Below are positions 1 through 64,000 of a stretch of DNA of 64,000 bases, piece after piece. A program made the position numbers and the translations under genes. The notes beneath the pieces were generated by a model. It ran no database searches. It saw only the letters and a list, made by a program, of their open reading frames with translations, and was not told the DNA's origin. Source of the DNA: Syntrophotalea acetylenivorans (GTDB lineage: Bacteria; Desulfobacterota; Desulfuromonadia; Desulfuromonadales; Syntrophotaleaceae). The DNA lies in assembly GCF_001887775.1 (NCBI RefSeq), contig NZ_CP015519.1, positions 1,798,001 through 1,862,000 of the forward strand, written 5' to 3'. Position 1 is the stretch's first letter. The number at the start of each line of letters is the position of its first letter.

Positions 1-279
1 GGCGCCTAAAATGACTCCAATCGCCTGACTTAACTGCATCAGGCCGGCGTTAGCCAGACCGACGACCATGACCGTGGTGATGGACGAGGATTGGACGAAG
101 GCGGTGACGCTGAGACCGACCAACACAGCCAAAAAACGGTTGGTGGTGACGGAAGAGATCGCCTTGCGGATAAGCCCCCCCGAAAGCATCTGCAGGCTTT
201 CCGACAGGAATTTCATGCCGAGGATGAAAATTCCAAGCCCGCCCAGGACGGTGTAGGCCATTTTAAAAGGTTCTATCAT
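1..279 (-). CDS. Na+/phosphate cotransporter family protein (N-terminal part, runs off the window)
   Basis: The reverse strand opens at an ATG at 279 and stays open to base 1, giving the first 93 residues of a membrane protein. It carries hydrophobic helices and the QSSSITTVMVVG segment typical of the Na/Pi cotransporter (PF02690) repeat, preceded by GLGIFILGMKFLSESLQ. Family members move phosphate, or act as NptA/YjbB-like exporters, across the inner membrane with sodium. Many carry a C-terminal PhoU-like domain, which would lie outside the window. The family is clear; the substrate is inferred from it. Confidence 0.85.
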   Translation of the reverse strand, partial: MIEPFKMAYTVLGGLGIFILGMKFLSESLQMLSGGLIRKAISSVTTNRFLAVLVGLSVTAFVQSSSITTVMVVGLANAGLMQLSQAIGVILGA

Positions 280-952
280 TTTCTGGATCCCGTAAGTAGG
301 GGTTAACGGAAGCGCACATTCTCAACGAAATTTCAACCCGATAGTTTTACGATTGACGCGACTTTTGTGCAAGCCTTTTTGAATGATTTTGTCAAGAATT
401 CAATCGATAGGAGTGCCGGAAAAATTGGCGGGCCTTTTTTCTTCCGCAGGGATGCCGGCAGCCACAATTACTAACTAGCTTCCATCCGGAAACGGGTCTT
501 TTCCCCAATCTCCGCGTCAATCTGCAGGTTTGCGTATCTGGCGTAGACAGCTACACCTCCGTACAAACGATCGATTTTCTTGCCCCTGGAGAAAACTGCT
601 CGGCTCCCTTATGAAAACGACGCGGTGCCATCCGAAGTTTCCGGATGGGCACTATCGATTTAAGACAATGAGCTAGACGACATGTAATCGATTGTGGGCA
701 GGTGTTACGAATTAATGTCTGCCCAGCAAAAAAGTCTTCAATAATATTGAAATTGAACTTGGCCTGGAACAAGGTAAGATTTATTAAGAAACTGGTGTTT
801 TTTATTCAATCAATGCTTTGAGGGATAGCCTCTCACCGCATGGTTGACTATAAAAATACAGGTGGGCGTAGTTTTGTATTGACGGCAAGTAAAAGAACCT
901 CAATTCGCTGTTTTTCGGCAATCAATCAGCAACCTCCTCTAGCTGGTGATTT
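280..952. other. Intergenic region without a recognisable gene (about 670 bp)
   Basis: The stretch separates the divergent Na/Pi cotransporter gene and the DUF211 gene. It is AT-richer than most of the window. Only short open frames occur, for example 551-772 on the minus strand (73 codons, no recognisable motif, no Shine-Dalgarno match noted). It probably contains the promoters of both flanking genes, but no confident -35/-10 pair was found. Confidence 0.5.
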
Positions 953-1216
953 ATGCTTTTAATAAAAAGAATCGTGCTGGACGTACTAAAACCTCACCAT
1001 CCTAACAGCATAGACTTTACTTTATCTATTGCCGAAAAATCGCCAGGTTCCCGTGTCGAATTGACCGTTACCGAAGTCGATGAAAAAACGGAAACTGTTG
1101 TCATAGTTATCGTAGGAGAAAACTTGCACTACGATACGATCGCTGATGCAGTTTCGAGCATGGGCGGGTCAATACACAGCATCGACAAGGTAGAGGTAGA
1201 AAATGAGCCTGATTAG
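953..1216 (+). CDS. DUF211 family protein
   Basis: The 87-residue product matches the DUF211 family from memory. It has the N-terminal (R)IVLDVLKPH motif, a central acidic TEVDEKTETVVIVIVG strand, and the C-terminal SMGGSIHSIDKVEVE signature. DUF211 proteins are small ferredoxin-fold proteins found mostly in archaea; no biochemical activity is firmly assigned. The stop overlaps the start of the next gene by 14 bases, which indicates translational coupling. Codons are AT-rich compared with neighbouring housekeeping genes, suggesting acquisition. Start is the ATG at 953, with only a weak upstream ribosome site. Confidence 0.85.
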   Translation: MLLIKRIVLDVLKPHHPNSIDFTLSIAEKSPGSRVELTVTEVDEKTETVVIVIVGENLHYDTIADAVSSMGGSIHSIDKVEVENEPD

Positions 1217-1820
1217 GCGGAACACGTCGTTAGTTAGAGGTCTGTTTGAACAGCTAAAATTGTTGCTGAAGATTACTCGTTCGCAAAGAATCGTACGACG
1301 GTACTTTATTGTTAATGGTTTTGACGGTGCACTTACGATGCTTGGCATAATCACGGGTTTTTATGTCAGTGACCAAACGAACTTTCCAATTATCATTAAC
1401 GCATGTTTCGGGGCTGCCATTGCTCTCGGAATGAGTGGCCTGACCAGTGCCTACATTAGTGAAACCGCAGAACAAAAAAAGGAACTTCATGATCTTGAGC
1501 AGGCAATGCTTAAGGACTTGGACAACTCCACTTACGGACAAGCTGCGCGCCTGCTCCCTTTTGTGATTGCAATAGTCAATGGCATTTCACCTCTGCTTAT
1601 TTCATTGATCATTATTTCGCCAATATGGGTGGCGACTTTTCCTTTAGGATTGCCACTTGACGCATTGGAACTCGCCTTAATGCTGGCGCTATGCCTATTA
1701 TTCCTGCTGGGCGTCTTTTTGGGGCGGATTAGCGGCACGTTTTGGTTGTGGTCCGGGGCACGAACACTTATTATTGCCGCTGCTACGTCGGCCCTCATTT
1801 TTCTTTTAGCCGCCTCCTGA
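1203..1820 (+). CDS. VIT1/CCC1-like (TIGR00267-type) membrane protein
   Basis: The 205-residue product has a soluble basic N-terminus, then FIVNGFDGALTMLGIITGF at about residues 35-55, resembling the first helix of VIT1/CCC1 iron/manganese transporters. A small-residue helix (ACFGAAIALGMSGLTSAYIS), an acidic amphipathic stretch (ETAEQKKELHDLEQAML) matching the cytoplasmic metal-binding-domain position, and three more hydrophobic helices follow. Membrane metal-ion transport is inferred from family. The ATG lies inside the 3' end of the DUF211 gene (14-base overlap), so the two are very likely one translation unit. Base composition is AT-rich like its partner. Confidence 0.75.
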   Translation: MSLIRRNTSLVRGLFEQLKLLLKITRSQRIVRRYFIVNGFDGALTMLGIITGFYVSDQTNFPIIINACFGAAIALGMSGLTSAYISETAEQKKELHDLEQAMLKDLDNSTYGQAARLLPFVIAIVNGISPLLISLIIISPIWVATFPLGLPLDALELALMLALCLLFLLGVFLGRISGTFWLWSGARTLIIAAATSALIFLLAAS

Positions 1821-1977
1821 TCAAGACTGCGTGGCCGCAAAAGGCAAGTTTATCAGCCATAAGGGAAAAAGCTTGGGAGCTAGTTTCAGGCAAGAACGGA
1901 GGAGGGGATGGTTGTTATGTAAACAGAGAGGTTGATTGGGGCAAGAAGAAACACTGAAACAGCACTGACTTCCATTC

Positions 1978-2934
1978 TCAGTTCTTCCACTCCCTGCGGC
2001 GTGCCTCATCTTGTGCGTTTTCAATCTCAGACAGCAGGTCGAGGTAGGCCTGATACCGACCTTCCGCCAAAGCCCCCTTTTCCACCAGAGCGGTCACGGC
2101 ACAGCCGGGCTCTGCCCGGTGCCGGCAATCGCGGAAACGACAGCGGACCATCATGGCCTGCTCAAAACCGGGGAAGTGAACAATTAATTCGTCAACAACT
2201 ATATCGACCAGGCCGAAGTCTCGAAACCCGGGTGTATCGATCAGTTCGCCGCCACCGGCAAGGGAATGCAGCGTTGCCACGGTAGTCGTATGACGGCCAA
2301 CGCCGCGGGCTTCGCACAATTCACCGACAGCCAGGCCCAAGTCGGGGCAAAGGGCGTTAAGCAGTGAGCTTTTGCCGACACCGGTGGTCCCGACGAAGGC
2401 TCCTCGATGGCCTTCGGCCATAAACTGGCGCAACAGGTCGAGCCCCACTCCCGCCTTGGCGCTAAGGCTAAACACCGGCAACGACGCACCATAGAGCGCC
2501 CGCAGCTCCGCGGTCAATTCAGCGGCACCGTCCAGGTCCTCTTTGTTAACAATAATAAAGGGTTGGAGCCCAGCCGCACGGGCCGCCACAATCGCCCGAT
2601 CGACAAAACCGGATGGAGGCAAGGGCCGCGGAGCGACCACCACACCGAGGACATCGAGGTTGGCGCCGACCAGATGCACCGCACCGCGCCCGTCGCGACG
2701 GCGCAGTTCCGTATTACGGGGCCGCCGTTCCAGTACTTCGCCGCGAACCAGTACCGAATCCCCTACCACATGACCGGAGCTGCGCTTAACCCGCACTTGG
2801 TGTCGCTCACCGTCATCAAAAAGGACCTCTACGGCTACCCCGAGATGGGCGACAATCACCCCTTGGCGGCCTGGCGTTTCTGCCGCTCGGGGTGATTTGC
2901 TGCGACCGGTATTCTTTTTTGGTTTGCGGCTCAA
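1978..2934 (-). CDS. rsgA: Ribosome small subunit-dependent GTPase A
   Basis: RsgA (YjeQ/YloQ) is a circularly permuted GTPase that assists late maturation of the 30S subunit. The 318-residue product shows an N-terminal OB-fold, then the permuted order of G motifs: NKED (G4), GTTGVGKSS (G1, P-loop), DTPGFRDFG (G3). The zinc-binding C-terminal part contains CRFRDCRHRAEPGC. The start is TTG at 2934, with an AGGTGG element a few bases upstream just after the stop of the S1 protein gene, 12 bases away, so the two are probably cotranscribed. The N-terminal 20 residues are basic and variable. Confidence 0.95.
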   Translation of the reverse strand: MSRKPKKNTGRSKSPRAAETPGRQGVIVAHLGVAVEVLFDDGERHQVRVKRSSGHVVGDSVLVRGEVLERRPRNTELRRRDGRGAVHLVGANLDVLGVVVAPRPLPPSGFVDRAIVAARAAGLQPFIIVNKEDLDGAAELTAELRALYGASLPVFSLSAKAGVGLDLLRQFMAEGHRGAFVGTTGVGKSSLLNALCPDLGLAVGELCEARGVGRHTTTVATLHSLAGGGELIDTPGFRDFGLVDIVVDELIVHFPGFEQAMMVRCRFRDCRHRAEPGCAVTALVEKGALAEGRYQAYLDLLSEIENAQDEARRREWKN

Positions 2935-2946
2935 AAGAATTCCACC

Positions 2947-4176
2947 TCAACGCTTTTTCTTCTGTTCCAACTTAGCCTTGAGCATATCACCGAGCGTGCC
3001 CATGGAACCGCTTCCGGTCGGTGCGTCCTCGTAAGAACTTCGGCTGGGTTCAGCTTCAACCTCCGCGGTCTCCTGACCCTCTCCAGCTACCGGAACCAGA
3101 GAGATACGGCGCTGATCGGGGTCGATTTTTTCGATGGTCACCGTCAGCTTTTGTCCGGCCTTGACGGCTTCCTGAGCATGTTTTAAGCGCCGCCCGCCGC
3201 CAAGCCGGGAGATATGCAGAAGGCCGTCGATACCGTCCTCCAGGGTGACAAAAGCGCCGAACTGGGCCACTCGCGCCACGGTGCCGGGGTAGCTGGCTCC
3301 CTCGACATAAATGGAACCGACCTTGGACCATGGATCGGCCAGGGTATCGCGCAATGAAAAGGAGAAACGATTGGCCTCCCAATCGATCTTCTTGACTGCC
3401 ACTTCCAGTTCTTGATCGACCTGCAACACTTGGCTGATATCTTCGATGCGACCGTAACCAACCTCGGAGATAGGCAGCAGGCCTTCGATGCCGCCGATAT
3501 CGATAAAGGCACCGAAGTCACGCAGAGAGGTTACGACTCCCTTGACCACCATACCTTCTTTCAGGGTTTCCTTGAGAGCCTCCCGTTGCTGCGCCCGTTC
3601 CTCTTCAAGAAGCGCCCGATGAGAAACCACTACGTTGCGCCCCTGTTCACCAAACTTTATAACTCTGAAGGGCCGACTGGTATCGATGACTTCTTCAGGC
3701 ATCTCCTGGCGACGCAGACCGAGTTGTGAAAAGGGGCAAAAGGCCCTCACTCCACCGGCCAGCTTGACCTCGTAACCACCCTTGGTTTCCTTTTCGATAC
3801 GTCCATCCACAGGAATACCGCTGCGCCAGGCCTCTTCGATCTGGGCCGCTCCGGCAACACCGGAAGCAAGACGGGTGGTGAAACGCCACTCACCGCCAGC
3901 ACGGGAAACAAAGTATGCATTGAGCTTGTCACCGACCGCGACCGTCAGGTTGCCTTCTTCGTCCTGAACTTCGTTGCGATCAAGAATTCCCTCGCCCTTT
4001 TGACCTACATCCAGGAAAACGCACTGTTTGCCGATTTGCAGTACCGTCGATGCAACCTGCTGCCCGGGCTTCAGCTCAACGGCGCCGATCAAACTTTCTT
4101 CCAAAAGGTCGGCAAAGCTTTCCTCACCGTCTTGCTCTTCGTTGATCCCTTCAGGATCAAGCTTGTTGTCTTCCAT
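2947..4176 (-). CDS. S1 RNA-binding domain protein with four S1 repeats
   Basis: The 409-residue protein consists of four consecutive S1 domains at about 33-105, 110-195, 200-283 and 285-365. It has an acidic N-terminus and a low-complexity C-terminal tail ending in KLEQKKKR. Repeats 3 and 4 are canonical (VTSLRDFGAFIDIGGIEGLL; GTVARVAQFGAFVTLEDGI). The usual proteobacterial ribosomal protein S1 has six repeats, so this is more likely a shorter S1 paralogue or a Firmicutes-type S1-like mRNA-binding protein than the main rpsA. It sits upstream of rsgA in the same direction, consistent with a translation-related role. Confidence 0.85.
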   Translation of the reverse strand: MEDNKLDPEGINEEQDGEESFADLLEESLIGAVELKPGQQVASTVLQIGKQCVFLDVGQKGEGILDRNEVQDEEGNLTVAVGDKLNAYFVSRAGGEWRFTTRLASGVAGAAQIEEAWRSGIPVDGRIEKETKGGYEVKLAGGVRAFCPFSQLGLRRQEMPEEVIDTSRPFRVIKFGEQGRNVVVSHRALLEEERAQQREALKETLKEGMVVKGVVTSLRDFGAFIDIGGIEGLLPISEVGYGRIEDISQVLQVDQELEVAVKKIDWEANRFSFSLRDTLADPWSKVGSIYVEGASYPGTVARVAQFGAFVTLEDGIDGLLHISRLGGGRRLKHAQEAVKAGQKLTVTIEKIDPDQRRISLVPVAGEGQETAEVEAEPSRSSYEDAPTGSGSMGTLGDMLKAKLEQKKKR

Positions 4177-4379
4177 GTCAGCCTCTTTAAGTGGGTTTAT
4201 GAGTCACCAATGGATTTTATAGCCTATTCAACTGATACGAGCAAGCAACTAAGAGTCAACAACGGAAGCATTGACAATTTCAACCTTTTTTCAGCCAGGA
4301 TCTTATTCCGCTAAATATGTTATTCTGAGAAAACTATTATGGGGATATCTAAAAAAAAGAGAATCGAAGGAACCGGCCC

Positions 4380-4715
4380 GTGAAAAAAATCATATTGTGT
4401 ATTGCCCTGCTGGCCCTCATTCAAAACTGGGGGCGCATCAGCAGCTTATTTGAATCGGCGCCGGTCGTCCCGGCCAGCTCCGGCGCAACGATCATTATGT
4501 ACAGCACTGACTGGTGCGGCTACTGTAAACAGGCCCGCGCCCTGTTTGATTCCGCTGACGCAGCCTATCGCGAATATGATATTGAAAAGTCTGCTGAAGG
4601 GCTTGAACAATACCAGATGCTGGGTGGTCGTGGAGTACCGCTTATTGTCATTAACGGAAAGCTCTTACGAGGCTTCAATAAACGGCAAATCTTACGGGAA
4701 CTGTCCATCGAATAA
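4380..4715 (+). CDS. Membrane-anchored or exported glutaredoxin-like protein
   Basis: The 111-residue protein starts at a GTG (4380) with a hydrophobic segment (residues 4-14) acting as signal or anchor, a linker, then a glutaredoxin/thioredoxin fold. The redox motif is CGYC at residues 46-49 (STDWCGYCKQA). The cis-proline loop is RGVPLIVINGK and is followed by a glycine-containing helix (RGFNKRQILREL). It should act as a thiol-disulfide oxidoreductase facing the periplasm. The fold call is firm; export is inferred from the N-terminus. It is followed after 37 bp by the MoaE-like gene on the same strand. Confidence 0.85.
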   Translation: MKKIILCIALLALIQNWGRISSLFESAPVVPASSGATIIMYSTDWCGYCKQARALFDSADAAYREYDIEKSAEGLEQYQMLGGRGVPLIVINGKLLRGFNKRQILRELSIE

Positions 4716-4752
4716 CTAGAATGCCATACCATGAGCATCACAAGGAGGTACC

Positions 4753-5136
4753 ATGATTCAGGTTGTCGAAGAACCGATTCATCCAGGTGTTATTTACGAC
4801 CTGCTCTCCAAGGATAGAGCGGGCTCGGTGTTGCTGCACTACGCGGTGGTCAAGGAAACCCCACACAATCAGGCTGCGACCACCGGTGTCAAATACCAGC
4901 GAAAGGGTGACATGGAAGAGGAAATGCAAGCCATTGCCGAGCATCTGCAGGACAAGTGGGAATTGGACGATGTGCTGCTGATTCGCCGGCTGGGCTGCCT
5001 GAAGGCCGGAGAAATCATCTCTTTGATTGCGGCCTCATCTCCCAACAGCGCCGATGTCTTTGCCGCCTGTCAGCACGGCATCAGTCATCTGAAAAAGATG
5101 AAGACTTTTTGCAAGGTTGAAATCGGAGCCTCCTAG
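4753..5136 (+). CDS. MoaE-like molybdopterin synthase catalytic subunit homologue (divergent)
   Basis: The 127-residue product has the MoaE layout: GSVLLHYAVVKETPHN at the usual GAVVxFxGxVR position, then LLIRRLGCLKAGE matching the HRxGxLxxGE motif, SSPNSADVFAACQHGISHLK matching the SxHRxxAFxAxxxxxDxLK region, and KKMKTFCKVE at the catalytic-lysine end. MoaE transfers sulfur from MoaD to precursor Z. Here the HR pair of SxHR is replaced by NS and the C-terminal tail is short, so activity may be altered. The start ATG follows AAGGAGGTACC, a strong ribosome site. No moaD or other moa gene lies next to it. Confidence 0.7.
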   Translation: MIQVVEEPIHPGVIYDLLSKDRAGSVLLHYAVVKETPHNQAATTGVKYQRKGDMEEEMQAIAEHLQDKWELDDVLLIRRLGCLKAGEIISLIAASSPNSADVFAACQHGISHLKKMKTFCKVEIGAS

Positions 5137-5178
5137 TCCTTCTTCTCTGCAAGACACAAAGCGACCCAGGCACTTGTC

Positions 5179-5694
5179 TTAAGCCTTAATTTTAACCTTG
5201 ACGTTATTGTTCGTATCTCGGCTCTGGCGAATCAATTCGTCATTGGCAACGGTTAGGGACGACTTGGATATTCTGTCGTAAAGAACCACGTTGACCGTTG
5301 CAGCCAGATTCAGGCATCCGATGGTTGGCACATAGACAACGGCATCGGCCTTGTCTATAACCTGCTGGCTGATGGTGCCGTCTTCCGGCCCGAAAATATA
5401 GAATGCCTGGTCCGGATGCTGGTACTCAGGCAAGGGGACAGCTCCCTCAACCAGTTCAACACAGATGATCTTTGACTCCTTGGGGACCCCTTCCAACAGA
5501 CAGCATACACCCGTTAGGGGAATCTTCTTGCTGACGTCCTTCGTGTCGGTGTTAAACCGCGCTGCCCGAACATAACGTTCACCGGTATAAAATACTGCGT
5601 CTGCCTGAAAACAGCCCGCCGCACGCATGACGGCACCAACATTGGATGGGCTCTTGGGATCACTTAGGCCAATAGTTATTTTTGATTCGTTCAT
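5179..5694 (-). CDS. SpoU/TrmH family RNA 2'-O-methyltransferase
   Basis: The 171-residue protein has the SPOUT knot motifs. Motif 1 is SNVGAVMRAAGCF (asparagine and arginine of the SpoU family), motif 2 is FIFGPEDG-like (YIFGPEDGTIS), and motif 3 is GCLNLAATVNVVLYDR. These enzymes methylate the ribose 2'-hydroxyl of tRNA or rRNA using S-adenosylmethionine. There is no extra N-terminal substrate-binding domain, so the target cannot be read from sequence. It converges with the MoaE-like gene, 42 bp between stops. Confidence 0.85.
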   Translation of the reverse strand: MNESKITIGLSDPKSPSNVGAVMRAAGCFQADAVFYTGERYVRAARFNTDTKDVSKKIPLTGVCCLLEGVPKESKIICVELVEGAVPLPEYQHPDQAFYIFGPEDGTISQQVIDKADAVVYVPTIGCLNLAATVNVVLYDRISKSSLTVANDELIRQSRDTNNNVKVKIKA

Positions 5695-5742
5695 CTGTCT
5701 GTTCCCATCGGAAATGCCCCTCCGAATAATTAGGGCTTAAGG

Positions 5743-5772
5743 AAAAGGCCTGATCTTTCGATCAGGCCTTTT
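5743..5772 (-). terminator. Intrinsic terminator hairpin downstream of the Nudix gene
   Basis: A perfect 13-bp stem (5743-5755 with 5760-5772) with a TTTC loop contains the GGCCTGATC core and is flanked by A/T runs on both sides. It lies downstream of the minus-strand Nudix gene and upstream of the methyltransferase start, so it most likely ends the Nudix transcript. The A/T symmetry could let it work in both directions. Confidence 0.8.
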
Positions 5773-5849
5773 GTTTGTGTGATGCCTGGAGCCAAAACGT
5801 GAGGCACATTACCCGCATCTAAACCCTGGGTTGTTCCCCCGTCATTCAA

Positions 5850-6341
5850 CTATAGGGAATGCCCGTTGTAAAATGCCTCGCCGGCCTGCGCATGCAGCTC
5901 AAAAGCCATACCGGTCAACTCTCGGCGCACCAACCGCTCAGTGGTTTCATCGGTCGCCTCAAAAGGCGGCAGCATTGCTTCCCCCCGGGGCTTGGCCAGG
6001 CCGAAAATCAATAAGGTACCATCGGGAGCGCTGCGCACCTGGAATTCCCGAATTTCAGCAGGATCGATCCGGAGATGGGTTTCTTCCAAGACCTCGCGGG
6101 CGCCAGCCTCCTGCCAAGTCTCACCTAGGTCGACAAAGCCACCGGGAAAAGCCCACTTACCCCGGCCCGGCTCGATGCCGCGACGAATTTGCAACAGGCC
6201 ATCATCCACCGGCACCAGCATAACCACCACCGGCAGCGGGTTGACGAAACTCATGCGTCCGCAGTTACCGCAGGTGCGAGGCCAGGGCTGATCGACGGCA
6301 AAGGGATGACCGCAGTGGGAACAGTGCGAATTTTTGGTCAC
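5850..6341 (-). CDS. Nudix hydrolase with N-terminal zinc ribbon
   Basis: The protein starts with a C4 zinc ribbon (CSHCG and CGNCG), followed by a Nudix domain. The Nudix box begins GGFVDLGETW and ends REVLEETHL, so the catalytic REXXEE residues are present. It should hydrolyse a nucleoside diphosphate linked to another moiety; the ribbon plus Nudix arrangement resembles NADH pyrophosphatase or ADP-ribose pyrophosphatase-like enzymes. The start is taken as GTG at 6341, with AAGGAG seven bases upstream, giving 163 residues. A TTG at 6365 would extend it but has no better ribosome site. Confidence 0.85.
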   Translation of the reverse strand: MTKNSHCSHCGHPFAVDQPWPRTCGNCGRMSFVNPLPVVVMLVPVDDGLLQIRRGIEPGRGKWAFPGGFVDLGETWQEAGAREVLEETHLRIDPAEIREFQVRSAPDGTLLIFGLAKPRGEAMLPPFEATDETTERLVRRELTGMAFELHAQAGEAFYNGHSL

Positions 6342-6510
6342 GGACAGACTCCTTTCGCTACGCAATGCATGGATCGACTTGACAAGTGCCTGGATTGCGA
6401 AAATTATCCCCTACCCGCCCCATACGATCTTTGACCGTAGTCAAAAACCGGCCTGACTCCAGCCGCCAGCGGCCCGCAAACACTTAAATTTCTGCCTTGG
6501 CAAAACTCAA

Positions 6511-6640
6511 CAGATGGCTAAGCCAAAAATTCGACCTGCAAGGCGTAGCAGTTTTCAGGGGTAAAGGCATACATCGCGTATGTCGAAGTCCTGAAAAACT
6601 GCTGCAACGCAGCAGGGCGGACTTTTTGCGACGCCATCAA
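6511..6640. repeat. Dispersed repeat family A, copy 1 (about 130 bp)
   Basis: This segment is clearly related to 21505-21634. Shared blocks are the left end GATGG(C/T)TAAGC, CCTGCAAGGC(G/A)TAGC, a CCTGAAAAAC core, GCTGCAACGCAGCAGGG, and the right end CTTTTTGCGACGCCATCAA. The outer ends form an imperfect inverted repeat (GATGGCTAAGC versus GATGGCGTCGC). Internal arms AGCAGTTTTCAGG and CCTGAAAAACTGCT can pair into a hairpin. It has no coding capacity, so it looks like a MITE or REP-type element. Its right end supplies the TGA stop codon of the adjacent LOG gene. Confidence 0.8.
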
Positions 6641-7665
6641 AAGCTATTGATCTGGCGGATAAAGGCCTTGAGCAGTCCGTAGCTACGGCGATTGAACTCA
6701 AAGGTCAAGCGGGGCAGGGGCAGCAGGTCGGGCTGGTCCTTTTCCTGGGGCAACGGTCCGGAAATCTGCAATCGGCTGCCCGGTTCCTTGATTTCAGGAA
6801 ACTCGCTTTCCAGAATGGCCAACTGCTCATCGTTCAGCTCTTTATTCAGGCGAATCACCAGGGTATTACCGACAAATCGCATGGAGTGATAGACGCGGTA
6901 AAATTCGTCAATAATCTGCACAGCCTCGGAAGCACTGCGGGTTATCGAAAAGAGGCTGAAATCCTCGCCGGAGATGAGCCCTCGCTTGAGCAGCGGATCC
7001 TTGATAAACTCCAGCCACTTCTCCCAGTAACCACCGTTTTCATCATCAATAAGAACCAGGGGAATAGGCGGGTTCTTACCGGTTTGTATCAGGGTCAGGG
7101 TTTCCATGGCCTCATCGAGAGTACCAAAACCTCCAGGAAACAGGGCCACGGCTTCCGCCTCTTTGAGGAAGGCAACCTTGCGATTGAAAAAGTATTTGTA
7201 GGTAATGACATTTTCACTGGCGGACATGACCGGATTGGTCTCCTGCTCAAAGGGCAGGCGAATATTGACCGCAAAAGAGTTCTCGGGACCGGCCCCTTCG
7301 TTGCCGGCCTGCATGATGCCGCCGCCACCGCCGGTGATCACCATGTAACCACTCTCAACGAGAAGGCGGCTGAACTCGACACACTTGCGGTAAATGGGTT
7401 CGTCTGGCTCGGTGCGAGCCGAACCGAAGATGGTAACTTTCTTGCGCATTCGGTGAGGACCGAAAACCTTGTTGGTGTAGCGCATTTCCTTCATGGTCGT
7501 GCGCATGAGCTTAAGGTCGGCCAGGTAGTCGGATTCGCGGCCTGCCTTAAGAGAACTAATAATCATTTCCCGGATCATCGCGGGGTGATGAACTTCGGTC
7601 TGCCGCATAAGGTCGTCAATCAAGTCATCAAGATGACCGTTTTTACGGTCAAAGTGGATATCCAT
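6637..7665 (-). CDS. LOG family protein (Rossmann fold, lysine decarboxylase-like motif)
   Basis: The 342-residue protein has a LOG core at about 75-260: VTIFGSAR, the GGGGGIM nucleotide loop, and the signature PGGFGTLDEAMETLT. In plants LOG enzymes release cytokinin bases from their ribotides; bacterial members are 5'-monophosphate phosphoribohydrolases or of unknown substrate, and are not lysine decarboxylases despite older naming. Extra N- and C-terminal segments make it longer than the usual ~190 residues. The ATG at 7665 follows AAAGGAAATGTT. Its TGA stop lies inside the right end of repeat A. It is 11 bp from the upstream Cys-cluster gene, so probably one operon. Confidence 0.85.
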   Translation of the reverse strand: MDIHFDRKNGHLDDLIDDLMRQTEVHHPAMIREMIISSLKAGRESDYLADLKLMRTTMKEMRYTNKVFGPHRMRKKVTIFGSARTEPDEPIYRKCVEFSRLLVESGYMVITGGGGGIMQAGNEGAGPENSFAVNIRLPFEQETNPVMSASENVITYKYFFNRKVAFLKEAEAVALFPGGFGTLDEAMETLTLIQTGKNPPIPLVLIDDENGGYWEKWLEFIKDPLLKRGLISGEDFSLFSITRSASEAVQIIDEFYRVYHSMRFVGNTLVIRLNKELNDEQLAILESEFPEIKEPGSRLQISGPLPQEKDQPDLLPLPRLTFEFNRRSYGLLKAFIRQINSF

Positions 7666-7676
7666 AACATTTCCTT

Positions 7677-8234
7677 TTATCGGTCAAACCGAACAGCAGG
7701 AGGTTTTAGAAAGGAGCGACCGGCCAAACTCTCGCCTCGGATCAGCAACCCGCGCAAACTGGAACCGACATAGCGCTGATCGAAATTCAGATAACAGCGC
7801 CGCAGCTGGCCCTCAAGTTCATGGAAGGCATCATACCCCGCTTCCCCAAGGGGATCAAGAATGCCTTCACAGATAAAAGTAATGCAGTTGAAAGGCCTGC
7901 GAGATACTTCAAGTCGACAACCTGTTGGGCCGAGGAAGGGACAGGGAAGGGTAAAATCAGCGACGGGGGGCAATTCCTCGGCAGAGAGAAAGGCCAGGAG
8001 GTTAACCAGGCTAAAATGATTCTTGCCGCAATCGCAACAGGCACCGAGACAGCGGCGGCAGACGGCTGGGCCGTCGCCGCGGCGAAACAAATCGTCGAGT
8101 TGCTGCTGCAGGCTTGCAATGCGTGACAATTCCCTGTCGATCCAGCTCCGTTCCACAGCGGGAAGCTGCGCGTAATCGGTGCTCACCGAGTCCAGATAAC
8201 TTTTCCAGCGCAGCTCGGTTCGGTTTACTGTCAT
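7677..8234 (-). CDS. YkgJ-type cysteine cluster protein
   Basis: The product (185 residues from the chosen start) contains the metal-chelating cysteine pattern CRRCLGACC, then CPFLGPTGCRLEVSRRPFNC and a further Cys (TFIC), characteristic of the YkgJ/CxxCxxCC family (PF03692), which is thought to bind zinc or iron. The biological role is unknown. The ATG at 8234 is preferred because AGGAG lies four bases upstream; an in-frame ATG at 8261 lies in the rnpB terminator hairpin and lacks a ribosome site. It is likely cotranscribed with the LOG gene. Confidence 0.8.
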   Translation of the reverse strand: MTVNRTELRWKSYLDSVSTDYAQLPAVERSWIDRELSRIASLQQQLDDLFRRGDGPAVCRRCLGACCDCGKNHFSLVNLLAFLSAEELPPVADFTLPCPFLGPTGCRLEVSRRPFNCITFICEGILDPLGEAGYDAFHELEGQLRRCYLNFDQRYVGSSLRGLLIRGESLAGRSFLKPPAVRFDR

Positions 8235-8251
8235 AGGGCTCCTGGAAAAAG

Positions 8252-8279
8252 AAAACGGCAACGCAAAGCGTGCCGTTTT
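8252..8279 (-). terminator. Intrinsic terminator of rnpB
   Basis: A nine-base stem (8252-8260 with 8271-8279, AAAACGGCA/TGCCGTTTT) with an inner CGC/GCG pair follows the 3' end of RNase P RNA on the minus strand. The reverse-strand sequence after it is TTTTCTTTTT, as expected for a rho-independent terminator. Confidence 0.8.
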
Positions 8280-8284
8280 AAATA

Positions 8285-8679
8285 GAGTGGCCGGACAAGG
8301 ACGTAAGCCGGGTTCTGTTCTTTAATGCAGTCACCTGCAAAAAAGCGATGATCATTCCTCTAGGACCGCCGTTGCCGACGGCCTCCAGCAGCCAACCCGG
8401 GAGTCTCGAACGGACCGCTCTCAAACACTCCTCTATTCGGCCTTGCTCCGGATGGGGTTTACCTAGCATCCGGCGTCACCGCCGGACCTGGTGAGCTCTT
8501 ACCTCACCCTTTCACCCTTACCTCCCTGCACCGAAGTGCAAAAAGGCGGTCTTCTCTCTGTGGCACTATCCCTGGGGTCACCCCCGGTTCCCGTTAGGAA
8601 CCATCCTGCCCTATGGAGCCCGGACTTTCCTCCCGCCCGTAATACGGACCGGCGATCATCTGTCCTTCTCCGACCACCT
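8285..8679 (-). ncRNA. rnpB: RNase P RNA (bacterial type A)
   Basis: On the reverse strand the segment reads as the catalytic RNA of ribonuclease P, which trims tRNA 5' leaders. Visible hallmarks are GGAGGAAAGTCCGGGCTCC near the 5' end, AGGGTGAAAGGGTGAGGTAAGA in the middle (CR regions), a conserved GAGGAATGATCATCGC-like segment and the 3' AGAACCCGGCTTACG. The ends can pair to form P1 (GGTGGTCGGA with TCCGGCCACT), which sets the boundaries. The terminator at 8252-8279 follows directly. Confidence 0.95.
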
Positions 8680-8721
8680 TATTTTGATGGAATCAAAACA
8701 AATCATGAGATGGCTAAGCCA

Positions 8722-9447
8722 TCAGTCTTCCTTGACCACGTACAACAAGCGGCTGCAGTGAGGGCAAGTCTTGATTTCCTGAGCCAGAAACAGGCTGTTG
8801 AACAATTGGGGCGGCAAATGCATGTTGCAACCGAGGCAGGTTCCGTTTCGCGCCTCGACGACGGCAACCCCGGCACGCCGCTCCATGAGCAGCCGATAGC
8901 GTCTCTGCAGGTCTCTCGACAAGGGCTTGATCTGACTATCCCGCTCCTTAACAAGGCCTTGACGGGTCTGTTCAAAGGACTTAAGAGCCTCTTCGATCTC
9001 GCCGCAACGAACAGATATCTGCTCTTCCATTTCAGTCAAGCTCTGCTGCTTCTCCGTCGCCTCTTCGGTCAAGGCAGCGATTTCGGCATTTTTTGCCTCG
9101 ATCTGATCGGAAAGATCCTTGTTGAGTTTTTTGGCCGTATCGACTTCCTTAAGTACCGCCAGATACTCCTTCTGGGTCTTGATCTCGGGCAGACGCCCTT
9201 CGGACTTCTCAATATTGGCCTGCTCCTGATCGAGGGCCAGGCGCAATTGACTACGCTGCTCCTCCAGTTCGGAAATAGACCCTTCAAGGCTAGCCACCAT
9301 CTCCCGAATCCGAACGACTTCGGCGTCGATCCCTTCGCGCTCGGTTTCCAGCTTGCGCTGATCCTGGCCTATGGCGTTCAGCTTTTGATCAAGTCCTTGC
9401 AATTCCTTCAGAAGTATCATCTGGTCTTCCACTATATTGCCTCCCAT
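8722..9447 (-). CDS. Coiled-coil protein with C4 zinc ribbon (DUF164 / CT398-like)
   Basis: The 241-residue protein is a long antiparallel coiled coil (residues ~5-185, rich in E, L, K, Q) followed by a zinc ribbon, CLGC and CPHC, and the ending RLLYVVKED. This is the zf-RING_7/DUF164 architecture, common next to nif3-like genes in deltaproteobacteria. Its exact role is unknown, with nucleic-acid or secretion-chaperone functions proposed for relatives. The start may be ATG 9447 (GGAG four bases upstream) or GTG 9432 (GGAGG seven bases upstream). The stop TGA sits in a small palindrome resembling a relic of repeat A. Confidence 0.8.
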   Translation of the reverse strand: MGGNIVEDQMILLKELQGLDQKLNAIGQDQRKLETEREGIDAEVVRIREMVASLEGSISELEEQRSQLRLALDQEQANIEKSEGRLPEIKTQKEYLAVLKEVDTAKKLNKDLSDQIEAKNAEIAALTEEATEKQQSLTEMEEQISVRCGEIEEALKSFEQTRQGLVKERDSQIKPLSRDLQRRYRLLMERRAGVAVVEARNGTCLGCNMHLPPQLFNSLFLAQEIKTCPHCSRLLYVVKED

Positions 9448-9500
9448 CTTTCTCCTTACACGCCTTTCTCGGGGCCCAAATGCCCGAAAAAAAAGAGGAA

Positions 9501-10625
9501 TCAGACCGTCTTAAACGGATCTTCCTCCCCTTTCATCTCTAAAAACTCTATATTCAAACTTCGCGCCGTCGCCGCTTGTGCCATAGCCGTGGCCAGGTGA
9601 CCGGCCATCAGACGCTCGGTAGCAAAATGGCCAGCGTCGATGAGGGCTAACCCCAGGCTGGCAGCGGTGCGAGCTTCGTGGTATTTGACATCTCCCGTCA
9701 CCAGCACATCGGCTCCCTGCCGGGCGGCCTCTTTCAACAAGGAAGCACCACTTCCGCCACAAACAGCGACCTTGCTCACCGAGTCCTGTTCATTGCCCAC
9801 AATCCGTAGGGCTTCGACCTGTAGCGCCTCTTTGACTTTTTCGGCAAAGCTTGCGAGGGTTGTTGCCTGCGCCAAGCGACCAATCCGCCCCAGGCCGATT
9901 TCCTTACGGCGATTGGCCAGAGGGAACAGGTCGTAGGCAACTTCCTCATAAGGATGAGCGCGAACCATGCGATCGATCACCCGATTCAGTAATTCTTTCG
10001 GCACCACCGTCTCCAGACGCAACTCCCGAACGCTGCTGCGTTCTCCGACCCGGCCCATAAAGGGGGAACAGCCTTCGTGAGCACGGAAGGTACCGATACC
10101 TTCACCACGGAAAGAACAACAGTCGTAATTGCCGATGGCACCGGCTCCTGCCTTAAACAGAGCTCCGGAAACCTGGTCCTCATAACCGGCCGGGACATAA
10201 ACAACCAGCTTAACCAGCTGATCATCGCCACCCAACAGAGGCTCGCACTCGTTCAGTTGAAGCGCAGCAGCCAACCAGTCGTTGAGGCCGTTTCTGGCGC
10301 GATCCAAATTAGTATGGGCAGCGACAATTGTTATTTTCTGCTGTACCGCAGCAAAGAGAATACGCCCGGCTTCGTCGCCGGGAGTCAGATTCTTCAAGGG
10401 TTTGAAAATAAGCGGGTGGTGACATAACAACGCTTCAGCGCCCTGTTCAACAGCTGCTTGCAGCGCTTGCTCGGTAGGATCTAAACAAACCAAAACTTTG
10501 CTGACTTGAGCTCGGGGATCGCCAACCTGGAGCCCCACATTGTCCCAGGCTTCAGCCAGGGTCGGGGGGTAAAGGGCATTGAGAAGCCCTATCAGATCGT
10601 GAATGCGAGCAATGCGTTGTTTCAT
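9501..10625 (-). CDS. NIF3-like dinuclear metal-centre protein (YqfO/YbgI family)
   Basis: The 374-residue product shows the NIF3 motifs WDNVGLQVGDP, LLCHHPLIFKPLK, HTNLDRARNGLN and, near the C-terminus, VTGDVKYHEARTA and DAGHFATERL; their histidines and acids hold two metal ions. Residues ~140-230 form the inserted CutA/PII-like domain (HPYEEVAYDLFPL) found in long family members. The family forms hexameric toroids. It is often annotated as GTP cyclohydrolase I type 2, but the substrate is uncertain. It lies 53 bp upstream of the zinc-ribbon gene in the same direction, a common pairing. Confidence 0.9.
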   Translation of the reverse strand: MKQRIARIHDLIGLLNALYPPTLAEAWDNVGLQVGDPRAQVSKVLVCLDPTEQALQAAVEQGAEALLCHHPLIFKPLKNLTPGDEAGRILFAAVQQKITIVAAHTNLDRARNGLNDWLAAALQLNECEPLLGGDDQLVKLVVYVPAGYEDQVSGALFKAGAGAIGNYDCCSFRGEGIGTFRAHEGCSPFMGRVGERSSVRELRLETVVPKELLNRVIDRMVRAHPYEEVAYDLFPLANRRKEIGLGRIGRLAQATTLASFAEKVKEALQVEALRIVGNEQDSVSKVAVCGGSGASLLKEAARQGADVLVTGDVKYHEARTAASLGLALIDAGHFATERLMAGHLATAMAQAATARSLNIEFLEMKGEEDPFKTV

Positions 10626-10640
10626 ACTTTAGAGGGGTGT

Positions 10641-10692
10641 TAAAAACGAAGAGTGCAACAGTCTTCGTTGCACTCTCGGAACTTCGTTTTTT
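10641..10692 (-). terminator. Intrinsic terminator after the tRNA gene
   Basis: Stem GAGTGCAAC (10651-10659) pairs with GTTGCACTC (10667-10675), extended by outer ACGAA/TTCGT arms and flanked by A and T runs. Read on the minus strand it follows the tRNA and ends the dnaG-rpoD-tRNA transcript before the NIF3 gene. Confidence 0.75.
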
Positions 10693-10734
10693 TGTTTAAA
10701 GAATTCTGAGTTCTGGACTCATCGCTGTTCCAAT

Positions 10735-10810
10735 TGGTGGGCCCACCAGGATTCGAACCTGGGACCGACCGGTTATGAGCCGGTGGCTCTGCCAACTGAG
10801 CTATAGGCCC
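10735..10810 (-). tRNA. tRNA with CAT anticodon (elongator Met or Ile2)
   Basis: The reverse strand folds as a full cloverleaf starting GGGCCTATAGCTCAG, with anticodon loop CTCATAA and T-arm GGTTCGAATCC, and the 3' CCA is encoded (10735-10737). The anticodon is CAT. It is not the initiator type, because the acceptor stem is paired at position 1-72. Whether it is elongator Met or the lysidine-modified tRNA-Ile2 cannot be decided with certainty by eye. Confidence 0.95.
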
Positions 10811-10860
10811 GAAAATTAGTATTTCAGTTTAGGATGTTGCCTTATGCCTGTCAAGGATTT

Positions 10861-12621
10861 TTAGGTCGTCTCAACAAAGCTTTTCAGGCGCTTGGCCCGA
10901 CTCGGGTGGCGCAGCTTACGCAGTGCCTTGGCTTCGATTTGGCGAATACGCTCACGGGTGACGGCAAAGTCCTGCCCTACCTCTTCCAAGGTGTGGTCCG
11001 ACTTCTCGCCGATTCCGAAGCGCATGCGTAAAACCTTTTCTTCCCGGGGAGTCAGAGTCGACAAGACCCGAGAGGTCTGATCCGAAAGGTTGCCGGTGAT
11101 AACAGCTTCCAGGGGAGAGACAACCCCCTTATCCTCGATAAAATCGCCGAGTGAAGAATCTTCTTCCTCGCCGATAGGTGTTTCCAGACTGATCGGTTCT
11201 TTGGCGATCTTAAGAACCCGTCGAACCTTTTCCAGCGGTAACTCCATGCGTTCGGCAATCTCTTCAGGCAACGGCTCGCGGCCGATCTCCTGCACCAGTT
11301 GTCGGCTGGTACGAATCAGCTTATTGATCGTTTCGATCATATGCACCGGAATGCGAATGGTGCGGGCCTGATCGGCAATAGCGCGGGTGATGGCCTGTCG
11401 GATCCACCAGGTAGCGTAGGTGGAAAACTTATATCCCCGCTGGTACTCGAACTTGTCGACGGCCTTCATCAAGCCGATGTTGCCTTCTTGAATCAGGTCG
11501 AGAAACTGCAAACCGCGATTGGTGTATTTTTTGGCAATAGATACCACCAGTCGCAGGTTGGCCTCCACCAGTTCGGACTTGGCCGCCTTGGCCCGCCACT
11601 CACCCTTCTGAACCTCCTTCAAAGAGGCCAGCAACTCTGCCGGGGCAAACCCCGACTCTTCTTCGACCCGCTTGAACTTGCGCTGGGCGCTTTTAAGACG
11701 TTTTTCCACCACCAACAGGGTGTCGATAGGGGCATTGAGTTCCTCGGAAACCTGAAGGGCATCGTCGTCGCTTTTGCGCATGCGACGCAACAGCCGCTTG
11801 ATCTCACGATAGGGGCGGCTCAGCTCCCCTTCGCAGGCACTGACTTCGGCCTGGCCCTTTTTAACCTGCTTTGCCAGCTCCTTGAGGCGGTCGACGATTT
11901 TGTCGACCTGATAATCCTTCAGCCGGATTTCCCGCATCAACTCGCCGGTGGCAACTTTCAGCTCCTGTTCCTCGGCCAGCAGGGACTGCTTCTCCTCCTT
12001 GCTCGCCTCGAGCTGCTGATCGCGCAAAGCCATCAGTTTCTCGTTTTTTTCCCGAATCTGAGCCATCAGATTGAGGGTGCGCTGACGTTGCTTCTCTTCG
12101 ACCTCGCTGCCCTCTTCTTCTTCAAACTCCTTGGTGATCTCGGCCACACCGATTTGATCTTTGGCCAGCTTGTCGCCAAGGATCAATACTTCCTTGAAAG
12201 CGATCGGGGTTTTCATGATAACCCGGGTCACCTGGGCTTCACCGTCTTCGATGCGCTTGGCGATCTCAACTTCGCCTTCACGGGTCAACAGCGAAACCTG
12301 GCCCATCTCCCGCAGATACATACGTACCGGATCGCTGGTCCGACCGAGCACACCGGCCTCGTATTCGGTTTCATCGTCGTCATCGTCATCGTCGGAACCA
12401 GCACTGCCAGTTTCTTTCTTTTCGCTGACAGAAACCTTGCTTTCCGAGTCGACCACCTCGATGTCCATCTCCCCGAACATACTCATCATATCGTCGAGTT
12501 GATCGGAAGAAACCATCCCTTCAGGCAGGATGTCGTTGACTTCATCGTAGGTCAGATAGCCTCTTTCCTTACCGAGGTCGATAAGTTGCTGAACCTCTTC
12601 CATGCCGGTTTTCTTGGACAT
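10861..12621 (-). CDS. rpoD: RNA polymerase primary sigma factor (sigma-70)
   Basis: The 586-residue protein has region 1.1 at the N-terminus (a short acidic run of DDDDDDD type follows it), region 1.2 ([21 protein letters not shown]), the long non-conserved region, region 2 ([26 protein letters not shown] and [18 protein letters not shown] in separate blocks), region 3, and region 4.2 ([20 protein letters not shown]). The ATG at 12621 is preferred, with GAGGAG ten bases upstream; the longer frame to 12723 would run into the 3' end of dnaG. It follows dnaG in the same direction, as in the classical macromolecular-synthesis operon, and a tRNA lies just downstream. Confidence 0.97.
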
Positions 12622-12694
12622 GTGCGTTTTTTCTCCTCTCGATTTCCGCTGACCGGAAATAAGGTCGTTACATATCTGTACAAAATGTCTGTAT

Positions 12695-14512
12695 TTAACG
12701 TTGCTTGATCTTTTTCGAAACATCTAGCGATTCACGCCACAAATTGGCCAGCGCGACGCTGTCACCATCTTTCTCGGCCTGCTGAATCTGTGCCTGCAAG
12801 ACCAGGTTGCGCGCCTTAAGCCGCTCCCGCTCCATCGCTTTCTTGTAATCTGCAAAGATGCGGACGGGGTCTTCGGCCAGAGCCTCATCGTCCTTTATAA
12901 TAATACCCGATAGAATCTCTTTTTGGTCTTCGCTTAAGCTGTTCAGCACGCGGTCTTCATCCACGCGACCCTCGGCAGTGCTGTACTTAATGAGGGCAAT
13001 GGCAATAGCTCGTCGGTCATCGTCGTTAAACAGGGTCTCCGGGGTCGCCTCTGCGACCTTGATGCGGACCTCATTGTTGATCTTCATTAGATGCAACAGC
13101 CATTCCTGAATCTTACATTCTCCGTCCTGGCCGACAACTGGTCGCGAAGAAGGTCTCTGTGGCGGTGAAACAGCCGTCGAAAAAGTCGCTTTTGGGGGAG
13201 ATGTTGTCACCCTCGGCCGCGATATCGCCTTCTTTTTAAGCAACGCCTCATCAAGCCCCGTACGCTGAGCCAACTCCTTGAGGTACAGATCCCTTTCCAG
13301 TTCGCTCGGCAACAGACGTAATTTACTGAGAACCTCTTCAGCAGCCCGCGCTTTGCCCTCGATACTGTCGCCATGCAGGGCCAGGCAATGCTCCAGATAG
13401 ACCTGCAAAACCGGGCGGGCCCGGTCAAAATAGACTTGCAACTCCTCGGGCGCATGGCTCGCCAGATAAGAATCCGGATCCTCATCGGCCGAAAGCTCAA
13501 CTACGGCCGCTGACACCCCCTCGGCCAGCAGCACCTCCATAGCGCGAAAGGTCGCCTTGCGACCGGCTTTGTCCTGGTCAAAGAACAGTAGCAGCTTTTT
13601 ACAATAACGCTTCAGCAACCGCGCATGCTCGGCGGTCAGGGCCGTGCCGCAAGTCGCCACGGCATTCTGAAAACCGGCCCGATAGAGGGCTAGCTGATCA
13701 AAATAGCCTTCGACGACAATTCCCGTCTCGCTGCGACGCATCGCATCTTTGGCCTGGTAGAGACCATAGAGAATCCGCCCTTTGTGATAAATCGGCGACT
13801 CGGGCGAATTGATGTACTTGGGCAAGCTGTCATCCAACACCCGACCACCAAAGGCCACCACCCGACCGCGGCTGTCCTGAATAGGAAACAGCAGCCGCTT
13901 CCGAAACAGATCGTAATCGCTTCGACCATCACGACCGGCACGCACCAGTCCAAGCATATCCCTGGCCCATTTGGGCTCAAAACCCTTACCGGCCAGATGG
14001 TCGGCCAACGCCTGCCAGCTATCGGGCGCATATCCCAAGCCAAAGGCGCGAACCGTTTCCCCTTCATAACCGCGATGACGCAGGTAGCGGCGTCCTTCCG
14101 CCCCCCGGGGGTCCTCGAGCAACTGCTGATGGTAGAAGGCGGCAGCCACCTCGCTGACCCGCAGTAACCGATCCCGATCTTGCCGTTGCTGCTCTTCGGC
14201 CGGAGTCAGCTGTTCTTCTTCAATTTCAACTCCAGCTCGTTCGGCGAGACGACGGAGCGCTTCGGGAAAACTCAATCCTTCCATTCGCATAAGAAAGGAA
14301 AAAGCGTCGCCACCCACCCCGCAGCCAAAACAGTGAAATATCTGCCGGGGTGCGTTGACATTAAAAGACGGCGTTTTTTCGCTATGAAAGGGGCAGAGCC
14401 CCAGGTGATTGGCCCCCGAACGTTTCAGTGGCAGATAGGAGGATACCAGCTCGACAATGTCGATACGTTCGCGGATCTCCTGAATCTTATCTTCACCAAT
14501 TCGTCCCGTCAT
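12695..14512 (-). CDS. dnaG: DNA primase
   Basis: DnaG makes RNA primers at the replication fork. The 605-residue protein has the N-terminal CHC2 zinc finger ([11 protein letters not shown] and FHCFGCG), the catalytic core with a TOPRIM domain ([30 protein letters not shown] with the DxD-type metal ligands) and a less conserved C-terminal DnaB-binding region. Its start overlaps the end of mutS2 by four bases (ATGA), so the two are translationally coupled. rpoD follows 73 bp downstream. Confidence 0.97.
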
Positions 14513-16878
14513 GCCCTTCTCAGCTGTGCAATGGTCACATTGTCGCCACCACGCGCCAGATCGGCGGCGTGAAAAGCCTCCACCTCACGATGGCCAGCCA
14601 AAAACTCCCGCACGGCCCGACGCAGAATACCTTCGCCGCAACCATGCACGATTTCCAGCTCAGCCAAACCTTGCAGCAGGGCGTCATCAACGAAACGGTC
14701 GAGCAGCACCAGGGCCTCATCCACTCTTTTGCCGACCAGCAGCAGCCGACTTTGCGGAGCGTCCCTCTCCACTCGATTGCGCACCTTGCCACCATCGCTC
14801 TTTCGCCGTGCAAACCGCCGCGGCTGAAACTGTTCCAGGGAACTCAGGGACAGACGCAACTTTTTCCCCTGCACGGATAATTCGGCCTCGTCGCCGGCAA
14901 CCCGCACCACCTCGCCTTCGCTAGCCAGTGCAGGAATACGCAATAACTCCCCGACGGCCACATCTTTTGGCACAGCAGTGGACTGGGGCTTTGTTGCCGG
15001 AACAGGCCGCATCGCCTCCCGGACCTGCCGGAGCTCGCCGGTCAACCGTGCTTGTCCCGCAACATCAGGCGCTTCCTGCCGCAGGTCCTTGAACAGCCGT
15101 TTGATTTTATCTTCGGCCTCCCGAACCAACCCTTCACCACGCCGGCGGGCTTTGTCGAGCAAGGCCTGGCGCTGGCCCTCAAACTCTTCCAGCAATTGCT
15201 TACGCTTGGTCCGTTCTAGACGGGCCCGCTTTCGCAATTGCTCGGCCTCTTCCAGCCGTCGGGATAATTCCTGTTGCTGCTGATTGATCTTTTCGATCAG
15301 ATCCAGCCCAGCCTTTTCGCCCTCACCGAGATAACCTTCGGCGCGCGACAGCAAGCTCTCCGGCAAACCGAGCCGGCGGGCGATGGTAAAAGCTTTACTC
15401 GCACCGGGGATGCCGTAATGTAAGCGATAGGTCGGCTGCAGGGTCCGTTCGTCAAACTCGACAGCGGCATTCTCCACCCTCGATTCCAGCAGGGCATAGC
15501 CTTTAACCAGGTTCAGGTGAGTGGTCACCAGCGTCTTGGCTCCGGCACCACGCAATTCATCGAGTACCGCCATGGCCAGCGCCGCACCTTCAGCCGGATC
15601 AGTTCCCGTACCGGCCTCATCGAGAAGCACCAGGGAGTAACGATCGGCCTGTTGCAGAATCTGCCGCATCCGGCTTAAATGTCCTGAAAAAGTCGACAGG
15701 CTCTGCTCAATACTCTGCTCGTCACCGATGTCGGCGAAAACCTCATCAAACAGAAACAGCCGACTGTCTGGCCGACAGGGTACATGCAAGCCGGAACGAA
15801 CCATCAACACCAAAAGACCGGCAGTCTTTAACGCAACACTCTTGCCGCCGGTATTGGGACCACTGATTACCAGCGTATCTTTATCGGCAGGCAACAGCAG
15901 GTCGATGGCCACCGCCTGATCCGGAATCGGGGTGCCATCAGCCTCAAACAGCAGCAAGGGGTGACGGGCACCCTTTAGTTCAATGAGCGGTTTATCCACT
16001 AACTGCGGCGCGCTTCCGTCGCTAAAGCGGGCAAATCGAGCAGCAGCAGCGCGCAAGTCAAGGCGAGCCAGAATCTGCTGATTTTCCCGCAAGGCATCGC
16101 CCTGATGTCGTACACCGTCTGCCAGTCGACGCAGGATGCGTTCCAGCTCCCGCTGTTCTGCTCGCTGCAGAGCCTGCAGCTCGTTGTTTTTGTCGAGTAC
16201 CGCGGTCGGCTCAACGAACAGGGTTTGACCACTGGCCGATTCGTCGTGAACGAAGCCCTTGAGACGACCACGGTGATCGGCCTTGACCGGCACCACATAA
16301 CGTCCGTTGCGCTCGGTCACCAACCGGTCCTGAAAAACCCCATCATAGCGGTCGGACAGCAGCAGCTCTTCGAGAATCTTGCGTATCCGTTCCCGCAAGC
16401 GGCGCAGCTGATATCGCAGGTCGCCCAACTCAAAGGAGGCGCTGTCGAGAATCTCTCCTCGCGGGCCGATGCTTTCACCAATTTCGCGACGCAGGGCCAC
16501 GCAGGGTTGCAGACCGGCGGCCAAACCCGATAAAAGGGGCGCCTGCGGCCGTTCGGCCAGATAGTTGCGGCAGTCGTGAGCCGCCTCAAGGCTGCTCTGC
16601 ACTTCCAACAACTGTTCTGCAGGCAGCCAAACCCCCTCGGTACTCAGCTGACGCAATGCCGGCAGCAGGTCGCAGCAAGCGCCTACCGGCGGCCGACCAA
16701 CCTGTTCCAACAACTGACACATCTCCCCCACCTCGGCCAAAGCCTCGGCAACCGCCGTTTTTTCCGGTAAGGGCTGCAATTCCAGGGCCAGCTCCCGCCC
16801 CGGTACCGTGGAGGTGAAACGCGCCAGCAGACTGCGTACTTTATCGTATTCGAGTACTCGCAGAGTTTCTTTACTCAT
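14509..16878 (-). CDS. mutS2: MutS2 ATPase/endonuclease
   Basis: The 789-residue protein has MutS core and ATPase domains but lacks the mismatch-recognition N-terminus. The Walker A is GPNTGGKSVALKT, Walker B is LVLLDEAGTGTDP, and a long coiled coil covers about residues 510-600. A C-terminal Smr domain (LEIVHGCGEGILRRAVREFL) is present. MutS2 proteins suppress recombination or act in ribosome-collision rescue in some bacteria. It sits between cvpA and dnaG with four-base overlaps on both sides, a tight operon. Confidence 0.95.
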   Translation of the reverse strand: MSKETLRVLEYDKVRSLLARFTSTVPGRELALELQPLPEKTAVAEALAEVGEMCQLLEQVGRPPVGACCDLLPALRQLSTEGVWLPAEQLLEVQSSLEAAHDCRNYLAERPQAPLLSGLAAGLQPCVALRREIGESIGPRGEILDSASFELGDLRYQLRRLRERIRKILEELLLSDRYDGVFQDRLVTERNGRYVVPVKADHRGRLKGFVHDESASGQTLFVEPTAVLDKNNELQALQRAEQRELERILRRLADGVRHQGDALRENQQILARLDLRAAAARFARFSDGSAPQLVDKPLIELKGARHPLLLFEADGTPIPDQAVAIDLLLPADKDTLVISGPNTGGKSVALKTAGLLVLMVRSGLHVPCRPDSRLFLFDEVFADIGDEQSIEQSLSTFSGHLSRMRQILQQADRYSLVLLDEAGTGTDPAEGAALAMAVLDELRGAGAKTLVTTHLNLVKGYALLESRVENAAVEFDERTLQPTYRLHYGIPGASKAFTIARRLGLPESLLSRAEGYLGEGEKAGLDLIEKINQQQQELSRRLEEAEQLRKRARLERTKRKQLLEEFEGQRQALLDKARRRGEGLVREAEDKIKRLFKDLRQEAPDVAGQARLTGELRQVREAMRPVPATKPQSTAVPKDVAVGELLRIPALASEGEVVRVAGDEAELSVQGKKLRLSLSSLEQFQPRRFARRKSDGGKVRNRVERDAPQSRLLLVGKRVDEALVLLDRFVDDALLQGLAELEIVHGCGEGILRRAVREFLAGHREVEAFHAADLARGGDNVTIAQLRRA

Positions 16879-17423
16879 CGGCTCCCTGGCGATTGAACAC
16901 TGTTACCGGCAGCCGAAGGCTTGACCACCGGCTGCTGCGCCAACACCTGGCTGCCCTGATGGAGCAGGGTATCGCCAAACCGGACGAGTGGCGGCGCCAA
17001 TTGGGACTGTTCGAATAAATCACGAACCGGCGGCGGCAGGGGGCTGAGGCTCAGGCTCAGGCCATACAAAACCAGGGTCAATAACAGTCCGCCCTGAACC
17101 AAACCGAACAAGGCACCGGCCACGCGGTTGAAACCGCCGAGAAAGAGCAGCTTGATGAAACGGGACAGCACAAACCCCAGCAAGCCGAAGAAAATCACCG
17201 TCAGCAAAAACAACGCAGCGAAAGAAATCACCACGCACAGCTGGCTAGGCCAGGTCACTCGTTCTATCAAGAGCTCCGCCAACGGTGCATGAAAACGCAC
17301 CGCCAGAAAGAGGCCGCCGAAGAGACCGCACAAGGAGCACAGCTCCCGCAAAAGCCCGCGCCACAGGCCCTTGAGAACGAAACCGGCCAGCAAGAGCAAA
17401 ATAGCGATATCGAACAGGTTCAT
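16875..17423 (-). CDS. CvpA family membrane protein
   Basis: The product from ATG 17423 has 182 residues and four hydrophobic helices, starting MNLFDIAILLLLAGFVLKGL, with the conserved glycine-rich GLWRGLLRELCSL segment of CvpA/colicin V production proteins. A proline-rich C-terminal tail follows. CvpA is an inner-membrane protein with a poorly defined role in envelope homeostasis. An upstream in-frame start at 17516 would overlap the yqeY gene by 70 bp and encodes an unlikely leader, so the internal ATG is chosen. The 3' end overlaps mutS2 by four bases. Confidence 0.85.
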   Translation of the reverse strand: MNLFDIAILLLLAGFVLKGLWRGLLRELCSLCGLFGGLFLAVRFHAPLAELLIERVTWPSQLCVVISFAALFLLTVIFFGLLGFVLSRFIKLLFLGGFNRVAGALFGLVQGGLLLTLVLYGLSLSLSPLPPPVRDLFEQSQLAPPLVRFGDTLLHQGSQVLAQQPVVKPSAAGNSVQSPGSR

Positions 17424-17445
17424 AGGAATGCCGAAGGCGTCTGGC

Positions 17446-17892
17446 TCAACCGGCCAGGCGTTCCTTAACCAGAACGCTGGCTTTCTTGCCATCGGCCCGG
17501 CCCTGGGCCCGCTCACCGACCAGCTTCATCACCGGCCCCATATCACGCATGGAGGTAGCCCCCAGCTCGCCAACGATTTCGTCGATCAAAGCGACCAACT
17601 CCTCGTCGCTTAGAGGTTCGGGCAAAAACTCCTGCAGTATGGCCAATTCGGCTTCTTCCTTTTCAGCCAGATCCAGACGCTGATTGTCTCGATAGACCTG
17701 AGCCGATTCTTTACGTTGCTTGACCAGAGTACCGAGAATGGCAATAACCCCCGGATCATCGAGTTCCTCGCGGGTGTCGATCTCGCGATTTTTGATGGCC
17801 GAGCGAATCAGTCGAATAGTACTCAGGCGTTCGCTGGCCTTGGCCTTCATGGCCTCTTTCATGGCGTCGGTCAGTTGTTGTTTGAGACTCAT
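17446..17892 (-). CDS. yqeY: GatB/YqeY domain protein
   Basis: The 148-residue product (from ATG 17892) is a stand-alone YqeY domain: basic N-terminal helix (SLKQQLTDAMKEAMKAK), STIRLIRSAIKNREID, LVKQRKESAQVY, and the C-terminal region with GPVMK and ADGKKAS, related to the tail domain of GatB. In GatB the tail recognises tRNA; the free-standing form has no proven function. It is immediately upstream of cvpA (22 bp) in the yqeY-cvpA-mutS2-dnaG-rpoD operon. A longer frame to 17928 is possible but less likely. Confidence 0.9.
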   Translation of the reverse strand: MSLKQQLTDAMKEAMKAKASERLSTIRLIRSAIKNREIDTREELDDPGVIAILGTLVKQRKESAQVYRDNQRLDLAEKEEAELAILQEFLPEPLSDEELVALIDEIVGELGATSMRDMGPVMKLVGERAQGRADGKKASVLVKERLAG

Positions 17893-17985
17893 TGGCCTGT
17901 CAATCCTTACAAGGTTGGAAAAGCACAAAAAGGCGACCGGAAAACCGATCCCCTTGCAATCGATATAACACCCTAGGCTTTTAGC

Positions 17986-18633
17986 CTAACGGGCGTCACT
18001 CTTCTGGCTGCGGCTGGCCTTTTCGGTCAGCCCGGAGACCCCGAAGCGCCTCCGCAATTCGGCATAGATGCGCTCCGGTGGCAAATCGTAATAACCGAGC
18101 AGCACCAACACGTGAAAAAACAGGTCGGCTGTTTCGGATACCACTTCTTTGGGATCGCCACCCTTACCGGCAACAGCGGTTTCCGTCGCTTCTTCACCAA
18201 TCTTACCAAGAATTTTATCGAGCCCTTTGGCAAACAGCGAAGCGACATAGGACTGATCTGCAGACTGATCGCGCCTCTGCTGTACGATGCGATAGACCTC
18301 ATCCAGGATATCGACTGGTGCCGCCTCGCCCTGCGGATCTTGCCAGAGTACGGTGGAAAAACAATCGGGAGCCTCCTGAATCTCAACGGACAATAGCAGG
18401 CAATCACCGGAACAGCTCAGACGTGCTTCGCGAACCAGTTCAGGTGCATCCTCAGACGTCACCACCGCCCCCTTGGAGCGGGAGTAGCGGTGCAGTTGGC
18501 CGCTGGCTTCGGTCTTGGCGAAAGCCTCGGCATTAAGATGCGACAACATCAATACCGCACCACTGGCGGCATCTCGGACCACAGCCGGCACCAGGCCGTT
18601 CTTATCGAATTGTATTTGCTCCAGAAGAGCCAT
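17986..18633 (-). CDS. hisE: HisIE bifunctional histidine protein; HisI domain degenerate
   Basis: The 215-residue fusion has an N-terminal HisI-like domain (residues ~1-105) and a C-terminal HisE phosphoribosyl-ATP pyrophosphatase domain (~110-200). The HisE part is well kept (QSYVASLFAKGLDKILGKIG, GEEATE, ADLFFHVLVLL). The HisI part keeps GAVLMLSHLNAEA and RYSRSKG, but the WxKGExSG block is absent. The metal-binding DCDxD is SCSGD, and the CHxGxxSCF zinc segment is reduced to PDCFS. The cyclohydrolase step may therefore need a separate HisI elsewhere. It is last in the his operon. Confidence 0.85.
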   Translation of the reverse strand: MALLEQIQFDKNGLVPAVVRDAASGAVLMLSHLNAEAFAKTEASGQLHRYSRSKGAVVTSEDAPELVREARLSCSGDCLLLSVEIQEAPDCFSTVLWQDPQGEAAPVDILDEVYRIVQQRRDQSADQSYVASLFAKGLDKILGKIGEEATETAVAGKGGDPKEVVSETADLFFHVLVLLGYYDLPPERIYAELRRRFGVSGLTEKASRSQKSDAR

Positions 18634-18650
18634 GATTCCTCCCCGGCACT

Positions 18651-19418
18651 CTATAAGCGAGCAGGCACGCCGTGCTTAAGCAGATATTCCTTGCACTCGC
18701 GAATAGTATATTCACGGAAATGAAAAATACTCGCAGCCAATGCAGCACTGGCACCGCCTTCGGTCAAGCCCTCGCGGACATGTTCAAGGTTGCCGACCCC
18801 CCCCGAGGCAATAACCGGAATATGCACCCGGTCGCTGACAGTACGGGTCAAAAGCAGATCATATCCGTCCTTGGTGCCGTCGCAGTCCATGCTGGTGAGC
18901 AAAATCTCGCCGGCGCCGTAGGCCTCCATTCGTTCCGCCCAATCGATAGCGTCGATCCCGGTCGGGGTACGCCCGCCGTGGGTATAGACTTCCCAACGCT
19001 GGGGATCGGAATCAGGCACCCGGCGAGCATCGATGGCTACCACGATACACTGGGAGCCGAACCGTTCAGCGGCCTCGCGAACGAATTCAGGACGATAAAC
19101 GGCAGCGGTGTTAATGGAAACCTTGTCCGCTCCGGCATTCAACAGTCTGCGGATGTCCGCAATCTCGCGAATACCACCGCCGACGGTGAGGGGCATAAAT
19201 ACCCGCTCGGCGGTGCGGGACACCACGTCGAGGATAATGTCGCGCTTGTCGCTGGACGCGGTGATATCCAGGAAGGTCAGTTCATCGGCACCCTGAGCGT
19301 CGTAGATTTCCGCTGCCTCCACCGGATCTCCGGCATCGCGCAATCCCACGAACTGGACCCCTTTGACCACCCGGCCGTCCTTGACGTCAAGACAAGGTAT
19401 GATTCGTTTACTCAGCAT
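18651..19418 (-). CDS. hisF: Imidazole glycerol phosphate synthase, cyclase subunit
   Basis: HisF uses ammonia from HisH to turn PRFAR into IGP and AICAR. The 255-residue (beta/alpha)8 barrel shows the standard motifs: [20 protein letters not shown] at the N-terminus (catalytic Asp in CLDV), [17 protein letters not shown], and [15 protein letters not shown] (catalytic Asp), then [10 protein letters not shown]. It lies between hisA and hisIE in the his operon. Confidence 0.97.
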
Positions 19419-19479
19419 TAGTTATCCTGCAAAGATAAGAATGGTTTACCGCCATTACAAGGGGCGCGAAGATTTTTAA

Positions 19480-20211
19480 TCAGCGCCCACGCTTGGTCAA
19501 AGCCACCGCTTCGCGTAGATCAAGGCTGCCGGTATAGATGGCCTTACCGGTGATCACCCCGGTCACGCCGGCCGACTCGACCGTCATCAAACGAGCGATA
19601 TCGTCGAGAGACGAGACCCCGCCGGAGGCGATAACCGGCACGCTGATGGCTTCGGCCAATTGGCGAGTGGCCTCGATATTCGGGCCCTGCATCATGCCGT
19701 CGCGGGCGATGTCGGTATAGATGATTGCTTCGACACCGTACCCTTCCATCTCTTTAGCCAATTCGGAGGCACGCTTTTCGGTCACATCGGCCCAGCCCCG
19801 CACCGCGACCAAACCGTCCTTGGCGTCGATACCAACCACAATACGGCCCGGAAAAAGCCGACAAGCCTCGGCCACCAGGGCCGGATTTTCCTTGGCCACG
19901 GTACCGAGAATCACCCGGCTGACCCCGAGCTCAAGATAAGCCTCGACGGTGGCCAGATCGCGGATACCGCCACCCAGTTCGGTCGGCATGGAAACCGCCT
20001 CGACAATGGCCCGGATCGCCTCGCGATTGCGGGGCACGCCGGCAAAGGCGCCATCAAGATCGACGATATGCAACAGTTCACCGCCCTGCTCCTGCCAGGA
20101 CAGGGCCTGACCGGCGGGATCGTCGCTGTAGACGGTGTCCTTGTCCATGAGCCCCTGCTCGAGGCGCACGCAGCGCCCTTCTTTTAAATCGATGGCCGGA
20201 ATAACGATCAT
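19480..20211 (-). CDS. hisA: Phosphoribosylformimino-5-aminoimidazole carboxamide ribotide isomerase
   Basis: HisA isomerises ProFAR to PRFAR. The 243-residue barrel shows [17 protein letters not shown] (catalytic Asp in AIDLK), [37 protein letters not shown] (second catalytic Asp) and VIASGGVSS. Length matches the family. Its start directly abuts the hisH stop (no gap), indicating coupled translation. Confidence 0.97.
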
Positions 20212-20832
20212 TTACAATTCTCCAAAGTTTTTCAGAATGTGCAGCCCTACCTGCTGACTCTTTTCCGGGTGGAACTGGGTCGCCATGACATTGTCGTGCC
20301 AGATGCTGGAGCAAAAACGCTGGCCGTAGTCTGTAGTGGTGGCCACCACCTCCGGATTCTCGGGATCGACATAGTAGGAGTGAACAAAATAGACTGCCGA
20401 CCCGTCCGCCACACCACGCAACAGTGGAGACGGTTGCTCGATGGAGATCTGGTTCCAGCCCATGTGTGGCACCTTGAGCCGTTCCCCCGCAACTTCCATA
20501 TCCTCGGCGAAACGCCTTACCTTGCCGGGTATAATACCGAGTCCCTGATGGCAACCGAACTCTTCGCTTTCGGTGAACAATAATTGCAGCCCAAGACAGA
20601 TGCCGAGAAAAGGCCGACCGGTGGACACATGGCTATGAATAGCGTCAATAAAACCGCCGTTACGAAGATTATCCATGCAATCCTTAAAGGCACCGACGCC
20701 GGGAAGCACCAGTTTATCGGCTCGCTCCACCACACGTGGATCGGCTGTCACTTCGGCACTGAAACCGACCTTTTCGAAGCCCTTCTGCACACTGCGCAGG
20801 TTGCCCATACCGTAATCGATGATGGTAATCAT
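20212..20832 (-). CDS. hisH: Imidazole glycerol phosphate synthase, glutamine amidotransferase subunit
   Basis: HisH hydrolyses glutamine to feed ammonia to HisF. From ATG 20832 the protein has 206 residues: MITIIDYGMGNLRSVQ at the N-terminus, oxyanion strand LPGVGAF, nucleophile elbow LGICLGLQLLF (catalytic Cys), and the His/Glu of the triad in ATQFHPEKSQ. The longer frame to 21006 runs through hisB and is not used. The start lies one base after the hisB stop, with AAGGA upstream inside hisB. Confidence 0.97.
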   Translation of the reverse strand: MITIIDYGMGNLRSVQKGFEKVGFSAEVTADPRVVERADKLVLPGVGAFKDCMDNLRNGGFIDAIHSHVSTGRPFLGICLGLQLLFTESEEFGCHQGLGIIPGKVRRFAEDMEVAGERLKVPHMGWNQISIEQPSPLLRGVADGSAVYFVHSYYVDPENPEVVATTTDYGQRFCSSIWHDNVMATQFHPEKSQQVGLHILKNFGEL

Positions 20833-20833
20833 G

Positions 20834-21424
20834 CTATTCCAGCTTTCCTTTACTCGACATAACCCCGACAATACGCTCGTCGCTGCCGGTGGCTTCATCC
20901 AAAGCGCGGCCAAAGGCCTTGAAGATCGCCTCAATGATGTGGTGCAGATTGCTGCCGTAAGCCAGGTTAACATGCAGGTTGACACCGGCGTGGTTACAGA
21001 AGGCAACGAAAAACTCTTCGGTCAGTTCAACATCGAAATCACCGACCTTGGCCTTGGGCAGGTCAACATTGAAAACCAGACAGGGCCGTCCGGAAAAGTC
21101 GATATCGACCGTGGCCAGCGCTTCGTGCATGGGCATGGTACAACGACCGTAGCGGCGCATACTCTGTTTATCGCCGATCGCCTTTTTAAAGGCTTCACCG
21201 AGACAGATACCGAGATCTTCGACGGTGTGATGAGCATCGACCTGCACATCCCCTTCGGCCTGCACGGTGAGATCGAAGAACCCATGTCGGGTCAACAAGA
21301 CCAGCATATGATCGAGAAAGGGCACTGAGGTAGCGACCTCCCCTCGGCCGGAGCCATCCAGGGACAGGGTCAGATGAATCCGGGTTTCTGCGGTGTGCCG
21401 ATCGATGGTCGCGCTGCGTGGCAT
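20834..21424 (-). CDS. hisB: Imidazoleglycerol-phosphate dehydratase
   Basis: The 196-residue enzyme dehydrates IGP to imidazole acetol phosphate. It is the monofunctional form without the phosphatase domain. Metal-ligand motifs are present: [19 protein letters not shown], and the second repeat's [18 protein letters not shown]. The start ATG 21424 has GGAAGGA right before it. An in-frame upstream ATG at 21484 is unlikely because the good ribosome site marks the internal one. It is followed by hisH with one base between. Confidence 0.97.
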
Positions 21425-21504
21425 ATCCTTCCCCCCATAGTGTTCGGTTAGGTCCGCCATCGCCAGCGGACGCCATTGAATCAACTAAGAATTTCGCAAG
21501 CCAT

Positions 21505-21634
21505 AAGATGGTTAAGCAAAATTTTCAACCTGCAAGGCATAGCGGCTTTTCAGAGACAAAGACATTCTTACGGGATATCGAGTTCCTGAAAAACGCTGCA
21601 ACGCAGCAGGGTAAGCTTTTTGCGACGCCATCAA
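21505..21634. repeat. Dispersed repeat family A, copy 2 (about 130 bp)
   Basis: Same family and orientation as 6511-6640: left end AGATGGTTAAGC, ACCTGCAAGGC, TTCCTGAAAAAC, GCTGCAACGCAGCAGGG and right end CTTTTTGCGACGCCATCAA. The copies are well conserved at the ends and in the core block and diverge in the middle. It lies inside the his operon between hisD and hisB, with its right end two bases from the hisD TAA, so it is transcribed with the operon and could form a hairpin in the mRNA. Confidence 0.8.
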
Positions 21635-22927
21635 TTATTTATCGATACGGATCGATACCGACCTGCCGTGGGCAGCGAGCCCTTCCAACTCCGCCAGTGT
21701 GACGACCGCCGGGCCAATCCGCTGCAAACCTTCGCGGCTCAAAGAAATCAAGCTCGATTTCTTAACAAAATCGTCCACCCCGAGAGGCGAGAAAAAGCGC
21801 GCCGTGCCACCCGTCGGCAGGGTATGATTGGGCCCGGCCAGGTAATCGCCGGCCGCCTCCGGAGTATGGTGGCCCATGAAGATCGCGCCGGCGTGACGAA
21901 TCGACGGCAGCACGGCAAAGGGATCGGCCACCGCCAACTCGAGATGTTCCGGAGCAATGCGGTTGCTGAAGGTGATGGCTTCGTCGAGATCGGCCGCGAC
22001 AACGATCGCCCCGTAATTGGCCAGGGATCGCTCGGCGATTTCTCTTCGCGGCAACACAGTCAGCTGTTCAGCGAGGGCCTCTTTGACCGCTGCGGCAAAA
22101 GCGCCGTCGGTAGTGACCAGAATGCTGGCGGCCAACTCGTCGTGTTCGGCCTGGGACAGCAGATCGGCCGCCACGTGCCGGGGGTCACCGCTACCGTCGT
22201 TGATGACCAGGATTTCACTCGGTCCCGCAATCATGTCGATATCGACCTGGCCAAAGACCTGCTTCTTGGCGGTGGCCACGTAGATATTACCGGGACCGGT
22301 GATTTTGTCGACTCGCGGTACACTTTCGGTGCCGAAGGCCAGGGCCGCTACCGCCTGGGCGCCGCCGATCTTAAACACGCGATCGACCCCGGCCAGCCTG
22401 GCCGCCGCCAGCACGTGAGGATTGATCTCACCTTTGGGCATCGGTACGACCATGACGATCTCGCCGACTCCGGCCACCTTGGCCGGCAGGGCGTTCATCA
22501 ATACCGAGGACGGATAACTGGCCTTTCCGCCGGGAACGTAGATTCCGACCCGGTCGAGGGGCCGCACCAGCTGGCCGAGCAGCATATCCGGCTCGTCGGT
22601 GGACAGCCACGATTCCTGCTTTTGCTTGCGATGAAAGGCTTCGATGCGATCAGCAGCCAGTTGCAGAGCGGCACGGGAGTCATCGTCGATTTCAGCCAGG
22701 GCCTCTTCCAGTTCCTCGGCCGAAACCTCGACGGTGGCTGCGCTGAGGTCCAGTCCATCGAAACGGACGGTATAGTCGAATAAGGCCCGGTCGCCTTCTT
22801 GGCGGACCCGGGCGATAATTTCGCCAACGACGTCCTCGACACCGGCCGGAGGTTCCTCGCCACGGGCCACGATACGCTCAAGGGCCGCTTCGAAGCTAGC
22901 ATCGTCAAAGCGCAGAAATTCGATCAT
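21635..22927 (-). CDS. hisD: Histidinol dehydrogenase
   Basis: HisD performs the last two steps of histidine synthesis, oxidising histidinol to histidine with NAD+ and zinc. The 430-residue product has the N-terminal region, GIYVPGGKASYPSSVLMNA, KITGPGNIYVATAKKQVFG, the DMIAGPSEILV block, the zinc/catalytic histidines in LLSQAEHDELA, and NRIAPEHLEL near the C-terminus. The ATG at 22927 has GGGAGAGAG directly upstream and is preferred over TTG at 22939. It is second in the operon after hisG. Confidence 0.97.
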   Translation of the reverse strand: MIEFLRFDDASFEAALERIVARGEEPPAGVEDVVGEIIARVRQEGDRALFDYTVRFDGLDLSAATVEVSAEELEEALAEIDDDSRAALQLAADRIEAFHRKQKQESWLSTDEPDMLLGQLVRPLDRVGIYVPGGKASYPSSVLMNALPAKVAGVGEIVMVVPMPKGEINPHVLAAARLAGVDRVFKIGGAQAVAALAFGTESVPRVDKITGPGNIYVATAKKQVFGQVDIDMIAGPSEILVINDGSGDPRHVAADLLSQAEHDELAASILVTTDGAFAAAVKEALAEQLTVLPRREIAERSLANYGAIVVAADLDEAITFSNRIAPEHLELAVADPFAVLPSIRHAGAIFMGHHTPEAAGDYLAGPNHTLPTGGTARFFSPLGVDDFVKKSSLISLSREGLQRIGPAVVTLAELEGLAAHGRSVSIRIDK

Positions 22928-22949
22928 GCTCTCTCCCAAACGATAGTTT

Positions 22950-23612
22950 TTAACCGGAGATGGTCACTTCGTCACCGATCACCTTTTCCAGATCGGTGAT
23001 AATGCGGCTGATCCGCTGATGCTTGGTCTTCAGACTGGCCCGATTAACGATCAAACGGCTGGTGATTTCAGCAATGGTTTCTACTTCGACCATACCGTTA
23101 TCGCGCAAGGTGGCGCCGGTGGAGACCAGGTCGACAATGCGCTCGGCCAAACCCACCAGCGGTGCAAGCTCAATGGAACCGTAGAGTTTTATGAGCTCCA
23201 CCTGCACGCCGCGCTCCGCAAAATAGCGCTCAGTGATGTTGGGATATTTGGTGGCCACGCGAATATTCGACCAGCTGCTCGGGTCTTCTTCCTCAAGCAG
23301 GGCCTTAGGTTCGGCGACCATCAGCCGGCAATAACCGAACTTGAGATCAAGGGGTTCGTACAGGTCCTTGCCCTGTTCCAACAGGGTGTCCTTGCCGACC
23401 ACACCGATATCTGCGCAGCCGTATTCTACATAGGTCGGCACGTCAGTAGCCCGCACCGCCATAAAGCGAAACTTACTTTCGCGGTTCTCAAAAACCAGTT
23501 TGCGGCTATCCCCAGCCATTTCCGGACAGGTGATACCGATCTTGCCAAAGAGTTCCATCGAGTCCTGCATGATGCGCCCTTTGGGCAAGGCAAAGGTGAT
23601 AAAATCACTCAT
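22950..23612 (-). CDS. hisG: ATP phosphoribosyltransferase, short form
   Basis: HisG condenses ATP and PRPP, the committed step of histidine synthesis. At 220 residues it is the short form (HisGS), lacking the C-terminal regulatory ACT-like domain, so it needs a HisZ subunit for activity and feedback. Motifs: FALPKGRIMQDS, ADIGVVGKDTLLE, VATKYPNITERYF and VDLVSTGATLRDNGM (PRPP loop). No hisZ is visible nearby. It begins the histidine gene set on the minus strand; the 90 bp between it and murA may hold the promoter. Confidence 0.95.
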   Translation of the reverse strand: MSDFITFALPKGRIMQDSMELFGKIGITCPEMAGDSRKLVFENRESKFRFMAVRATDVPTYVEYGCADIGVVGKDTLLEQGKDLYEPLDLKFGYCRLMVAEPKALLEEEDPSSWSNIRVATKYPNITERYFAERGVQVELIKLYGSIELAPLVGLAERIVDLVSTGATLRDNGMVEVETIAEITSRLIVNRASLKTKHQRISRIITDLEKVIGDEVTISG

Positions 23613-23702
23613 AGGTTAACCCTCGGTGAATCGTGGATGGTTTAAAAAAACAACAACCGGAACGAAAGCAGTATCAACTTCGTTGCCGATATAAATCAGC
23701 GG

Positions 23703-24962
23703 TTACGATTCTTCTCTGACCCGCTCAATACGGGCTCCCAGCTGACGGAATTTGTCTTCGATACGCTCATACCCCCGGTCGAGGTGGTAGATCCGTCGAA
23801 CCTCGGTCGTATTGTCCGCCGCCAGTCCGGCGAGCACCAGGCAGGCACTGGCCCGTAGATCGGTAGCCATGACCGGTGCGCCAAGCAGTTCCTTGACTCC
23901 CTTGACCGTCGCCTGGCCTCCTTCGATAGAAATGTCTGCTCCCATGCGTTGCAATTCGCAGACATGCATAAAGCGATTTTCAAAGACATTTTCACTGATC
24001 ACGCTGGTGCCATTGGCCAACACCATCAGAGCCATGAATTGCGCCTGCATATCGGTGGGAAAACCCGGATGAGGTCGGGTCTTGATGTCGACCGCGGCAA
24101 TGCGGCGCGGGCCCTTGACCCGAATCCCCTCTGCTTCTTCGAATACCTCAACACCGGCTTCGCGCAATTTGCAGATCAACGCTTCAAGATGCTCGGCTCG
24201 AGCACCACCGACCAGCACATTGCCCCGGGTCAAAGCAGCGGCGACCATAAAGGTACCGGCTTCGATCCGGTCGGCCATGACCGAAAAATCCATGGGCTGC
24301 AGCTCATCCACCCCTTCAATGGTGATGCGATCGCTGCCGGCACCATGAATATTGGCGCCCATGGAACAGAGCGCGTCAGCCAGATCCACGATTTCGGGCT
24401 CGCAGGCGGCATTTTCCAATACCGTGGTGCCCTTGGCCAGCGCCGCGGCCATCATCAGGTTTTCAGTGCCGCCGACGGTGGGAAAATCGAGATAGATATG
24501 GGCTCCCTTAAGCCGCTTGGCACGAGCCTCGACATAGCCATGATCCAGCTCGATCCTTGCGCCCATGGCTTCCAGCCCCTTGAGGTGGAGATTGATCGGC
24601 CGGGCTCCGATGGCGCAACCGCCGGGCAAACTGACCCGCGCGTGTCCAAGTCGAGCCAGCAAGGGCCCCAGAGCCAGTACCGATGCGCGCATGGTGCGAA
24701 CCAGCTCGTAAGGTGCTTCAACACTCTGAATGGCCGTTGCATCAACGGTGCACGTATTGTCCTGGCGTTCAACCTGTGCACCCAGAGCCCCCAACAGACG
24801 CTCCGCAGTGGTAATATCCCTCAGGTTCGGCACATTGCCAAGACGATGAATTCCGGGAGCAAGCAAGGTAGCAAAGAGTAACGGCAGGGCGGAATTCTTT
24901 GCGCCGCTGACCTGAACACTTCCGGAGAGTTTCCGGCCACCATGAATAATGATTTTTTCCAA
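23703..24962 (-). CDS. murA: UDP-N-acetylglucosamine 1-carboxyvinyltransferase
   Basis: MurA adds enolpyruvate from PEP to UDP-GlcNAc, the first committed step of peptidoglycan synthesis. The protein shows [22 protein letters not shown] near the N-terminus as two blocks, [22 protein letters not shown] (the catalytic cysteine loop), and [13 protein letters not shown]. The start is set at TTG 24962 (product MEKIIIHGG..., 419 residues, the usual length), with an AAGAGA element before it. An ATG at 25013 would overlap prmC by 25 bases and add an atypical leader. Confidence 0.93.
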
Positions 24963-24988
24963 AAGTCTCTTGCCTGTCAAAAAAAGGT

Positions 24989-25852
24989 TTATGCTTTGGC
25001 AGTAACTGCGCAACGGCCTCCGACTACCCGTGCCACACCGGCATAATCGTTACGGCAGAAGACTTCAACCAATCCCGCTTGCGTCAGCAGTTGCTGTACC
25101 GCCTGAGCTTGACCAACACCAACTTCCAGCAACATCCAGCCGCCAGCAGTTAAACACTGCCGCGACTGAGCCGACAGAATTCGATAGCAATCAAGGCCAT
25201 CACTGCCGCCAGCCAGCGCCAAGTGCGGCTCGTAATCCCGCACATCGGGCTGCAAAGACGCCAAATCCCCCTGGGGTATATAAGGCGGGTTGGCCACTAT
25301 CAGCTCAAAAGGGCCGGTCGGCAAAGACTGAAGATCCCCCTGCTGAAAGGAAATCCGCTCGGCAACATTATTGGACCGAGCATTTTCTTTTGCCACAGCC
25401 AGAGCCGCATCGGAAAGATCGATAGCTACAAGCTGCGCACCTGGCAACTCATGAGCCAAGGCAATAGCTATCGCGCCACTGCCGGTGCCGACATCCAGAA
25501 TACGGCTTTCGCTGTCGGCCCTTTGCAAGGCCTCTTCTACCAGCACCTCGGTATCGGGGCGGGGGATCAGCACTTCGGGCCTGACCACCAGCGGCAAAGA
25601 CCAGAACTCACTGCGACCGAGAATATAGGCCACGGGTTCCCGCCGGGCACGTCGACCCACAAGTTGACGATAGGCGGCCAGTTCCGTCGCCTCAAGGGGG
25701 CGGTCGTAGTTGACATACAGGCCGACCCGGTCGAGTTGCAGGACCTCGGTCAGCAACAGTTCTGCATCAAGCCGTGCCCCTTCAATGCCCTGTTCCTGCA
25801 GGTAGCCGGCTGTCCATTGTAAAACCTTGAGCACCGTCCACGGCTCGGCCAA
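24989..25852 (-). CDS. prmC: Release factor glutamine methyltransferase
   Basis: PrmC (HemK) methylates the glutamine of the GGQ motif of peptide release factors. The product has the helical N-terminal domain, then a Rossmann methyltransferase with [16 protein letters not shown] (SAM loop) and the NPPYIP motif that contacts the glutamine. The start is placed at TTG 25852, with AGGAGG eight bases upstream inside the end of prfA, giving 287 residues; the longer frame to 25891 overlaps prfA. Its position right after its substrate gene prfA is the classical arrangement. Confidence 0.93.
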
Positions 25853-25854
25853 GA

Positions 25855-26931
25855 TCAGGCCTCCTGGCCGGCCAGAGCCTCGCTCTGGCAATGGGTGCTG
25901 ATGGCGTCAACCAGCTCGTCGAGACCGCCCTGCATAATATTGTCGAGCTTATAAAGAGTCAGCCCGATACGATGATCGGTGCAACGGCCTTGAGGAAAGT
26001 TATAAGTGCGAATGCGCTGGGAGCGATCGCCACTGCCAACCTGAGTCTTGCGATCAGCGGCCATTTGCGCCTGCTGCTCGGCCATCAGGCTATCGAGGAT
26101 GCGGGACTTGAGCACCTTCATGGCCTTGGCCTTGTTTTTGTGCTGCGACTTTTCGTCCTGGCAGGAAACCACCACGCCGGTCGGCACATGGGTGATACGT
26201 ACCGCCGATTCGGTCTTGTTGACATGCTGGCCTCCGGCGCCGGAGGCACGATAGACATCGATGCGCAGATCGGTCGGGTCGATATCGACATCAACATCTT
26301 CCGCCTCAGGCAGCACAGCTACGGTACAGGCCGAAGTATGAATGCGCCCCTGGGTTTCCGTTTCCGGAACCCGCTGTACCCGGTGAGTGCCACTTTCGTA
26401 CTTGAGCCGGGAATAGACTCGCTGGCCGCTGACCATGGCGATGACTTCCTTCATGCCACCGGCATCGGAATCAGAACAGCTGAGAATCTCGACCCGCCAG
26501 GACTGGCGTTCGGCATATCGGCTGTACATGCGAAACAAATCCCCGGCGAACAGGGCTGCTTCGTCGCCACCGGTTCCGGCGCGAACCTCCAGGATAACGT
26601 TCTTTTCATCGTTGGGATCTTTGGGCAACAACAGCAGTTTGAGTTCTTGCTCCAACTCGGTACGCCGCTCTTCCAGTGCCGGCAATTCCTCCCTGGCCAT
26701 TTCCTTGAGATCAGGGTCGCTATCCTGCAGCAACTCGCGGTGTCCGGCAATCTCATCGCACAACTGCCGATAATTGTCGAAGGTTTCGACTACGGGGGAC
26801 AATTCGGCATGCTCTTTGGTCAGCCCCCGAAATCGATCTTGATTGGAAGCCACCTGCGGATCAGAGAGCAACCCCTCGACCTCGCGCAAGCGATCAACGA
26901 CCTCTTCCAGCTTTTCAAACATGGGATCCAC
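25855..26931 (-). CDS. prfA: Peptide chain release factor 1
   Basis: RF1 ends translation at UAA and UAG. The ~358-residue protein has the coiled-coil N-terminal domain and codon-recognition domain 2. The peptidyl-tRNA hydrolysis loop is [18 protein letters not shown], followed by the C-terminal [16 protein letters not shown]. The start is uncertain: GTG at 26931 has AAGGAG nine bases upstream, while ATG at 26922 is 18 bases from it. It is followed by prmC and preceded by thyX on the same strand. Confidence 0.95.
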
Positions 26932-26967
26932 GACCAACGACTCCTTACACGTCCCCTGAAAATCTGA

Positions 26968-27654
26968 TCAGAGTTCGGAAAACTCCCGCCGCACTTGATC
27001 AATGGCACCACAAGTCATAGCGCCTTCAGGGCAGGGTTTGGTCAGACAAGCGGGGCCCGCTCCGGCAAAGAGCAGAGGTGCGGCAATTCGTGCCAAACGC
27101 AACATTTCGATAGCCATAGCGCGGATTTCCCACTGGGCTCGACGGCAACAGCGCAAGTTGAAAAAATGCAGCAATTCTCGCGCGTTCATGGTCAGCACCA
27201 GCTTGGTCTGTGCGGCATTGGGCAGCACAAAGCGAGCATCCTCTGCCGGAACACCCGACTCAAGCATCTCACGATACAACTCATGCACCTCATCAAAAAG
27301 CCGTTCGTATCGCTCCAACAACTCGGGCCGTTCGGCAATTGTCGGTGGTACTACAGCAGCAAAACGTTCCTTGTGGGAAACATAACGCTGACTTTGCTGT
27401 GAAAAGGATGCTAGACGATGGCGGACCAACTGATGGGAGCAAGCACGACTAATCCCCTCGACACCAAAGGAAAAGGAGGCGTGCTCTAAAACAGACAGAT
27501 GCCCCAGGGAGAGAATTTTTTCCAACAGCCGGGCACGCTCTTGCGGTCCCTGTTCCATCAACTGCTCAACAGAAGATGCTGAATAGCAAAGCCGGGCCGC
27601 CGCCGCCACCACCCGTTCGGGCTCGGGAGTATGCTGCAATAGCTGTACGAACAT
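26968..27654 (-). CDS. thyX: Flavin-dependent thymidylate synthase
   Basis: ThyX makes dTMP from dUMP using FAD, NADPH and methylene-THF. The 228-residue protein has the signature RHRLASFSQQSQRY (RHRxxSxxxxSxR), the LEHASFSFGVEGISRAC block and NARELLHFFNLR. No thyA was seen in the window, which agrees with the trmFO folate-dependent gene being present. The ATG at 27654 follows GAGGGGAGCC. Confidence 0.95.
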   Translation of the reverse strand: MFVQLLQHTPEPERVVAAAARLCYSASSVEQLMEQGPQERARLLEKILSLGHLSVLEHASFSFGVEGISRACSHQLVRHRLASFSQQSQRYVSHKERFAAVVPPTIAERPELLERYERLFDEVHELYREMLESGVPAEDARFVLPNAAQTKLVLTMNARELLHFFNLRCCRRAQWEIRAMAIEMLRLARIAAPLLFAGAGPACLTKPCPEGAMTCGAIDQVRREFSEL

Positions 27655-27740
27655 GGCTCCCCTCGGTCAATCAACGGCCCAACAGGCCGGAAGCGCTCCG
27701 CAGCAGGCCTCATGCCCGATGCGATAGAAAAAACTCGACA

Positions 27741-27766
27741 AGCCGCAGCGCACAGGCGCTGCGGCT
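27741..27766 (-). terminator. Second terminator hairpin downstream of rpmE
   Basis: A perfect 11-bp stem AGCCGCAGCGC/GCGCTGCGGCT with an ACAG loop is followed on the minus strand by TTGTCGAGTTTTTT. It lies behind the first rpmE terminator, giving two terminators in tandem before thyX. Confidence 0.7.
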
Positions 27767-27768
27767 CA

Positions 27769-27796
27769 ATAAAAAAGAAACGGTCCCGGAGGACCG
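27769..27796 (-). terminator. First terminator hairpin downstream of rpmE
   Basis: CGGTCC (27781-27786) pairs with GGACCG (27791-27796) across a CGGA loop. On the minus strand the stem is followed by TTTCTTTTTTATTG, a clear U-rich tract. It is ten bases from the rpmE stop codon. Confidence 0.75.
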
Positions 27797-27805
27797 TCCC
27801 GGTAC

Positions 27806-28012
27806 CTACTTCTTCTGGCCGTATTTTTTGCGGAAACGCTCAATTCGACCCGCGGTATCCATCAACTTCTGCTTGCCGGTAAAGAAGGGGTGGCAAGCCG
27901 AGCAGACTTCCGTGGTGATTTCGTCTTTTTTTGTAGAGCGAGTCTCAAAGGAAAAGCCACAGTGACATTTAACTGTGACCACATCATAGGCAGGATGGAT
28001 TCCGTCTTTCAT
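27806..28012 (-). CDS. rpmE: 50S ribosomal protein L31
   Basis: The 68-residue protein is the zinc-binding (C+) form of L31: CHCGFSF and [20 protein letters not shown], ending in RFRKKYG. L31 forms part of the intersubunit bridge in the 50S subunit. AAGGAG lies ten bases before the ATG. A hairpin that could act in the leader is present upstream at 28032-28051. Confidence 0.96.
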
Positions 28013-28135
28013 AACTCTTGTTCTCCTTGATGCCCTGGCTTTGTACAGGGCCTGATATTGTCAATAAGGCAAAAAGCGAAGCCTATTTGATACCACCTTA
28101 ACATAATTTCCGCAAGCACTTTCTCTGCCCGCGAA

Positions 28136-29383
28136 CTATTGATTCATGGAATCGAGGAACTCCTGGTTTCCTTTGCAGGCGGACAGTTTTTCCAGCAGGA
28201 ATTCCATGCTGTCGACCACATTCATGTTGGACAGCACCTTACGCAGCAACCAGGTGCGCTGCAAAGTGGTCGTATCGAGCAACAGCTCTTCGCGACGAGT
28301 GCCCGACTTGTTGATGTCGATAGCCGGGAAAGTCCGCTTATCGACCAGGCGTCGATCAAGTTGCAGCTCCATATTTCCGGTCCCTTTGAACTCTTCGAAG
28401 ATCACCTCGTCCATCTTGCTGCCGGTGTCGATCAGCGCGGTGGCGATGATGGTCAGACTGCCCCCCTCTTCGATATTGCGCGCCGCGCCGAAAAAACGCT
28501 TCGGCTTGTGCAGAGCATTGGAATCGACGCCCCCCGAGAGAATCTTGCCGCTCGGCGGCACCACGGTGTTGTAGGCACGGGCCAAACGGGTGATGGAATC
28601 GAGCAGGATGACCACATCCCGCTTGTGCTCTACCAGGCGACGGGCCTTCTCGATAACCATCTCCGCCACCTGGACGTGACGGGTCGCCGGTTCGTCAAAG
28701 GTGGAAGAGATGACTTCACCGTTGACCGAACGCTGCATATCGGTTACTTCTTCCGGCCGTTCATCGATAAGCAGGACGATAAGGTAGACTTCCGGATGGT
28801 TGGTAGTGATGGAGTTGGCAATATTCTGCAGCAACATGGTCTTGCCGGTACGGGGAGGCGCAACGATCAAGCCTCGCTGGCCCTTACCGATAGGAGCCGC
28901 CAGATCCATAACCCGCATGGAAAGGTTGTCCGGTTCGGTCTCCAGAACAATTCGCTCTTCCGGATACAGCGGCGTCAAATTATCAAACAGGGTCTTGTCC
29001 CGCGCCACGGCCGGATTCTCGAAATTGACCTCCGCCACTTTGAGCAGCGCAAAGTAACGCTCCCCTTCTTTAGGGGGACGAATCTGTCCAGCCACAGTAT
29101 CGCCGGTACGCAGATTGAAACGGCGGATCTGCGAAGGAGACACATAAATATCGTCCGGGCCGGGAAGATAATTGGCGTCCGGAGCCCTCAGAAAGCCGAA
29201 ACCATCAGGCAATATCTCCAGCACGCCCTCACCGTAGATGGCGCCCTTTTTCGCCGCTGTCGCATTGAGGATTGCAAAAATGAGATCCTGCTTGCGCATC
29301 CCCGAAGCTCCCTCCAGCTTCAGGTCCTTGCCAATCTGGACCAGGTCGGTGATTTTCTTTTCTTTCAACTCTTTCAGATTCAT
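28136..29383 (-). CDS. rho: Transcription termination factor Rho
   Basis: Rho is the hexameric RNA-dependent ATPase that terminates transcription. The 415-residue product has the Rho_N helical domain ([18 protein letters not shown]), the RNA-binding cold-shock domain ([17 protein letters not shown]), the Walker [19 protein letters not shown], Walker [17 protein letters not shown], and the Q and R loops. It has no N-terminal insertion. The ATG at 29383 follows GAGGAGAATGT. rpmE lies 123 bp downstream. Confidence 0.97.
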
Positions 29384-29810
29384 ACATTCTCCTCACCCAC
29401 AGGGGGTGCAACGAGCGGAATACCGGTTTTATCGCGGCGGCTTACCACGCTGTATTTCCGGCCATCCTTTTTCGGCTACATATACTTTCGGCTTTGACGG
29501 TCAATTGGATATCGATAGTGGAATGTCTGGTGCTAGAGGAAGGGGAATGATTCCTTGCCAAGCCCGGCCGCAATCAAGAAGCGAGCCGATATCGGCACTC
29601 AGAATACTCCGTTTCTATGTATACAATAATTACTTACGAATAATAGGATAGTCTGGAATATTTTCTTCGAAGGGGCTCGGGACAAGGACAGCCAAGGGCT
29701 GGAGGCAGTCCGATACTGCCTCCTATCTACCTCAGTAATAGAGCCCGTGTCAATCGATAATTTTCTTCAGGATTACCACCGGAGCCTCTGATTCGCACTT
29801 TCGCCCGCCA
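29384..29810. other. Intergenic region upstream of rho (about 430 bp)
   Basis: No coding frame with a recognisable product was found between rho and the lipoprotein gene. It probably carries the rho promoter and leader. A modest hairpin GGAGGCAGT/ACTGCCTCC lies at 29701-29723 without a T tract. Confidence 0.45.
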
Positions 29811-30605
29811 TCAACGATCAGAACCGTTGTCCTTGAAGGGGTTCAGCAGACCGGGCTTCAACTCTTTTGCCAACTGGTCGAAAAGTTCCTGGTAAGGTTG
29901 CGGTAAAGCCGTCTCCTTCAGCCATTTGCGTCCCGACGATTCAAGATTCCGCTCCAACCCCGCCAGGGAAATGAAGCGGGTCGGGATTTCATCGCTCTGA
30001 TTGTAATAGGCTTCATCAAAAGCGGGATATTGAAGATTCAGAAAAGCTTCGCCCCCCTGATACTCCCAAACGATCTCGCCAGAGGGCAACACCACCGCAG
30101 CCGTAGCCAGAATACTGTTGAAGGGAGCCTCCAGATAACTCAAGCGGGTCCTGTCCCAACGTTTTTCATTTCGCACCGCGCCATTAAGAACGACGACCAA
30201 CAGTGCATCGGTAGTATTTTGCCGAGCCAACTCAGCGACTGTCCGAGCATTGAAACTGTAATGATAATAAGGGCCGCGACTCCCTTCCTGCAAAGACCGA
30301 CCCTGAACCAGACTACCGAACAAGGCTCCTCCGTCGCCGGACACCGGACGCACATCAAAATAGCCTTTTTTCTTTTTAAGCATATCGACCAAATGCTGAT
30401 TTTGGCCGACACTGGTGCGCCTTAGCAATTCACCAATTTCCTGAGACCGGGGGTGTTCGACATGTGAGTTAGCATCAACCAGCAAGGGAACGACTCCCAG
30501 GGTGCGAACCCGCTGTCGATATTCTTCTTTATCGACTTTGAAACTGCCAGCACCGCAAGCCGTCAAAGAAACTGTCAAAACCATCAAAAACAGAGCCCTG
30601 ATCAT
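29811..30605 (-). CDS. Putative lipoprotein of unknown function
   Basis: The 264-residue protein begins with a signal peptide and lipobox (MVLTVSLTACGAGS), so it should be lipid-anchored after Cys17. The mature part is a mixed alpha/beta domain with no recognised catalytic motif: RTLGVVPLLVDANSHV, ARTVAELARQNTTDALLVVVLNGAVRN and GEIVWEYQGGEAFLNLQYPAFDEAYYN. The strand pattern resembles the GNA1162/DUF799-like lipoprotein fold (nucleotide-independent, TolB-like N-terminus), which is a guess. It is divergently placed from the outer-membrane protein gene at 30796. Confidence 0.7.
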   Translation of the reverse strand: MIRALFLMVLTVSLTACGAGSFKVDKEEYRQRVRTLGVVPLLVDANSHVEHPRSQEIGELLRRTSVGQNQHLVDMLKKKKGYFDVRPVSGDGGALFGSLVQGRSLQEGSRGPYYHYSFNARTVAELARQNTTDALLVVVLNGAVRNEKRWDRTRLSYLEAPFNSILATAAVVLPSGEIVWEYQGGEAFLNLQYPAFDEAYYNQSDEIPTRFISLAGLERNLESSGRKWLKETALPQPYQELFDQLAKELKPGLLNPFKDNGSDR

Positions 30606-30795
30606 GCGCCATATCTCCTCTTTTGCAACTGGAAAGCATTATACCACAGCCTTTACGATCGGCAGCGACCCCCCAACTATCATTTTAACGGGTCGCGGGC
30701 GACCCGGTTGACAGATTAGAACCACGGGGTATAAATTTCTAAAGATTACAACATCCTACAGCAAAATCCTTCAAATGTGTACAAAGGAGGCTCCC

Positions 30796-31602
30796 GTGCG
30801 CTTTTCTTTTTCAGTTCACAGCATTAGTGCCATTTTATTTCTATTGATCTTAAGTTCACCGGCGTCAGCCGAAAGCCTTGAACCCCTTGGTCTGCAGGAC
30901 GCACAATTATTGCCGAAAAACCATGCGGAATTCCGCATCGGCCTGGCCTACTACGACGGCTTACACAACCAGTTCCAGAAACAAGATCTCGACCGGCGGA
31001 TCGCCGAACTGCCAAGTTTGACCCTTAACCTCGGACTGGGAGAGCGGGTTGAGGCGCAACTGCTCTACAGCTACCTGCACCTGCGGGAAGACGGCCAGGA
31101 CGACCGCTGGGGCAGCGGCGACCTGACTGTCGGTCTGAAAGTGCGACTATGGCAGGAGTCGTTGCGTGTTCCGGCCCTGGCCGTACGGCTCGCCACAAAA
31201 CTGCCCAACGCCGACAATAAAGACGATTTGGGCACCGACGAAGCCGACATTTTCATCGACCTGCTCGCCACCCGGAACTACCCGCTCTTTTCGACTTATT
31301 TCAACCTCGGCCTGGCCATTCTCGGCGATCCGCGACCGGGCAGTGACAGCCAGAACGATACCATCCGCTATGCCCTCGGCATTAAAACACCGTTGATGAA
31401 CAATGGACTGGCCGGCCTGCTGTCGATCGAAGGCATGGAAGATTCCATCAATAACCGCTGCGCCGTGCGCGCCGGCCTGCAATTGCCCGTCGGCAGCTGG
31501 GTGTGGGATCTGGGCGGCAGCGTCGGCATCGCCAGCAAGAGCGAGGATTGGGGTGTGCGCACCGGCCTGACTATTCCATTTAACCTTCCCGCTACTTGGT
31601 AA
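30796..31602 (+). CDS. Putative outer-membrane beta-barrel protein
   Basis: The product starts at GTG 30796, preceded by AAAGGAGG five bases upstream, and has a signal peptide (hydrophobic stretch, ending SSPASA). The mature ~245 residues alternate polar and hydrophobic residues with aromatic girdle positions (EFRIGLAYYDGL, RVEAQLLYSYLHLRE, GDLTVGLKVRLWQE) and end in FNLPATW, as expected for a beta-barrel with a C-terminal aromatic residue. It resembles the PF13557-type phenol-degradation (MetA-like) porins, but substrate is unknown. Its stop is two bases from that of the convergent gluQ gene, leaving no room for a terminator. Confidence 0.75.
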   Translation: MRFSFSVHSISAILFLLILSSPASAESLEPLGLQDAQLLPKNHAEFRIGLAYYDGLHNQFQKQDLDRRIAELPSLTLNLGLGERVEAQLLYSYLHLREDGQDDRWGSGDLTVGLKVRLWQESLRVPALAVRLATKLPNADNKDDLGTDEADIFIDLLATRNYPLFSTYFNLGLAILGDPRPGSDSQNDTIRYALGIKTPLMNNGLAGLLSIEGMEDSINNRCAVRAGLQLPVGSWVWDLGGSVGIASKSEDWGVRTGLTIPFNLPATW

Positions 31603-31604
31603 AC

Positions 31605-32522
31605 TCAGCCATCGGCCACCTGGGAACCGGTCGGCACCTGCTGCAGAGCAAAATGCTTTACTCCCCAGGCCACAACTTCGGAGGCGGAGGCCCTTTGCAG
31701 GTCCTCCGGCACCGCCTGACCAAGAAAACGCAGTGCCCGCCACAAGGCCTGCGCCCGGCCTTCGGCTGTTGCGATAGCCGCCGCGCCATGGCGCTTGCTG
31801 ATTTTTTCGCCGTCCGAGGCAAGTGCTAGCGGCAGATGAATATATTCCGGAGGCGAATAACCGAGGCAACTCTGCAAAAAGATCTGGCGCGGTGTCGAGG
31901 CCAGCAGGTCGGCGCCACGCACCACTTGATTGACACCGGATTCGGCATCATCCACGACCACCGCCAACTGATAGGCAAACAAACCGTCCGCTCGGCGCAA
32001 GACAAAATCCCCCACCACGCTTTCCAGCCGCTGTTCCCGAGCACCGAACACTCCGTCAACGAAACAAACCTGCTCCTGCGGTACGCGAATCCGCAAAGAG
32101 CGAGGTCGACGACCTTCAGGCAAGCCGGCCCGGCAAACACCCGCATAAACAGGACCCTCCTCGCCAACGTGGGGAGCGCTGGCCAGCACCTCCTTGCGAG
32201 AACATCCACAGGCAAAAAGCAAACCACTCTGCTGCAAACGGTCCAAAGCCGCCTGATAACGATCGGTCCGCCGGCTCTGATAAAGCACCGGACCGTCCCA
32301 CTCCAGCCCACAGGCTTCGAGAGTCTGTAAAATATGGTCCGCAGCACCCGCCACCACCCGCGGCGCATCAAGGTCCTCGATACGCACCAGCCAGGATCCG
32401 CCACTCTGACGAGCCAGGCAGTAGCTGCCGATTGCCGCCACCAATGAACCGAAATGAAGAGGCCCACTGGGACTCGGTGCAAAGCGACCAACCACCCGCG
32501 GACTGTCCTGCGAACAAACCAT
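31605..32522 (-). CDS. gluQ: Glutamyl-Q tRNA(Asp) synthetase
   Basis: GluQ attaches glutamate to the queuosine of tRNA(Asp). The 305-residue protein is a truncated GluRS catalytic core: RFAPSPSGPLHFGS (class I HIGH-like motif with HFGS), LVRIEDLDAPR, the zinc site CGC and YAGVCR, the specificity-pocket region YQLAVVVDDAESGVNQVVRG and the KMSKS-like DGEKISKRHG. It lacks the anticodon-binding domain, as expected. The ATG at 32522 follows GGAAGGTGGCTGT. Confidence 0.93.
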   Translation of the reverse strand: MVCSQDSPRVVGRFAPSPSGPLHFGSLVAAIGSYCLARQSGGSWLVRIEDLDAPRVVAGAADHILQTLEACGLEWDGPVLYQSRRTDRYQAALDRLQQSGLLFACGCSRKEVLASAPHVGEEGPVYAGVCRAGLPEGRRPRSLRIRVPQEQVCFVDGVFGAREQRLESVVGDFVLRRADGLFAYQLAVVVDDAESGVNQVVRGADLLASTPRQIFLQSCLGYSPPEYIHLPLALASDGEKISKRHGAAAIATAEGRAQALWRALRFLGQAVPEDLQRASASEVVAWGVKHFALQQVPTGSQVADG

Positions 32523-32747
32523 ACAGCCACCTTCCTTGTGATTTATCGAAATATGTCGCCCTTATGCTCGCCTGTCAAGCCCAGACCACCAAAACACCTC
32601 CTCCTCCCCCACAACAATTCACATTCATACCAAGCCTTATCGCGCCTTTTATCCGACCTGTCCTTCTTTGCCATTGACAAAGATTGCCTCGGCAGGTTAT
32701 TGCTTACCATACAAGTCACCGATTAAAAGCAGGATTATGGAGGATTC

Positions 32748-33179
32748 GTGGTTATCACAAGGGCGACGGAATATGCCATTCGTGCAGTAATGTTTATGGC
32801 GATGCAGCCTTCCGGCACTACCGTACTAAAAAAAGATATCTGCCGGGAACAGGAGATCACCCCGGCTTTTCTCACCAAGATTCTGCAACCGTTGATCAAG
32901 AGCGGCATCGTCGGCTCTCACCGAGGCGTGCGGGGCGGATTTTACCTGAGCAAAAGCGCCGACAGCATCACCCTGCTCGACGTGATCAAGGCCGAGGAGG
33001 GGGATATCCACCTCAACCTCTGCCTCGAAGAAGCCGGGACCTGCCAACGGGAAGCCTACTGTTCAGTGCAGAAGGTCTGGCAAGAAGCCCGCGCCGGCCT
33101 GGTTGAGACCCTGGACAGCTATACCTTTGCCCGTCTAGTTGAAATGGCAGACCAGGGGCAGCCCCTCGACCTGCCTTGA
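32748..33179 (+). CDS. Rrf2/IscR-type transcriptional regulator
   Basis: The 143-residue protein has an N-terminal winged helix (TRATEYAIRAVMFMA; GIVGSHRGVRGGFYLSK) and three cysteines at 92, 99 and 105 (CLEEAGTCQREAYC). Their spacing is almost that of the Fe-S ligands of IscR (92, 98, 104). It probably senses iron-sulfur status, redox or NO. The start GTG 32748 has GGAGG five bases upstream. No isc genes follow; the next gene downstream is metX under its own riboswitch. Confidence 0.9.
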   Translation: MVITRATEYAIRAVMFMAMQPSGTTVLKKDICREQEITPAFLTKILQPLIKSGIVGSHRGVRGGFYLSKSADSITLLDVIKAEEGDIHLNLCLEEAGTCQREAYCSVQKVWQEARAGLVETLDSYTFARLVEMADQGQPLDLP

Positions 33180-33217
33180 TACAGCACCAACCTGCCATAC
33201 CGGCAAAGCAAAGGCGA

Positions 33218-33246
33218 TTGACTTTCTTCCGGGGCTCCTTTAGAGT
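33218..33246 (+). promoter_or_regulatory. Candidate sigma-70 promoter of the SAM riboswitch-metX unit
   Basis: TTGACT (33218-33223), a 17-base spacer and TAGAGT (33241-33246) lie about 30 bases before the riboswitch P1 helix. The spacing is ideal and the position fits; the -10 matches consensus at four of six bases. Confidence 0.55.
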
Positions 33247-33275
33247 TACGAACCAAACAATTTAATATCAAGCAA

Positions 33276-33387
33276 CATCTTTATCGAGAGTGGTGGAGGG
33301 GAAGGCCCTGTGAAACCACAGCAACCGATTCGCCGGAGGCGAATGCCAGGTGCTAATTCCTGCCCCGCATGGGGAGAGATGAGGGTG
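33276..33387 (+). promoter_or_regulatory. SAM-I (S-box) riboswitch
   Basis: The sequence carries S-box core elements: ATCGAGAGTGGTGGAGGG, GGCCCTGTGAAACCACAGCAACC, an internal hairpin (TTCGCC/GGCGAA), GGTGCTAATTCCTGCC and GGGGAGAGATGAGG. P1 closes with CATCTTTATC pairing with GATGAGGGTG. It binds S-adenosylmethionine and, with the terminator after it, should switch off metX when SAM is plentiful. Confidence 0.92.
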
Positions 33388-33421
33388 GAGCCGAGATCTG
33401 CATAGTATTCATGCAAGACAT

Positions 33422-33466
33422 AAACGGCCCCTTCCTGCATTGCGCAAAGGGGCCGTTTATTTATTT
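33422..33466 (+). terminator. Riboswitch-controlled intrinsic terminator (metX leader)
   Basis: AAACGGCCCCTT pairs with AAGGGGCCGTTT, followed by ATTTATTT. It lies 35 bases after the S-box P1 and ahead of the metX start. It forms when SAM stabilises the aptamer. The ribosome-binding segment of metX starts just after it. Confidence 0.85.
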
Positions 33467-33482
33467 GGAGACCGATAAAGCC

Positions 33483-34604
33483 TTGGATCAGTCGGTAGGA
33501 ATCGTCACAACCGAATACGCAACCTTCGATGTCGAGTTGCCCTTGGAAAGCGGCCGCCTGCTCGGGTCGCCCCTGACCCTCGCTTACGAGACCTACGGCT
33601 GTCTCAATTCAAGCCGTTCCAACGCCATCTTGGTCACCCATGCCTGGACGGGCGACGCCCACGCCGCCGGCAAACACACCCCGGATGACCGCAAACCGGG
33701 CTGGTGGGACGACATGATCGGGCCGGGCAAGGTCCTCGACACCGACCGCTATTTCATTGTCTGCAGCAACGTTATCGGCTCCTGCGGCGGCTCAACGGGG
33801 CCGACCAGCATTAACCCCCGCACCAACCGCCCCTACCGGCTGAATTTTCCAGTAATCATGGTGCGCGACATGGTCCGCGCCCAGAAACTGCTCATCGACC
33901 ATCTGGGCCTCGACTCCTTGCTGACCGTCATCGGCGGCAGCATGGGGGCCATGCAGGCCCTGGAATGGGGTGTCCTCTACCCCGAAACAGTGCGCTCCAT
34001 CATCCCCATAGCCGGCACCGGGCGCACCTCGCCCATGGCCATCGCTCTCAACGCTTTAGCCCGGCAGGCGATTTTTAACGATCCGCTATGGAAAAAGGGG
34101 AATTACAAGCCGGAGCATCCACCAGCCGAGGGATTGGCTTTGGGCCGGGCCGTCGGCCACATCTCGTTTTTGTCCGACGCCTCAATGAACCTCAAGTTCG
34201 GCCGGCGTTTTTCAGCCAGGGACGGCATGTTCGACTTTTTCGGCCAATTCGAGGTGGAGCGTTATCTCGAATACAATGGGCGCAACTTTATCGACCGTTT
34301 CGACACCAACGCCTTTCTCTACCTGGCCAAGGCTCTCGACCTCTACGATGTGGCCTGGGATTTCGCCAATCGCGAAGAGGCTCTGTCCCGGATCGATTGC
34401 CCCTCGCTGTGGTTCGCCTTCAGCTCCGACTGGCTCTATCCGCCCCAGCAAAGCGAAGAGATGGTGACCCTGCTCAAAAAGCTCGACAAACCCGTTGAAT
34501 ATCATCTGATCGATTCCGATTACGGCCACGACTCTTTTCTGATCGAACCGGAAAAGTTCACCCCCCTGATCAGTGCCTTTCTCGATCGGTTAGCGACCTC
34601 CTGA
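33483..34604 (+). CDS. metX: Homoserine O-acetyltransferase (or succinyltransferase)
   Basis: MetX acylates homoserine for methionine synthesis. The alpha/beta-hydrolase shows LAYETYG, the oxyanion/PTSINP region ([13 protein letters not shown]), the nucleophile elbow [15 protein letters not shown] (catalytic Ser), and [12 protein letters not shown] with the catalytic His. The start is proposed at TTG 33483 (373 residues), since an open frame from 33369 would translate the riboswitch and terminator. GGAG lies 12 bases upstream. Regulation by SAM is strongly implied by the leader. Confidence 0.93.
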
Positions 34605-34698
34605 CCGTCCGGAACCAATCCGCCAAACACTCAATCAACCAGATGATTGTCCAGAATACAATGGCAGGTACTGCGCTGCGACAGCATCGGCGACGGGA

Positions 34699-34726
34699 GT
34701 CTGCAACAGGAAACGCTGTTGCAGAC
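34699..34726. terminator. Perfect hairpin between convergent genes (possible bidirectional terminator)
   Basis: GTCTGCAACAG (34699-34709) pairs with CTGTTGCAGAC (34716-34726) with a six-base loop. It separates metX from the convergent oxidoreductase. Neither side has a good T tract, so termination activity is not certain. Confidence 0.45.
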
Positions 34727-34762
34727 AGGCATGATTGAAACTTATTCGAGACGAGTGTTTTG

Positions 34763-35992
34763 CTATGCTTTACTCTCCAGATATTCCATTATTGCCGCCG
34801 CAGATTTTTTCGACAAGCTCACAGCCTCGGCAACGGTTTTTGCGCCTGTCACCACATCACCTGAAGCAAAAATGCCCTCGCGCGTAGTACGACCCACTTC
34901 GTCTGTAATCACCAGTCCGCTTTTGCCGATTTCAATTCCCTTAAGATTGCTTCTGGGGGCCTGACTCACGGCAATAATGACGGAATCGGCATAAATGAAC
35001 ACACCAGAGTCTTCAACTGTACGAAGGCTCTTTCCGTTTTCTTCAGTTTCCACAAACTCGGTTCGCACGCACTGCACGCCGCTGTCGGTAATCTCCACAG
35101 GGGCATGGAAGAAAGAGAATGAAACGCCTTCTATACGAGCGTAGTCATATTCATGCTGGGTGGCAGACATGGCATTCAACCCCCGCCGATACAGTATACT
35201 CACCTCTGTTGCACCGTTTCGCAGGGCGGTTCGGGCGGCATCCATGGCTACGTTGCCCGCACCAATTACCACAACCTTCCTCCCAAGCTCATAGGCTTCA
35301 GGGCTTTTGAGGTAGTTGATAGCGTAGTGCACATGGCCGAGAGTTTCGCCTTTAATGCGCAACGGGCGCGGGTTCCACACCCCGGTGCCGACAAACACGG
35401 CGGAATAGGCATCGCTGAGCAGGTCATCGAGAGTAATAATGGGGCCGACAAGCATGTTGGGGCGAAACTTAACGCCCAGTGCCAGTAAGCGTTTCTTCAA
35501 TTTATCCAGCAAATCCTTGGGCAAACGGAAATCGGGAATGCCGTATCGGAGCACACCCCCAATCTTGTCTTTGGATTCAAAAATCGTCACATCGTAGCCG
35601 TTGGCAGCCAGGATAAAGGCAACGGTAAGCCCGGAGGGGCCAGAGCCGATAATAGCTATGCGGCCATCACGGCGAACTGCTGTTTTTCTCGGAATATACT
35701 GATCCAGATAGTAGCTGGAGATGTAATGCTCGATGTCACTGATTTGCACGGGGGAGCTTTTGCGGCCAAGCACACAGTGGCCTTCACAAAAGTTCTCGTG
35801 TGGACAGATGCTGGAACAGATGACCGACAACGGGTTGTTTTCGAACAGCATTTTGCCGGCTTCTTTCATTTTCCCGTCAAGAAACAGGCGGATCATGTCG
35901 CTAACGGCTGTTTGGTTTGGGCACCCTTTTGTACAGAGAGGCTCTTTACACAGCAGGCAGCGCCTTGCTTCTTCGATGATATGCTTACCCAT
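34763..35992 (-). CDS. GltD-like NAD(P)-dependent oxidoreductase (glutamate synthase small subunit family)
   Basis: The 409-residue protein has the N-terminal cysteine-rich Fer4-type helical domain (CLLCKEPLCTKGCP and SSICPHENFCEGHC). An FAD-binding site (IIGSGPSGLTVAFILAANG, YGIPDFRLPKD), an NADPH site (VVIGAGNVAMDAARTALRNGA), and the C-terminal GIFASGDVVTGAKTVAEA motif follow. These subunits pass electrons from NAD(P)H to a partner: GltB, NfnA, SudA or others. No large subunit is adjacent. Codons look somewhat more AT-rich than neighbours and the sequence resembles Firmicutes members, so transfer is possible. Confidence 0.8.
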   Translation of the reverse strand: MGKHIIEEARRCLLCKEPLCTKGCPNQTAVSDMIRLFLDGKMKEAGKMLFENNPLSVICSSICPHENFCEGHCVLGRKSSPVQISDIEHYISSYYLDQYIPRKTAVRRDGRIAIIGSGPSGLTVAFILAANGYDVTIFESKDKIGGVLRYGIPDFRLPKDLLDKLKKRLLALGVKFRPNMLVGPIITLDDLLSDAYSAVFVGTGVWNPRPLRIKGETLGHVHYAINYLKSPEAYELGRKVVVIGAGNVAMDAARTALRNGATEVSILYRRGLNAMSATQHEYDYARIEGVSFSFFHAPVEITDSGVQCVRTEFVETEENGKSLRTVEDSGVFIYADSVIIAVSQAPRSNLKGIEIGKSGLVITDEVGRTTREGIFASGDVVTGAKTVAEAVSLSKKSAAAIMEYLESKA

Positions 35993-36119
35993 GGTGTCGT
36001 ACTCTCAAGGTGTGCCGCCAGCGCATAATCTTGCGGGGCAAAAATGTCTCACTTTTTTACATTACAGGGCATCAGAGTGCCTAATGCCCTGCCTTATGCC
36101 GCCAGGTACTGGAAGACGG

Positions 36120-36320
36120 TCAGCACTTCCCGGCTACCGCAACCAGGCTGACTCCTAGTTTTTTCTCCAGACTTTGTATCTTCTGCAGGTTTTCGCTGGA
36201 CAGTTCCGTCATCGGGGTATCGCTGCAACTGAACGCAAGCAGTGGTGAGTGAATTTCCTGTTCCAGGTTGTTGATTTCCTGAAGGTCTTTTTCGGTTAAT
36301 TTCGATAAGCTGCAGATCAT
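36120..36320 (-). CDS. Small protein of unknown function with an internal duplication
   Basis: A 66-residue protein with a good ribosome site (GGAGG nine bases before ATG 36320). It consists of two related units: LTEKDLQEINNLEQEI with PLLAFSC, and LSSENLQKIQSLEKKLG with SLVAVAGKC, sharing the pattern L(T/S)xxxLQxIxxLExx, a short strand and a terminal Cys. Each looks like a helix-strand module. I know of no function; the two cysteines might bind a metal or form a disulfide. It stands alone between the GltD-like gene and nudC. Confidence 0.65.
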   Translation of the reverse strand: MICSLSKLTEKDLQEINNLEQEIHSPLLAFSCSDTPMTELSSENLQKIQSLEKKLGVSLVAVAGKC

Positions 36321-36595
36321 GGCGTTACCTCCATTCCTTCTGGGTTACAGGGGGAAAACAGGCCTCTTTGAGCAGTATACAACACCGTAAGCATCCGATG
36401 CCAGTGAGGGCGGAGGTAACAGACGACCAGCCTTTCTATAGGGGGGGGACATGGTTCCCCCGGAACTAGACACCCCAAAAACACCACAGATACCTTGATT
36501 GTGCGGGCACAAAGAATCCGGCAGGGTGCATTCCAACGCAAACCATAGCAACATTCAACATCAGATCGAAATGCCGCAATTCCGAGAGCGACGCC

Positions 36596-37467
36596 TCAAT
36601 CGAACAAAAAAGTATCCAGAATATATCGGGAGATACTGCGTAACGGCGGCATCGCCGGCAGATCGTCGAGCGGAAACCAACGGGCATCCTCCAGCTCCCG
36701 ATAGTCGATCTGCAACTCGCCACCGGCATAATCAGCCACAAATCCGGCCATCAACTGACTGGGAAAAGGCCAGCATTGGCTGCCGACATAACGCAGGTTG
36801 GTGATATCAACACCTGTCTCTTCCTTAACTTCCCGGGCCGCTGCTTCTTCCAGACATTCACCGAAATGAACAAACCCCGAGATCAGGCTGTAACGCCCGG
36901 CCGGCCAATGGGCCTGACGGGTCAGCAACACTTCCCCCGGTCTCTTCACCAGGGTAATGGCACAGGGGTGAACATTGGGGAAGAATACCCAGCCGCACTT
37001 CGGACAGCGCTTGCCCCATTCCCCGGGCAGACGCTGGGCGTTGCCACCGCACTGGGGACAGCAACGACTGCTTCTTTCCCAATGCAGAATCTGCAATGCG
37101 GCCCCCCGAGAGACAGAGGCTCGATGGGAATCTGGCCATGCCAGTCCGACAGCTCCACGGCAACCCATTCTTCCGGCAGAGAAACCGCCTCATCCAATTC
37201 CAACAAGCGGCAAGGTTGTCCATCCCAAGTTCCGAGATACAAGGGATCACCCCCCTGGCGCACAATGCTACTCGGTAAGTCGCTGGGCAGAACAGGTTGT
37301 TTTGTCGGACCCCGCATCCACAGTTCGCCATCACGCAGCAACAGCCACACACCCTCCCCCCCGCCGGGGTCGGCATCGGGAGATTCCAGCCTGAAACGCT
37401 GCCGCAGGCATTCGGTATTGAAGGGCAAGTGCAACGGCGACAAATAGGAATCGGGTAACAAGTTCAT
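36596..37467 (-). pseudogene. nudC: NAD+ diphosphatase NudC, frameshifted
   Basis: Two overlapping frames make up one NudC protein. The N-terminal domain runs from ATG 37467 (MNLLPDSYLSPLHLPF...) to SDWHGQIPIEPLSLG. The C-terminal zinc ribbon (CPQCGG, CPKCGW) and Nudix domain (GFVHFGECLEE, REVKEETG, then SQCWPFPSQLMAGF, the NADH-recognition SQPWPFPxS motif) continue in the next frame down to 36596. The switch falls in a run of six G (C at 37102-37107 on the plus strand); seven would restore one frame. It is either a real disruption, a phase-variable tract, or a sequencing error. Confidence 0.85.
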
Positions 37468-37561
37468 AAAATTCGACCTTCCCTTTCAATGCAACCAGGA
37501 CGGAGGACACACGACTCTCTGACAAAAAGGTTCTCGCCCCTCTCGTGTAGCCCCTCGACGA

Positions 37562-38431
37562 TCAGTCCGTTGGATAGATCAAGGTCAACTCGCCAAAAAC
37601 AGCACGAAAAGTCATTGGCAGGCGGCCGTGATAATCGCCATCGAGTTGAACCGCGGCTTTGGACCCGGCGAATGTGAGTTCTCGCCCCTTAAAACGCCAG
37701 ACCTCTCTTTCGGTCAGGGGCCTGCCAAAAGCAACCTTGAGCATGCTGTACAAAAATCCGAGGCGCCCCCTGCGACGAAACAGGCAGACCTCCAAGGTAT
37801 CGTCTTGTAACGACGCTTCCGGGGTAATGGAAAAACGGCCGCCGTAGTAGCGACCGTTACCGATAACGGCGGAACTTCCTTGATAGCGGCGACCCTGTTC
37901 ATCGACGGCCTCAATGATCCCGGGTACAGAGCGCAGCAAAACCTTAAGAGAACTTACCAGGTAGGCCAACTTACCGACTCGGCGTTTCAACGGTAGACTA
38001 ACTCCGGCGACCACCTCGGCATCGAAACCGATGCCGGCCATAAGCAAAAACCGGGTATCCCCAGCCAGACCGAGACACACCGGTCGGGGATGGCCACGCA
38101 AGGCCACGGCGCAGGCCTGCTCCACGTCGAAAGGAATACCTACCTCAAGAGCGAAGACGTTGGTGGTCCCGAAAGGAATGAACGCCAGCGGAATGGCTGA
38201 CGGGGCCAATCCGTTGATCACCTCATTGAGAGTACCATCACCGCCGGCAGCTATAATGCGGTCGAAACCGGCCGATTTCGCAGCGATCGCGGCCTGCATG
38301 GCATCGTTGCGTTTTTCCGTCAGCACAAGATCAACCGTGGCGCCGGCGGACTGCAGGCAGGCGACCGCACAATCTATTTTATTTCGCGCATCACCACCGG
38401 CCACCGGATTGGCAATCAGTTTGATTTTCAT
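37562..38431 (-). CDS. Diacylglycerol/lipid kinase family protein (YegS/BmrU type)
   Basis: The 289-residue protein has the DAGK catalytic motif IIAAGGDGTLNEVINGL, and IPFGTTNVFALEVGIP in the NAD-kinase-like domain. The C-terminal beta domain (AVIGNGRYYGGRFSITPEAS, GDYHGRLP) is typical of YegS/DgkB lipid kinases. It likely phosphorylates a lipid alcohol using ATP. The first residues MKIKLIANPVAGG hold the N-terminal nucleotide motif. It stands alone between nudC and the small secreted protein. Confidence 0.9.
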   Translation of the reverse strand: MKIKLIANPVAGGDARNKIDCAVACLQSAGATVDLVLTEKRNDAMQAAIAAKSAGFDRIIAAGGDGTLNEVINGLAPSAIPLAFIPFGTTNVFALEVGIPFDVEQACAVALRGHPRPVCLGLAGDTRFLLMAGIGFDAEVVAGVSLPLKRRVGKLAYLVSSLKVLLRSVPGIIEAVDEQGRRYQGSSAVIGNGRYYGGRFSITPEASLQDDTLEVCLFRRRGRLGFLYSMLKVAFGRPLTEREVWRFKGRELTFAGSKAAVQLDGDYHGRLPMTFRAVFGELTLIYPTD

Positions 38432-38732
38432 TACGTTCCCCCCACTGCCAGCAATGTTTGATCGTTATGATTTCAACAGCAACCCCAGCGTACCAGCCCC
38501 ATCAATATGCCGGTTCAAAGATAGGTCTGCAAGACATTTTCCCTGCCCCCAAAAGGGTGTCCCACCAATAGCGTTTTACGCCCTCGCCTCTTCATCTTGT
38601 GTTGAGTACGAAAGCAAAAACCCGCAAGTGAACAAAAAAAATCGCCTCATTATTTAAATGGGCGACTCAACTTAACGGATTCTTAGTTACTTTGAATGGG
38701 AAGGAACGAGGAAACACAAGGCCTGACGGGGG
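38432..38732. other. Intergenic region between the lipid kinase and the small secreted protein
   Basis: No gene is recognised in this 300-bp interval. It holds the terminator at 38634-38667 for the gene upstream on the minus strand, and presumably the kinase promoter. Confidence 0.45.
38634..38667 (-). terminator. Intrinsic terminator of the small secreted protein gene
   Basis: Read on the minus strand, TCGCC...ATT pairs with AAT...GGCGA around a TAAAT loop and is followed by a run of eight T. It lies downstream of the gene at 38733-39092. Confidence 0.7.
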
Positions 38733-39092
38733 CTACCAGACCAGATGCAACTTGAGACCATAGGTCGGATTCAACAATTCATCGGCGGCTAAAACGATAC
38801 TCAAAGGACTGGTTGGCAAAGCAACATGCACCCCAGCGAAAGCGTTCGCCTCGGTAAAGGCCCGCTCCCTCAAAAGAGCCGGTTCCAGCTCGGGTGGCAC
38901 CTCGTTTTCAGTATCCGGAGCATAGCTCCCCGGATTGGCAGGAGCGGCGACCAGAGTCAATTCAACATTCTTTGTTGCAGATGAACGACCGGTATCGCTT
39001 GTGGCAGCGAGACTCAATTCGGCCGCGGAGGCGATCCCGGCAGCCATTGCCAAGAGTAGCATTATTTGGATTGTTGTCATAAGCTGTCTCAT
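38733..39092 (-). CDS. Small secreted protein of unknown function
   Basis: From ATG 39092 (AAAGGAAAGACCG upstream) the product has 119 residues with a clear signal peptide (TTIQIMLLLAMAAGIASA|AE). The mature part is ~95 residues, rich in A, P, L and T, ending in YGLKLHLVW, a possible outer-membrane C-terminal strand ending in an aromatic residue. No conserved domain is recognised. The frame to 39242 is discarded because its first 50 codons have no ribosome site and an odd Cys-rich content. Confidence 0.6.
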   Translation of the reverse strand: MRQLMTTIQIMLLLAMAAGIASAAELSLAATSDTGRSSATKNVELTLVAAPANPGSYAPDTENEVPPELEPALLRERAFTEANAFAGVHVALPTSPLSIVLAADELLNPTYGLKLHLVW

Positions 39093-39414
39093 CGGTCTTT
39101 CCTTTCCCGCCGAACAGCGCAAGCTTGCTGATACCGGCTGCATTTCTTCCTGGCAACTGTTATATTCAACAAAGGTGCCAACTCGACAGCATTGAAGGCA
39201 AAAACAGCTGCCAGGCCTTTTGCAGAGAGGCTTCACGGCCATACCCGGTCAAAACTCAAAATAGAGAGCCTACGGAAAGTGTGGCATTTAAACCACAGTC
39301 CTGCTCGGCAGAGTCACCCATCAGGTCAAAACGCGAACATTTTTGACAATTCTCGACCACAGCCTGCGAATGCGAATTAACAATCGCTTACCGCAGACCT
39401 GAAACGACGGCAAT
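39093..39414. other. Intergenic region between divergent genes (about 320 bp)
   Basis: The interval separates the secreted-protein gene and the phosphatase gene, which point away from each other, so both promoters should be here. No convincing ORF, RNA or promoter pair is visible. Confidence 0.4.
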
Positions 39415-40077
39415 ATGACCATTCCAGAGCTACTAAAAGAGTCGAAAACAGGCAGGCTTCTGGCAGTAGGGGACATCCACGGCTGCCTCGACCTTCTGCA
39501 GCAACTGATGCAGAAGGTCGCTCCGCACGGGGACGATCAGGTTATCTTCTTGGGAGACTATATAGACCGCGGGCCCGATTCCCGCGGAGTGATCGACTAC
39601 CTGCTCGACTTTCGCGAGCAATGGCCGAAAACAATCTTTCTCAAAGGCAACCATGAAGCGATGCTTCTCAACTTTCTAGATGGGCACGAGCGCCTGCGCT
39701 ATCTGTTGAACGGAGGCGAAACCACCCTGTACGGCTATCGGGAGAAGGGACGATTGGCCATCCCACAGGACCATCTGCAATTTTTTCGCGATTTGCGCCT
39801 CTATTTTGAAACGGAGCATTATTTCTTTGTCCACGCTGGACTTCGACCGGGCGTTTCGCCACAAGACCAACAAGAGGAAGACCTGCTATGGATTCGCGAA
39901 GACTTCCTCAAGTCCGATTATCGCTGGGGCAAGACCATCGTGTTCGGTCATACCCCCATGCGCAAACCGCACCTCAAACCTGAGCGAATAGGCCTGGACA
40001 CCGGCGCAATTTACGGCCGATGCTTGAGCTGCTGCGATGTCACTTGCCGCAAAATCTGGACAGCCCAAGCACAATAA
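39415..40077 (+). CDS. Metallophosphoesterase (serine/threonine phosphatase / symmetrical Ap4A hydrolase-like)
   Basis: The 220-residue protein contains the PPP-family motifs: GDIHG (residues 19-23), GDYIDRG, KGNHEAML and, near the C-terminus, FVHAGL and VFGHTPM. These ligands bind two metal ions. The size and the motif VFGHTP fit PrpA/PrpB-type protein phosphatases or ApaH-like enzymes; the substrate cannot be told apart from sequence. The start ATG 39415 has no strong ribosome site. It converges with the U32 gene. Confidence 0.88.
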   Translation: MTIPELLKESKTGRLLAVGDIHGCLDLLQQLMQKVAPHGDDQVIFLGDYIDRGPDSRGVIDYLLDFREQWPKTIFLKGNHEAMLLNFLDGHERLRYLLNGGETTLYGYREKGRLAIPQDHLQFFRDLRLYFETEHYFFVHAGLRPGVSPQDQQEEDLLWIREDFLKSDYRWGKTIVFGHTPMRKPHLKPERIGLDTGAIYGRCLSCCDVTCRKIWTAQAQ

Positions 40078-40118
40078 TAAGCTTAAAAATCATTTCGACT
40101 GACGGTTGCAAATCATTA

Positions 40119-40160
40119 TTGACGACGCCGCAAAAGCTTCATGCGGTGGCTAAAGCATCA
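40119..40160. repeat. Possible relic of dispersed repeat family A
   Basis: The first half resembles the reverse of the right end of repeat A (TTGACGACGCCGCAAAAGC compared with TTGATGGCGTCGCAAAAAG). The second half, GGTGGCTAAAGCATCA, resembles its left end. The core is missing. As with other copies, it abuts the TGA stop of a minus-strand gene. The evidence is a short match only. Confidence 0.35.
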
Positions 40161-41381
40161 TCCTTTCTTCGCTGCCACCTGCCGACGAAGCAAATCACCG
40201 GGCTGGGTACCAGTCGGCAAATGCATGACAATTTGAGAGTTGGGTTGCGCAACGGTCAATGGCTGCTCTTTTTCGGACGCCAAGGAACCGACACAAAAAC
40301 TCCCCTGGCGCATTCCGGGGCCGATCAGCTCCAGCTCCTCGCCAGGGAAAAACCGATTACGTCCTTCGACAACACCTCGTCCATCCTCACTGACCGACCG
40401 CACCACACCGACAAAATCATGGCTGCGCCGATAGATGGAATCGCCGCTGTGGACCTGGGCGTTTCCGGCCTCGGTCAAAAAACCGCTGCCATAGGGCCTG
40501 TGACTGACTTTTTCCAATTCCTGCCGCCAGGAAGGGTCACAGCGGTAGCTTGCCGGATCGGCCAGATAACAGTCGAGGGCGGCCCGATAGACGCGGGTTA
40601 CCGCCGCAACATAGTAACAGCCTTTCATTCGTCCTTCGATTTTCAAACTATCGACCCCGGCATCAACCAACTGGGGCAGATAGTCGATCAAGCAGAGATC
40701 TTTGCTGTTTAATATATAGCTGCCACGGGAATCCTCTTCGACAGGCATGTATTCGCCGGGGCGGGTTTCCTCCACCAAGGCATATTTCCAGCGGCAGGAT
40801 TGAGCGCACAGACCACTGTTAGCGCTGCGATCAACCAGGGCTGCAGACAACAGACAGCGTCCAGAATAAGCCACACACTGGGCCCCGTGGATAAAAACCT
40901 CAAGCTCCGCGGTAGTCGTATCCCGGACTCTCCTGATTTCTTCCAGCGTCAATTCCCGGGCCAGATTGACACGTCGGACCCCGGCCGTCCTCCAAAATTC
41001 CGCAGCAGTGCCGCTGGTCGTATTGGCTTGAGTCGACAAATGAAGCTCGCGACCGGGGTCGACTCGCCGCACCGTGGCCAGCACGCCAGGATCAGCCACA
41101 ATATAGGCATCGAGATCAAGCGCTCTCAACTCTTCCAGGTAATGGCTCAATTCAGCCTGTTCCGCCGGCCGAAGATAGGCATTTAACGTCAGGTAAAGTT
41201 TTTTCCCGGCGGCATGAACCAGGTCTTTGGCCTCTTTTAACTGGGCCAGTCCAAAGTTTCCGGCAAAGGCCCGCAGACCAAAGTGGTCCCCTCCCAGATA
41301 AACCGCATCGGCCCCGTAAGCCAAAGCCATTTCCAGTTTTTCCAAGTCCCCTGCCGGGGCCAGTAATTCAGGATGACGCAT
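40158..41381 (-). CDS. U32 family peptidase-like protein (tRNA hydroxylation / collagenase-like)
   Basis: The 407-residue protein starts MRHPELLAPAGDLEKLEMAL and has the U32 signature ELEVFIHGAQCVAYSGRCLLS, the Cys pattern NSGLCAQSCRW and SLKIEGRMKGCYY, and a C-terminal beta domain. Relatives include TrhP, which hydroxylates tRNA wobble uridine, and RlhA for 23S rRNA. Most U32 proteins are now thought to be RNA-hydroxylation factors rather than peptidases. AAGGAGAAGG lies before ATG 41381. Confidence 0.88.
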   Translation of the reverse strand: MRHPELLAPAGDLEKLEMALAYGADAVYLGGDHFGLRAFAGNFGLAQLKEAKDLVHAAGKKLYLTLNAYLRPAEQAELSHYLEELRALDLDAYIVADPGVLATVRRVDPGRELHLSTQANTTSGTAAEFWRTAGVRRVNLARELTLEEIRRVRDTTTAELEVFIHGAQCVAYSGRCLLSAALVDRSANSGLCAQSCRWKYALVEETRPGEYMPVEEDSRGSYILNSKDLCLIDYLPQLVDAGVDSLKIEGRMKGCYYVAAVTRVYRAALDCYLADPASYRCDPSWRQELEKVSHRPYGSGFLTEAGNAQVHSGDSIYRRSHDFVGVVRSVSEDGRGVVEGRNRFFPGEELELIGPGMRQGSFCVGSLASEKEQPLTVAQPNSQIVMHLPTGTQPGDLLRRQVAAKKG

Positions 41382-41536
41382 ATACGGTCCTTCTCCTTAT
41401 AAAAACCAATTGGGACCAGGATGTCCCCACAGGATGCCTTATTCATTTGGTGAACAACTTTTCTTCGGCATTCAAGGTATCACAAAAACCCCTCCCAGGG
41501 GAAAGACAGCGGATACTCCGAGCGCCCATTCCCCCC

Positions 41537-41563
41537 TTGACAAGTGCCTAAAAAGCCTATAAT
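41537..41563 (+). promoter_or_regulatory. Candidate sigma-70 promoter of the CpoB-like gene
   Basis: TTGACA (41537-41542), 15-base spacer and TATAAT (41558-41563), both perfect hexamers, lie about 65 bases ahead of ATG 41629. The spacer is two bases shorter than optimal. Confidence 0.6.
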
Positions 41564-41628
41564 TTTCTAACCAATTAACCCACCCCTCAGGTTGCAGGCG
41601 GCGAACTGGCTGCCCGAACAGGATTGCA

Positions 41629-42297
41629 ATGAATTCTAAATCACACTTCATAACAGTGCTGTCAACAGTCGTTTTTCTCGGCGGCTGCGCCATCCCGCCC
41701 CAGACTCAAAACAGCCCCAGCGTGCTAAAGGATATCGCTCGGCTGAACAACAGCCAGCAGCAACTGGATCACCGAATCGACCAACTGCAGCAGCAACTGC
41801 AATTGGTAGAAGCACGCCTTGAGGAACAACAAGCCACGACAGCCAAGTTACAGCAACTGGCAGCACAAAAGGGCACCGCAGGCTGGCAAAAGGCCGAACA
41901 AGCCTCCACATCCAAGCCCACATCAGCCCCCCAGGGTTCCCCGACAGAACTTTATTTGAAGGCTTTTGCCGATTATGCCGCTGGCCGCTACCAGCAGGCC
42001 ATCAAAGGCTTTGAAGCCTTTGTCGACAACTATCCGGGCAATGACTATGCAGGGAATGCGCAATATTGGCTCGGAGAATGCTACTACGCTCTTGAGGATT
42101 ACCAACAAGCGGCAACTGAATTTGAAAAAGCCGCCTATCAGTATCCTGAAAGCGGCAAAGCCCCTGAAGCCCTATGGAAAATGGTTCCGGCGCTGCGCCG
42201 CATGAATCAATTCGAACAGGCCCGGGATGCACTACAGCTGCTGCTTCGACGCTACCCGGAAAGTCCGGCGGCAGCCAGGGCAAAGGCTGGCAGCTGA
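41629..42297 (+). CDS. CpoB/YbgF-like Tol-Pal system lipoprotein
   Basis: The 222-residue protein has a lipobox (VFLGGCAIPP), a coiled coil with repeated QQL and EEQQ (about 35-80), a flexible linker, then tetratricopeptide repeats at ~105-215 (YLKAFADYAAGRYQQAIKGFEAFVDNYPGND and AQYWLGECYYALEDYQQAATEFEKA in separate units). CpoB couples outer-membrane constriction to peptidoglycan synthesis through TolA. tol-pal genes are not adjacent here. The ATG at 41629 lies ~65 bases after the promoter above. Confidence 0.88.
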   Translation: MNSKSHFITVLSTVVFLGGCAIPPQTQNSPSVLKDIARLNNSQQQLDHRIDQLQQQLQLVEARLEEQQATTAKLQQLAAQKGTAGWQKAEQASTSKPTSAPQGSPTELYLKAFADYAAGRYQQAIKGFEAFVDNYPGNDYAGNAQYWLGECYYALEDYQQAATEFEKAAYQYPESGKAPEALWKMVPALRRMNQFEQARDALQLLLRRYPESPAAARAKAGS

Positions 42298-42364
42298 AAA
42301 CCACAGACCGATAGCCACCAGGTTACCAGAAACATACTACATGTTTAATTTATAGGGGGGTCCC

Positions 42365-43372
42365 ATGACCATCTTTCAAAAAGCACTGTTACTCTGCTGT
42401 CTGCTGTTGCTGCCCCTTTCTGCTGCAGCCCAGCCTGAACCCCACATCTACACCATCAAGAAAGGGGATACCCTGTGGGGCATTTCACAACGTTTCATCA
42501 AAGACCCCTATTACTGGCCTAACCTCTGGTCTCACAACCCTTTTGTGACCAACCCGCACCTGATCTACCCGGGCCAGAAGGTAGCCATTTACGATGGCCG
42601 TATTGTTTTTCTGCCTGAGGTAATTGAAACCACCGAAACCGTTAAAACGGAAATGGCAGAGGAGCAACCTTTGCCAGAGCCACAGCCGGAACTGACCGTC
42701 AAAGCTCTTGGCAGCACCGAAGGTTTCGTCAGCCTCGGCCAACTGGAGGGCGCCGGAACTCTTATCGATGCCACGGACAACCGACTTCTCATGTCGGAAG
42801 GAGATCAGGTTTTTATTGAAATAGAAGCCCCAGAGGGCCTGCAGTCAGGCGATCTTTACACCTTGATCCAGATAGGCGACACGATCGAGCACCCGGTAAC
42901 GGGTAAAGCCCTAGGCCACCAGACCTCCGTGGTCGGCCAGGTCCGAATTGTTGAAACTACCCCACCGGTAGCCAGCGCCGTCATCGTACGCAGCGACAAG
43001 GAAATCGTCCGCGGAGCCCGGCTAATTCCAAGCAAGCTGCCTCAGCAGGTAGTTACCTTGAAAAAAGCTGAGCAACCTCTGAGCGGCTACATTATCGGTG
43101 GCGAGGACGAGAAGCTGGCCCTCAGCCAGCTCGATACCATCTACGTCGATCTTGGATACCAGGACGGCTTGCAGGAAGGCAACATGCTTTATATCACTCG
43201 CCCCCGCAAACAAACCGAGGCGGCCCTGAAGGGTCATAACCTGGCTCTGCCTGATGCCCTGCTCGGGGCAGCCGTGGTGCTAAGCACCCATGCCGATACG
43301 GCAGCAGCCCTGATTCTCAAGTCGACCCAGGCCATCTATGCCGGCGACCGCGTCATCACCCCGGCCGAATAG
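42365..43372 (+). CDS. Secreted LysM-domain protein
   Basis: The 335-residue protein has a signal peptide (LLLCCLLLLPLSAAAQ) and an N-terminal LysM motif for peptidoglycan (HIYTIKKGDTLWGISQRF; NPHLIYPGQKVAIY). A ~250-residue C-terminal part has several short beta domains (GDQVFIEIEAPEGLQSGDLY; GYQDGLQEGNMLYITRP). This architecture is common in deltaproteobacteria next to YbgF-like genes and is probably envelope-associated. TAGGGGGGTCCC precedes the ATG at 42365. Confidence 0.85.
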   Translation: MTIFQKALLLCCLLLLPLSAAAQPEPHIYTIKKGDTLWGISQRFIKDPYYWPNLWSHNPFVTNPHLIYPGQKVAIYDGRIVFLPEVIETTETVKTEMAEEQPLPEPQPELTVKALGSTEGFVSLGQLEGAGTLIDATDNRLLMSEGDQVFIEIEAPEGLQSGDLYTLIQIGDTIEHPVTGKALGHQTSVVGQVRIVETTPPVASAVIVRSDKEIVRGARLIPSKLPQQVVTLKKAEQPLSGYIIGGEDEKLALSQLDTIYVDLGYQDGLQEGNMLYITRPRKQTEAALKGHNLALPDALLGAAVVLSTHADTAAALILKSTQAIYAGDRVITPAE

Positions 43373-43422
43373 GCGTCCATCACCAACTACGCTCCCCAGG
43401 GTGCGCAAAATACCATGACCGC

Positions 43423-43461
43423 AAAAAGGATTGAATAGCCGTTCAATCCTTTTTGTTTTAC
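43423..43461 (+). terminator. Intrinsic terminator after the LysM gene
   Basis: AAAAAGGATTGAA (43423-43435) pairs with TTCAATCCTTTTT (43442-43454), followed by GTTTTA. It ends the upstream transcript just before dprA and limits dprA's start to ATG 43477, because a TTG at 43453 lies in the stem. Confidence 0.8.
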
Positions 43462-43476
43462 CCTCCGGCAACTATC

Positions 43477-44589
43477 ATGACCAAAGAGCAACAGGATTGG
43501 CTGCGTCTGCATTTGACCAGCGGCCTCGGCCGCACCGGACTGATCCGCCTGATGGATGCCTTCGGGTCACCGGCAACAATCCTTGCTGCCGGCCCGGACG
43601 CCTGGCAGCAAAAGGCCGGAATTCGGCCGGTGGTGGCAGCAGCATTGCCGGCTCCTCATTCCCCCCAACTGCTACAGACCACCCAGCGCCTTGCTGAGTT
43701 GGGTGTTTCTATCATCACCTTCTGGGACCAACAGAACTATCCCTCCGTTCTGCGCACCATCTATGATCCACCTTCCCTGCTCTATGTCCTCGGTTCCCTT
43801 CCTCAGCAACAAGCCTTTGCCGTGGTCGGTTCCCGCAGCGCCTCTCCCTCCGGAAGGCGTCTGACGTCGGAAATCTGCGCTGAACTGGCAGCTCGCAATA
43901 TCACCGTGGTCAGTGGCCTGGCACGCGGCATCGACAGCGCCGCCCACCAGGGCGCTCTTGAGACAGGACGCACCGTAGCAGTCCTTGGGTGCGGCATCGA
44001 TGTGGTCTATCCGCCGGAAAACGCCGACCTGGCTCAGGATATTATTGCCCAAGGCGCAATCGTCTCTGAATATCCGCCCGGCACACCACCGCTGGCAGGA
44101 CATTTCCCGGGCCGTAATCGTATCATCAGTGGTTTGGCCAAGGGAGTGCTGATTGTTGAAGCAGCCGAAAAAAGCGGTTCCCTGCTAACCGCTGATTTCG
44201 CTCTGGACCAGGGGAGGGAAGTCTTTGCAGTGCCCGGACCGGTCTACGCAAAGACCAGTAGCGGGACCAATCGATTGCTTAAAGACGGCGCCCATCTGGT
44301 TACCGAAGCGAGAGATATACTCGAGGTACTCTGGCCCGCCTCAGCAACAGATCTGCCAATCCTGGCCGACGACCCGTTGCCGGAACGGTTGAGCAGCAAA
44401 CAGTTGACGGTGTATCAAAGTCTGGGCGAAGAGCCGCTCCACATTGACGAACTGGCCAGGAAATGCTCCTTGACAGCTATGGAGCTTTCGGCTATTTTAC
44501 TGCACCTAGAACTCGAAGGTGGAGCAGAACAGCTCCCCGGAATGCGCTATATCCGTAAAAGAACCCCCAGGCAGCGCGGAGGTTTATGA
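43477..44589 (+). CDS. dprA: DNA processing protein DprA/Smf
   Basis: DprA loads RecA on incoming single-stranded DNA in natural transformation and is present in many non-competent bacteria. The 370-residue protein has an N-terminal helix-hairpin-helix region, the Rossmann-fold core with VVGSRSASPSGRR, VVSGLARGIDSAAHQGALE, TVAVLGCGIDVVYPPEN, and a C-terminal winged-helix domain (PLHIDELARKCSLTAMELSAI). It overlaps smg by four bases. The ATG at 43477 is the start. Confidence 0.95.
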   Translation: MTKEQQDWLRLHLTSGLGRTGLIRLMDAFGSPATILAAGPDAWQQKAGIRPVVAAALPAPHSPQLLQTTQRLAELGVSIITFWDQQNYPSVLRTIYDPPSLLYVLGSLPQQQAFAVVGSRSASPSGRRLTSEICAELAARNITVVSGLARGIDSAAHQGALETGRTVAVLGCGIDVVYPPENADLAQDIIAQGAIVSEYPPGTPPLAGHFPGRNRIISGLAKGVLIVEAAEKSGSLLTADFALDQGREVFAVPGPVYAKTSSGTNRLLKDGAHLVTEARDILEVLWPASATDLPILADDPLPERLSSKQLTVYQSLGEEPLHIDELARKCSLTAMELSAILLHLELEGGAEQLPGMRYIRKRTPRQRGGL

Positions 44590-45071
44590 CCGGGAACCCA
44601 CTGAAAGAACGTGTGCTGGCTATCGTCAGCATTATCGCCCAATATGTCGCCGAAGAGAATCGGCTTCCTTCCAGTAGCGACATTGTCGAAGACCTGCTGG
44701 CTTCAGGTTTCGAAGCCGAAGAAATCGATGCCGCATTTCTCTGGATGGAAAACTTTTCCTCTCAGCAAAGCGACGTTTCAGCCAACCCCGAACTAACTAT
44801 TCCCAGCCAACGTATTTTTACTCGTGAAGAGTGTCAGGCCATTTCTTGCGAAGGTCGCGGTTTTTTGACACAGATACGGGGTCTGGGTATTCTTGATGAT
44901 GCTTCCCAGGAAGACATCATTCAAAAAGCCGTTCAGTTGGACGAGGACGAAATGACCCTCGCCGACGTGAAGAATCTGACCGCGTTGACCCTGCTTACCA
45001 AGTCTCACAACGATTGGTTGCGAGAGGTCGATTGCTTCATGGATGACGACTGGACGCGGCTCTATCATTGA
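44586..45071 (+). CDS. smg: Smg family protein (DUF494)
   Basis: The 161-residue protein matches Smg/DUF494: MTGNPLKERVLAIVSIIAQYV, an acidic middle section, then GFLTQIRGLGILDDASQEDIIQKAVQLDED and KNLTALTLLTKSH in separate segments. The gene commonly sits between dprA and topA, exactly as here; its function is unknown. The ATG overlaps the dprA stop (ATGA) and has GGAGG three bases upstream. Confidence 0.93.
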   Translation: MTGNPLKERVLAIVSIIAQYVAEENRLPSSSDIVEDLLASGFEAEEIDAAFLWMENFSSQQSDVSANPELTIPSQRIFTREECQAISCEGRGFLTQIRGLGILDDASQEDIIQKAVQLDEDEMTLADVKNLTALTLLTKSHNDWLREVDCFMDDDWTRLYH

Positions 45072-45176
45072 CGTTGTCAGACGGGCTGCGGACTCTGCAG
45101 CCCGTTTCTGTTAGAGCCTTGTTCGCAATCTTCTTATGGCCAGGCAATTTATTGCCTACAACCAATTGAGGCGTTC

Positions 45177-47603
45177 ATGGCTAAATCACTAGTGATCGTC
45201 GAGTCCCCCGCAAAAGCCAAAACCATCGAAAAATTTCTTGGGCCAAATTACAAGGTATTGGCTTCCTACGGCCACGTCCGAGCGCTGCCGAGCAAACAGG
45301 GATCCGTCGATGTCGAAGCTGAATTTCAGCCCCTCTATCATGTTTTGCCTGAAAGCCAAAAACAAATCGCACTGCTGAAAAAAGAAGCGGACAAAAGCGA
45401 TGAAATAATCCTCGCAACTGACCCCGACCGCGAAGGTGAAGCTATCGCCTGGCACCTTCTGGAAGCCCTTGGGATCGATGAATCGGGAAAATCTCCCACG
45501 GTCAAGAGGGTGACCTTTCATGAAATCACAAAAAATGCGGTTCAGGAGGCGGTAGCCAATCCGGGCCACATCTCACGGGATCTGGTCGACGCCCAACAGG
45601 CCCGCTCCATTCTCGACTATCTGGTCGGCTTCAACCTTTCTCCTTTTTTGTGGAAAAAAATTCGCTATGGTCTCTCTGCCGGCCGCGTCCAATCGGTAGC
45701 CCTGCGGCTGATTTGCGATCGCGAAAAAGAAGTCCAGGCCTTTAAGCCCGAAGAGTACTGGACGATCGAGGCTGACCTGCAGACGGAAGCTGGTACCACC
45801 TTCCGAGCCCGCTTGCAAAGTGTCGACGGAAATTCTCTAAAAAAGTTCGACATCGCCAACGAAACCGCGGCCACTGCCCTGGTTGACGCCCTGACCGACC
45901 AGACCATTCAGGTCGCCAATATCAAGCGCACGGAAAAAAAGCGTCAGCCGTCAGCTCCGTTTACCACCAGTACCTTGCAACAGGAAGCCAGTCGCAAACT
46001 GGGATTCTCGGCCCGCAAGACCATGAGCCTGGCACAAAAGCTCTATGAAGGCATCGACATCGGCAACGGCGCCGAGGGCCTGATCACCTATATGCGTACC
46101 GATTCGGTCGCCCTGGCCGAGGTCGCTCAACAGGAAGCCAAAGAGGTCATCACCAGCCTCTACGGGGCGGACTATGCTCTGAAAAAACCCCGTACCTTCA
46201 AAAACCGGGCGAAGAACGCCCAGGAAGCTCACGAGGCGGTCCGGCCGACCACCATTGCCAACACCCCGGACAAGGTGAAGCCCCACCTCAGCTCCGACCA
46301 GTACCGGCTCTACCGCCTGATCTGGATGCGTACCGTCGCCTCGCAGATGGCCGCGGCTCAACTCGATGCGACCAGTGTCGACCTCAGTGCGGGTGAACGC
46401 TTCATCCTGCGCGCTTCCGGCCAGGTAATTCGCTTCGCGGGCTTCATGAAGCTGTACATCGAGAGCAGCGACGATGCCGAGGAAAAGGACGACGCGACCC
46501 TGCCTCCGCTCCAGGAGCAGGAGACCGTCAGTTGCCAGGAGCTGCTGCCGGAGCAGCACTTCACTCAGCCGCCCCCCCGCTTCAGCGAGGCCCGCCTGGT
46601 AAAAACTCTGGAAGAATATGGCATTGGCCGCCCATCAACCTATGCCTCCATCATCAATACGCTGACGGCCCGAAAATACGTGCGGCTGGAGAAACGGGTT
46701 TTCTATCCCGAGGATGTCGGCATGGTAGTCAGCGATCTTTTGTCCAACCATTTCAAGCAGTATGTCGACTACAACTTCACCGCGCAACTCGAGGAAGATC
46801 TCGATGCCATTTCCCGCGGCGAAACCAAATGGCAACCGCTTCTCAAAGAGTTCTGGGAACCATTCATCACCCTGCTGAAGCAGAAGGAAACCGAAATTTC
46901 CAAGCAGGATGTCACCACCGAAAAGACCGATCGGGAATGCCCCGAATGCAAAAAACCTCTGGTCATCAAGCTCGGCCGCGCCGGCCGTTTTATGGCCTGC
47001 AGCGGTTTTCCCGACTGCCGCTACACCGAGGCTCTGAACGGCGAGGCCAAAGAAGAACCGGTGATGTCCGACCAGAAGTGCGAAAAATGCGGCGCGCCCA
47101 TGCTGATCAAAGAAGGCCGCTACGGTAAATTTTACGCCTGCTCCGCCTATCCGGCCTGCAAAAACATTCAACCCCTGGTCAAGCCCAAAGCCCTGGGGAT
47201 TACCTGCCCAGCCTGTAAGGAGGGCGAACTGCAAGAGAAAAAGAGCCGCTACGGCAAGATCTTCTACTCTTGCAACCGTTATCCCAAATGCAAATATGCC
47301 CTATGGGATCTGCCCATTGAAGAGGCTTGTCCAAAATGTGAGTTCCCGTTGATTGTGGAAAAAGTTACCAAGCGGGACGGAACCTATCGCAAGTGCCCAC
47401 AGGAAGAATGCGACTGGAAGCTGGTGCTGGTGCCGCCAGTGAAAAAAGCCGCGAAGAAACCAGCGGCCAAAAAGGCGGCCCCTAAAAAAACCGCGGCAAA
47501 AAAAACCGCAACTAAAAAGACCACCGCGGCAAAAGCTCCACCCAAGAAGAAGGCCGCCACTAAAACTAAAAAGGCAGCGGCGACCAAGCCTAAAAAGGAC
47601 TGA
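45177..47603 (+). CDS. topA: DNA topoisomerase I (type IA) with a lysine/alanine-rich tail
   Basis: TopA relaxes negative supercoils. The 808-residue protein has the TOPRIM domain (VIVESPAKAKTIEKFLG; ATDPDREGEAIAWHL), the catalytic tyrosine motif GLITYMRTDSV, and four C-terminal C4 zinc-finger units (CPECKKP, CEKCGAP, CPACKEG and CPKCEFP). The last ~55 residues (KKAAKKPAAKKAAPKKTAAKK-like) form a histone-H1-like basic tail that should add non-specific DNA affinity. It follows smg after 105 bp, with GAGGCGTTC before the ATG. Confidence 0.97.
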   Translation: MAKSLVIVESPAKAKTIEKFLGPNYKVLASYGHVRALPSKQGSVDVEAEFQPLYHVLPESQKQIALLKKEADKSDEIILATDPDREGEAIAWHLLEALGIDESGKSPTVKRVTFHEITKNAVQEAVANPGHISRDLVDAQQARSILDYLVGFNLSPFLWKKIRYGLSAGRVQSVALRLICDREKEVQAFKPEEYWTIEADLQTEAGTTFRARLQSVDGNSLKKFDIANETAATALVDALTDQTIQVANIKRTEKKRQPSAPFTTSTLQQEASRKLGFSARKTMSLAQKLYEGIDIGNGAEGLITYMRTDSVALAEVAQQEAKEVITSLYGADYALKKPRTFKNRAKNAQEAHEAVRPTTIANTPDKVKPHLSSDQYRLYRLIWMRTVASQMAAAQLDATSVDLSAGERFILRASGQVIRFAGFMKLYIESSDDAEEKDDATLPPLQEQETVSCQELLPEQHFTQPPPRFSEARLVKTLEEYGIGRPSTYASIINTLTARKYVRLEKRVFYPEDVGMVVSDLLSNHFKQYVDYNFTAQLEEDLDAISRGETKWQPLLKEFWEPFITLLKQKETEISKQDVTTEKTDRECPECKKPLVIKLGRAGRFMACSGFPDCRYTEALNGEAKEEPVMSDQKCEKCGAPMLIKEGRYGKFYACSAYPACKNIQPLVKPKALGITCPACKEGELQEKKSRYGKIFYSCNRYPKCKYALWDLPIEEACPKCEFPLIVEKVTKRDGTYRKCPQEECDWKLVLVPPVKKAAKKPAAKKAAPKKTAAKKTATKKTTAAKAPPKKKAATKTKKAAATKPKKD

Positions 47604-47613
47604 GTATTTTCAA

Positions 47614-47650
47614 CCGACCGGACCCCGAAGTCCGGTCGGTTTTACTTTAC
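47614..47650 (+). terminator. Intrinsic terminator after topA
   Basis: CCGACCGGAC (47614-47623) pairs with GTCCGGTCGG (47630-47639) and is followed by TTTTACTTTA. It is 10 bases after the topA stop and separates it from trmFO. Confidence 0.85.
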
Positions 47651-47690
47651 GGACCGGCACCGCCTGCGGCGTCGGCATAGGAATTCGAAC

Positions 47691-49040
47691 GTGTCCATCA
47701 CTCCAAAAGTTACCGTTATCGGAGCCGGCCTGGCCGGCTGTGAAGCAGCCTGGCAGGCCGCCCGCGCAGGCTATTCTGTCACCCTGTTTGAAATGAAGCC
47801 GCAGCGTTTTTCAGAGGCACATCAGTCCACCGATCTTGCGGAATTGGTCTGTTCCAACAGCTTTCGGGGCGCTGGCATGAACAACGCCGTCGGCTGCCTG
47901 AAAGAAGAACTGCGCCGTTGCAACACCCTGTTCATGGAAGCAGCCGATGCCACCGCGGTGCCTGCAGGCGGCGCCTTGGCCGTTGACCGGGAAGGATTTT
48001 CCGCCTACATCACCGAGCGTATCGCAAGCCACCCCCTGATCGATCTGCAACGACGGGAACTGACCGAAATTCCCGCCGAGGGTTTGGTAATTATTGCCTC
48101 GGGGCCCCTCACCTCTGCAGGTTTATCCAACGGGATTGCTCGCCTGACCGGCAGTGAACACCTTTACTTTTACGATGCCATTGCGCCCATTATAGAGGCC
48201 GACTCCATCGATTTTTCCATTGCCTGGCGGGCTTCCCGCTATGGGCGCGGCGGCGATGATTATGTCAACTGCCCTCTCAATCGTGACCAATACATGGCCT
48301 TTGTGGCCGCCCTTAAAGAGGCTGAAAAGGTACCGGGAAGGGATTTTGAGAAAATTATCCACTTCGAAGGTTGCATGCCCGTCGAAGAGATGGCCGCACG
48401 GGGCGATCAGACCCTGGCCTTCGGTCCGATGAAGCCGGTTGGCCTGCCTGACCCGCGTACCGGCCGCGACCCCTTTGCCGTACTGCAATTACGTCAGGAC
48501 AACCTGCACGCTACCCTGTACAACATGGTCGGTTTTCAGACCAAACTGACCTATCCGGAGCAGCGTCGCATCTTCCGCACCATACCCGGTCTGGAACAGG
48601 CACGCTTCGCCCGCCTGGGAAGCATGCATCGCAACACTTTCATCAACGCCCCCCGCTGCCTGCACAATGGCCTGCAATACAAGGAGGACCCACGATTGTT
48701 TTTCGCCGGCCAGATCACGGGCGTCGAAGGCTACGTCGAATCGGCAGCCACCGGCCTGCTGGCTGGTCTTCATGCTACAGCGCAACTGAGGGGTCAGGCA
48801 CCGCTGCAGCCACCGGCTACCACCGCCCTCGGTGCTCTGCTGCACCATCTGGCCGCGTCCAGCCCCGAAGATTTTCAACCCATGAACGTCAATTACGGAC
48901 TCTTCCCTCCCCTGCAGGGCGCTCGAATGAAACGCAGTGAACGTCGATTGGCCATGGCCGAGCGTGCACTGACAGATATTGTTCCCTGGTGGCAAAAAGT
49001 GTCCACAACCTTATCCATCCCCCTGCAGCAAACCCCATAA
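47691..49040 (+). CDS. trmFO: Folate-dependent tRNA (uracil-54-C5) methyltransferase
   Basis: TrmFO makes the T-loop ribothymidine using methylenetetrahydrofolate and FAD. The 449-residue protein shows the FAD fold [21 protein letters not shown], the [12 protein letters not shown] motif with catalytic Cys, and [25 protein letters not shown] in separate segments, and ends with a conserved [31 protein letters not shown] and [11 protein letters not shown]. The start is GTG 47691. It replaces the TrmA route used in most gammaproteobacteria. Confidence 0.96.
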
Positions 49041-49204
49041 AATGGCCCTCCGGAAAAAGGTTTGCTTTTTGCAGTGACCGATCAGGTTCGTATATCTTCA
49101 CTATCGCGGGCATATGTCCTATACTGACCATCAGCTTTGACAGCTCGGTCAAGCGCCACACCAAATGGGATGTTGCCAGTCTCCCGTAATAAAGTAGGGA
49201 TTTA

Positions 49205-51139
49205 ATGTCTGCCCCTTTGACCACAACAGAATCCCCTGAGGCACTACTGAAACGGTTAGCCGCCGCACCGGAACTTGAGTCTTTTGAGCTGGCGCTCTAC
49301 GACCGCCAATTTTTATTGTTGGCAATCAGTTCCCCCGAAGCAGCTTTATGCGGCAACCCGAGTAGTCCCTTTTGCAATCCCGTCTGCCATGCTCGACGGG
49401 CGGCCAAACTGGCGGCAGCCGAAGCAGAAGATCAACCGCGTCTGGTTCACTGCCCCGGCAGCCTGCAAAACTGCCTGGTGCCCTGTCGAAACACAAATGG
49501 CCAACGCATCTATCTTCTCATTGGCGGCGGCCGGGAACCACAGATTAACCTTCCCTACCTGGAAGAATTAGCCTGTCTCAACCAGGTGGAGGCTTTTCCC
49601 CTGCTGAAACAGTGGAACCTGTTGCCGCAGTTCAAATCATCGATACTGCTGGAGGCGGGACGAACAGCGCAATCTCTGTTTTTGTCCTACACAGCTCCTC
49701 CTCCCGAGAGCCACAACGACGCCCCCGCCCCGAGCGAAGCACTAATCGAGGCATTACTTCAAGCCGACGACGTCCTGGCTGCAGCTTCGGATTGGCAAAC
49801 TCTGAGCGAAACGATCAACACCCTGCTGGAACCGGCCTTTGGACCCGGCTCCATCTGCTTATTGGAGCCCGGAGAGAACGAACCTGACCTGCGTTGTCTC
49901 GACAAATGGCCCGCCTCTCAGATAGAAGACCCGGAATTTTCATCGACCGAAGCAGACCCGTGCGAAAGATTACAAACCAACGACGTACAACTGACCTGTT
50001 TGCCCCTGCAGGGGGACAATGAATTGTTCGGCAGCCTGCTTTGCTGCGGCCCTGCCCTATCGGCCAGGGATATGCAAATACTCAACATGCTGGCAGAGCG
50101 CCTCACCTGCCGCCTGCAACAGTTGACAAACCCCAAATCTTCCCCGGGGGACTCCGACCTAAGCGACGGAGATTTCAACCACCTGCTGACCCTGACCGAC
50201 CCCCAGGAACTCTGCCAACACATCCTTGAGGATGCAGTCAGCCTGGTTCCTGCAAATAAAGCCTCGTTGATGCTGCTCAACAGCAACGGCAGCAAACTCC
50301 ATTTACTCGCCAGCAGCGGTATGAACCGGGCCATGGCTGCCGATCTCTGCGTCCCCTCAGACCAGGGTATCGCCGGCCAAGTGCTGAAAACCGGCCAAGC
50401 CCTTCTGGTCGAAGACCTGGAACAGGATCCCCGCATCAGCAATCTGCCACGCCCCCGTTTTCAATCAAAAACATTCCTGTGTTTGCCCCTGACAACAGGA
50501 AGTCAACATCACGGTGTCATCTGTCTGGCCGATCGACAAGACGAGCAACCCTTCAACCAACAGGACTTGGACCTTCTGACCCGGCTGGCCAGGTCCAGAG
50601 CACTGATTATCGAAAGATTGCATAATCGTCAGCAAGTTAATAAATTGCTTGGACAAGCCGCTCTGGACCCGAACACAGGGGTCTACAGCGCAAACATGTT
50701 CAAACGTCGCTTCACCGAAGAAGCCAGTCGAGCAACCCGCCTGCAGCAAGGTCTGGCCCTGCTCTTGTTCAAGGCCGACCAATTAGATGGAGCAAGTCAG
50801 CAGTCAACCCTCGACCTGGCTAGCCGTTTGAAAAACCTGGTTCGCAAGATGGACGTACTCGGCCGTCTCGATAAATACCTGTTTGCCGTGCTACTGCCTG
50901 ACACTGCCAACGAGGTGGCTCTGTCTATTGCTAACCGTCTGCATAGCCAAAAAGACGATGAAGGAAATGACCTGCCGAGCATTTCCTGTGGCATCGCCCT
51001 CTATCCCAACAACGGTGCGTCCTTCGACACATTGCTGCAATCGGCAAAAGATGCCCTGGTTAGAGCCCACCAACAGGGCGGCAACAGGGCGATGCCCTGT
51101 CAAAGTTCAGCCAATAACGATAAGATTGTTTTTCTTTAG
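49205..51139 (+). CDS. PocR-like / GAF / degenerate GGDEF sensory protein
   Basis: The 644-residue cytosolic protein has an N-terminal Cys-rich domain resembling PocR ligand-binding domains (CGNPSSPFCNPVC, then CPGSLQNCLVPC). One GAF-like region (~195-300), a second GAF (~335-480, KASLMLLNSNGSKLHLLASSGM, DQGIAGQVLKTGQALLVEDL) and a C-terminal GGDEF-like domain follow. In the last, the active motif reads GRLDKYLFAV in place of GGDEF, and the DxLTGLxNR start is DPNTGVYSANMF. Catalysis is unlikely; it may be a c-di-GMP or GTP receptor or a scaffold. The ATG follows AGGGATTTA. Confidence 0.8.
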   Translation: MSAPLTTTESPEALLKRLAAAPELESFELALYDRQFLLLAISSPEAALCGNPSSPFCNPVCHARRAAKLAAAEAEDQPRLVHCPGSLQNCLVPCRNTNGQRIYLLIGGGREPQINLPYLEELACLNQVEAFPLLKQWNLLPQFKSSILLEAGRTAQSLFLSYTAPPPESHNDAPAPSEALIEALLQADDVLAAASDWQTLSETINTLLEPAFGPGSICLLEPGENEPDLRCLDKWPASQIEDPEFSSTEADPCERLQTNDVQLTCLPLQGDNELFGSLLCCGPALSARDMQILNMLAERLTCRLQQLTNPKSSPGDSDLSDGDFNHLLTLTDPQELCQHILEDAVSLVPANKASLMLLNSNGSKLHLLASSGMNRAMAADLCVPSDQGIAGQVLKTGQALLVEDLEQDPRISNLPRPRFQSKTFLCLPLTTGSQHHGVICLADRQDEQPFNQQDLDLLTRLARSRALIIERLHNRQQVNKLLGQAALDPNTGVYSANMFKRRFTEEASRATRLQQGLALLLFKADQLDGASQQSTLDLASRLKNLVRKMDVLGRLDKYLFAVLLPDTANEVALSIANRLHSQKDDEGNDLPSISCGIALYPNNGASFDTLLQSAKDALVRAHQQGGNRAMPCQSSANNDKIVFL

Positions 51140-51322
51140 CATCCTGGCGGACTTGACGGGTCTAAACGCATTTTCAACAAATCTCGCATTAATCTCTTTT
51201 CCTGCCAGCGACTTCTGAATCAACCCCCTCTTTTCTTGTAGGATTGTCTCTGCTATAAAGGCGGTCAATAAACTGTCCGGCAAACTTCACAAACTTTCTT
51301 TTATGCCTATCAGGAAGGTCCC

Positions 51323-51958
51323 ATGTCCCCTGCTAACGAATCGCCCCTCTATGACCCTGAAACTCCCCTGCTAATTCTGGCCTCAGCCTCGCCGCGCCGA
51401 AAAGATCTCCTGTCCTCCCTCGGCATCGACTTTCAGGTGGTACCGAGCCAGGCCGCGGAAACATTGCTAGCCAATGAATCGCCCCGGCAACATGTGATGC
51501 GCTTGAGCCGGGAAAAAGCCCTGGAAGTTGCCCGTCGCAAGGAGGTTCCGGGACGCTGGTTTCTCGGCAGCGACACCGTGGTGTTGCGGGACGAAACCAT
51601 CCTCGGCAAGCCGGCCGACGCGAGAGAAGCCTCGACCATGCTCCACTCCCTTTCGGGGCGTAGTCATCAAGTACTGTCCGGTTACGCCATTTACGACCGC
51701 ATCACCGAGAAGATGGAGGTCGAAGCGGTAACCACCCGGGTCCGGTTCAAGGAGTTGACAGACCGGGAGATCGCGGGGTACATTGCCACCGGCGAGCCCT
51801 TTGGCAAGGCCGGTTCCTACGCTATTCAGGGCATCGGCGCATTTATGATACCGGCCATCGAGGGCAGCTACAGCAACGTTGTCGGCCTCCCCCTATGCGA
51901 AGTAGTGGCCGCCCTGGAACGTCTCGGCGCCCTGCGCCTGTTTGCGAACGCAGAGTGA
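51323..51958 (+). CDS. maf: Maf family nucleotide pyrophosphatase
   Basis: The 211-residue protein has the Maf motifs LILASASPRRKDLLSSLG (nucleotide-binding), FLGSDTVV (catalytic Asp), GKPADAREA, and GKAGSYAIQG near the C-terminus. Maf enzymes hydrolyse dTTP/UTP or modified nucleotides and help avoid misincorporation. AGGAAGGTCCC lies before the ATG at 51323. The yggS-like gene is 56 bp downstream. Confidence 0.93.
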   Translation: MSPANESPLYDPETPLLILASASPRRKDLLSSLGIDFQVVPSQAAETLLANESPRQHVMRLSREKALEVARRKEVPGRWFLGSDTVVLRDETILGKPADAREASTMLHSLSGRSHQVLSGYAIYDRITEKMEVEAVTTRVRFKELTDREIAGYIATGEPFGKAGSYAIQGIGAFMIPAIEGSYSNVVGLPLCEVVAALERLGALRLFANAE

Positions 51959-52014
51959 GCACTTCGCCCTAGCCGTAGCGGTCCACCCTTTTCCTTACAG
52001 ATTCGGAACCGACC

Positions 52015-52701
52015 ATGAACATTCAGGACAATCTAGCCGCTATCAACGGACGTATTCTGCAAGCCTGCCAACGGGCCGACCGTGACCCCAATGAGGTTCG
52101 CCTGGTGGCAGTATCTAAAACCAAACCGGCAGCCATGATCGAAGAGGCGGCAGCAGTGGGCCAGCACCTGTTTGGCGAAAGCTACGCCCAGGAGTTCAGC
52201 GCCAAGTTCGACCAACTCGGCACCGCTGTCGACTGGCATTTCATCGGCGGCCTGCAGACCAACAAGGTCAAATACCTGCGAGGCAAAGTCAGTCTGATCC
52301 ACTCCGTCGACCGCCTGTCTCTAGCCCGGGAGATCAACCGCCAGTGGGCCAAGGTCGACCAGGTTGCCAACATTCTCATTCAGCTTAATCTCGGCGCTGA
52401 AGCGAGCAAGTCGGGCGCCGGCGAGGCGGAACTGGAACAACTGCTGAGACAGGTGGCGGAATTGCCCAACCTGCATATTCGAGGGTTGATGGCTCTACCC
52501 CCCTATCTCGACGATCCTGAAGAGGTCCGCCCCTATTTTCGGCAACTTCGGCAACTGTCCGAAGCAATGAAAGCCCGCCAAATTCCAGGCATCGAATTAC
52601 AGGAACTATCCATGGGCATGAGCCACGACTTTGAAGTGGCCATTGAAGAAGGTGCGACCCTGGTCCGGGTCGGCTCGGCGATCTTCGGCACCCGTAGTTA
52701 G
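52015..52701 (+). CDS. PLP-binding homeostasis protein (YggS/PLPBP family)
   Basis: The 228-residue TIM-barrel protein binds pyridoxal phosphate on Lys of the VRLVAVSKTKPA motif. GESYAQEF, WHFIGGLQTNKVKYL, LIHSVDRLSLA and MSMGMSHDFEVAIEEGATLVR are all present. It regulates PLP balance and amino/keto acid pools, without known enzyme activity. The TAG stop coincides with the first base of repeat B. Confidence 0.94.
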   Translation: MNIQDNLAAINGRILQACQRADRDPNEVRLVAVSKTKPAAMIEEAAAVGQHLFGESYAQEFSAKFDQLGTAVDWHFIGGLQTNKVKYLRGKVSLIHSVDRLSLAREINRQWAKVDQVANILIQLNLGAEASKSGAGEAELEQLLRQVAELPNLHIRGLMALPPYLDDPEEVRPYFRQLRQLSEAMKARQIPGIELQELSMGMSHDFEVAIEEGATLVRVGSAIFGTRS

Positions 52702-52770
52702 GAGGCTGTCGAACTTGCCATGAACCGACTGCAAAGTTGTCTGATCGGTCCGCTAAGTCCGACACCCTCC
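52701..52770. repeat. Dispersed repeat family B, copy 1 (70 bp, terminal inverted repeats)
   Basis: The ends GGAGGCTGTCGAACTT and AAGTCCGACACCCTCC are inverted repeats of each other (14 of 16 match). Between them lies ATGAACCGACTGCAAAG and TCTGATCGGTCCGC. A second, interrupted copy is at 56124-56284. It begins at the stop codon of the YggS-like gene and ends before the NSS transporter, so it probably forms a hairpin in the transcript. Confidence 0.75.
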
Positions 52771-52783
52771 TGGAAGGCAAACC

Positions 52784-54172
52784 ATGAGCAATCAGCAACC
52801 TCGGGCCCTGTGGGCCTCCCGTCTCGGTTTTATTCTGGCCGCTGCCGGCAGTGCCGTCGGCCTTGGCAATATCTGGAAGTTCCCCTACATCACCGGTCTC
52901 AACGGCGGCGGAGCCTTTGTCCTCGTTTACCTGGTCTGCATTGCCTTGGTAGGCCTGCCGATCATGATGGCCGAACTGATGATCGGTCGCCACACCCGGC
53001 GCGACGCGGTCGGCGCCTTTATTCAATTGGAAGGCCGCCGTTCTTTTTGGCTGAGTGCCGGCTGGGTCAGCGTCGGAGCGGCCTTTATCATTTTATCTTA
53101 CTATTCGGTGGTCGCCGGCTGGACCCTCGACTACGTCTATCGGGCCCTGATAGGCAGCTTCAGCGGCCAGCCCACAGAGGTGGTCGAAGGACTTTTCAGC
53201 GGCCTGATTGCTGACGGTCCACGCCAGATCGCCTGGCATCTGCTGTTTATCGTCCTCTGCCTGAGCATCGTTATCGGCGGGGTCCAGAAAGGCATCGAGC
53301 GCTGGAGCAAGATTCTTATGCCCCTGCTGTTCGCCCTGCTTCTGCTGCTTTTCGTCAACGGCATGCTCAGCGACGGCGCACGGCAGGGTCTGGCCTTCAT
53401 GTTTCGCCCCGACTTTGCCAAACTGACTCCCGGTTCCGTCTTAGAGGCGCTGGGACACGCCTTCTTCACCCTGTCCCTGGGAATGGCGGCCATGATCACC
53501 TACGGCTCTTATCTCAGTCGCCAGGAGAACCTCTTCGCCGCCGGATTGCGCGTGGCCCTGCTCGACACCGGGATCGCCCTGATGGCCGGCCTGGCAATTT
53601 TTCCGGTGGTTTTTGCCGTCGGTCTGGAACCGGCCTCCGGCCCGGGCTTGATTTTCAAGACCATTCCGGTGGTCTTTTCCCAGCTCCCGGGAGGATACCT
53701 GTTGGCCATCCTCTTTTTCCTGCTTTTGTCCTTTGCCGCTCTGACCAGCGCCATTTCCCTGCTCGAAGCCCAGGTCGCCTATCTGATTGATGAACGAGGC
53801 TGGGGCCGGCCTAAAGCCACCGGATTTCTCGCCGGCCTGGCTTTCGTGGTAGGCATCCCTACCGCTCTGTCGTACAACAGTCTGGGCGATTGGCATCTCA
53901 TCGGCGAGCGCTCCTTCTTCGACTCGGTCGATCTTATCGCCTCTAATTACCTGCTACCGATCGCCGGTCTGTTGATCGCGCTCTACGTCGGTTGGTTCTG
54001 GAAAGGAACCGAAGAAAAGGAAGAGCTCATGGCCGGTGGCGCCGGCTGGACCTACCCCGCCTGGCATTTTTTGATTCGCTATGTGGCACCTTTGGCGGTG
54101 GCGGTTATTCTTTATTACAAGATGGAGGAGACAGGCGTTCTAGCCTGGTTTGGATCCTGGTTTAAAGGATAA
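52784..54172 (+). CDS. Sodium-dependent transporter (SNF/NSS family)
   Basis: The 462-residue membrane protein belongs to the neurotransmitter:sodium symporter family: ASRLGFILAAAGSAVGLGNI (TM1 with sodium/substrate contacts), WKFPYITGLNGGGAFVLVYL, PIMMAELMIGR, then about 11 helices in all. Bacterial members carry amino acids such as Trp, Leu or Tyr with Na+. The substrate is not readable. GGAAGGCAAACC precedes ATG 52784. The gph-like gene follows after 11 bp. Confidence 0.92.
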   Translation: MSNQQPRALWASRLGFILAAAGSAVGLGNIWKFPYITGLNGGGAFVLVYLVCIALVGLPIMMAELMIGRHTRRDAVGAFIQLEGRRSFWLSAGWVSVGAAFIILSYYSVVAGWTLDYVYRALIGSFSGQPTEVVEGLFSGLIADGPRQIAWHLLFIVLCLSIVIGGVQKGIERWSKILMPLLFALLLLLFVNGMLSDGARQGLAFMFRPDFAKLTPGSVLEALGHAFFTLSLGMAAMITYGSYLSRQENLFAAGLRVALLDTGIALMAGLAIFPVVFAVGLEPASGPGLIFKTIPVVFSQLPGGYLLAILFFLLLSFAALTSAISLLEAQVAYLIDERGWGRPKATGFLAGLAFVVGIPTALSYNSLGDWHLIGERSFFDSVDLIASNYLLPIAGLLIALYVGWFWKGTEEKEELMAGGAGWTYPAWHFLIRYVAPLAVAVILYYKMEETGVLAWFGSWFKG

Positions 54173-54183
54173 AGGAGGGAGCT

Positions 54184-54825
54184 ATGCAACCAGATACTTT
54201 CCTGTTTGACCTCGACGGCACGCTGATCGATTCCCTGCCCGATCTAACGACTGCCCTCAACCTGTTACTAAGCGAACTGTCCCTGCCCCCTCTGCCGCGA
54301 GAGACCGTTGCCCAACTGGTCGGCGATGGTGCTACCATGCTGGTCCGCAGAGCATTGCCGGAAAAGGCTTTCTCCGCCCAACAAGTACAGCGTTTCTTGA
54401 GTTTATATCAAGAACACATGTTGGATGAAACCCGCCTCATGCCGGGCATCGACGACTTTCTCATGAAGCACCAGGGTGAAAAAATGGCGGTGGTCACCAA
54501 TAAACCCTATGATCTTACCCTGGCTATCATCTGTGAACTCGGCCTCGATGCCTTTTTCTGCGCCATCATCGCAGCGGACGGCAAACTACCGAAAAAACCC
54601 CACCCGCAACCGGTCCTGCGAGCTCTGCGCGAGCTGGAGAGTTCCTCGGAAACCGCGGTAATGATCGGCGACCACCACACCGACCTGCGGGCCGGTTTGG
54701 CCGCCGGGGTCAAAACTTGTTTCTGTGCCTTCGGCTACGGCAACGACGATGGTTTAGCTTACGACTATCGGGCTGAAACAAGCAGCGACCTGCTACGCCT
54801 GTTCCCTGCGGAGAACCCTTGGTAG
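54184..54825 (+). CDS. HAD family phosphatase, phosphoglycolate phosphatase-like
   Basis: The 213-residue protein has HAD motifs I (FDLDGTLIDSLPDL), II (VVTNKP), III (KLPKKPHPQP) and IV (MIGDHHTDLRAG). The lid helix region after motif I is typical of Gph/PhnX-type enzymes. Phosphoglycolate is the usual substrate of such proteins, though others in the subfamily act on related phosphates. AAGGAGGGAGCT before ATG 54184 is a strong ribosome site. The stop overlaps the next gene's start. Confidence 0.9.
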   Translation: MQPDTFLFDLDGTLIDSLPDLTTALNLLLSELSLPPLPRETVAQLVGDGATMLVRRALPEKAFSAQQVQRFLSLYQEHMLDETRLMPGIDDFLMKHQGEKMAVVTNKPYDLTLAIICELGLDAFFCAIIAADGKLPKKPHPQPVLRALRELESSSETAVMIGDHHTDLRAGLAAGVKTCFCAFGYGNDDGLAYDYRAETSSDLLRLFPAENPW

Positions 54826-56096
54826 ATTCTGAGCCTCGCCTCTCCCAACGGGAGATCGCTTTCTTTTTTTTCCCGCTGCTGCTCAATGTGCAGTTGATGA
54901 GCCTCTCCCATTCCCTCATCAATGCCGCCCTGGCCCGTCTCGCCCAACCGGTCCTCACCCTGGCCGGTTTTTCCGTCGCGATCGTGTTGCATCTGTGCCT
55001 GGCCTCACCGGCCTACCAGAACCACACCATTGCCATCGCCCTGATTCGCGGTCGCCGTTCCCTGCTGGGAGTCGGAGTCTATGTTGCAACCATCGCCCTT
55101 TATGTTTCGCTGCTGTTGGCCCTGGTCGCCTATACCCCTCTCGGCAAGCTGGTTTTTGAACGGTTGCTCGGCGTCAGTCCCGCTATTGCAGATGAGGCCC
55201 GCTCGGTGCTGACCATCCTGACCTTTCTGCCTTTTTTTACCGGCCTGCGCGGCCTCTGCCAGGGCATCGTGATTCGCGCCCGGCGCACCGGCCTGGTTTC
55301 TCTGGCCACCTTGATCCGGATTCTGTCGCTGGTCGGTTTCCTGTTGCTCGGCCGCCACTGGTTCAGCGGGGCTGCCGTCGGCGCCTTTGGCCTGCTGGGC
55401 TGCATCGCAGTGGAAACAGCCATCATGATATGGTTTGCCTGGAAAGCCTACACTCCATGCTCGACAGAACCGGAAAAAGGTCTGATAGCTATCTTCCGTT
55501 ATGCCTTACCCCTGTCCTTTTCTTCGGCAATGCAGCAAACCGTGCCCCTTATGATCAGTGCCATTATCAGCCGCCTGCCCGACAGTGCTCTTGCTCTGGC
55601 GGCCTTTGGCATCATCCGCGGCTTTATCTTTTTACTGGCCGGACCGATGCGTAATCTGCAACAGGCCTACCTGACACTAATCAAGGACCGTACGGACTAT
55701 CAAACCTTGACAGCATTCTACTGGCGGGTCGCCCTGGGCATGGGACTGATTACCCTGGCTATCGCCTACCCTCTCAATGGCATGGTGTTGGGCAAGGCCA
55801 TGGGCCTGAGCTTCGATCTGCGCCACTATATAGCTCTGCCCCTGGCATTCTGTGCCCTTTACCCGGCTATTTCAGGAATTATCTATCTCTATCGCGGCGC
55901 GTATTCCGCCAATCACCGCACGGCTTTTCTCAGCTGGGCGACTCTCTGCAAGGTCGCTTATCTCTGTCTCTGCTGGCTGCTTCTGGCACTCACGTCACTA
56001 ACCGTTCCCGGCGTCGCCCTGGCGATCTTTCTGCTCCTGTCCTGCGAGCTCTGCGAGGCCTGGTATCTGCGTAGCCGCCTGAAATTCCTTGCATAA
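54819..56096 (+). CDS. Multi-pass membrane protein, MATE/ANKH-like
   Basis: The 425-residue protein has about 12 hydrophobic helices with a MOP/MATE-type N-terminus (REIAFFFFPLLLNVQLMSLSHSLINAALARL) in two parts, and resembles ANKH-like (progressive ankylosis) or lipid-export proteins. No charged ligand signature is obvious. It starts at TTG 54819, overlapping the phosphatase stop by seven bases and with GGAG six bases upstream. Translational coupling is likely. Function remains unknown. Confidence 0.65.
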   Translation: MVDSEPRLSQREIAFFFFPLLLNVQLMSLSHSLINAALARLAQPVLTLAGFSVAIVLHLCLASPAYQNHTIAIALIRGRRSLLGVGVYVATIALYVSLLLALVAYTPLGKLVFERLLGVSPAIADEARSVLTILTFLPFFTGLRGLCQGIVIRARRTGLVSLATLIRILSLVGFLLLGRHWFSGAAVGAFGLLGCIAVETAIMIWFAWKAYTPCSTEPEKGLIAIFRYALPLSFSSAMQQTVPLMISAIISRLPDSALALAAFGIIRGFIFLLAGPMRNLQQAYLTLIKDRTDYQTLTAFYWRVALGMGLITLAIAYPLNGMVLGKAMGLSFDLRHYIALPLAFCALYPAISGIIYLYRGAYSANHRTAFLSWATLCKVAYLCLCWLLLALTSLTVPGVALAIFLLLSCELCEAWYLRSRLKFLA

Positions 56097-56123
56097 CAAT
56101 TTGTGCCTGCCTACAATACTCAA

Positions 56124-56284
56124 GGGGCTATCGATCTTATCATGCACCGGCTGCAACATCGTCTGCTCGGCTCATATTCCTGGGAATTCTCGGCAGATAG
56201 CTCTGCTATTCGCTCTCAAATTCTCGGGTATCGGTTCTCGAACAGGCAATATTTCTCTTTGGTCCGTTAAGTCCGACACCCTCC
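56124..56284. repeat. Dispersed repeat family B, copy 2 (interrupted)
   Basis: The left half at 56124-56170 (GGGGCTATCGATCTTATCATG, CACCGGCTGCAACATCGTCTG in two pieces) and the right half at 56261-56284 (GGTCCGTTAAGTCCGACACCCTCC, in part) match copy 1 at 52701-52770. About 90 bp of unrelated sequence separates them. It ends just before the strong ribosome site of the frameshifted phosphatase-like gene. Confidence 0.65.
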
Positions 56285-56296
56285 CGGGAGGAGGCA

Positions 56297-56898
56297 ATGA
56301 AAAAAAAACATCCTTGCCCCGACTGCCGGCGATGCCTGTGGTGCACTGACACTCGCTGCTCCGTTTGCCTGCGCGAATCAAAACCGTGTCAGCGGAAACT
56401 TTCCCAGGCCGAACAGATCGCCCTTTACGAAAGCATCAACCGCGTTCACCAACAGCAAAAAACGGAGGTTCGCATGAAAAAGCGCGCTCTGTTTCTCTGC
56501 ACCGACAACTCTTGTCTCAGCCCTATGGCTGCAGCCCTGATAAATTTTGATTTTGGCGACAGATTGGAGGCCGTTTCTGCAGGCTTGACCACCCAGGACC
56601 ACCCCCCCAAGCCACCGCGGTTATGGCCGAGCTCGGGATCGATCTCGACTCACAGGTTTCCAACTGCCTCAGCCGCTATGAACGGGAACCCTTTGATTAC
56701 GTCATCACCCTGAATACCGAAGCTGAGAAAAACTGCCCCCTCTACTTCGGTGGCGTCAAACGGCATACCATGAGGTTCACCGATCCGAGCCAGGCCAAAG
56801 GCAGCGAAGAAGAGATCCTGGCCGAATTTCGCAAGACCCGCGACGCTCTCCGTCAGCAGCTAGGTGACTTCTTCCGCCGGCAGCTGGCCCAACAATAA
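56297..56898 (+). pseudogene. Cys-rich N-terminus plus LMW phosphatase/ArsC-like domain, frameshifted
   Basis: Frame 1 (ATG 56297, GGAGG upstream) starts with a cysteine cluster, CPDCRRCLWC and CSVCLRESKPC. It continues in frame into an LMW protein-tyrosine-phosphatase-like domain that has its own ATG at 56474 with a second GGAGG. This breaks near residue 105 at a run of seven C (56603-56610 region); the rest (AELGIDLDSQVSNCLSRYER to RRQLAQQ) is in the next frame to 56898. One extra C restores a full domain. The P-loop reads LCTDNSCLSPMAA, lacking the catalytic arginine of CxxNxCRS. Confidence 0.75.
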
Positions 56899-56990
56899 CC
56901 TGGCGGCCATTAAATTTGCTGTTCACCGTAGTCCTCGGTTTCCTTCGGCAAACCAGACCGGCCGCCCCAACTTCGGTAACGACCTCCATA

Positions 56991-57371
56991 ATGAATGCTC
57001 CCAAGGAATTACCCGCTTCCGTCATCAACGCCATTTTTGTTCTTGGCCTTTTTTCCTCCATCTGCTTCCGCGTACTGCTGGTCGCCGACGCTCTCTACCC
57101 ACCCTTGTTTCGCCCCATCTGGTATGGCGGCGTCCTCGGCTATTGCGGCTTCTTTCTGCACCGCTATCGCATCACCCGCAAACGCAAGAACGCCATCCGC
57201 GGCATGGACCTGATTGCCAAGGTTAACCAGAACAGCCTCGGAACGGAGGATCAGAAGGCCGTCAGCTATATCCTCTCCTCCATCGATCACAGCAAGGAAG
57301 GTCTCAATTATCTGATCATCTTTGTCCTCTCGGCTTTGGCCATCGCCGCCGACCTCTACCTTAGCTACTGA
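56991..57371 (+). CDS. Small membrane protein of unknown function
   Basis: From ATG 56991 the product has 126 residues: an N-terminal helix (INAIFVLGLFSSICFRVLLVADAL), a second one (IWYGGVLGYCGFFLHRYRIT), a basic loop (RKRKNAIRGMDLI), and a C-terminal hydrophobic helix (LNYLIIFVLSALAIAADLYL). No family is recognised. A TTG upstream (56916) would add 25 residues. Its 3' half is nearly identical to a broken copy at 61021-61310, about 4 kb away. Confidence 0.65.
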   Translation: MNAPKELPASVINAIFVLGLFSSICFRVLLVADALYPPLFRPIWYGGVLGYCGFFLHRYRITRKRKNAIRGMDLIAKVNQNSLGTEDQKAVSYILSSIDHSKEGLNYLIIFVLSALAIAADLYLSY

Positions 57372-57405
57372 CGCGGCTCGCTTTACCGTCTCCAGATAAA
57401 ATAAC

Positions 57406-57431
57406 GGTGCTGCCTCCTATGAGGCAGCACC
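57406..57431 (+). terminator. Hairpin terminator after the small membrane protein gene
   Basis: GGTGCTGCCTC pairs with GAGGCAGCACC around CTAT, followed by ATTTCGG. Position 35 bases after the stop fits a terminator although the T tract is short. Confidence 0.65.
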
Positions 57432-57525
57432 ATTTCGGCAGGCAAGGTGATTAGGATTTACTTTTCGGGGTCGGCGCCTCAGGGTGAGGCGCCTTGATAA
57501 AACGGTTTGAAAAGTCTGCCGAAGC

Positions 57526-57759
57526 CTATTCACCTCTCAGCGGAGAGTCAAAGGGGCAGGGGATTTTGCTGAAAGATCCGTGCTTGCCAGGAAAGGTCTC
57601 ATCAGGTTCTTCGCGGAATTGGCGCATCCATTCATACAGCGCATTGGGATGGATCTCCAGATCCGCAGCTACATCTTCACCTCTCTGATCGCTATCGGTC
57701 ACCAAGCGTACCTTTTCGACCTTAAATTCACAGGTGAAACGCCTTTTTCTCGAAACCAT
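57526..57759 (-). mobile_element. IS3-family transposase OrfA remnant
   Basis: From ATG 57759 (GGGAGGGTGCC upstream) the 77-residue reading frame has the HTH_Tnp_1 features of IS3/IS911 OrfA: SRKRRFTCEFKVEKVRLV, DLEIHPNALYEWMRQF and FPGKHGSFSK. The frame ends without the rest of OrfA or any OrfB. No intact terminal repeats were seen. It is an inactive fragment located between the small membrane gene and the MscS-type operon. Confidence 0.75.
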
Positions 57760-57948
57760 GGCACCCTCCCGTTGCTGTTTTAGCAACTTTTCGAACTTCC
57801 CAAAATTTCTGGGGAAGGTCACAAGTCTGGTCATCGCCCCTCCACCCGCCAAGCTCTCATTCGCTGTTTATTTTCAGGCCTCTATCTGTTGGCGAAACAT
57901 TTTGCTGCTACAGTATAAAGACTATTTTGCCATGGAAGGAGGTCGCCG

Positions 57949-58788
57949 ATGCCCTGGAATTCGGATTTCTGGACGGAACATGTGGGTAAGATATTGGTTA
58001 CCGACATTATGAAGTGGCTGCCGATGCTGGGGGCCGCGCTGGTACTACTGTTGGTCGGTTGGCTGGCGGCACGCCTGGCCCAATTTGCGGTTGGCGAAAT
58101 CCTCAAGCGGCTAGGTCTGGACCGGCTGGGCGAGAAGGCCGGCGCTGCCCGTCTGCTGCAAGATCTCAGCATGGACGCTTCCGTTTCACGGTTACTGGCC
58201 CGGCTGATCTACTGGCTGGTGCTGCTGGTGTTCGTGCTGGCGGCAGCTGAGAGCCTCGGCCTGCAGGGGATGAGTACCACCCTGCAAAGTGTGGTCGACT
58301 ATCTGCCCAAAGTGCTGGCAGCCATGCTGATCCTGCTGCTCGGCGGCCTGATCGCGCGGCTTGTGGGCAATACTCTGGGTGCCATGGCCGACCGTTCCGG
58401 CATACGCGGTGGGCTGGCCCTGGGGCAGGCCAGTCGCTACATTATTCTGGTTTTCGTCGGCGTGCTGGCCCTGGAGCAGCTAGGCGTGCAGACCGCCCTG
58501 CTGGTAAGCTTCGCCACCGTCCTGATCACGGCTCTAATGCTGGCCCTGGCCCTGTCCTTCGGCTGGGGCAGCAGGGAGCTCGCCCGCTGCATCATGGCCG
58601 GCTTTCACCTGCGGGAAGTCTTTCTGGTCGGTCAGATTTTGCAGGTGCGCGGCCACAGAGGTCGACTAACGGCCATCGGTCCGATCAAAACGATGCTTGA
58701 AACAGAGCTGGGCCGGGTTTCTCTGCCCAACTACGTCTTTACCGAAGAAGAGGTGGTGATCCTGCCCGAGGAAGAAAGCGATGGCTGA
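57949..58788 (+). CDS. Small-conductance mechanosensitive channel-like protein
   Basis: The 279-residue protein has three or four long hydrophobic helices, including two TM_helix (PF05552) type repeats (AALVLLLVGWLAARLAQF; PKVLAAMLILLLGGLIARL), a glycine-rich pore-like helix and a short C-terminal beta domain (VGQILQVRGHRGRLTAIG; VSLPNYVFTEEEVVIL). This fits MscS relatives of the small, conserved TM_helix type. AAGGAGGTCGCCG precedes ATG 57949. Its stop overlaps the ATG of the next gene (ATGA). Confidence 0.8.
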   Translation: MPWNSDFWTEHVGKILVTDIMKWLPMLGAALVLLLVGWLAARLAQFAVGEILKRLGLDRLGEKAGAARLLQDLSMDASVSRLLARLIYWLVLLVFVLAAAESLGLQGMSTTLQSVVDYLPKVLAAMLILLLGGLIARLVGNTLGAMADRSGIRGGLALGQASRYIILVFVGVLALEQLGVQTALLVSFATVLITALMLALALSFGWGSRELARCIMAGFHLREVFLVGQILQVRGHRGRLTAIGPIKTMLETELGRVSLPNYVFTEEEVVILPEEESDG

Positions 58789-60518
58789 TGAACAAGCAGC
58801 ATATCCGCATAAGAGACTACGTCGAGGGCAAACTCAGCGCTGAGGCCTCCCGGGAAGCCGAGGCCCATCTGCTCGACTGTAGCCGCTGCCGGCAAGCAGT
58901 GGAAGAGCTGCAGCAGCGCCGTACCGCTGGTCGCAAAGGAGGCGGACCCGGCCGTATTTTGAGCCGTTTCATCGGCGGCTTGCTGCGCGGGGAGCTAATC
59001 ATTGTTGACCCCCTGCTGGAAAGGCTGCGATTGGTCAGGCCGTTCGGGCCGCCGAAAGCCGCAACAAGCGACGAGCCGCTGCGCGTGCTGCGCCCGATCG
59101 TTCTCAGCGGGGTCAGCCGGTTGTGGCGATTCATCGGCCGTTTCGGCCTCGTGCTGTCGTTGACAGCGGGAGTCCTTTTGCTGCCTCGGCCCGAGGGACT
59201 TTCCGCTGCCGGCCAACGGGGTCTGGCCGCCTTTGTCTTTACCGCCGGCGTGTTGGCTCTGGAACCGGTGTCCCTGCCCATCGCCGCACTTATGGTACCG
59301 GTCGCCTTGGTGGCGCTAAGAGTCGCCGACACGTCCCAAGCCTTTGAAACCTTTTCCCGTCCGGTGGTTTTTCTGATTCTGGCCAGCCTGTTTCTCGCCG
59401 AAGCCCTTCGCAAACACGGCTTGACCAGGCGCCTGGCGCTACTTGCAATCGTTGCCTCGGGGGGCGGCACCGGCGCCTTACTGCTGGGTTTGATGAGTAT
59501 CTCTGCGCTTTTTTCCATGTGGGTAGGAAATACCGCCACCGCAGCCATGCTGATCCCGGTGGCCCTGACCATTTCCCGCGAGGTTTCCGATAGAGACGAG
59601 GCCGCCGACCTGCTGACACTGCTTGCTCTCGGCATTGCCTACAGCGCCAGTTTGGGAGGCATGGTCACTATCCTGGGGGCCGCAGCCAACGCCGTTGCCT
59701 CAGGCTTTCTAAGTAAAATCATGCCTTGGACCTTTCTCGACTGGCTGAAATACGGTCTGCCGGCCTTTGTGGTAATTTTTCCGCTGACCTGGCTGCTGCT
59801 GTTCAAGCTCATGCCGGTGGCGATCACACGACTCGATGTATCGCCCGCCCGGGGCCAGGTTCGGGATATGGGCCCGATGAATCGAGTGGAGCGGGAAATC
59901 CTCATCATGCTGGTCGTCACAGCCTGTCTGTGGATCGGCGGGCCTTTTCTGGAAGCCTCTTTGGGACTTCCTCCGACCCTGTTTTCCGCAGCCTTGGTAG
60001 CGGTGATGGCCGTTTGTTATTTGGCGATTCGGGAAATCATCGACTGGGAGGACCTCAAGGGGATCAGCTGGGGCATCTTTCTGATCATCGGCGCCGGACT
60101 CAGTCTGGGTGAAGCGCTGGTCCGCTCGGGCGCCACCGACTGGTTTGCGCTTCTGATTGCCCCGCTGGTAACCGGCTCGTCGCTCTTTATCAGCCTGATC
60201 CTGTTGGTGACGGTCTCTGCTCTGCTTACCAATCTGCTGAACAATACCACCATCGCCGCAGTATTCGTGCCAGTGCTGATCACCCTGGCAGCGGACCAAC
60301 CGGCTCTGAACCCCTTAATGCTGGTGTTGCCCGTAACCCTGGCGACTACCTTCGGCTATTCGCTGCCCTCGGCCTCCGGCCGCATGGCCCTTTTGGCCGC
60401 TACCGGGATCGTACCGAGGGGTACGATGTTGCGCTGTGGCCTCGTCATAACTTTAGCCAGTTCTCTGGCGCTGGCTGTGCTGTTCTATCTGCTTGCAGGG
60501 ATCGGCTGGTTCGGGTGA
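58788..60518 (+). CDS. SLC13-type transporter with N-terminal zinc-finger (zf-HC2-like) fusion
   Basis: The 576-residue protein opens with a zf-HC2 anti-sigma-like finger: EAEAHLLDCSRCRQAVEEL, with His27, Cys31 and Cys34 in the HxxxCxxC pattern. A basic linker follows, then an SLC13/DASS sodium:dicarboxylate (or anion) transporter of about 11 helices (IALMVPVALVAL, WVGNTATAAMLIPVALTI, TNLLNNTTIAAVFVPVLITL, TTFGYSLPSASGRMALLAA). NTT/SNT motif pairs for Na+ and carboxylate binding are visible (GNTATA, NNTTIA). The start overlaps the MscS-like stop. The fusion is unusual. Confidence 0.8.
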   Translation: MNKQHIRIRDYVEGKLSAEASREAEAHLLDCSRCRQAVEELQQRRTAGRKGGGPGRILSRFIGGLLRGELIIVDPLLERLRLVRPFGPPKAATSDEPLRVLRPIVLSGVSRLWRFIGRFGLVLSLTAGVLLLPRPEGLSAAGQRGLAAFVFTAGVLALEPVSLPIAALMVPVALVALRVADTSQAFETFSRPVVFLILASLFLAEALRKHGLTRRLALLAIVASGGGTGALLLGLMSISALFSMWVGNTATAAMLIPVALTISREVSDRDEAADLLTLLALGIAYSASLGGMVTILGAAANAVASGFLSKIMPWTFLDWLKYGLPAFVVIFPLTWLLLFKLMPVAITRLDVSPARGQVRDMGPMNRVEREILIMLVVTACLWIGGPFLEASLGLPPTLFSAALVAVMAVCYLAIREIIDWEDLKGISWGIFLIIGAGLSLGEALVRSGATDWFALLIAPLVTGSSLFISLILLVTVSALLTNLLNNTTIAAVFVPVLITLAADQPALNPLMLVLPVTLATTFGYSLPSASGRMALLAATGIVPRGTMLRCGLVITLASSLALAVLFYLLAGIGWFG

Positions 60519-60570
60519 AGTCCAAACCCAGCCTTTTCAGCGCAACCTTCCACAGGTACAAGGAGAAACG

Positions 60571-60915
60571 ATGCGAGTTCTGGTGATCGGCGCCGGAGTT
60601 ACCGGGGCCAACGTATTGAAACAACTGCAGAAAAATCCCGCTATCGAAATCGTGACCGCCGATCCTCGCCAAGAGCACCACGCGGTTAAAGAGGGTATCA
60701 TCGACAAGGTCGACATTCATGAGGTCCTGACACCTCTCACCTTGAAAACCGTGCTCGACCGGACTCGGCCCGATCTGGTGCTACTGGCCATGGCCGCAGA
60801 AGACATGGGACTGGGCAAGGCGCCGGGCATCGAAATCCTGGCTGACGCCCTGAAGCAAGAGATTTCGGCCCTGAGCATGGTGCCGGTGATCGAGGTGACC
60901 CGAGTGCGTCGCTAA
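60571..60915 (+). CDS. Small Rossmann NAD(P)-binding protein (TrkA-N-like)
   Basis: The 114-residue protein starts at ATG 60571, with AAGGAG five bases upstream. MRVLVIGAGVTGANVLKQL is a glycine-rich NAD(P)-binding motif, followed by a PxxRQEHH region and VLDRTRPDLVLLAMAAEDMG. It looks like a stand-alone TrkA-N/RCK or saccharopine-like nucleotide sensor and lies 53 bp after the SLC13 gene, suggesting it regulates that transporter. Function is inferred from context only. Confidence 0.65.
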   Translation: MRVLVIGAGVTGANVLKQLQKNPAIEIVTADPRQEHHAVKEGIIDKVDIHEVLTPLTLKTVLDRTRPDLVLLAMAAEDMGLGKAPGIEILADALKQEISALSMVPVIEVTRVRR

Positions 60916-61020
60916 AAGTTTGTCGGACCACGCGGGGCGAAGCGAAAATTTGCATGTTTGAGAACAGATTTCAGTTCATTTGGAGAGACTGGAAGGGCAA
61001 GCCTTTGCTAGACTTTTCTC

Positions 61021-61310
61021 ATCTGTTTTCGTGTATTGCTCATCACCGATGCCCTCTATCCGCCCCATTTTCGGTCCTCTGGTACGGAGGGGTACTGGGC
61101 TTTTTCTGCACAGTTATCGTATCACCCGCAAACGCAAGAACGCCATCCGCGGCATGGACCTGATCGCCAAGGTTTACCAGAACAGCCTCGGAACGGAGGA
61201 TCAGAAGGCCGTCAGCTATATCCTCCCCCCATCGATCACAGCAAAGAGGGTCTCAACTATCTGATTATTTTTGTCCTCTCGGCTTTGGCCATCGCCGCCG
61301 AGCGTTTTTT
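61021..61310 (+). pseudogene. Broken second copy of the 56991-57371 membrane protein gene
   Basis: The segment is homologous to 57071-57352. The middle (about 61110-61232) is nearly identical, while the 5' part is more diverged. Frames are broken: VLLITDALYPPHF in one frame, YRITRKRKNAIRGMDLIAK with YQNSLGTEDQKAVSYIL in another, and IDHSKEGLNYLIIF back in the first. One deletion is in a C-run near 61230. It has no own start or terminator and is a decayed paralogue. Confidence 0.85.
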
Positions 61311-61312
61311 CC

Positions 61313-61342
61313 AAAAAAAACGCCGCCCTGTTACGGGCGGCG
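61313..61342 (-). terminator. Intrinsic terminator of proC
   Basis: CGCCGCCC (61321-61328) pairs with GGGCGGCG (61335-61342). On the minus strand it is followed by eight T. It lies 36 bases after the proC stop. Confidence 0.85.
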
Positions 61343-61377
61343 TTCATGTTTAGCTATAATCTGCTTCGGGATCGAAG

Positions 61378-62190
61378 TCACTTACGTCCCAACTCCCGGG
61401 AGCGTTGCGCGGCCCGACTAACGGCCTCCATCAAGGCAGCCCGCAAACCTTTTTTCTCCAAGGTCTTCACTGCCTCAATGGTCGTGCCCCCCGGAGAACA
61501 GACCTTGTCCCTCAGTACCGCCGGATGCTCGCCGCTTTCCATAACCAACTTGGCCGCACCAAATACAGTCTGGGCGGCCAACTCCAGCGCAGCATCCATG
61601 GTCAGACCCTGTTGTACGCCGCCTGCCGCCATGGCTTCAATTACCGTATAGACATAGGCCGGGCCCGAACCGGACAGACCGGTCACTGCATCCATCTGCC
61701 CCTCGCTGACTACCTGCACTATCCCCACCGCTTCAAACAGTTGCCGGGCCGTCAACAGATCGTCTTCCCCGGCATGACTGCCACGACAGATCGCGGTGGC
61801 TCCGGCACCAACCAGAGCCGGGGTGTTGGGCATCACCCGAATAACTCGCGGAGAACCATTTAAGTATTCTTCCAAAGTCTGGCTGGTCACACCGGCAGCG
61901 ATAGAGACTAATAGTTTCTTCTGGTCCAGGGCCTTGGCGATTCCAGGCATCACCAGCGGTACAATCTGCGGCTTAATTGCCAGAACCACGACTTCGCTGG
62001 CGGTCACCACCTCGGCCACATCGGCCCTTGCATCGATACCATAGCGCTCAACCAACTGCAGGCGGCGATCTTCAACAGGTTCAGCAACCAGAATATCGGC
62101 GGCCGGAAAAGCTCCCTCGATAAGTCCCTTGATCAGAGCTTCCCCCATGTTGCCACCACCGATGAAACCGATTTTTCCGATGGATATCAT
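61378..62190 (-). CDS. proC: Pyrroline-5-carboxylate reductase
   Basis: ProC makes proline from P5C with NAD(P)H. The 270-residue protein shows IGFIGGGNMGEALIKGL (dinucleotide-binding), VIRVMPNTPALVGAGATAI, VTGLSGSGPAYVYTVIEAMA (in two parts), and the C-terminal CSPGGTTIEAVKTLE. Length matches the family. It starts at ATG 62190 after AAAGGATTCGTAGACT, and is convergent with the upstream accessory operon. Confidence 0.96.
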   Translation of the reverse strand: MISIGKIGFIGGGNMGEALIKGLIEGAFPAADILVAEPVEDRRLQLVERYGIDARADVAEVVTASEVVVLAIKPQIVPLVMPGIAKALDQKKLLVSIAAGVTSQTLEEYLNGSPRVIRVMPNTPALVGAGATAICRGSHAGEDDLLTARQLFEAVGIVQVVSEGQMDAVTGLSGSGPAYVYTVIEAMAAGGVQQGLTMDAALELAAQTVFGAAKLVMESGEHPAVLRDKVCSPGGTTIEAVKTLEKKGLRAALMEAVSRAAQRSRELGRK

Positions 62191-62368
62191 AGTCTACGAA
62201 TCCTTTCCTAAAAGGCTGCTGAAAACAGCTACTTGAGATATCTGCCGAATGCAAGTAAATATAATTATTCGGCCAGTGTCAAGAAGAGCCAGCCTTTTTG
62301 GCTGAAAAATGAAATCTTTTCGTTGGAAACGACCGGTTCTCAAGGGTTTTTTCACCAATATTTTTTTG

Positions 62369-62398
62369 TTGACAGCCTTACCGTTTGAAGAGTATATA
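62369..62398 (+). promoter_or_regulatory. Candidate promoter of the XRE-cupin regulator gene
   Basis: TTGACA (62369-62374), an 18-base spacer and TATATA (62393-62398) lie about 80 bases before the start codon. The -35 matches consensus perfectly. The predicted start of transcription lies inside or next to the palindrome that follows. Confidence 0.7.
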
Positions 62399-62408
62399 GC
62401 ACTCCCTA

Positions 62409-62425
62409 CTAAACAGACTGTTTAG
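62409..62425 (+). promoter_or_regulatory. Perfect palindrome, candidate operator of the XRE-cupin regulator
   Basis: CTAAACAG-A-CTGTTTAG is a perfect 17-base palindrome 10 bases after the -10 box, covering the likely transcription start region. Such a site suits a dimeric helix-turn-helix repressor; autoregulation by the gene at 62479 is the simplest reading. Confidence 0.6.
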
Positions 62426-62478
62426 CAATGGTAAACTTAAATCGCTTCCTTATGGTTTGAATAGCGTTGGAGCCTGCC

Positions 62479-63030
62479 GTGAAGATCGGACAAAAACTGA
62501 GAAAGTTGCGCATGGCTGATTCCCTGACCCAGGAAGAACTGGCCAGCCGCGCCGACCTGACCAAGGGCTATATCTCGCAACTGGAGAATGACGCTACTTC
62601 ACCGGCGATCAGCACCCTTAAAGACATCCTCGATGTCTTTGGCGTATCGATATCCGAGTTTTTTGCCGAACCCCATGAAAGCCAGGTCGTCTTCGGCAAG
62701 GATTCGACGGTCATCGCCACCGAGGAAGACGGCATCCGGGTCGAACTGCTGGTACCCGGAGCGCAAAATCGCACCATGGATCCCGCCCTGATCACCCTGC
62801 AAGCCGGCGAAGCCATGGAAGAGCAGTCCCTTCACGAAGGCGAAGAGTTCGGCTTTTTGCTCAGCGGCCGCATTGAACTGACCCTGGATGACAAAGCCTA
62901 TATGGTAAAGAAGAACGAGTGCTTTTTTTTCCCGTCTGACCAGCGCCATGCCGTTAGAAACATCGGCAGCGGGGTGGCAAAAATTTTGTGGGTAGTTACT
63001 CCGCCCACCTTTGAATACAAAGGCAAATAA
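62479..63030 (+). CDS. XRE-family regulator with C-terminal cupin domain (PuuR-like)
   Basis: From GTG 62479 (GGAG six bases upstream) the 183-residue protein has an N-terminal XRE helix-turn-helix (GQKLRKLRMADSLTQEELAS, TKGYISQLEND). The C-terminal cupin (HEGEEFGFLLSGRIEL, KNECFFFPSDQRHAVRNIG) has metal-ligand histidines. This is the PuuR/polyamine-responsive regulator architecture. It precedes the carboxynorspermidine-type gene, so it likely controls polyamine metabolism. The longer start TTG 62467 is less likely. Confidence 0.88.
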   Translation: MKIGQKLRKLRMADSLTQEELASRADLTKGYISQLENDATSPAISTLKDILDVFGVSISEFFAEPHESQVVFGKDSTVIATEEDGIRVELLVPGAQNRTMDPALITLQAGEAMEEQSLHEGEEFGFLLSGRIELTLDDKAYMVKKNECFFFPSDQRHAVRNIGSGVAKILWVVTPPTFEYKGK

Positions 63031-63123
63031 CGTGCTGCTTGCTCCGTCGGCAACCATCGCCGTTGGCGAGGCAACATTACAGGGATAACACTTTCAGGCA
63101 AATTATTTAAAGAGGAACAGAAC

Positions 63124-64000
63124 CATGAGCAAAGTGCTGATTATTGGTGCAGGTGGCGTAGGCCGGGTGGTGGTTCACAAATGCGCTCAGGCCAAAGAGG
63201 TCTTTACCGGAATCACCCTGGCGTCCCGGACCAAGTCCAAATGCGACGCCATCGCTGCGGAGATTCCCCACTTTCCCATCAAGACCGCCCAGGTCGATGC
63301 GGACAATGTCCCCGAGCTGGTGGCTCTGATCAAGCAGGAGCAGCCCCAACTGGTGCTCAACGTGGCTTTGCCCTACCAGGACCTGACCATCATGGATGCC
63401 TGCCTGGAAACGGGGGTCGATTACCTCGACACCGCCAACTACGAGCCTCTCGATACTGCTAAGTTCGAATACAGCTGGCAGTGGGCCTACCACGAGCGGT
63501 TCAAGGAAAAAGGTCTGATGGCTTTGCTCGGCAGCGGCTTCGACCCCGGTGTAACCAACGTCTATACCGCCCTGGCGGCCAAGAAGTACCTCGACGAGAT
63601 CCACGAGATCGACATCATCGACGCCAACGCCGGCGATCACGGCCAGGCCTTTGCCACCAATTTTAACCCGGAGATCAACATCCGTGAGGTGACCGCTCCT
63701 TGCCGTCACTGGGAAGAGGGTCAGTGGATCGAAACGCCGCCGCTGAGCACCAAGCACAGCTTTGATTTTCCTGAAGGCATCGGACCAATGAACATCTACC
63801 GCATGTACCACGAGGAGATGGAGTCTCTGGTCAAGCATATCCCGACCATTAAAAAGGCGCAGTTCTGGATGACCTTCTCCGACAACTACCTCAAGCATCT
63901 GGAGGTCTTGCAGAACATAGGCATGACCCGCATCGACGAGGTCGAATACCAGGGCCAGAAGATCGTCCCGCTGCAGTTTCTGAAAGCGGTGCTGCCCGAC
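63124..64000 (+). CDS. Carboxynorspermidine dehydrogenase / saccharopine dehydrogenase family (runs off the window)
   Basis: The reading frame from ATG 63124 stays open to the end (292 codons). MSKVLIIGAGGVGRVVVHKCA is the NADPH site, with the LALPYQDL-like and YEPLDTAKFEYSWQW motifs, then LLGSGFDPGVTNVYTALAA and DIIDANAGDHG typical of bacterial Lys1-like carboxynorspermidine synthase. The enzyme joins aspartate semialdehyde to a diamine in the alternative norspermidine/spermidine route. GAGGAACAGAACC is the ribosome site. It follows the polyamine-type regulator by 93 bp; a decarboxylase partner (nspC) would be expected downstream. Confidence 0.9.

Follow-up and report, generated by a model that had tools for sequence, protein, structure and literature searches.

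What does a small protein encoded immediately ahead of a transporter gene contribute to transport, and which ion would the two proteins handle? This question is raised by a locus at the start of a 64,000-nt stretch of the Syntrophotalea acetylenivorans genome (NZ_CP015519.1, 1,798,001-1,862,000; 3.22 Mb, single contig), hereafter the window, in which a gene of the DUF211 family (PF02680, COG1888) precedes a gene for a membrane protein of the VIT1/CCC1 type. No function of DUF211/COG1888 was found in the literature searched, the sole remarks on the family coming from the available part of PMC9425974, and three structures of the family were released between 2007 and 2010. A full-text search, in which few subscription papers are covered, retrieved no paper on the DUF211-VIT pair.

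The gene pair in the window

The DUF211 gene (953-1216, plus strand) encodes 87 aa with a ferredoxin-like fold, and the VIT1/CCC1-type gene (1203-1820, plus strand) encodes a five-helix transporter of 205 aa, counted from ATG1203, without the cytosolic metal-binding domain. Both genes lie exactly where a preliminary description, made from the sequence alone, had placed them, and both family assignments exceed the curated cut-offs of Pfam (PF02680, E 1.3e-25 and 89.8 bits against 22.1; PF01988, E 1e-7 and 32.5 bits against 28.1). TIGR00267, a hypothetical equivalog and the sole NCBIfam model matching these VITs, gives the window protein 79.7 bits, which is below its equivalog cut-off of 156.95. 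A STING_TM match of 22.2 bits, below its own cut-off, was taken as chance. In the whole genome, DUF211 and VIT1 have one match each.

The pair is followed by a convergent gene for the GTPase RsgA and preceded by a divergent gene for a Na/Pi cotransporter with a PhoU part, of which the window holds the 5′ end (1-279, minus strand). The latter is a neighbour of the pair, to which a link is unproven. The whole gene is present in L022 (8603-10279), and a Na/Pi cotransporter also lies near the pair in a second, unrelated genome (L062, 316-1947), which may be chance.

The 14-nt overlap between the two genes (1203-1216, plus strand) is present in the window as first described, but it rests on ATG1203. 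In near relatives of the same order (e.g., L039, L041 and L042), an in-frame GTG followed by a TGA occupies this position and VIT starts at an ATG located 25 nt past the DUF211 stop codon. Because the window has a CTG at the place of this start codon (1242-1244, plus strand, VIT residue 14), ATG1203 and the overlap are local features. The genes overlap by 4 nt in the distant L024 and L025 and are separated by slightly more than 100 nt in L026 and L027; close packing is usual, the exact overlap is not.

The preliminary impression that the pair is AT-richer than its surroundings is borne out by GC content, both overall and at third codon positions. Among 67 mechanically picked ORFs of at least 85 codons (mean GC 0.559, sd 0.036), DUF211 (0.429) and VIT (0.465) have the lowest and second lowest GC, while the pair ranks second and fourth lowest for GC3. 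The intergenic region upstream of DUF211 is also within the low-GC stretch.

Rfam at gathering thresholds detected no RNA family or riboswitch near any pair in 20 loci; a cobalamin riboswitch in L015 (446-602, 53 bits) lies far from the pair, ahead of a 959-codon ORF. In an alignment of seven upstream regions, conservation was confined to the ribosome-binding stretch, and a scan for promoters and terminators gave matches no more frequent than in shuffled sequences.

Distribution of DUF211

DUF211 was initially described as mainly archaeal. It is not restricted to archaea, being present in 6 of 395 sampled Desulfobacterota genomes and in 9 of 277 genomes of the class (window genome counted in both), and, in Pseudomonadota, above the cut-off in 10 of 398 sampled genomes, eight with E <1e-20 and two weak. 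The two weak matches over the Pfam cut-off (G1029, E 6.8e-5; G842, E 3.6e-4) were judged by eye (a GrpE-like ORF; a 924-aa ORF) and dropped as probable chance. The distribution is patchy even close to the window: DUF211 is missing from the four further genomes of the genus and from the remaining nine of the family (completeness is below 90% for 5 of the 13). Seven MAG loci with the pair (L011-L017, L012 being cut by the contig end) bear the titles Gammaproteobacteria, Methylococcaceae, Methylothermaceae or Proteobacteria, and one of them, L016, belongs to G655, which is already counted. In a record titled Chloroflexi bacterium (L009), the pair is 75% identical to that of the window; the title seems wrong, as the genome that matches this record (G470) belongs to the order of the window.

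The archaeal sample consisted of plasmid records and control genomes. DUF211 matches were found in 4 of 14 control genomes and TIGR00267 matches in three of these four, all three archaeal, and in none of the ten others, the exception being Thermotoga maritima, which has DUF211 and PF01988 matches without TIGR00267. Haloferax volcanii, a control genome from an archaeon used in the laboratory, matches both DUF211 and TIGR00267, which makes the question directly open to experiment. The available part of PMC9425974 lists COG1888 for 52 Sulfolobales genomes and gives a link with ArsR regulators in Thermococcales; hence, other contexts for DUF211 exist.

Pairing with one VIT subtype

The VIT subtype was searched with a profile of 38 paired VITs, including those of 13 of the 14 positive genomes (the G763 protein was left out), scoring at most eight candidates per genome. 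Strong DUF211 matches and this subtype coincide genome by genome: of 395 Desulfobacterota genomes, six have both (VIT 128-279 bits, against 38 in the next genome), and of 398 Pseudomonadota genomes, eight have both (243-278 bits, against 36 in the next; the overlap becomes 8 of 10 if the two weak DUF211 matches are counted). Across the 793 sampled genomes, the two sets are identical, with 14 members each. Matches in 13 of these genomes are expected, since their own paired VITs built the profile; the informative part of the search is that no other genome scored above 38 bits. Simple counting puts the probability that such a complete overlap arises by chance under 1e-12 for each phylum, although the genomes are not independent. 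This exact co-occurrence is what is new here, and it agrees with the earlier proposal that DUF211 is a partner of the membrane protein.

The two genes are also adjacent in bacteria and haloarchaea alike. A VIT-type ORF lies directly downstream of DUF211 in all 14 Desulfobacterota genomes bearing it (phylum and class sets together); in G371 and G348, the VIT was identified through its TIGR00267 match (E 1.2e-10 and 4.7e-7, respectively), and the contig ends within VIT in G453. In Pseudomonadota, the pair is adjacent in seven of the eight strong genomes. In G763, the genes lie 433 kb apart on one contig (DUF211 at 3710595, VIT at 3276689-3277264), each among other genes, and both are kept; linkage alone is therefore insufficient to explain the pairing. 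The co-occurrence, including this unlinked pair, names the partner of DUF211.

Among haloarchaeal plasmids, all 23 records in which DUF211 was matched also gave a VIT match. In four of the 27 records with a VIT match, tblastn detected no DUF211; one of these four (H29, L020) nevertheless has an adjacent DUF211. The 14 records that were read, comprising 13 of the 23 with both matches and H29/L020, all have the pair adjacent, the VIT of L021 being apparently frameshifted. In this last record, a Haladaptatus plasmid, the frameshifted VIT stands behind DUF211 (4306-4859) and a second, annotated VIT1/CCC1 gene lies nearby (1173-1724).

The genome G670 has no DUF211 match and contains a 97-codon ORF fusing the start of a VIT to the C-terminal part of a P2-ATPase. 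The first 36 VIT residues are 81% identical to L059, the ATPase part is 78% identical to residues 808-871 (of 882) of L060, and a 20-residue DUF211 end (80%) is found just upstream. This arrangement (L110, 5423-5785) resembles the scar that deletion of a DUF211-VIT-P2-ATPase cassette such as those of L059 and L060 would leave, which suggests that the cassette was lost as a unit. The protein distances of DUF211 and VIT are correlated (r 0.88, with none of 2000 permutations as high), much of the correlation coming from a deep split between groups.

Phylogeny and transfer

A tree of both proteins was computed from 36 rows, L024 and L025 being left out for their very long branches. The window groups with five loci of its order (100/99), next to L011, a MAG titled Gammaproteobacteria (97/84), and then to L013 and L014, titled Proteobacteria (99/96), while L040 and L044, of the same order as the window, fall elsewhere. 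Many rows are short MAG contigs (10 kb for L011 and for L040), whose labels can be wrong. Monophyly of the 11 Desulfobacterota rows is rejected (AU p 1.1e-5), and so is that of the eight same-order rows (p 0.003). On these results, the pair moves between bacteria. Haloarchaeal rows form one side of a 100/100 branch.

Composition agrees with a transfer of the pair, with limits on its generality. In the window and in four of its five nearest same-order relatives, the AT content of the pair exceeds that of the flanks by 0.04-0.09, and in the fifth relative by 0.007; in 18 of 22 other loci, the pair is within 0.04 of the flanks, including L011, in which the pair (0.416) matches its flanks (0.413). 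The AT-richness first noticed in the window is thus a trait of its clade.

The view of the pair as a transferred module is strengthened by the patchy distribution, the rejected Desulfobacterota clade and the AT-rich composition in the window's clade. A widespread, vertically inherited DUF211 occurring apart from the membrane gene would have spoken against this view, and the opposite was found, the genes being patchy, transferred and co-occurring. The direct archaeal origin that had been implied finds no such backing, since the nearest rows outside the window's clade are proteobacterial MAGs; a recent archaeal donor of the window pair is not indicated.

Gene neighbourhood and candidate ions

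An all-against-all comparison of 32 loci, whose flanks differ in length, revealed no further gene common to all; hence, the pair is self-contained. Its recurrent companion in this comparison is a P-type ATPase. Each of the 14 plasmid records was searched over its whole length, and a P2-type ATPase (PF00689) lies no more than 6 kb from DUF211 in 8 of 14 (expected 0.46; 0 of 200000 simulations), one of which is a 45-residue C-terminal remnant upstream of DUF211 in Haloterrigena turkmenica (W02/L019, NC_013744, 537039-537173). A Na/Ca antiporter (PF01699) was found within this distance in 4 of 14 (expected 0.28; 11 of 200000 simulations), and one or the other lies near the pair in 11 of the 14 haloarchaeal records. 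These families were chosen after the annotations had been seen. The idea of an ATPase came from the first four plasmid records, so the last ten are a partial test of it (near in 4 of 10; expected 0.28; 16 of 200000); the antiporter first came to attention within those same ten records, which provide no independent test of it, and its counts cover plasmid records only, not bacterial loci.

The five haloarchaeal ATPases checked all contain PEGLP, SANxAEV and LLWINLLTDG, the signatures of TM4, TM5 and TM6, which we take to match the Ca2+ ligands of SERCA. In Pseudomonadota, a P2-ATPase directly follows the pair in L059, L060 and L062, three of six loci with an adjacent pair, and the contig ends at this point in L057. 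The best model for these three ATPases is that of PMR1-type Ca pumps, below its cut-off, and they have PEALP instead of PEGLP. Neither the window nor any of the other Desulfobacterota loci compared, several of which are truncated by contig ends, shows a P2-ATPase next to the pair. An ATPase near L043, first grouped with the P2 type, was dropped as CopA-like.

In the available text of PMC6678438, the yeast ATPase Pmr1 transports Ca2+ and Mn2+, and Ccc1 is a transporter of Mn2+ and Fe2+ that is believed to work as an antiporter; a broader divalent-cation specificity is stated for plant VITs and yeast CCC1 in that of PMC8247066. Where the available portions of PMC10794610, PMC8247066, PMC6678438 and PMC7540006 name substrates of VIT/CCC1 proteins, these are Fe2+, Mn2+ or divalent cations broadly, not Ca2+. 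On balance, Ca2+ and/or Mn2+ would fit the neighbours better than iron. The joint occurrence of the pair in bacteria and haloarchaea, often by calcium pumps in archaea, suggests a single cation-handling machine in which the role of the small protein is testable, and the neighbouring genes indicate which ions should be tested.

The two proteins

The predicted model of the window VIT (pLDDT 78.8) has the five-helix VIT fold and resembles EgVIT1 (6iu3, Z 16.7 over 169 residues; 6iu4, 16.4; next unrelated chain, 8.6). Asp41 (codon 1323-1325, plus strand) is the equivalent of the TM1 residue Asp43 of EgVIT1, a canonical VIT1 feature, and is invariant in 38 of 38 proteins. At the TM2 residue Glu72, the equivalent is missing and Ala71/Ala72 are found (weak local alignment, 2.6 bits). 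In EgVIT1, Asp43 is the initial iron-binding site and Glu72 serves in proton binding and relay, according to the available parts of PMC10794610 and PMC8247066. The model has a helix at 61-102 followed by another at 110-144, with a mean pLDDT of 55-70 for the blocks in this region. Because the TM2 helix reaches 102 and TM3 starts at 110, the cytosolic metal-binding domain H1-H3 is predicted to be absent, shrunk to a short loop. The window protein hence shares with EgVIT1 the fold, the TM1 aspartate and a long TM2, and differs in lacking H1-H3 and the Glu72 equivalent and in having DUF211 as a separate partner.

A VIT membrane part without the cytosolic loop is also found in plant VTL and bacterial MbfA. 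VTL iron transporters lack both the metal-binding domain and Glu72 and retain transport (PMC10794610, in part), while MbfA carries another, ferritin-like cytosolic domain (PMC7540006, in part). This domain is within the same protein in MbfA, whereas the partner here is the ferredoxin-like DUF211, encoded by its own gene; a Pfam scan of both genes detected no N-terminal ferritin-like domain of the MbfA type.

The predicted model of the window DUF211 (pLDDT 86.8) has the ferredoxin-like beta-alpha-beta-beta-alpha-beta fold of the solved members, and its best PDB matches are 3bpd, 2raq and 2x3d. These are of the same family (COG1888) and fold, and differ in being archaeal and in that the window copy is shorter at its C terminus. 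Asp10 (codon 980-982), Pro17, Asp43 (codon 1079-1081) and His75, Ser76 and Asp78 of the HS(I)D motif (1175-1186), all on the plus strand, do not vary among the 42 aligned proteins, and the three PDB sequences retain both Asp positions and the His-Ser-x-Asp motif. Judging from the strand topology, Asp10, Asp43 and His75/Asp78 would share one end of the sheet, although the sides of His75 and Asp78 may differ. The hypothesis suggested by this conservation is that the Asp and His residues could bind a metal.

A proposed split exporter and its alternatives

Gene pairing, co-occurrence, fold, residue conservation and neighbours were observed, and from these we infer the contact between the proteins, the binding of metal, the direction of transport and the ion. 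The reading that we favour, by a modest measure, is that DUF211 and VIT form one unit, a divalent-cation exporter on which DUF211 would act in trans. The VIT-type protein would be an antiporter of the cytoplasmic membrane, having kept the five-helix fold and the TM1 aspartate and lost the cytosolic domain, and soluble DUF211 would replace the missing metal-binding function in trans. Asp10, Asp43, His75 and Asp78 of DUF211 may bind or sense the ion, and DUF211 may thereby gate or load the transporter. The likeliest ions would be Ca2+ and/or Mn2+, for which the pair could provide a secondary efflux route beside P-type Ca pumps and Na/Ca antiporters. This reading of a split transporter is made because a VIT without its domain comes with a small soluble protein bearing an invariant Asp/His set. 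MbfA, a loop-less VIT with a ferritin-like domain in the available part of PMC7540006, is a known parallel.

A bolder version of this reading is tentative, and we would sooner doubt than assert it. This VIT branch would export Ca2+, perhaps with Mn2+, and would have outsourced its metal-binding domain to DUF211, a calcium-sensing or calcium-loading subunit, in an ancient system of archaea and bacteria spread by transfer. If true, DUF211 would be a subunit of an ancient two-part exporter common to archaea and bacteria.

It is rather unlikely, though a serious contender, that DUF211 leaves the transported ion unbound and regulates VIT in the manner of PII or ACT domains, by sensing a nucleotide or metabolite. 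Many regulators share the fold, and below the DUF211 chains the structure search returned PII (GlnZ, GlnK) and NikR domains among others, weakly (E about 0.02-0.07). The invariant Asp, Pro, Asp, His, Ser and Asp residues, however, fit a cation site, and the 87 aa leave no DNA-binding part.

We regard as unlikely an iron, or iron/manganese, exporter similar to MbfA or VTL, in which DUF211 would handle Fe2+ and calcium would play no role. Iron keeps a place among the candidates, since VIT/CCC1 proteins move Fe2+ and Mn2+ in the portions of the cited work available and VTLs transport iron without the metal-binding domain and Glu72 (PMC10794610, in part). Against it, reading the recurrent neighbours of the 32 loci brought no recognised iron gene, these neighbours being Ca2+/Mn2+-type P-ATPases, with Na/Ca antiporters on plasmids, and no Rfam riboswitch accompanies the pairs in the 20 loci searched.

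The replacement of the proton-binding Glu72 of EgVIT1 by a small residue could also mean that the VIT-type protein, rather than being an exporter, imports cations or serves DUF211 as a membrane receptor. This is improbable, as the Asp43 equivalent and the VIT fold are kept and VTLs without Glu72 still transport (PMC10794610, in part). That DUF211 and VIT are neighbours transferred together with no functional tie would suit their patchy, transferred distribution but is scarcely credible given the exact co-occurrence, the retention of both unlinked genes in G763 and the adjacency across bacteria and haloarchaea despite different surroundings.

Genes annotated as universal stress proteins were also seen near the pair in 5 of the 14 haloarchaeal loci (L018, L021, L066, L067 and L068), and ORFs of similar appearance, recognised by eye, are present in L039 and L062.

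Follow-up and report, generated by a model that had tools for sequence, protein, structure and literature searches.

In the DASS (SLC13) cotransporter VcINDY, both SNT motifs bind the carboxylates of the substrate and also contribute to the Na1 and Na2 sites (PMC7553777). In the exchanger LaINDY, Arg159 and His392 occupy these two sites (PMC7553777) and are hypothesized to be permanent Na+ surrogates (PMC7553777, PMC9098524). In the ZAS proteins ChrR and RslA, zinc is ligated by the motif H-X24-H-X3-C-X2-C (PMC6432622). The transceptors CbrA and CrbS join an SLC5 transporter fold to a histidine kinase in one chain. In Pseudomonas, CmpX is reported to be an MscS homologue that is encoded in the cfrX-cmpX unit upstream of sigX and belongs to the SigX regulon (PMC7641640). 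RCK/TrkA systems pair an ion transporter with a small Rossmann domain encoded alongside it.

The window analyzed is a 64,000 nt stretch of the Syntrophotalea acetylenivorans genome (termed G000; other G numbers denote compared genomes). It contains an open reading frame in which a zf-HC2/ZAS-type finger is fused to a DASS permease, the second of three adjacent genes (Table 1). The 3′ end of the MscS-like gene and the start of the fusion gene share one nt (TGATG), and the Rossmann gene starts 52 nt downstream of the fusion gene, which bears out an earlier reading of the three as one operon. The order MscS-like/fusion/Rossmann and the adjacency of the genes are kept in 7/7 loci and 6/6 genomes; the seven loci represent five genomes besides G000, with the Pelobacter MAG loci L035 and L036 duplicating two genome records. 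The three genes are an operon and an obligate unit that is patchily distributed. They are strictly co-inherited, and this supports the view that their products may share a complex or pathway.

Table 1. Features of the finger–DASS locus and its surroundings (positions are those of the window).
Feature	Position	Strand	Remarks
Intact 126-aa membrane-protein gene, left insertion edge	56991..57371	+	
CmpX/MscS-like membrane protein, first operon gene	57949..58788	+	279 aa; PF05552, MscS alignment
zf-HC2/ZAS finger–DASS permease fusion	58788..60518	+	ATG start, one open frame, 576 aa
Predicted zinc site H5, H27, C31, C34	58800..58889	+	spans codons 5–34 in full
Linker, residues 48–105	58929..59102	+	poorly conserved, ends in conserved P(L/I/V)RVL.P
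HPin motif, residues 247–249	59526..59534	+	GNT here, [G/E/V]NT in orthologues, replaces SNT
L5ab loop, residues 298–301	59679..59690	+	AAAN here, replaces (S/T)PPN
HPout motif, residues 485–487	60240..60248	+	NNT replaces SNT, 6/6
L10ab loop, residues 530–533	60375..60386	+	SGRM replaces TPPN, 6/6
Small Rossmann-like protein, third operon gene	60571..60915	+	114 aa; GxGxxG ... D31
Partial duplicate of 126-aa gene, right insertion edge, next to proC	61020..61301	+	92–95% identical direct repeat

Orthologues were sought in 136 genomes of the order, 277 of the class and an even phylum sample of 395. Full-length fusion orthologues are found in six genomes (G000, G116, G117, G106, G114 and G194; 6/277 in the class), at 62–93% identity. 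An annotation artefact created by merging two genes is ruled out, as the sequence is a single open frame in 6/6 genomes. The fusion is real and conserved. The sequence-only reading had named two ways in which it could fail, absence of the zinc ligands from homologues and a fusion confined to one genome. Neither is seen: H5, H27, C31 and C34 are invariant, a search for the domain pair finds it in five further genomes, and the operon is kept. The nearest non-orthologue (G473, 37% identity) has no finger, displays the canonical SNT and TPPN motifs and has a stop codon between its two halves. None of 25 N-terminal extensions of plain DASS proteins from the same order, read by eye, contains an HxxxCxxC finger. 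A plasmid search gave plain DASS-type matches only, none covering 80% of the query, and no relevant report of a zf-HC2/transporter or SLC13/anti-sigma fusion was found in the open-access literature.

The zf-HC2 match (PF13490) spans residues 10–35, with 24.9 bits for the full-length protein and 28.4 bits for its N-terminal piece (cut-off 22.2), and all six orthologues match the model. The HxxxCxxC finger noticed earlier at residues 27–34 is present as H27-x3-C31-x2-C34, and H-x3-C-x2-C is invariant in 6/6. H5, an additional candidate ligand, and R35 are likewise kept by every orthologue. Thirteen of the first 47 positions are invariant, and these include H5, H27, C31 and C34 (hypergeometric P about 0.004). 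Purifying selection acts on the finger (dN/dS 0.16–0.29), compared with values of 0.35–0.83 for the linker and 0.08–0.10 for the membrane part. A profile of the six finger sequences has M. tuberculosis RslA as its top match (3hug, E = 1.3e-4), in register at the N-terminal His region, followed by weaker matches to RsiW (5wuq) and DdvA (8rlz); all matches are anti-sigma domains. In the profile alignment H5 lies near the N-terminal HisHis of RslA, with a two-residue gap. The spacing here is H-X21-H-X3-C-X2-C, compared with H/C-X24/25-H in ZAS domains (PMC6432622) and H-X24 in ChrR and RslA, and H5 is therefore a plausible fourth zinc ligand at a shorter spacing. The finger is like those of RslA, ChrR and RsrA in its H-x3-C-x2-C core and its RslA profile match, with the N-terminal His as a candidate fourth ligand. 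It is unlike them in its spacing and in being without a cognate sigma factor, and it is fused to a multi-spanning permease where they carry one helix or a soluble sensor domain.

The N-terminus of DASS proteins is on the cytoplasmic side. The finger is predicted to bind zinc, and by analogy with the usual placement of ZAS domains and with the DASS N-terminus it would be cytoplasmic. The linker that follows has 8 invariant residues out of 58. De novo TIM-barrel matches to it were dismissed as chance composition. In ZAS anti-sigma factors a sigma2-binding helix 4 follows the three-helix core; a helix at about residues 54–67 of the fusion protein is seen only in a very low-confidence model (mean pLDDT 37) and falls in a poorly conserved stretch.

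The permease scores 188.1 bits with Na_sulph_symp (PF00939, cut-off 27) and 240.7 bits with the NCBIfam model ‘dass’ (TIGR00785, cut-off 198.6). It is homologous to DASS permeases throughout; the VcINDY alignment spans the whole permease at residues 145–566 (E about 1e-48). The earlier description of a full SLC13 permease thus holds for the fold, which by homology appears complete. However, it does not hold for the canonical Na+/substrate motifs. Where canonical DASS permeases have SNT, SNT, PPN and TPPN, the fusion protein has [GEV]NT, NNT, an A-rich loop and SGRM, and it also carries about 110 extra N-terminal residues that make up the finger and linker. The change of the (S/T)PPN loop to an A-rich loop is found in 6/6 orthologues. 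The motifs were compared with VcINDY and with a sample of plain DASS proteins of the order, 25 for the first two motifs and 24 for the two nearer the C-terminus. All of these have SNT/PPN intact, the first SNT in 25/25 and the second in 24/24. N248 and T249 of HPin and N486 and T487 of HPout are retained in the fusion permease.

The invariant R532 falls opposite Pro423 of VcINDY, which adjoins the Na2 site. Its placement relative to that site is taken from the sequence alignment, since an AlphaFold model of the whole protein, made from three sequences (the window protein, L035 and L036), was unusable at a mean pLDDT of 37. As aligned, R532 is reminiscent of the cationic residues that are proposed to act as Na+ surrogates in DASS exchangers. 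With the motifs replaced and an Arg in the Na2 loop, it is thus reasonable to infer that the fusion permease may operate Na+-independently. Other DASS subgroups in the compared genomes (L100–L105) also depart from SNT/PPN, and motif loss therefore need not mean a corresponding loss of Na+ coupling. One of these subgroups, L100–L104 (G106, G041, G116, G110 and G135), displays the motifs SEH, GGARAP, SNA and TPANA. Its GGARAP places an Arg at the Na1-loop position, pseudo-symmetric to R532, and by its motifs this is likely another Na+-independent group.

The first operon gene encodes a protein that matches PF05552 in two stretches (62.4 bits, over the cut-off) and falls below the NF033912 cut-off (59.3 bits vs. 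100). Its residues 115–261 align weakly with residues 24–167 of E. coli MscS, including TM3 and the upper beta domain (E = 4e-4). Full-length matches (residues 1–276) occur in the class only in the six genomes and always beside the fusion gene; other relatives match residues 5–218 only, at about 29–35% identity, and end near residue 215. The protein is like CmpX in being a small MscS-type protein, a likeness judged by family (PF05552/MscS) and not by direct alignment to CmpX. Unlike the case of CmpX, there is no sigma gene at the operon.

The Rossmann protein is confined to the same six genomes as the fusion (6/277). It has weak similarities to TrkA_N, DapB_N and Sacchrp_dh, all under cut-off, e.g. 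17.2 bits with TrkA_N (PF02254) against a gathering score of 23.8. Its AlphaFold model (pLDDT 75) displays a generic Rossmann fold. A profile search of the PDB gave no significant match. The family is left unspecified because Foldseek matches to the model are generic and none has an E-value below 0.001. The arrangement is like RCK/TrkA systems in that a small Rossmann domain, with TrkA_N among its weak matches, is encoded with a transporter. It is unlike them in that all these matches are under cut-off and the structure search is generic.

A further likeness to RCK/TrkA is an SLC13/CitMHS permease with two TrkA_C domains that adjoins the operon in four of the six genomes (G116, G117, G114 and G106, not G194 or G000). 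Coordinates of this permease are L039:9999–11876, L041:5866–7818 and L042:5588–7492. It is divergent from the operon in three genomes and co-directional in one, and the G117 copy was recognized by similarity to the G116 copy. In G000, two TrkA_C matches fall within one 603-aa frame about 43 kb from the operon (C1:1902288).

In G000 the operon sits in an insertion of approximately 3.7 kb (57370–61301) that is absent from the congener G120. The latter lacks the operon and has a single copy of the 126-aa gene about 130 bp from proC. The fusion protein of G114 is 80% identical to that of G106, which is from another family, and 63–64% identical to those of G116 and G117 from its own genus; the G000 protein is 80–81% identical to those of G116 and G117. 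These identities point to horizontal transfer of the three-gene unit. Strong terminator-like hairpins of 14 and 11 pairs (57403–57434 and 61318–61345) flank the operon at both ends of the insert. Upstream of the operon, the insertion also contains what was judged by eye to be an IS3-type OrfA-like fragment (MVSRKRRFTCEFKVEKVRLV...) at 57526–57852 on the minus strand. A low-molecular-weight phosphatase/arsenate-reductase-like gene at 56297–56898 is divided between two reading frames close to a C run at about position 56600, and the congener copy aligns as two overlapping pieces; a frameshift or a sequence error is possible.

The explanation of the locus that we hold, with moderate confidence, is that of a Na+-independent DASS permease with a zinc-finger docking or regulatory domain that works with its operon partners. 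The fusion protein would be an inner-membrane permease of DASS/SLC13 fold with a cytoplasmic N-terminal ZAS-type finger. Most likely the finger, structured by zinc, would serve for docking or regulation and link the permease to a partner protein. The first candidate partner is the co-inherited Rossmann protein, which may bind a nucleotide and read NAD(H) or redox state, and the second is the MscS-like protein; both the partner and the substrate are inferred. To judge from its motifs, the permease probably works without Na+ coupling, whether it transports an anion or only senses one. The place of the bound cation would be taken by R532 in the Na2 loop, by analogy with the Arg and His of DASS exchangers. 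CbrA and CrbS provide an analogy of architecture only, as there too a transporter fold and a regulatory module share one chain; the transporter family differs, and the fusion has a zinc finger instead of a kinase.

The sequence-only reading suggested that the transporter may sense its substrate or redox state and hold a sigma factor or another partner, with the channel and the NAD-binding protein as helpers. The sigma-factor part of this, in its fullest form, is a membrane-bound anti-sigma transceptor, with the permease as substrate sensor and an ECF sigma factor bound or let go by the ZAS finger. The finger's nearest relatives by profile (RslA, RsiW and DdvA) are consistent with this, as are a weak match of all six fusion proteins to an NCBIfam anti-sigma model, the existence of transporter–sensor fusions in other families (CbrA) and the tie of CmpX to the ECF factor SigX in Pseudomonas (PMC7641640). 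However, the ECF neighbours that such a role called for are not there: profiles of sigma-70 regions 2 and 4 detect no sigma gene within 40 kb of the operon in the six genomes or, where genomes are fragmented, on the operon contig. G000 has five sigma70-family factors, one ECF and four others that are read as RpoD, RpoS, RpoH and FliA from their size and, for FliA, a position among flagellar genes. The single ECF gene is directly 5′ of its own zf-HC2 anti-sigma protein, and apart from the fusion no further protein of that genome exceeds the zf-HC2 cut-off; G114 likewise has one ECF adjoining its own zf-HC2 anti-sigma protein. The pairing was established for these two of the six genomes. In addition, every NCBIfam anti-sigma match of the G000 fusion protein is far under the curated cut-off, and the stretch expected for the sigma-binding helix 4 is among the least conserved. 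With no sigma gene near the operon and the ECFs of G000 and G114 already paired, an anti-sigma role is therefore unlikely and the transceptor as a whole quite improbable, though a role in trans is least dismissible in G106 and G194, which carry more ECFs. No sigma factor goes with the operon, so the finger more likely docks with or regulates the transporter than controls genes.

The finger may also be a structural or assembly module only, e.g. for folding, pairing of the DASS homodimer or membrane targeting, in a transporter that is otherwise constitutive. Zinc is structural and not sensory in some ZAS proteins (RsiW; PMC7406223), the linker is weakly conserved, and most plain DASS proteins of the order carry unrelated N-terminal extensions of about 83–123 residues. 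However, this leaves unexplained why the fusion is so strictly co-inherited with its two operon neighbours, and we regard it as rather unlikely. Changes in four of four ion/substrate motifs, and the free variation of the HPin serine position (G, E, V), would fit a permease that is a non-transporting receptor, in which anion sensing at a degenerate site would be passed on by the finger to a partner other than a sigma factor. Against this, constraint on the protein is strongest in its membrane part and the HPin and HPout Asn and Thr residues are conserved, and a receptor of this kind seems improbable. The Na+-independent permease with a docking or regulatory finger could be extended to a new transporter–sensor class, in which the finger would report transport state or redox to the Rossmann protein and the MscS-like channel, the three genes forming a mobile unit. 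This extension is offered tentatively.

The zinc-finger DASS protein is a conserved case in which an anti-sigma-type finger belongs to a secondary transporter and has no sigma factor within reach, and it bears on the roles of zf-HC2 domains outside of transcription. Annotation pipelines would label it either as a plain DASS symporter or, by its N-terminus, as an anti-sigma factor, and each name would be misleading. For the DASS family, the fusion permease is a natural variant with a rebuilt substrate/Na+ site that includes an invariant Arg, and it offers a test of whether fixed cationic side chains take the place of Na+, as has been proposed.
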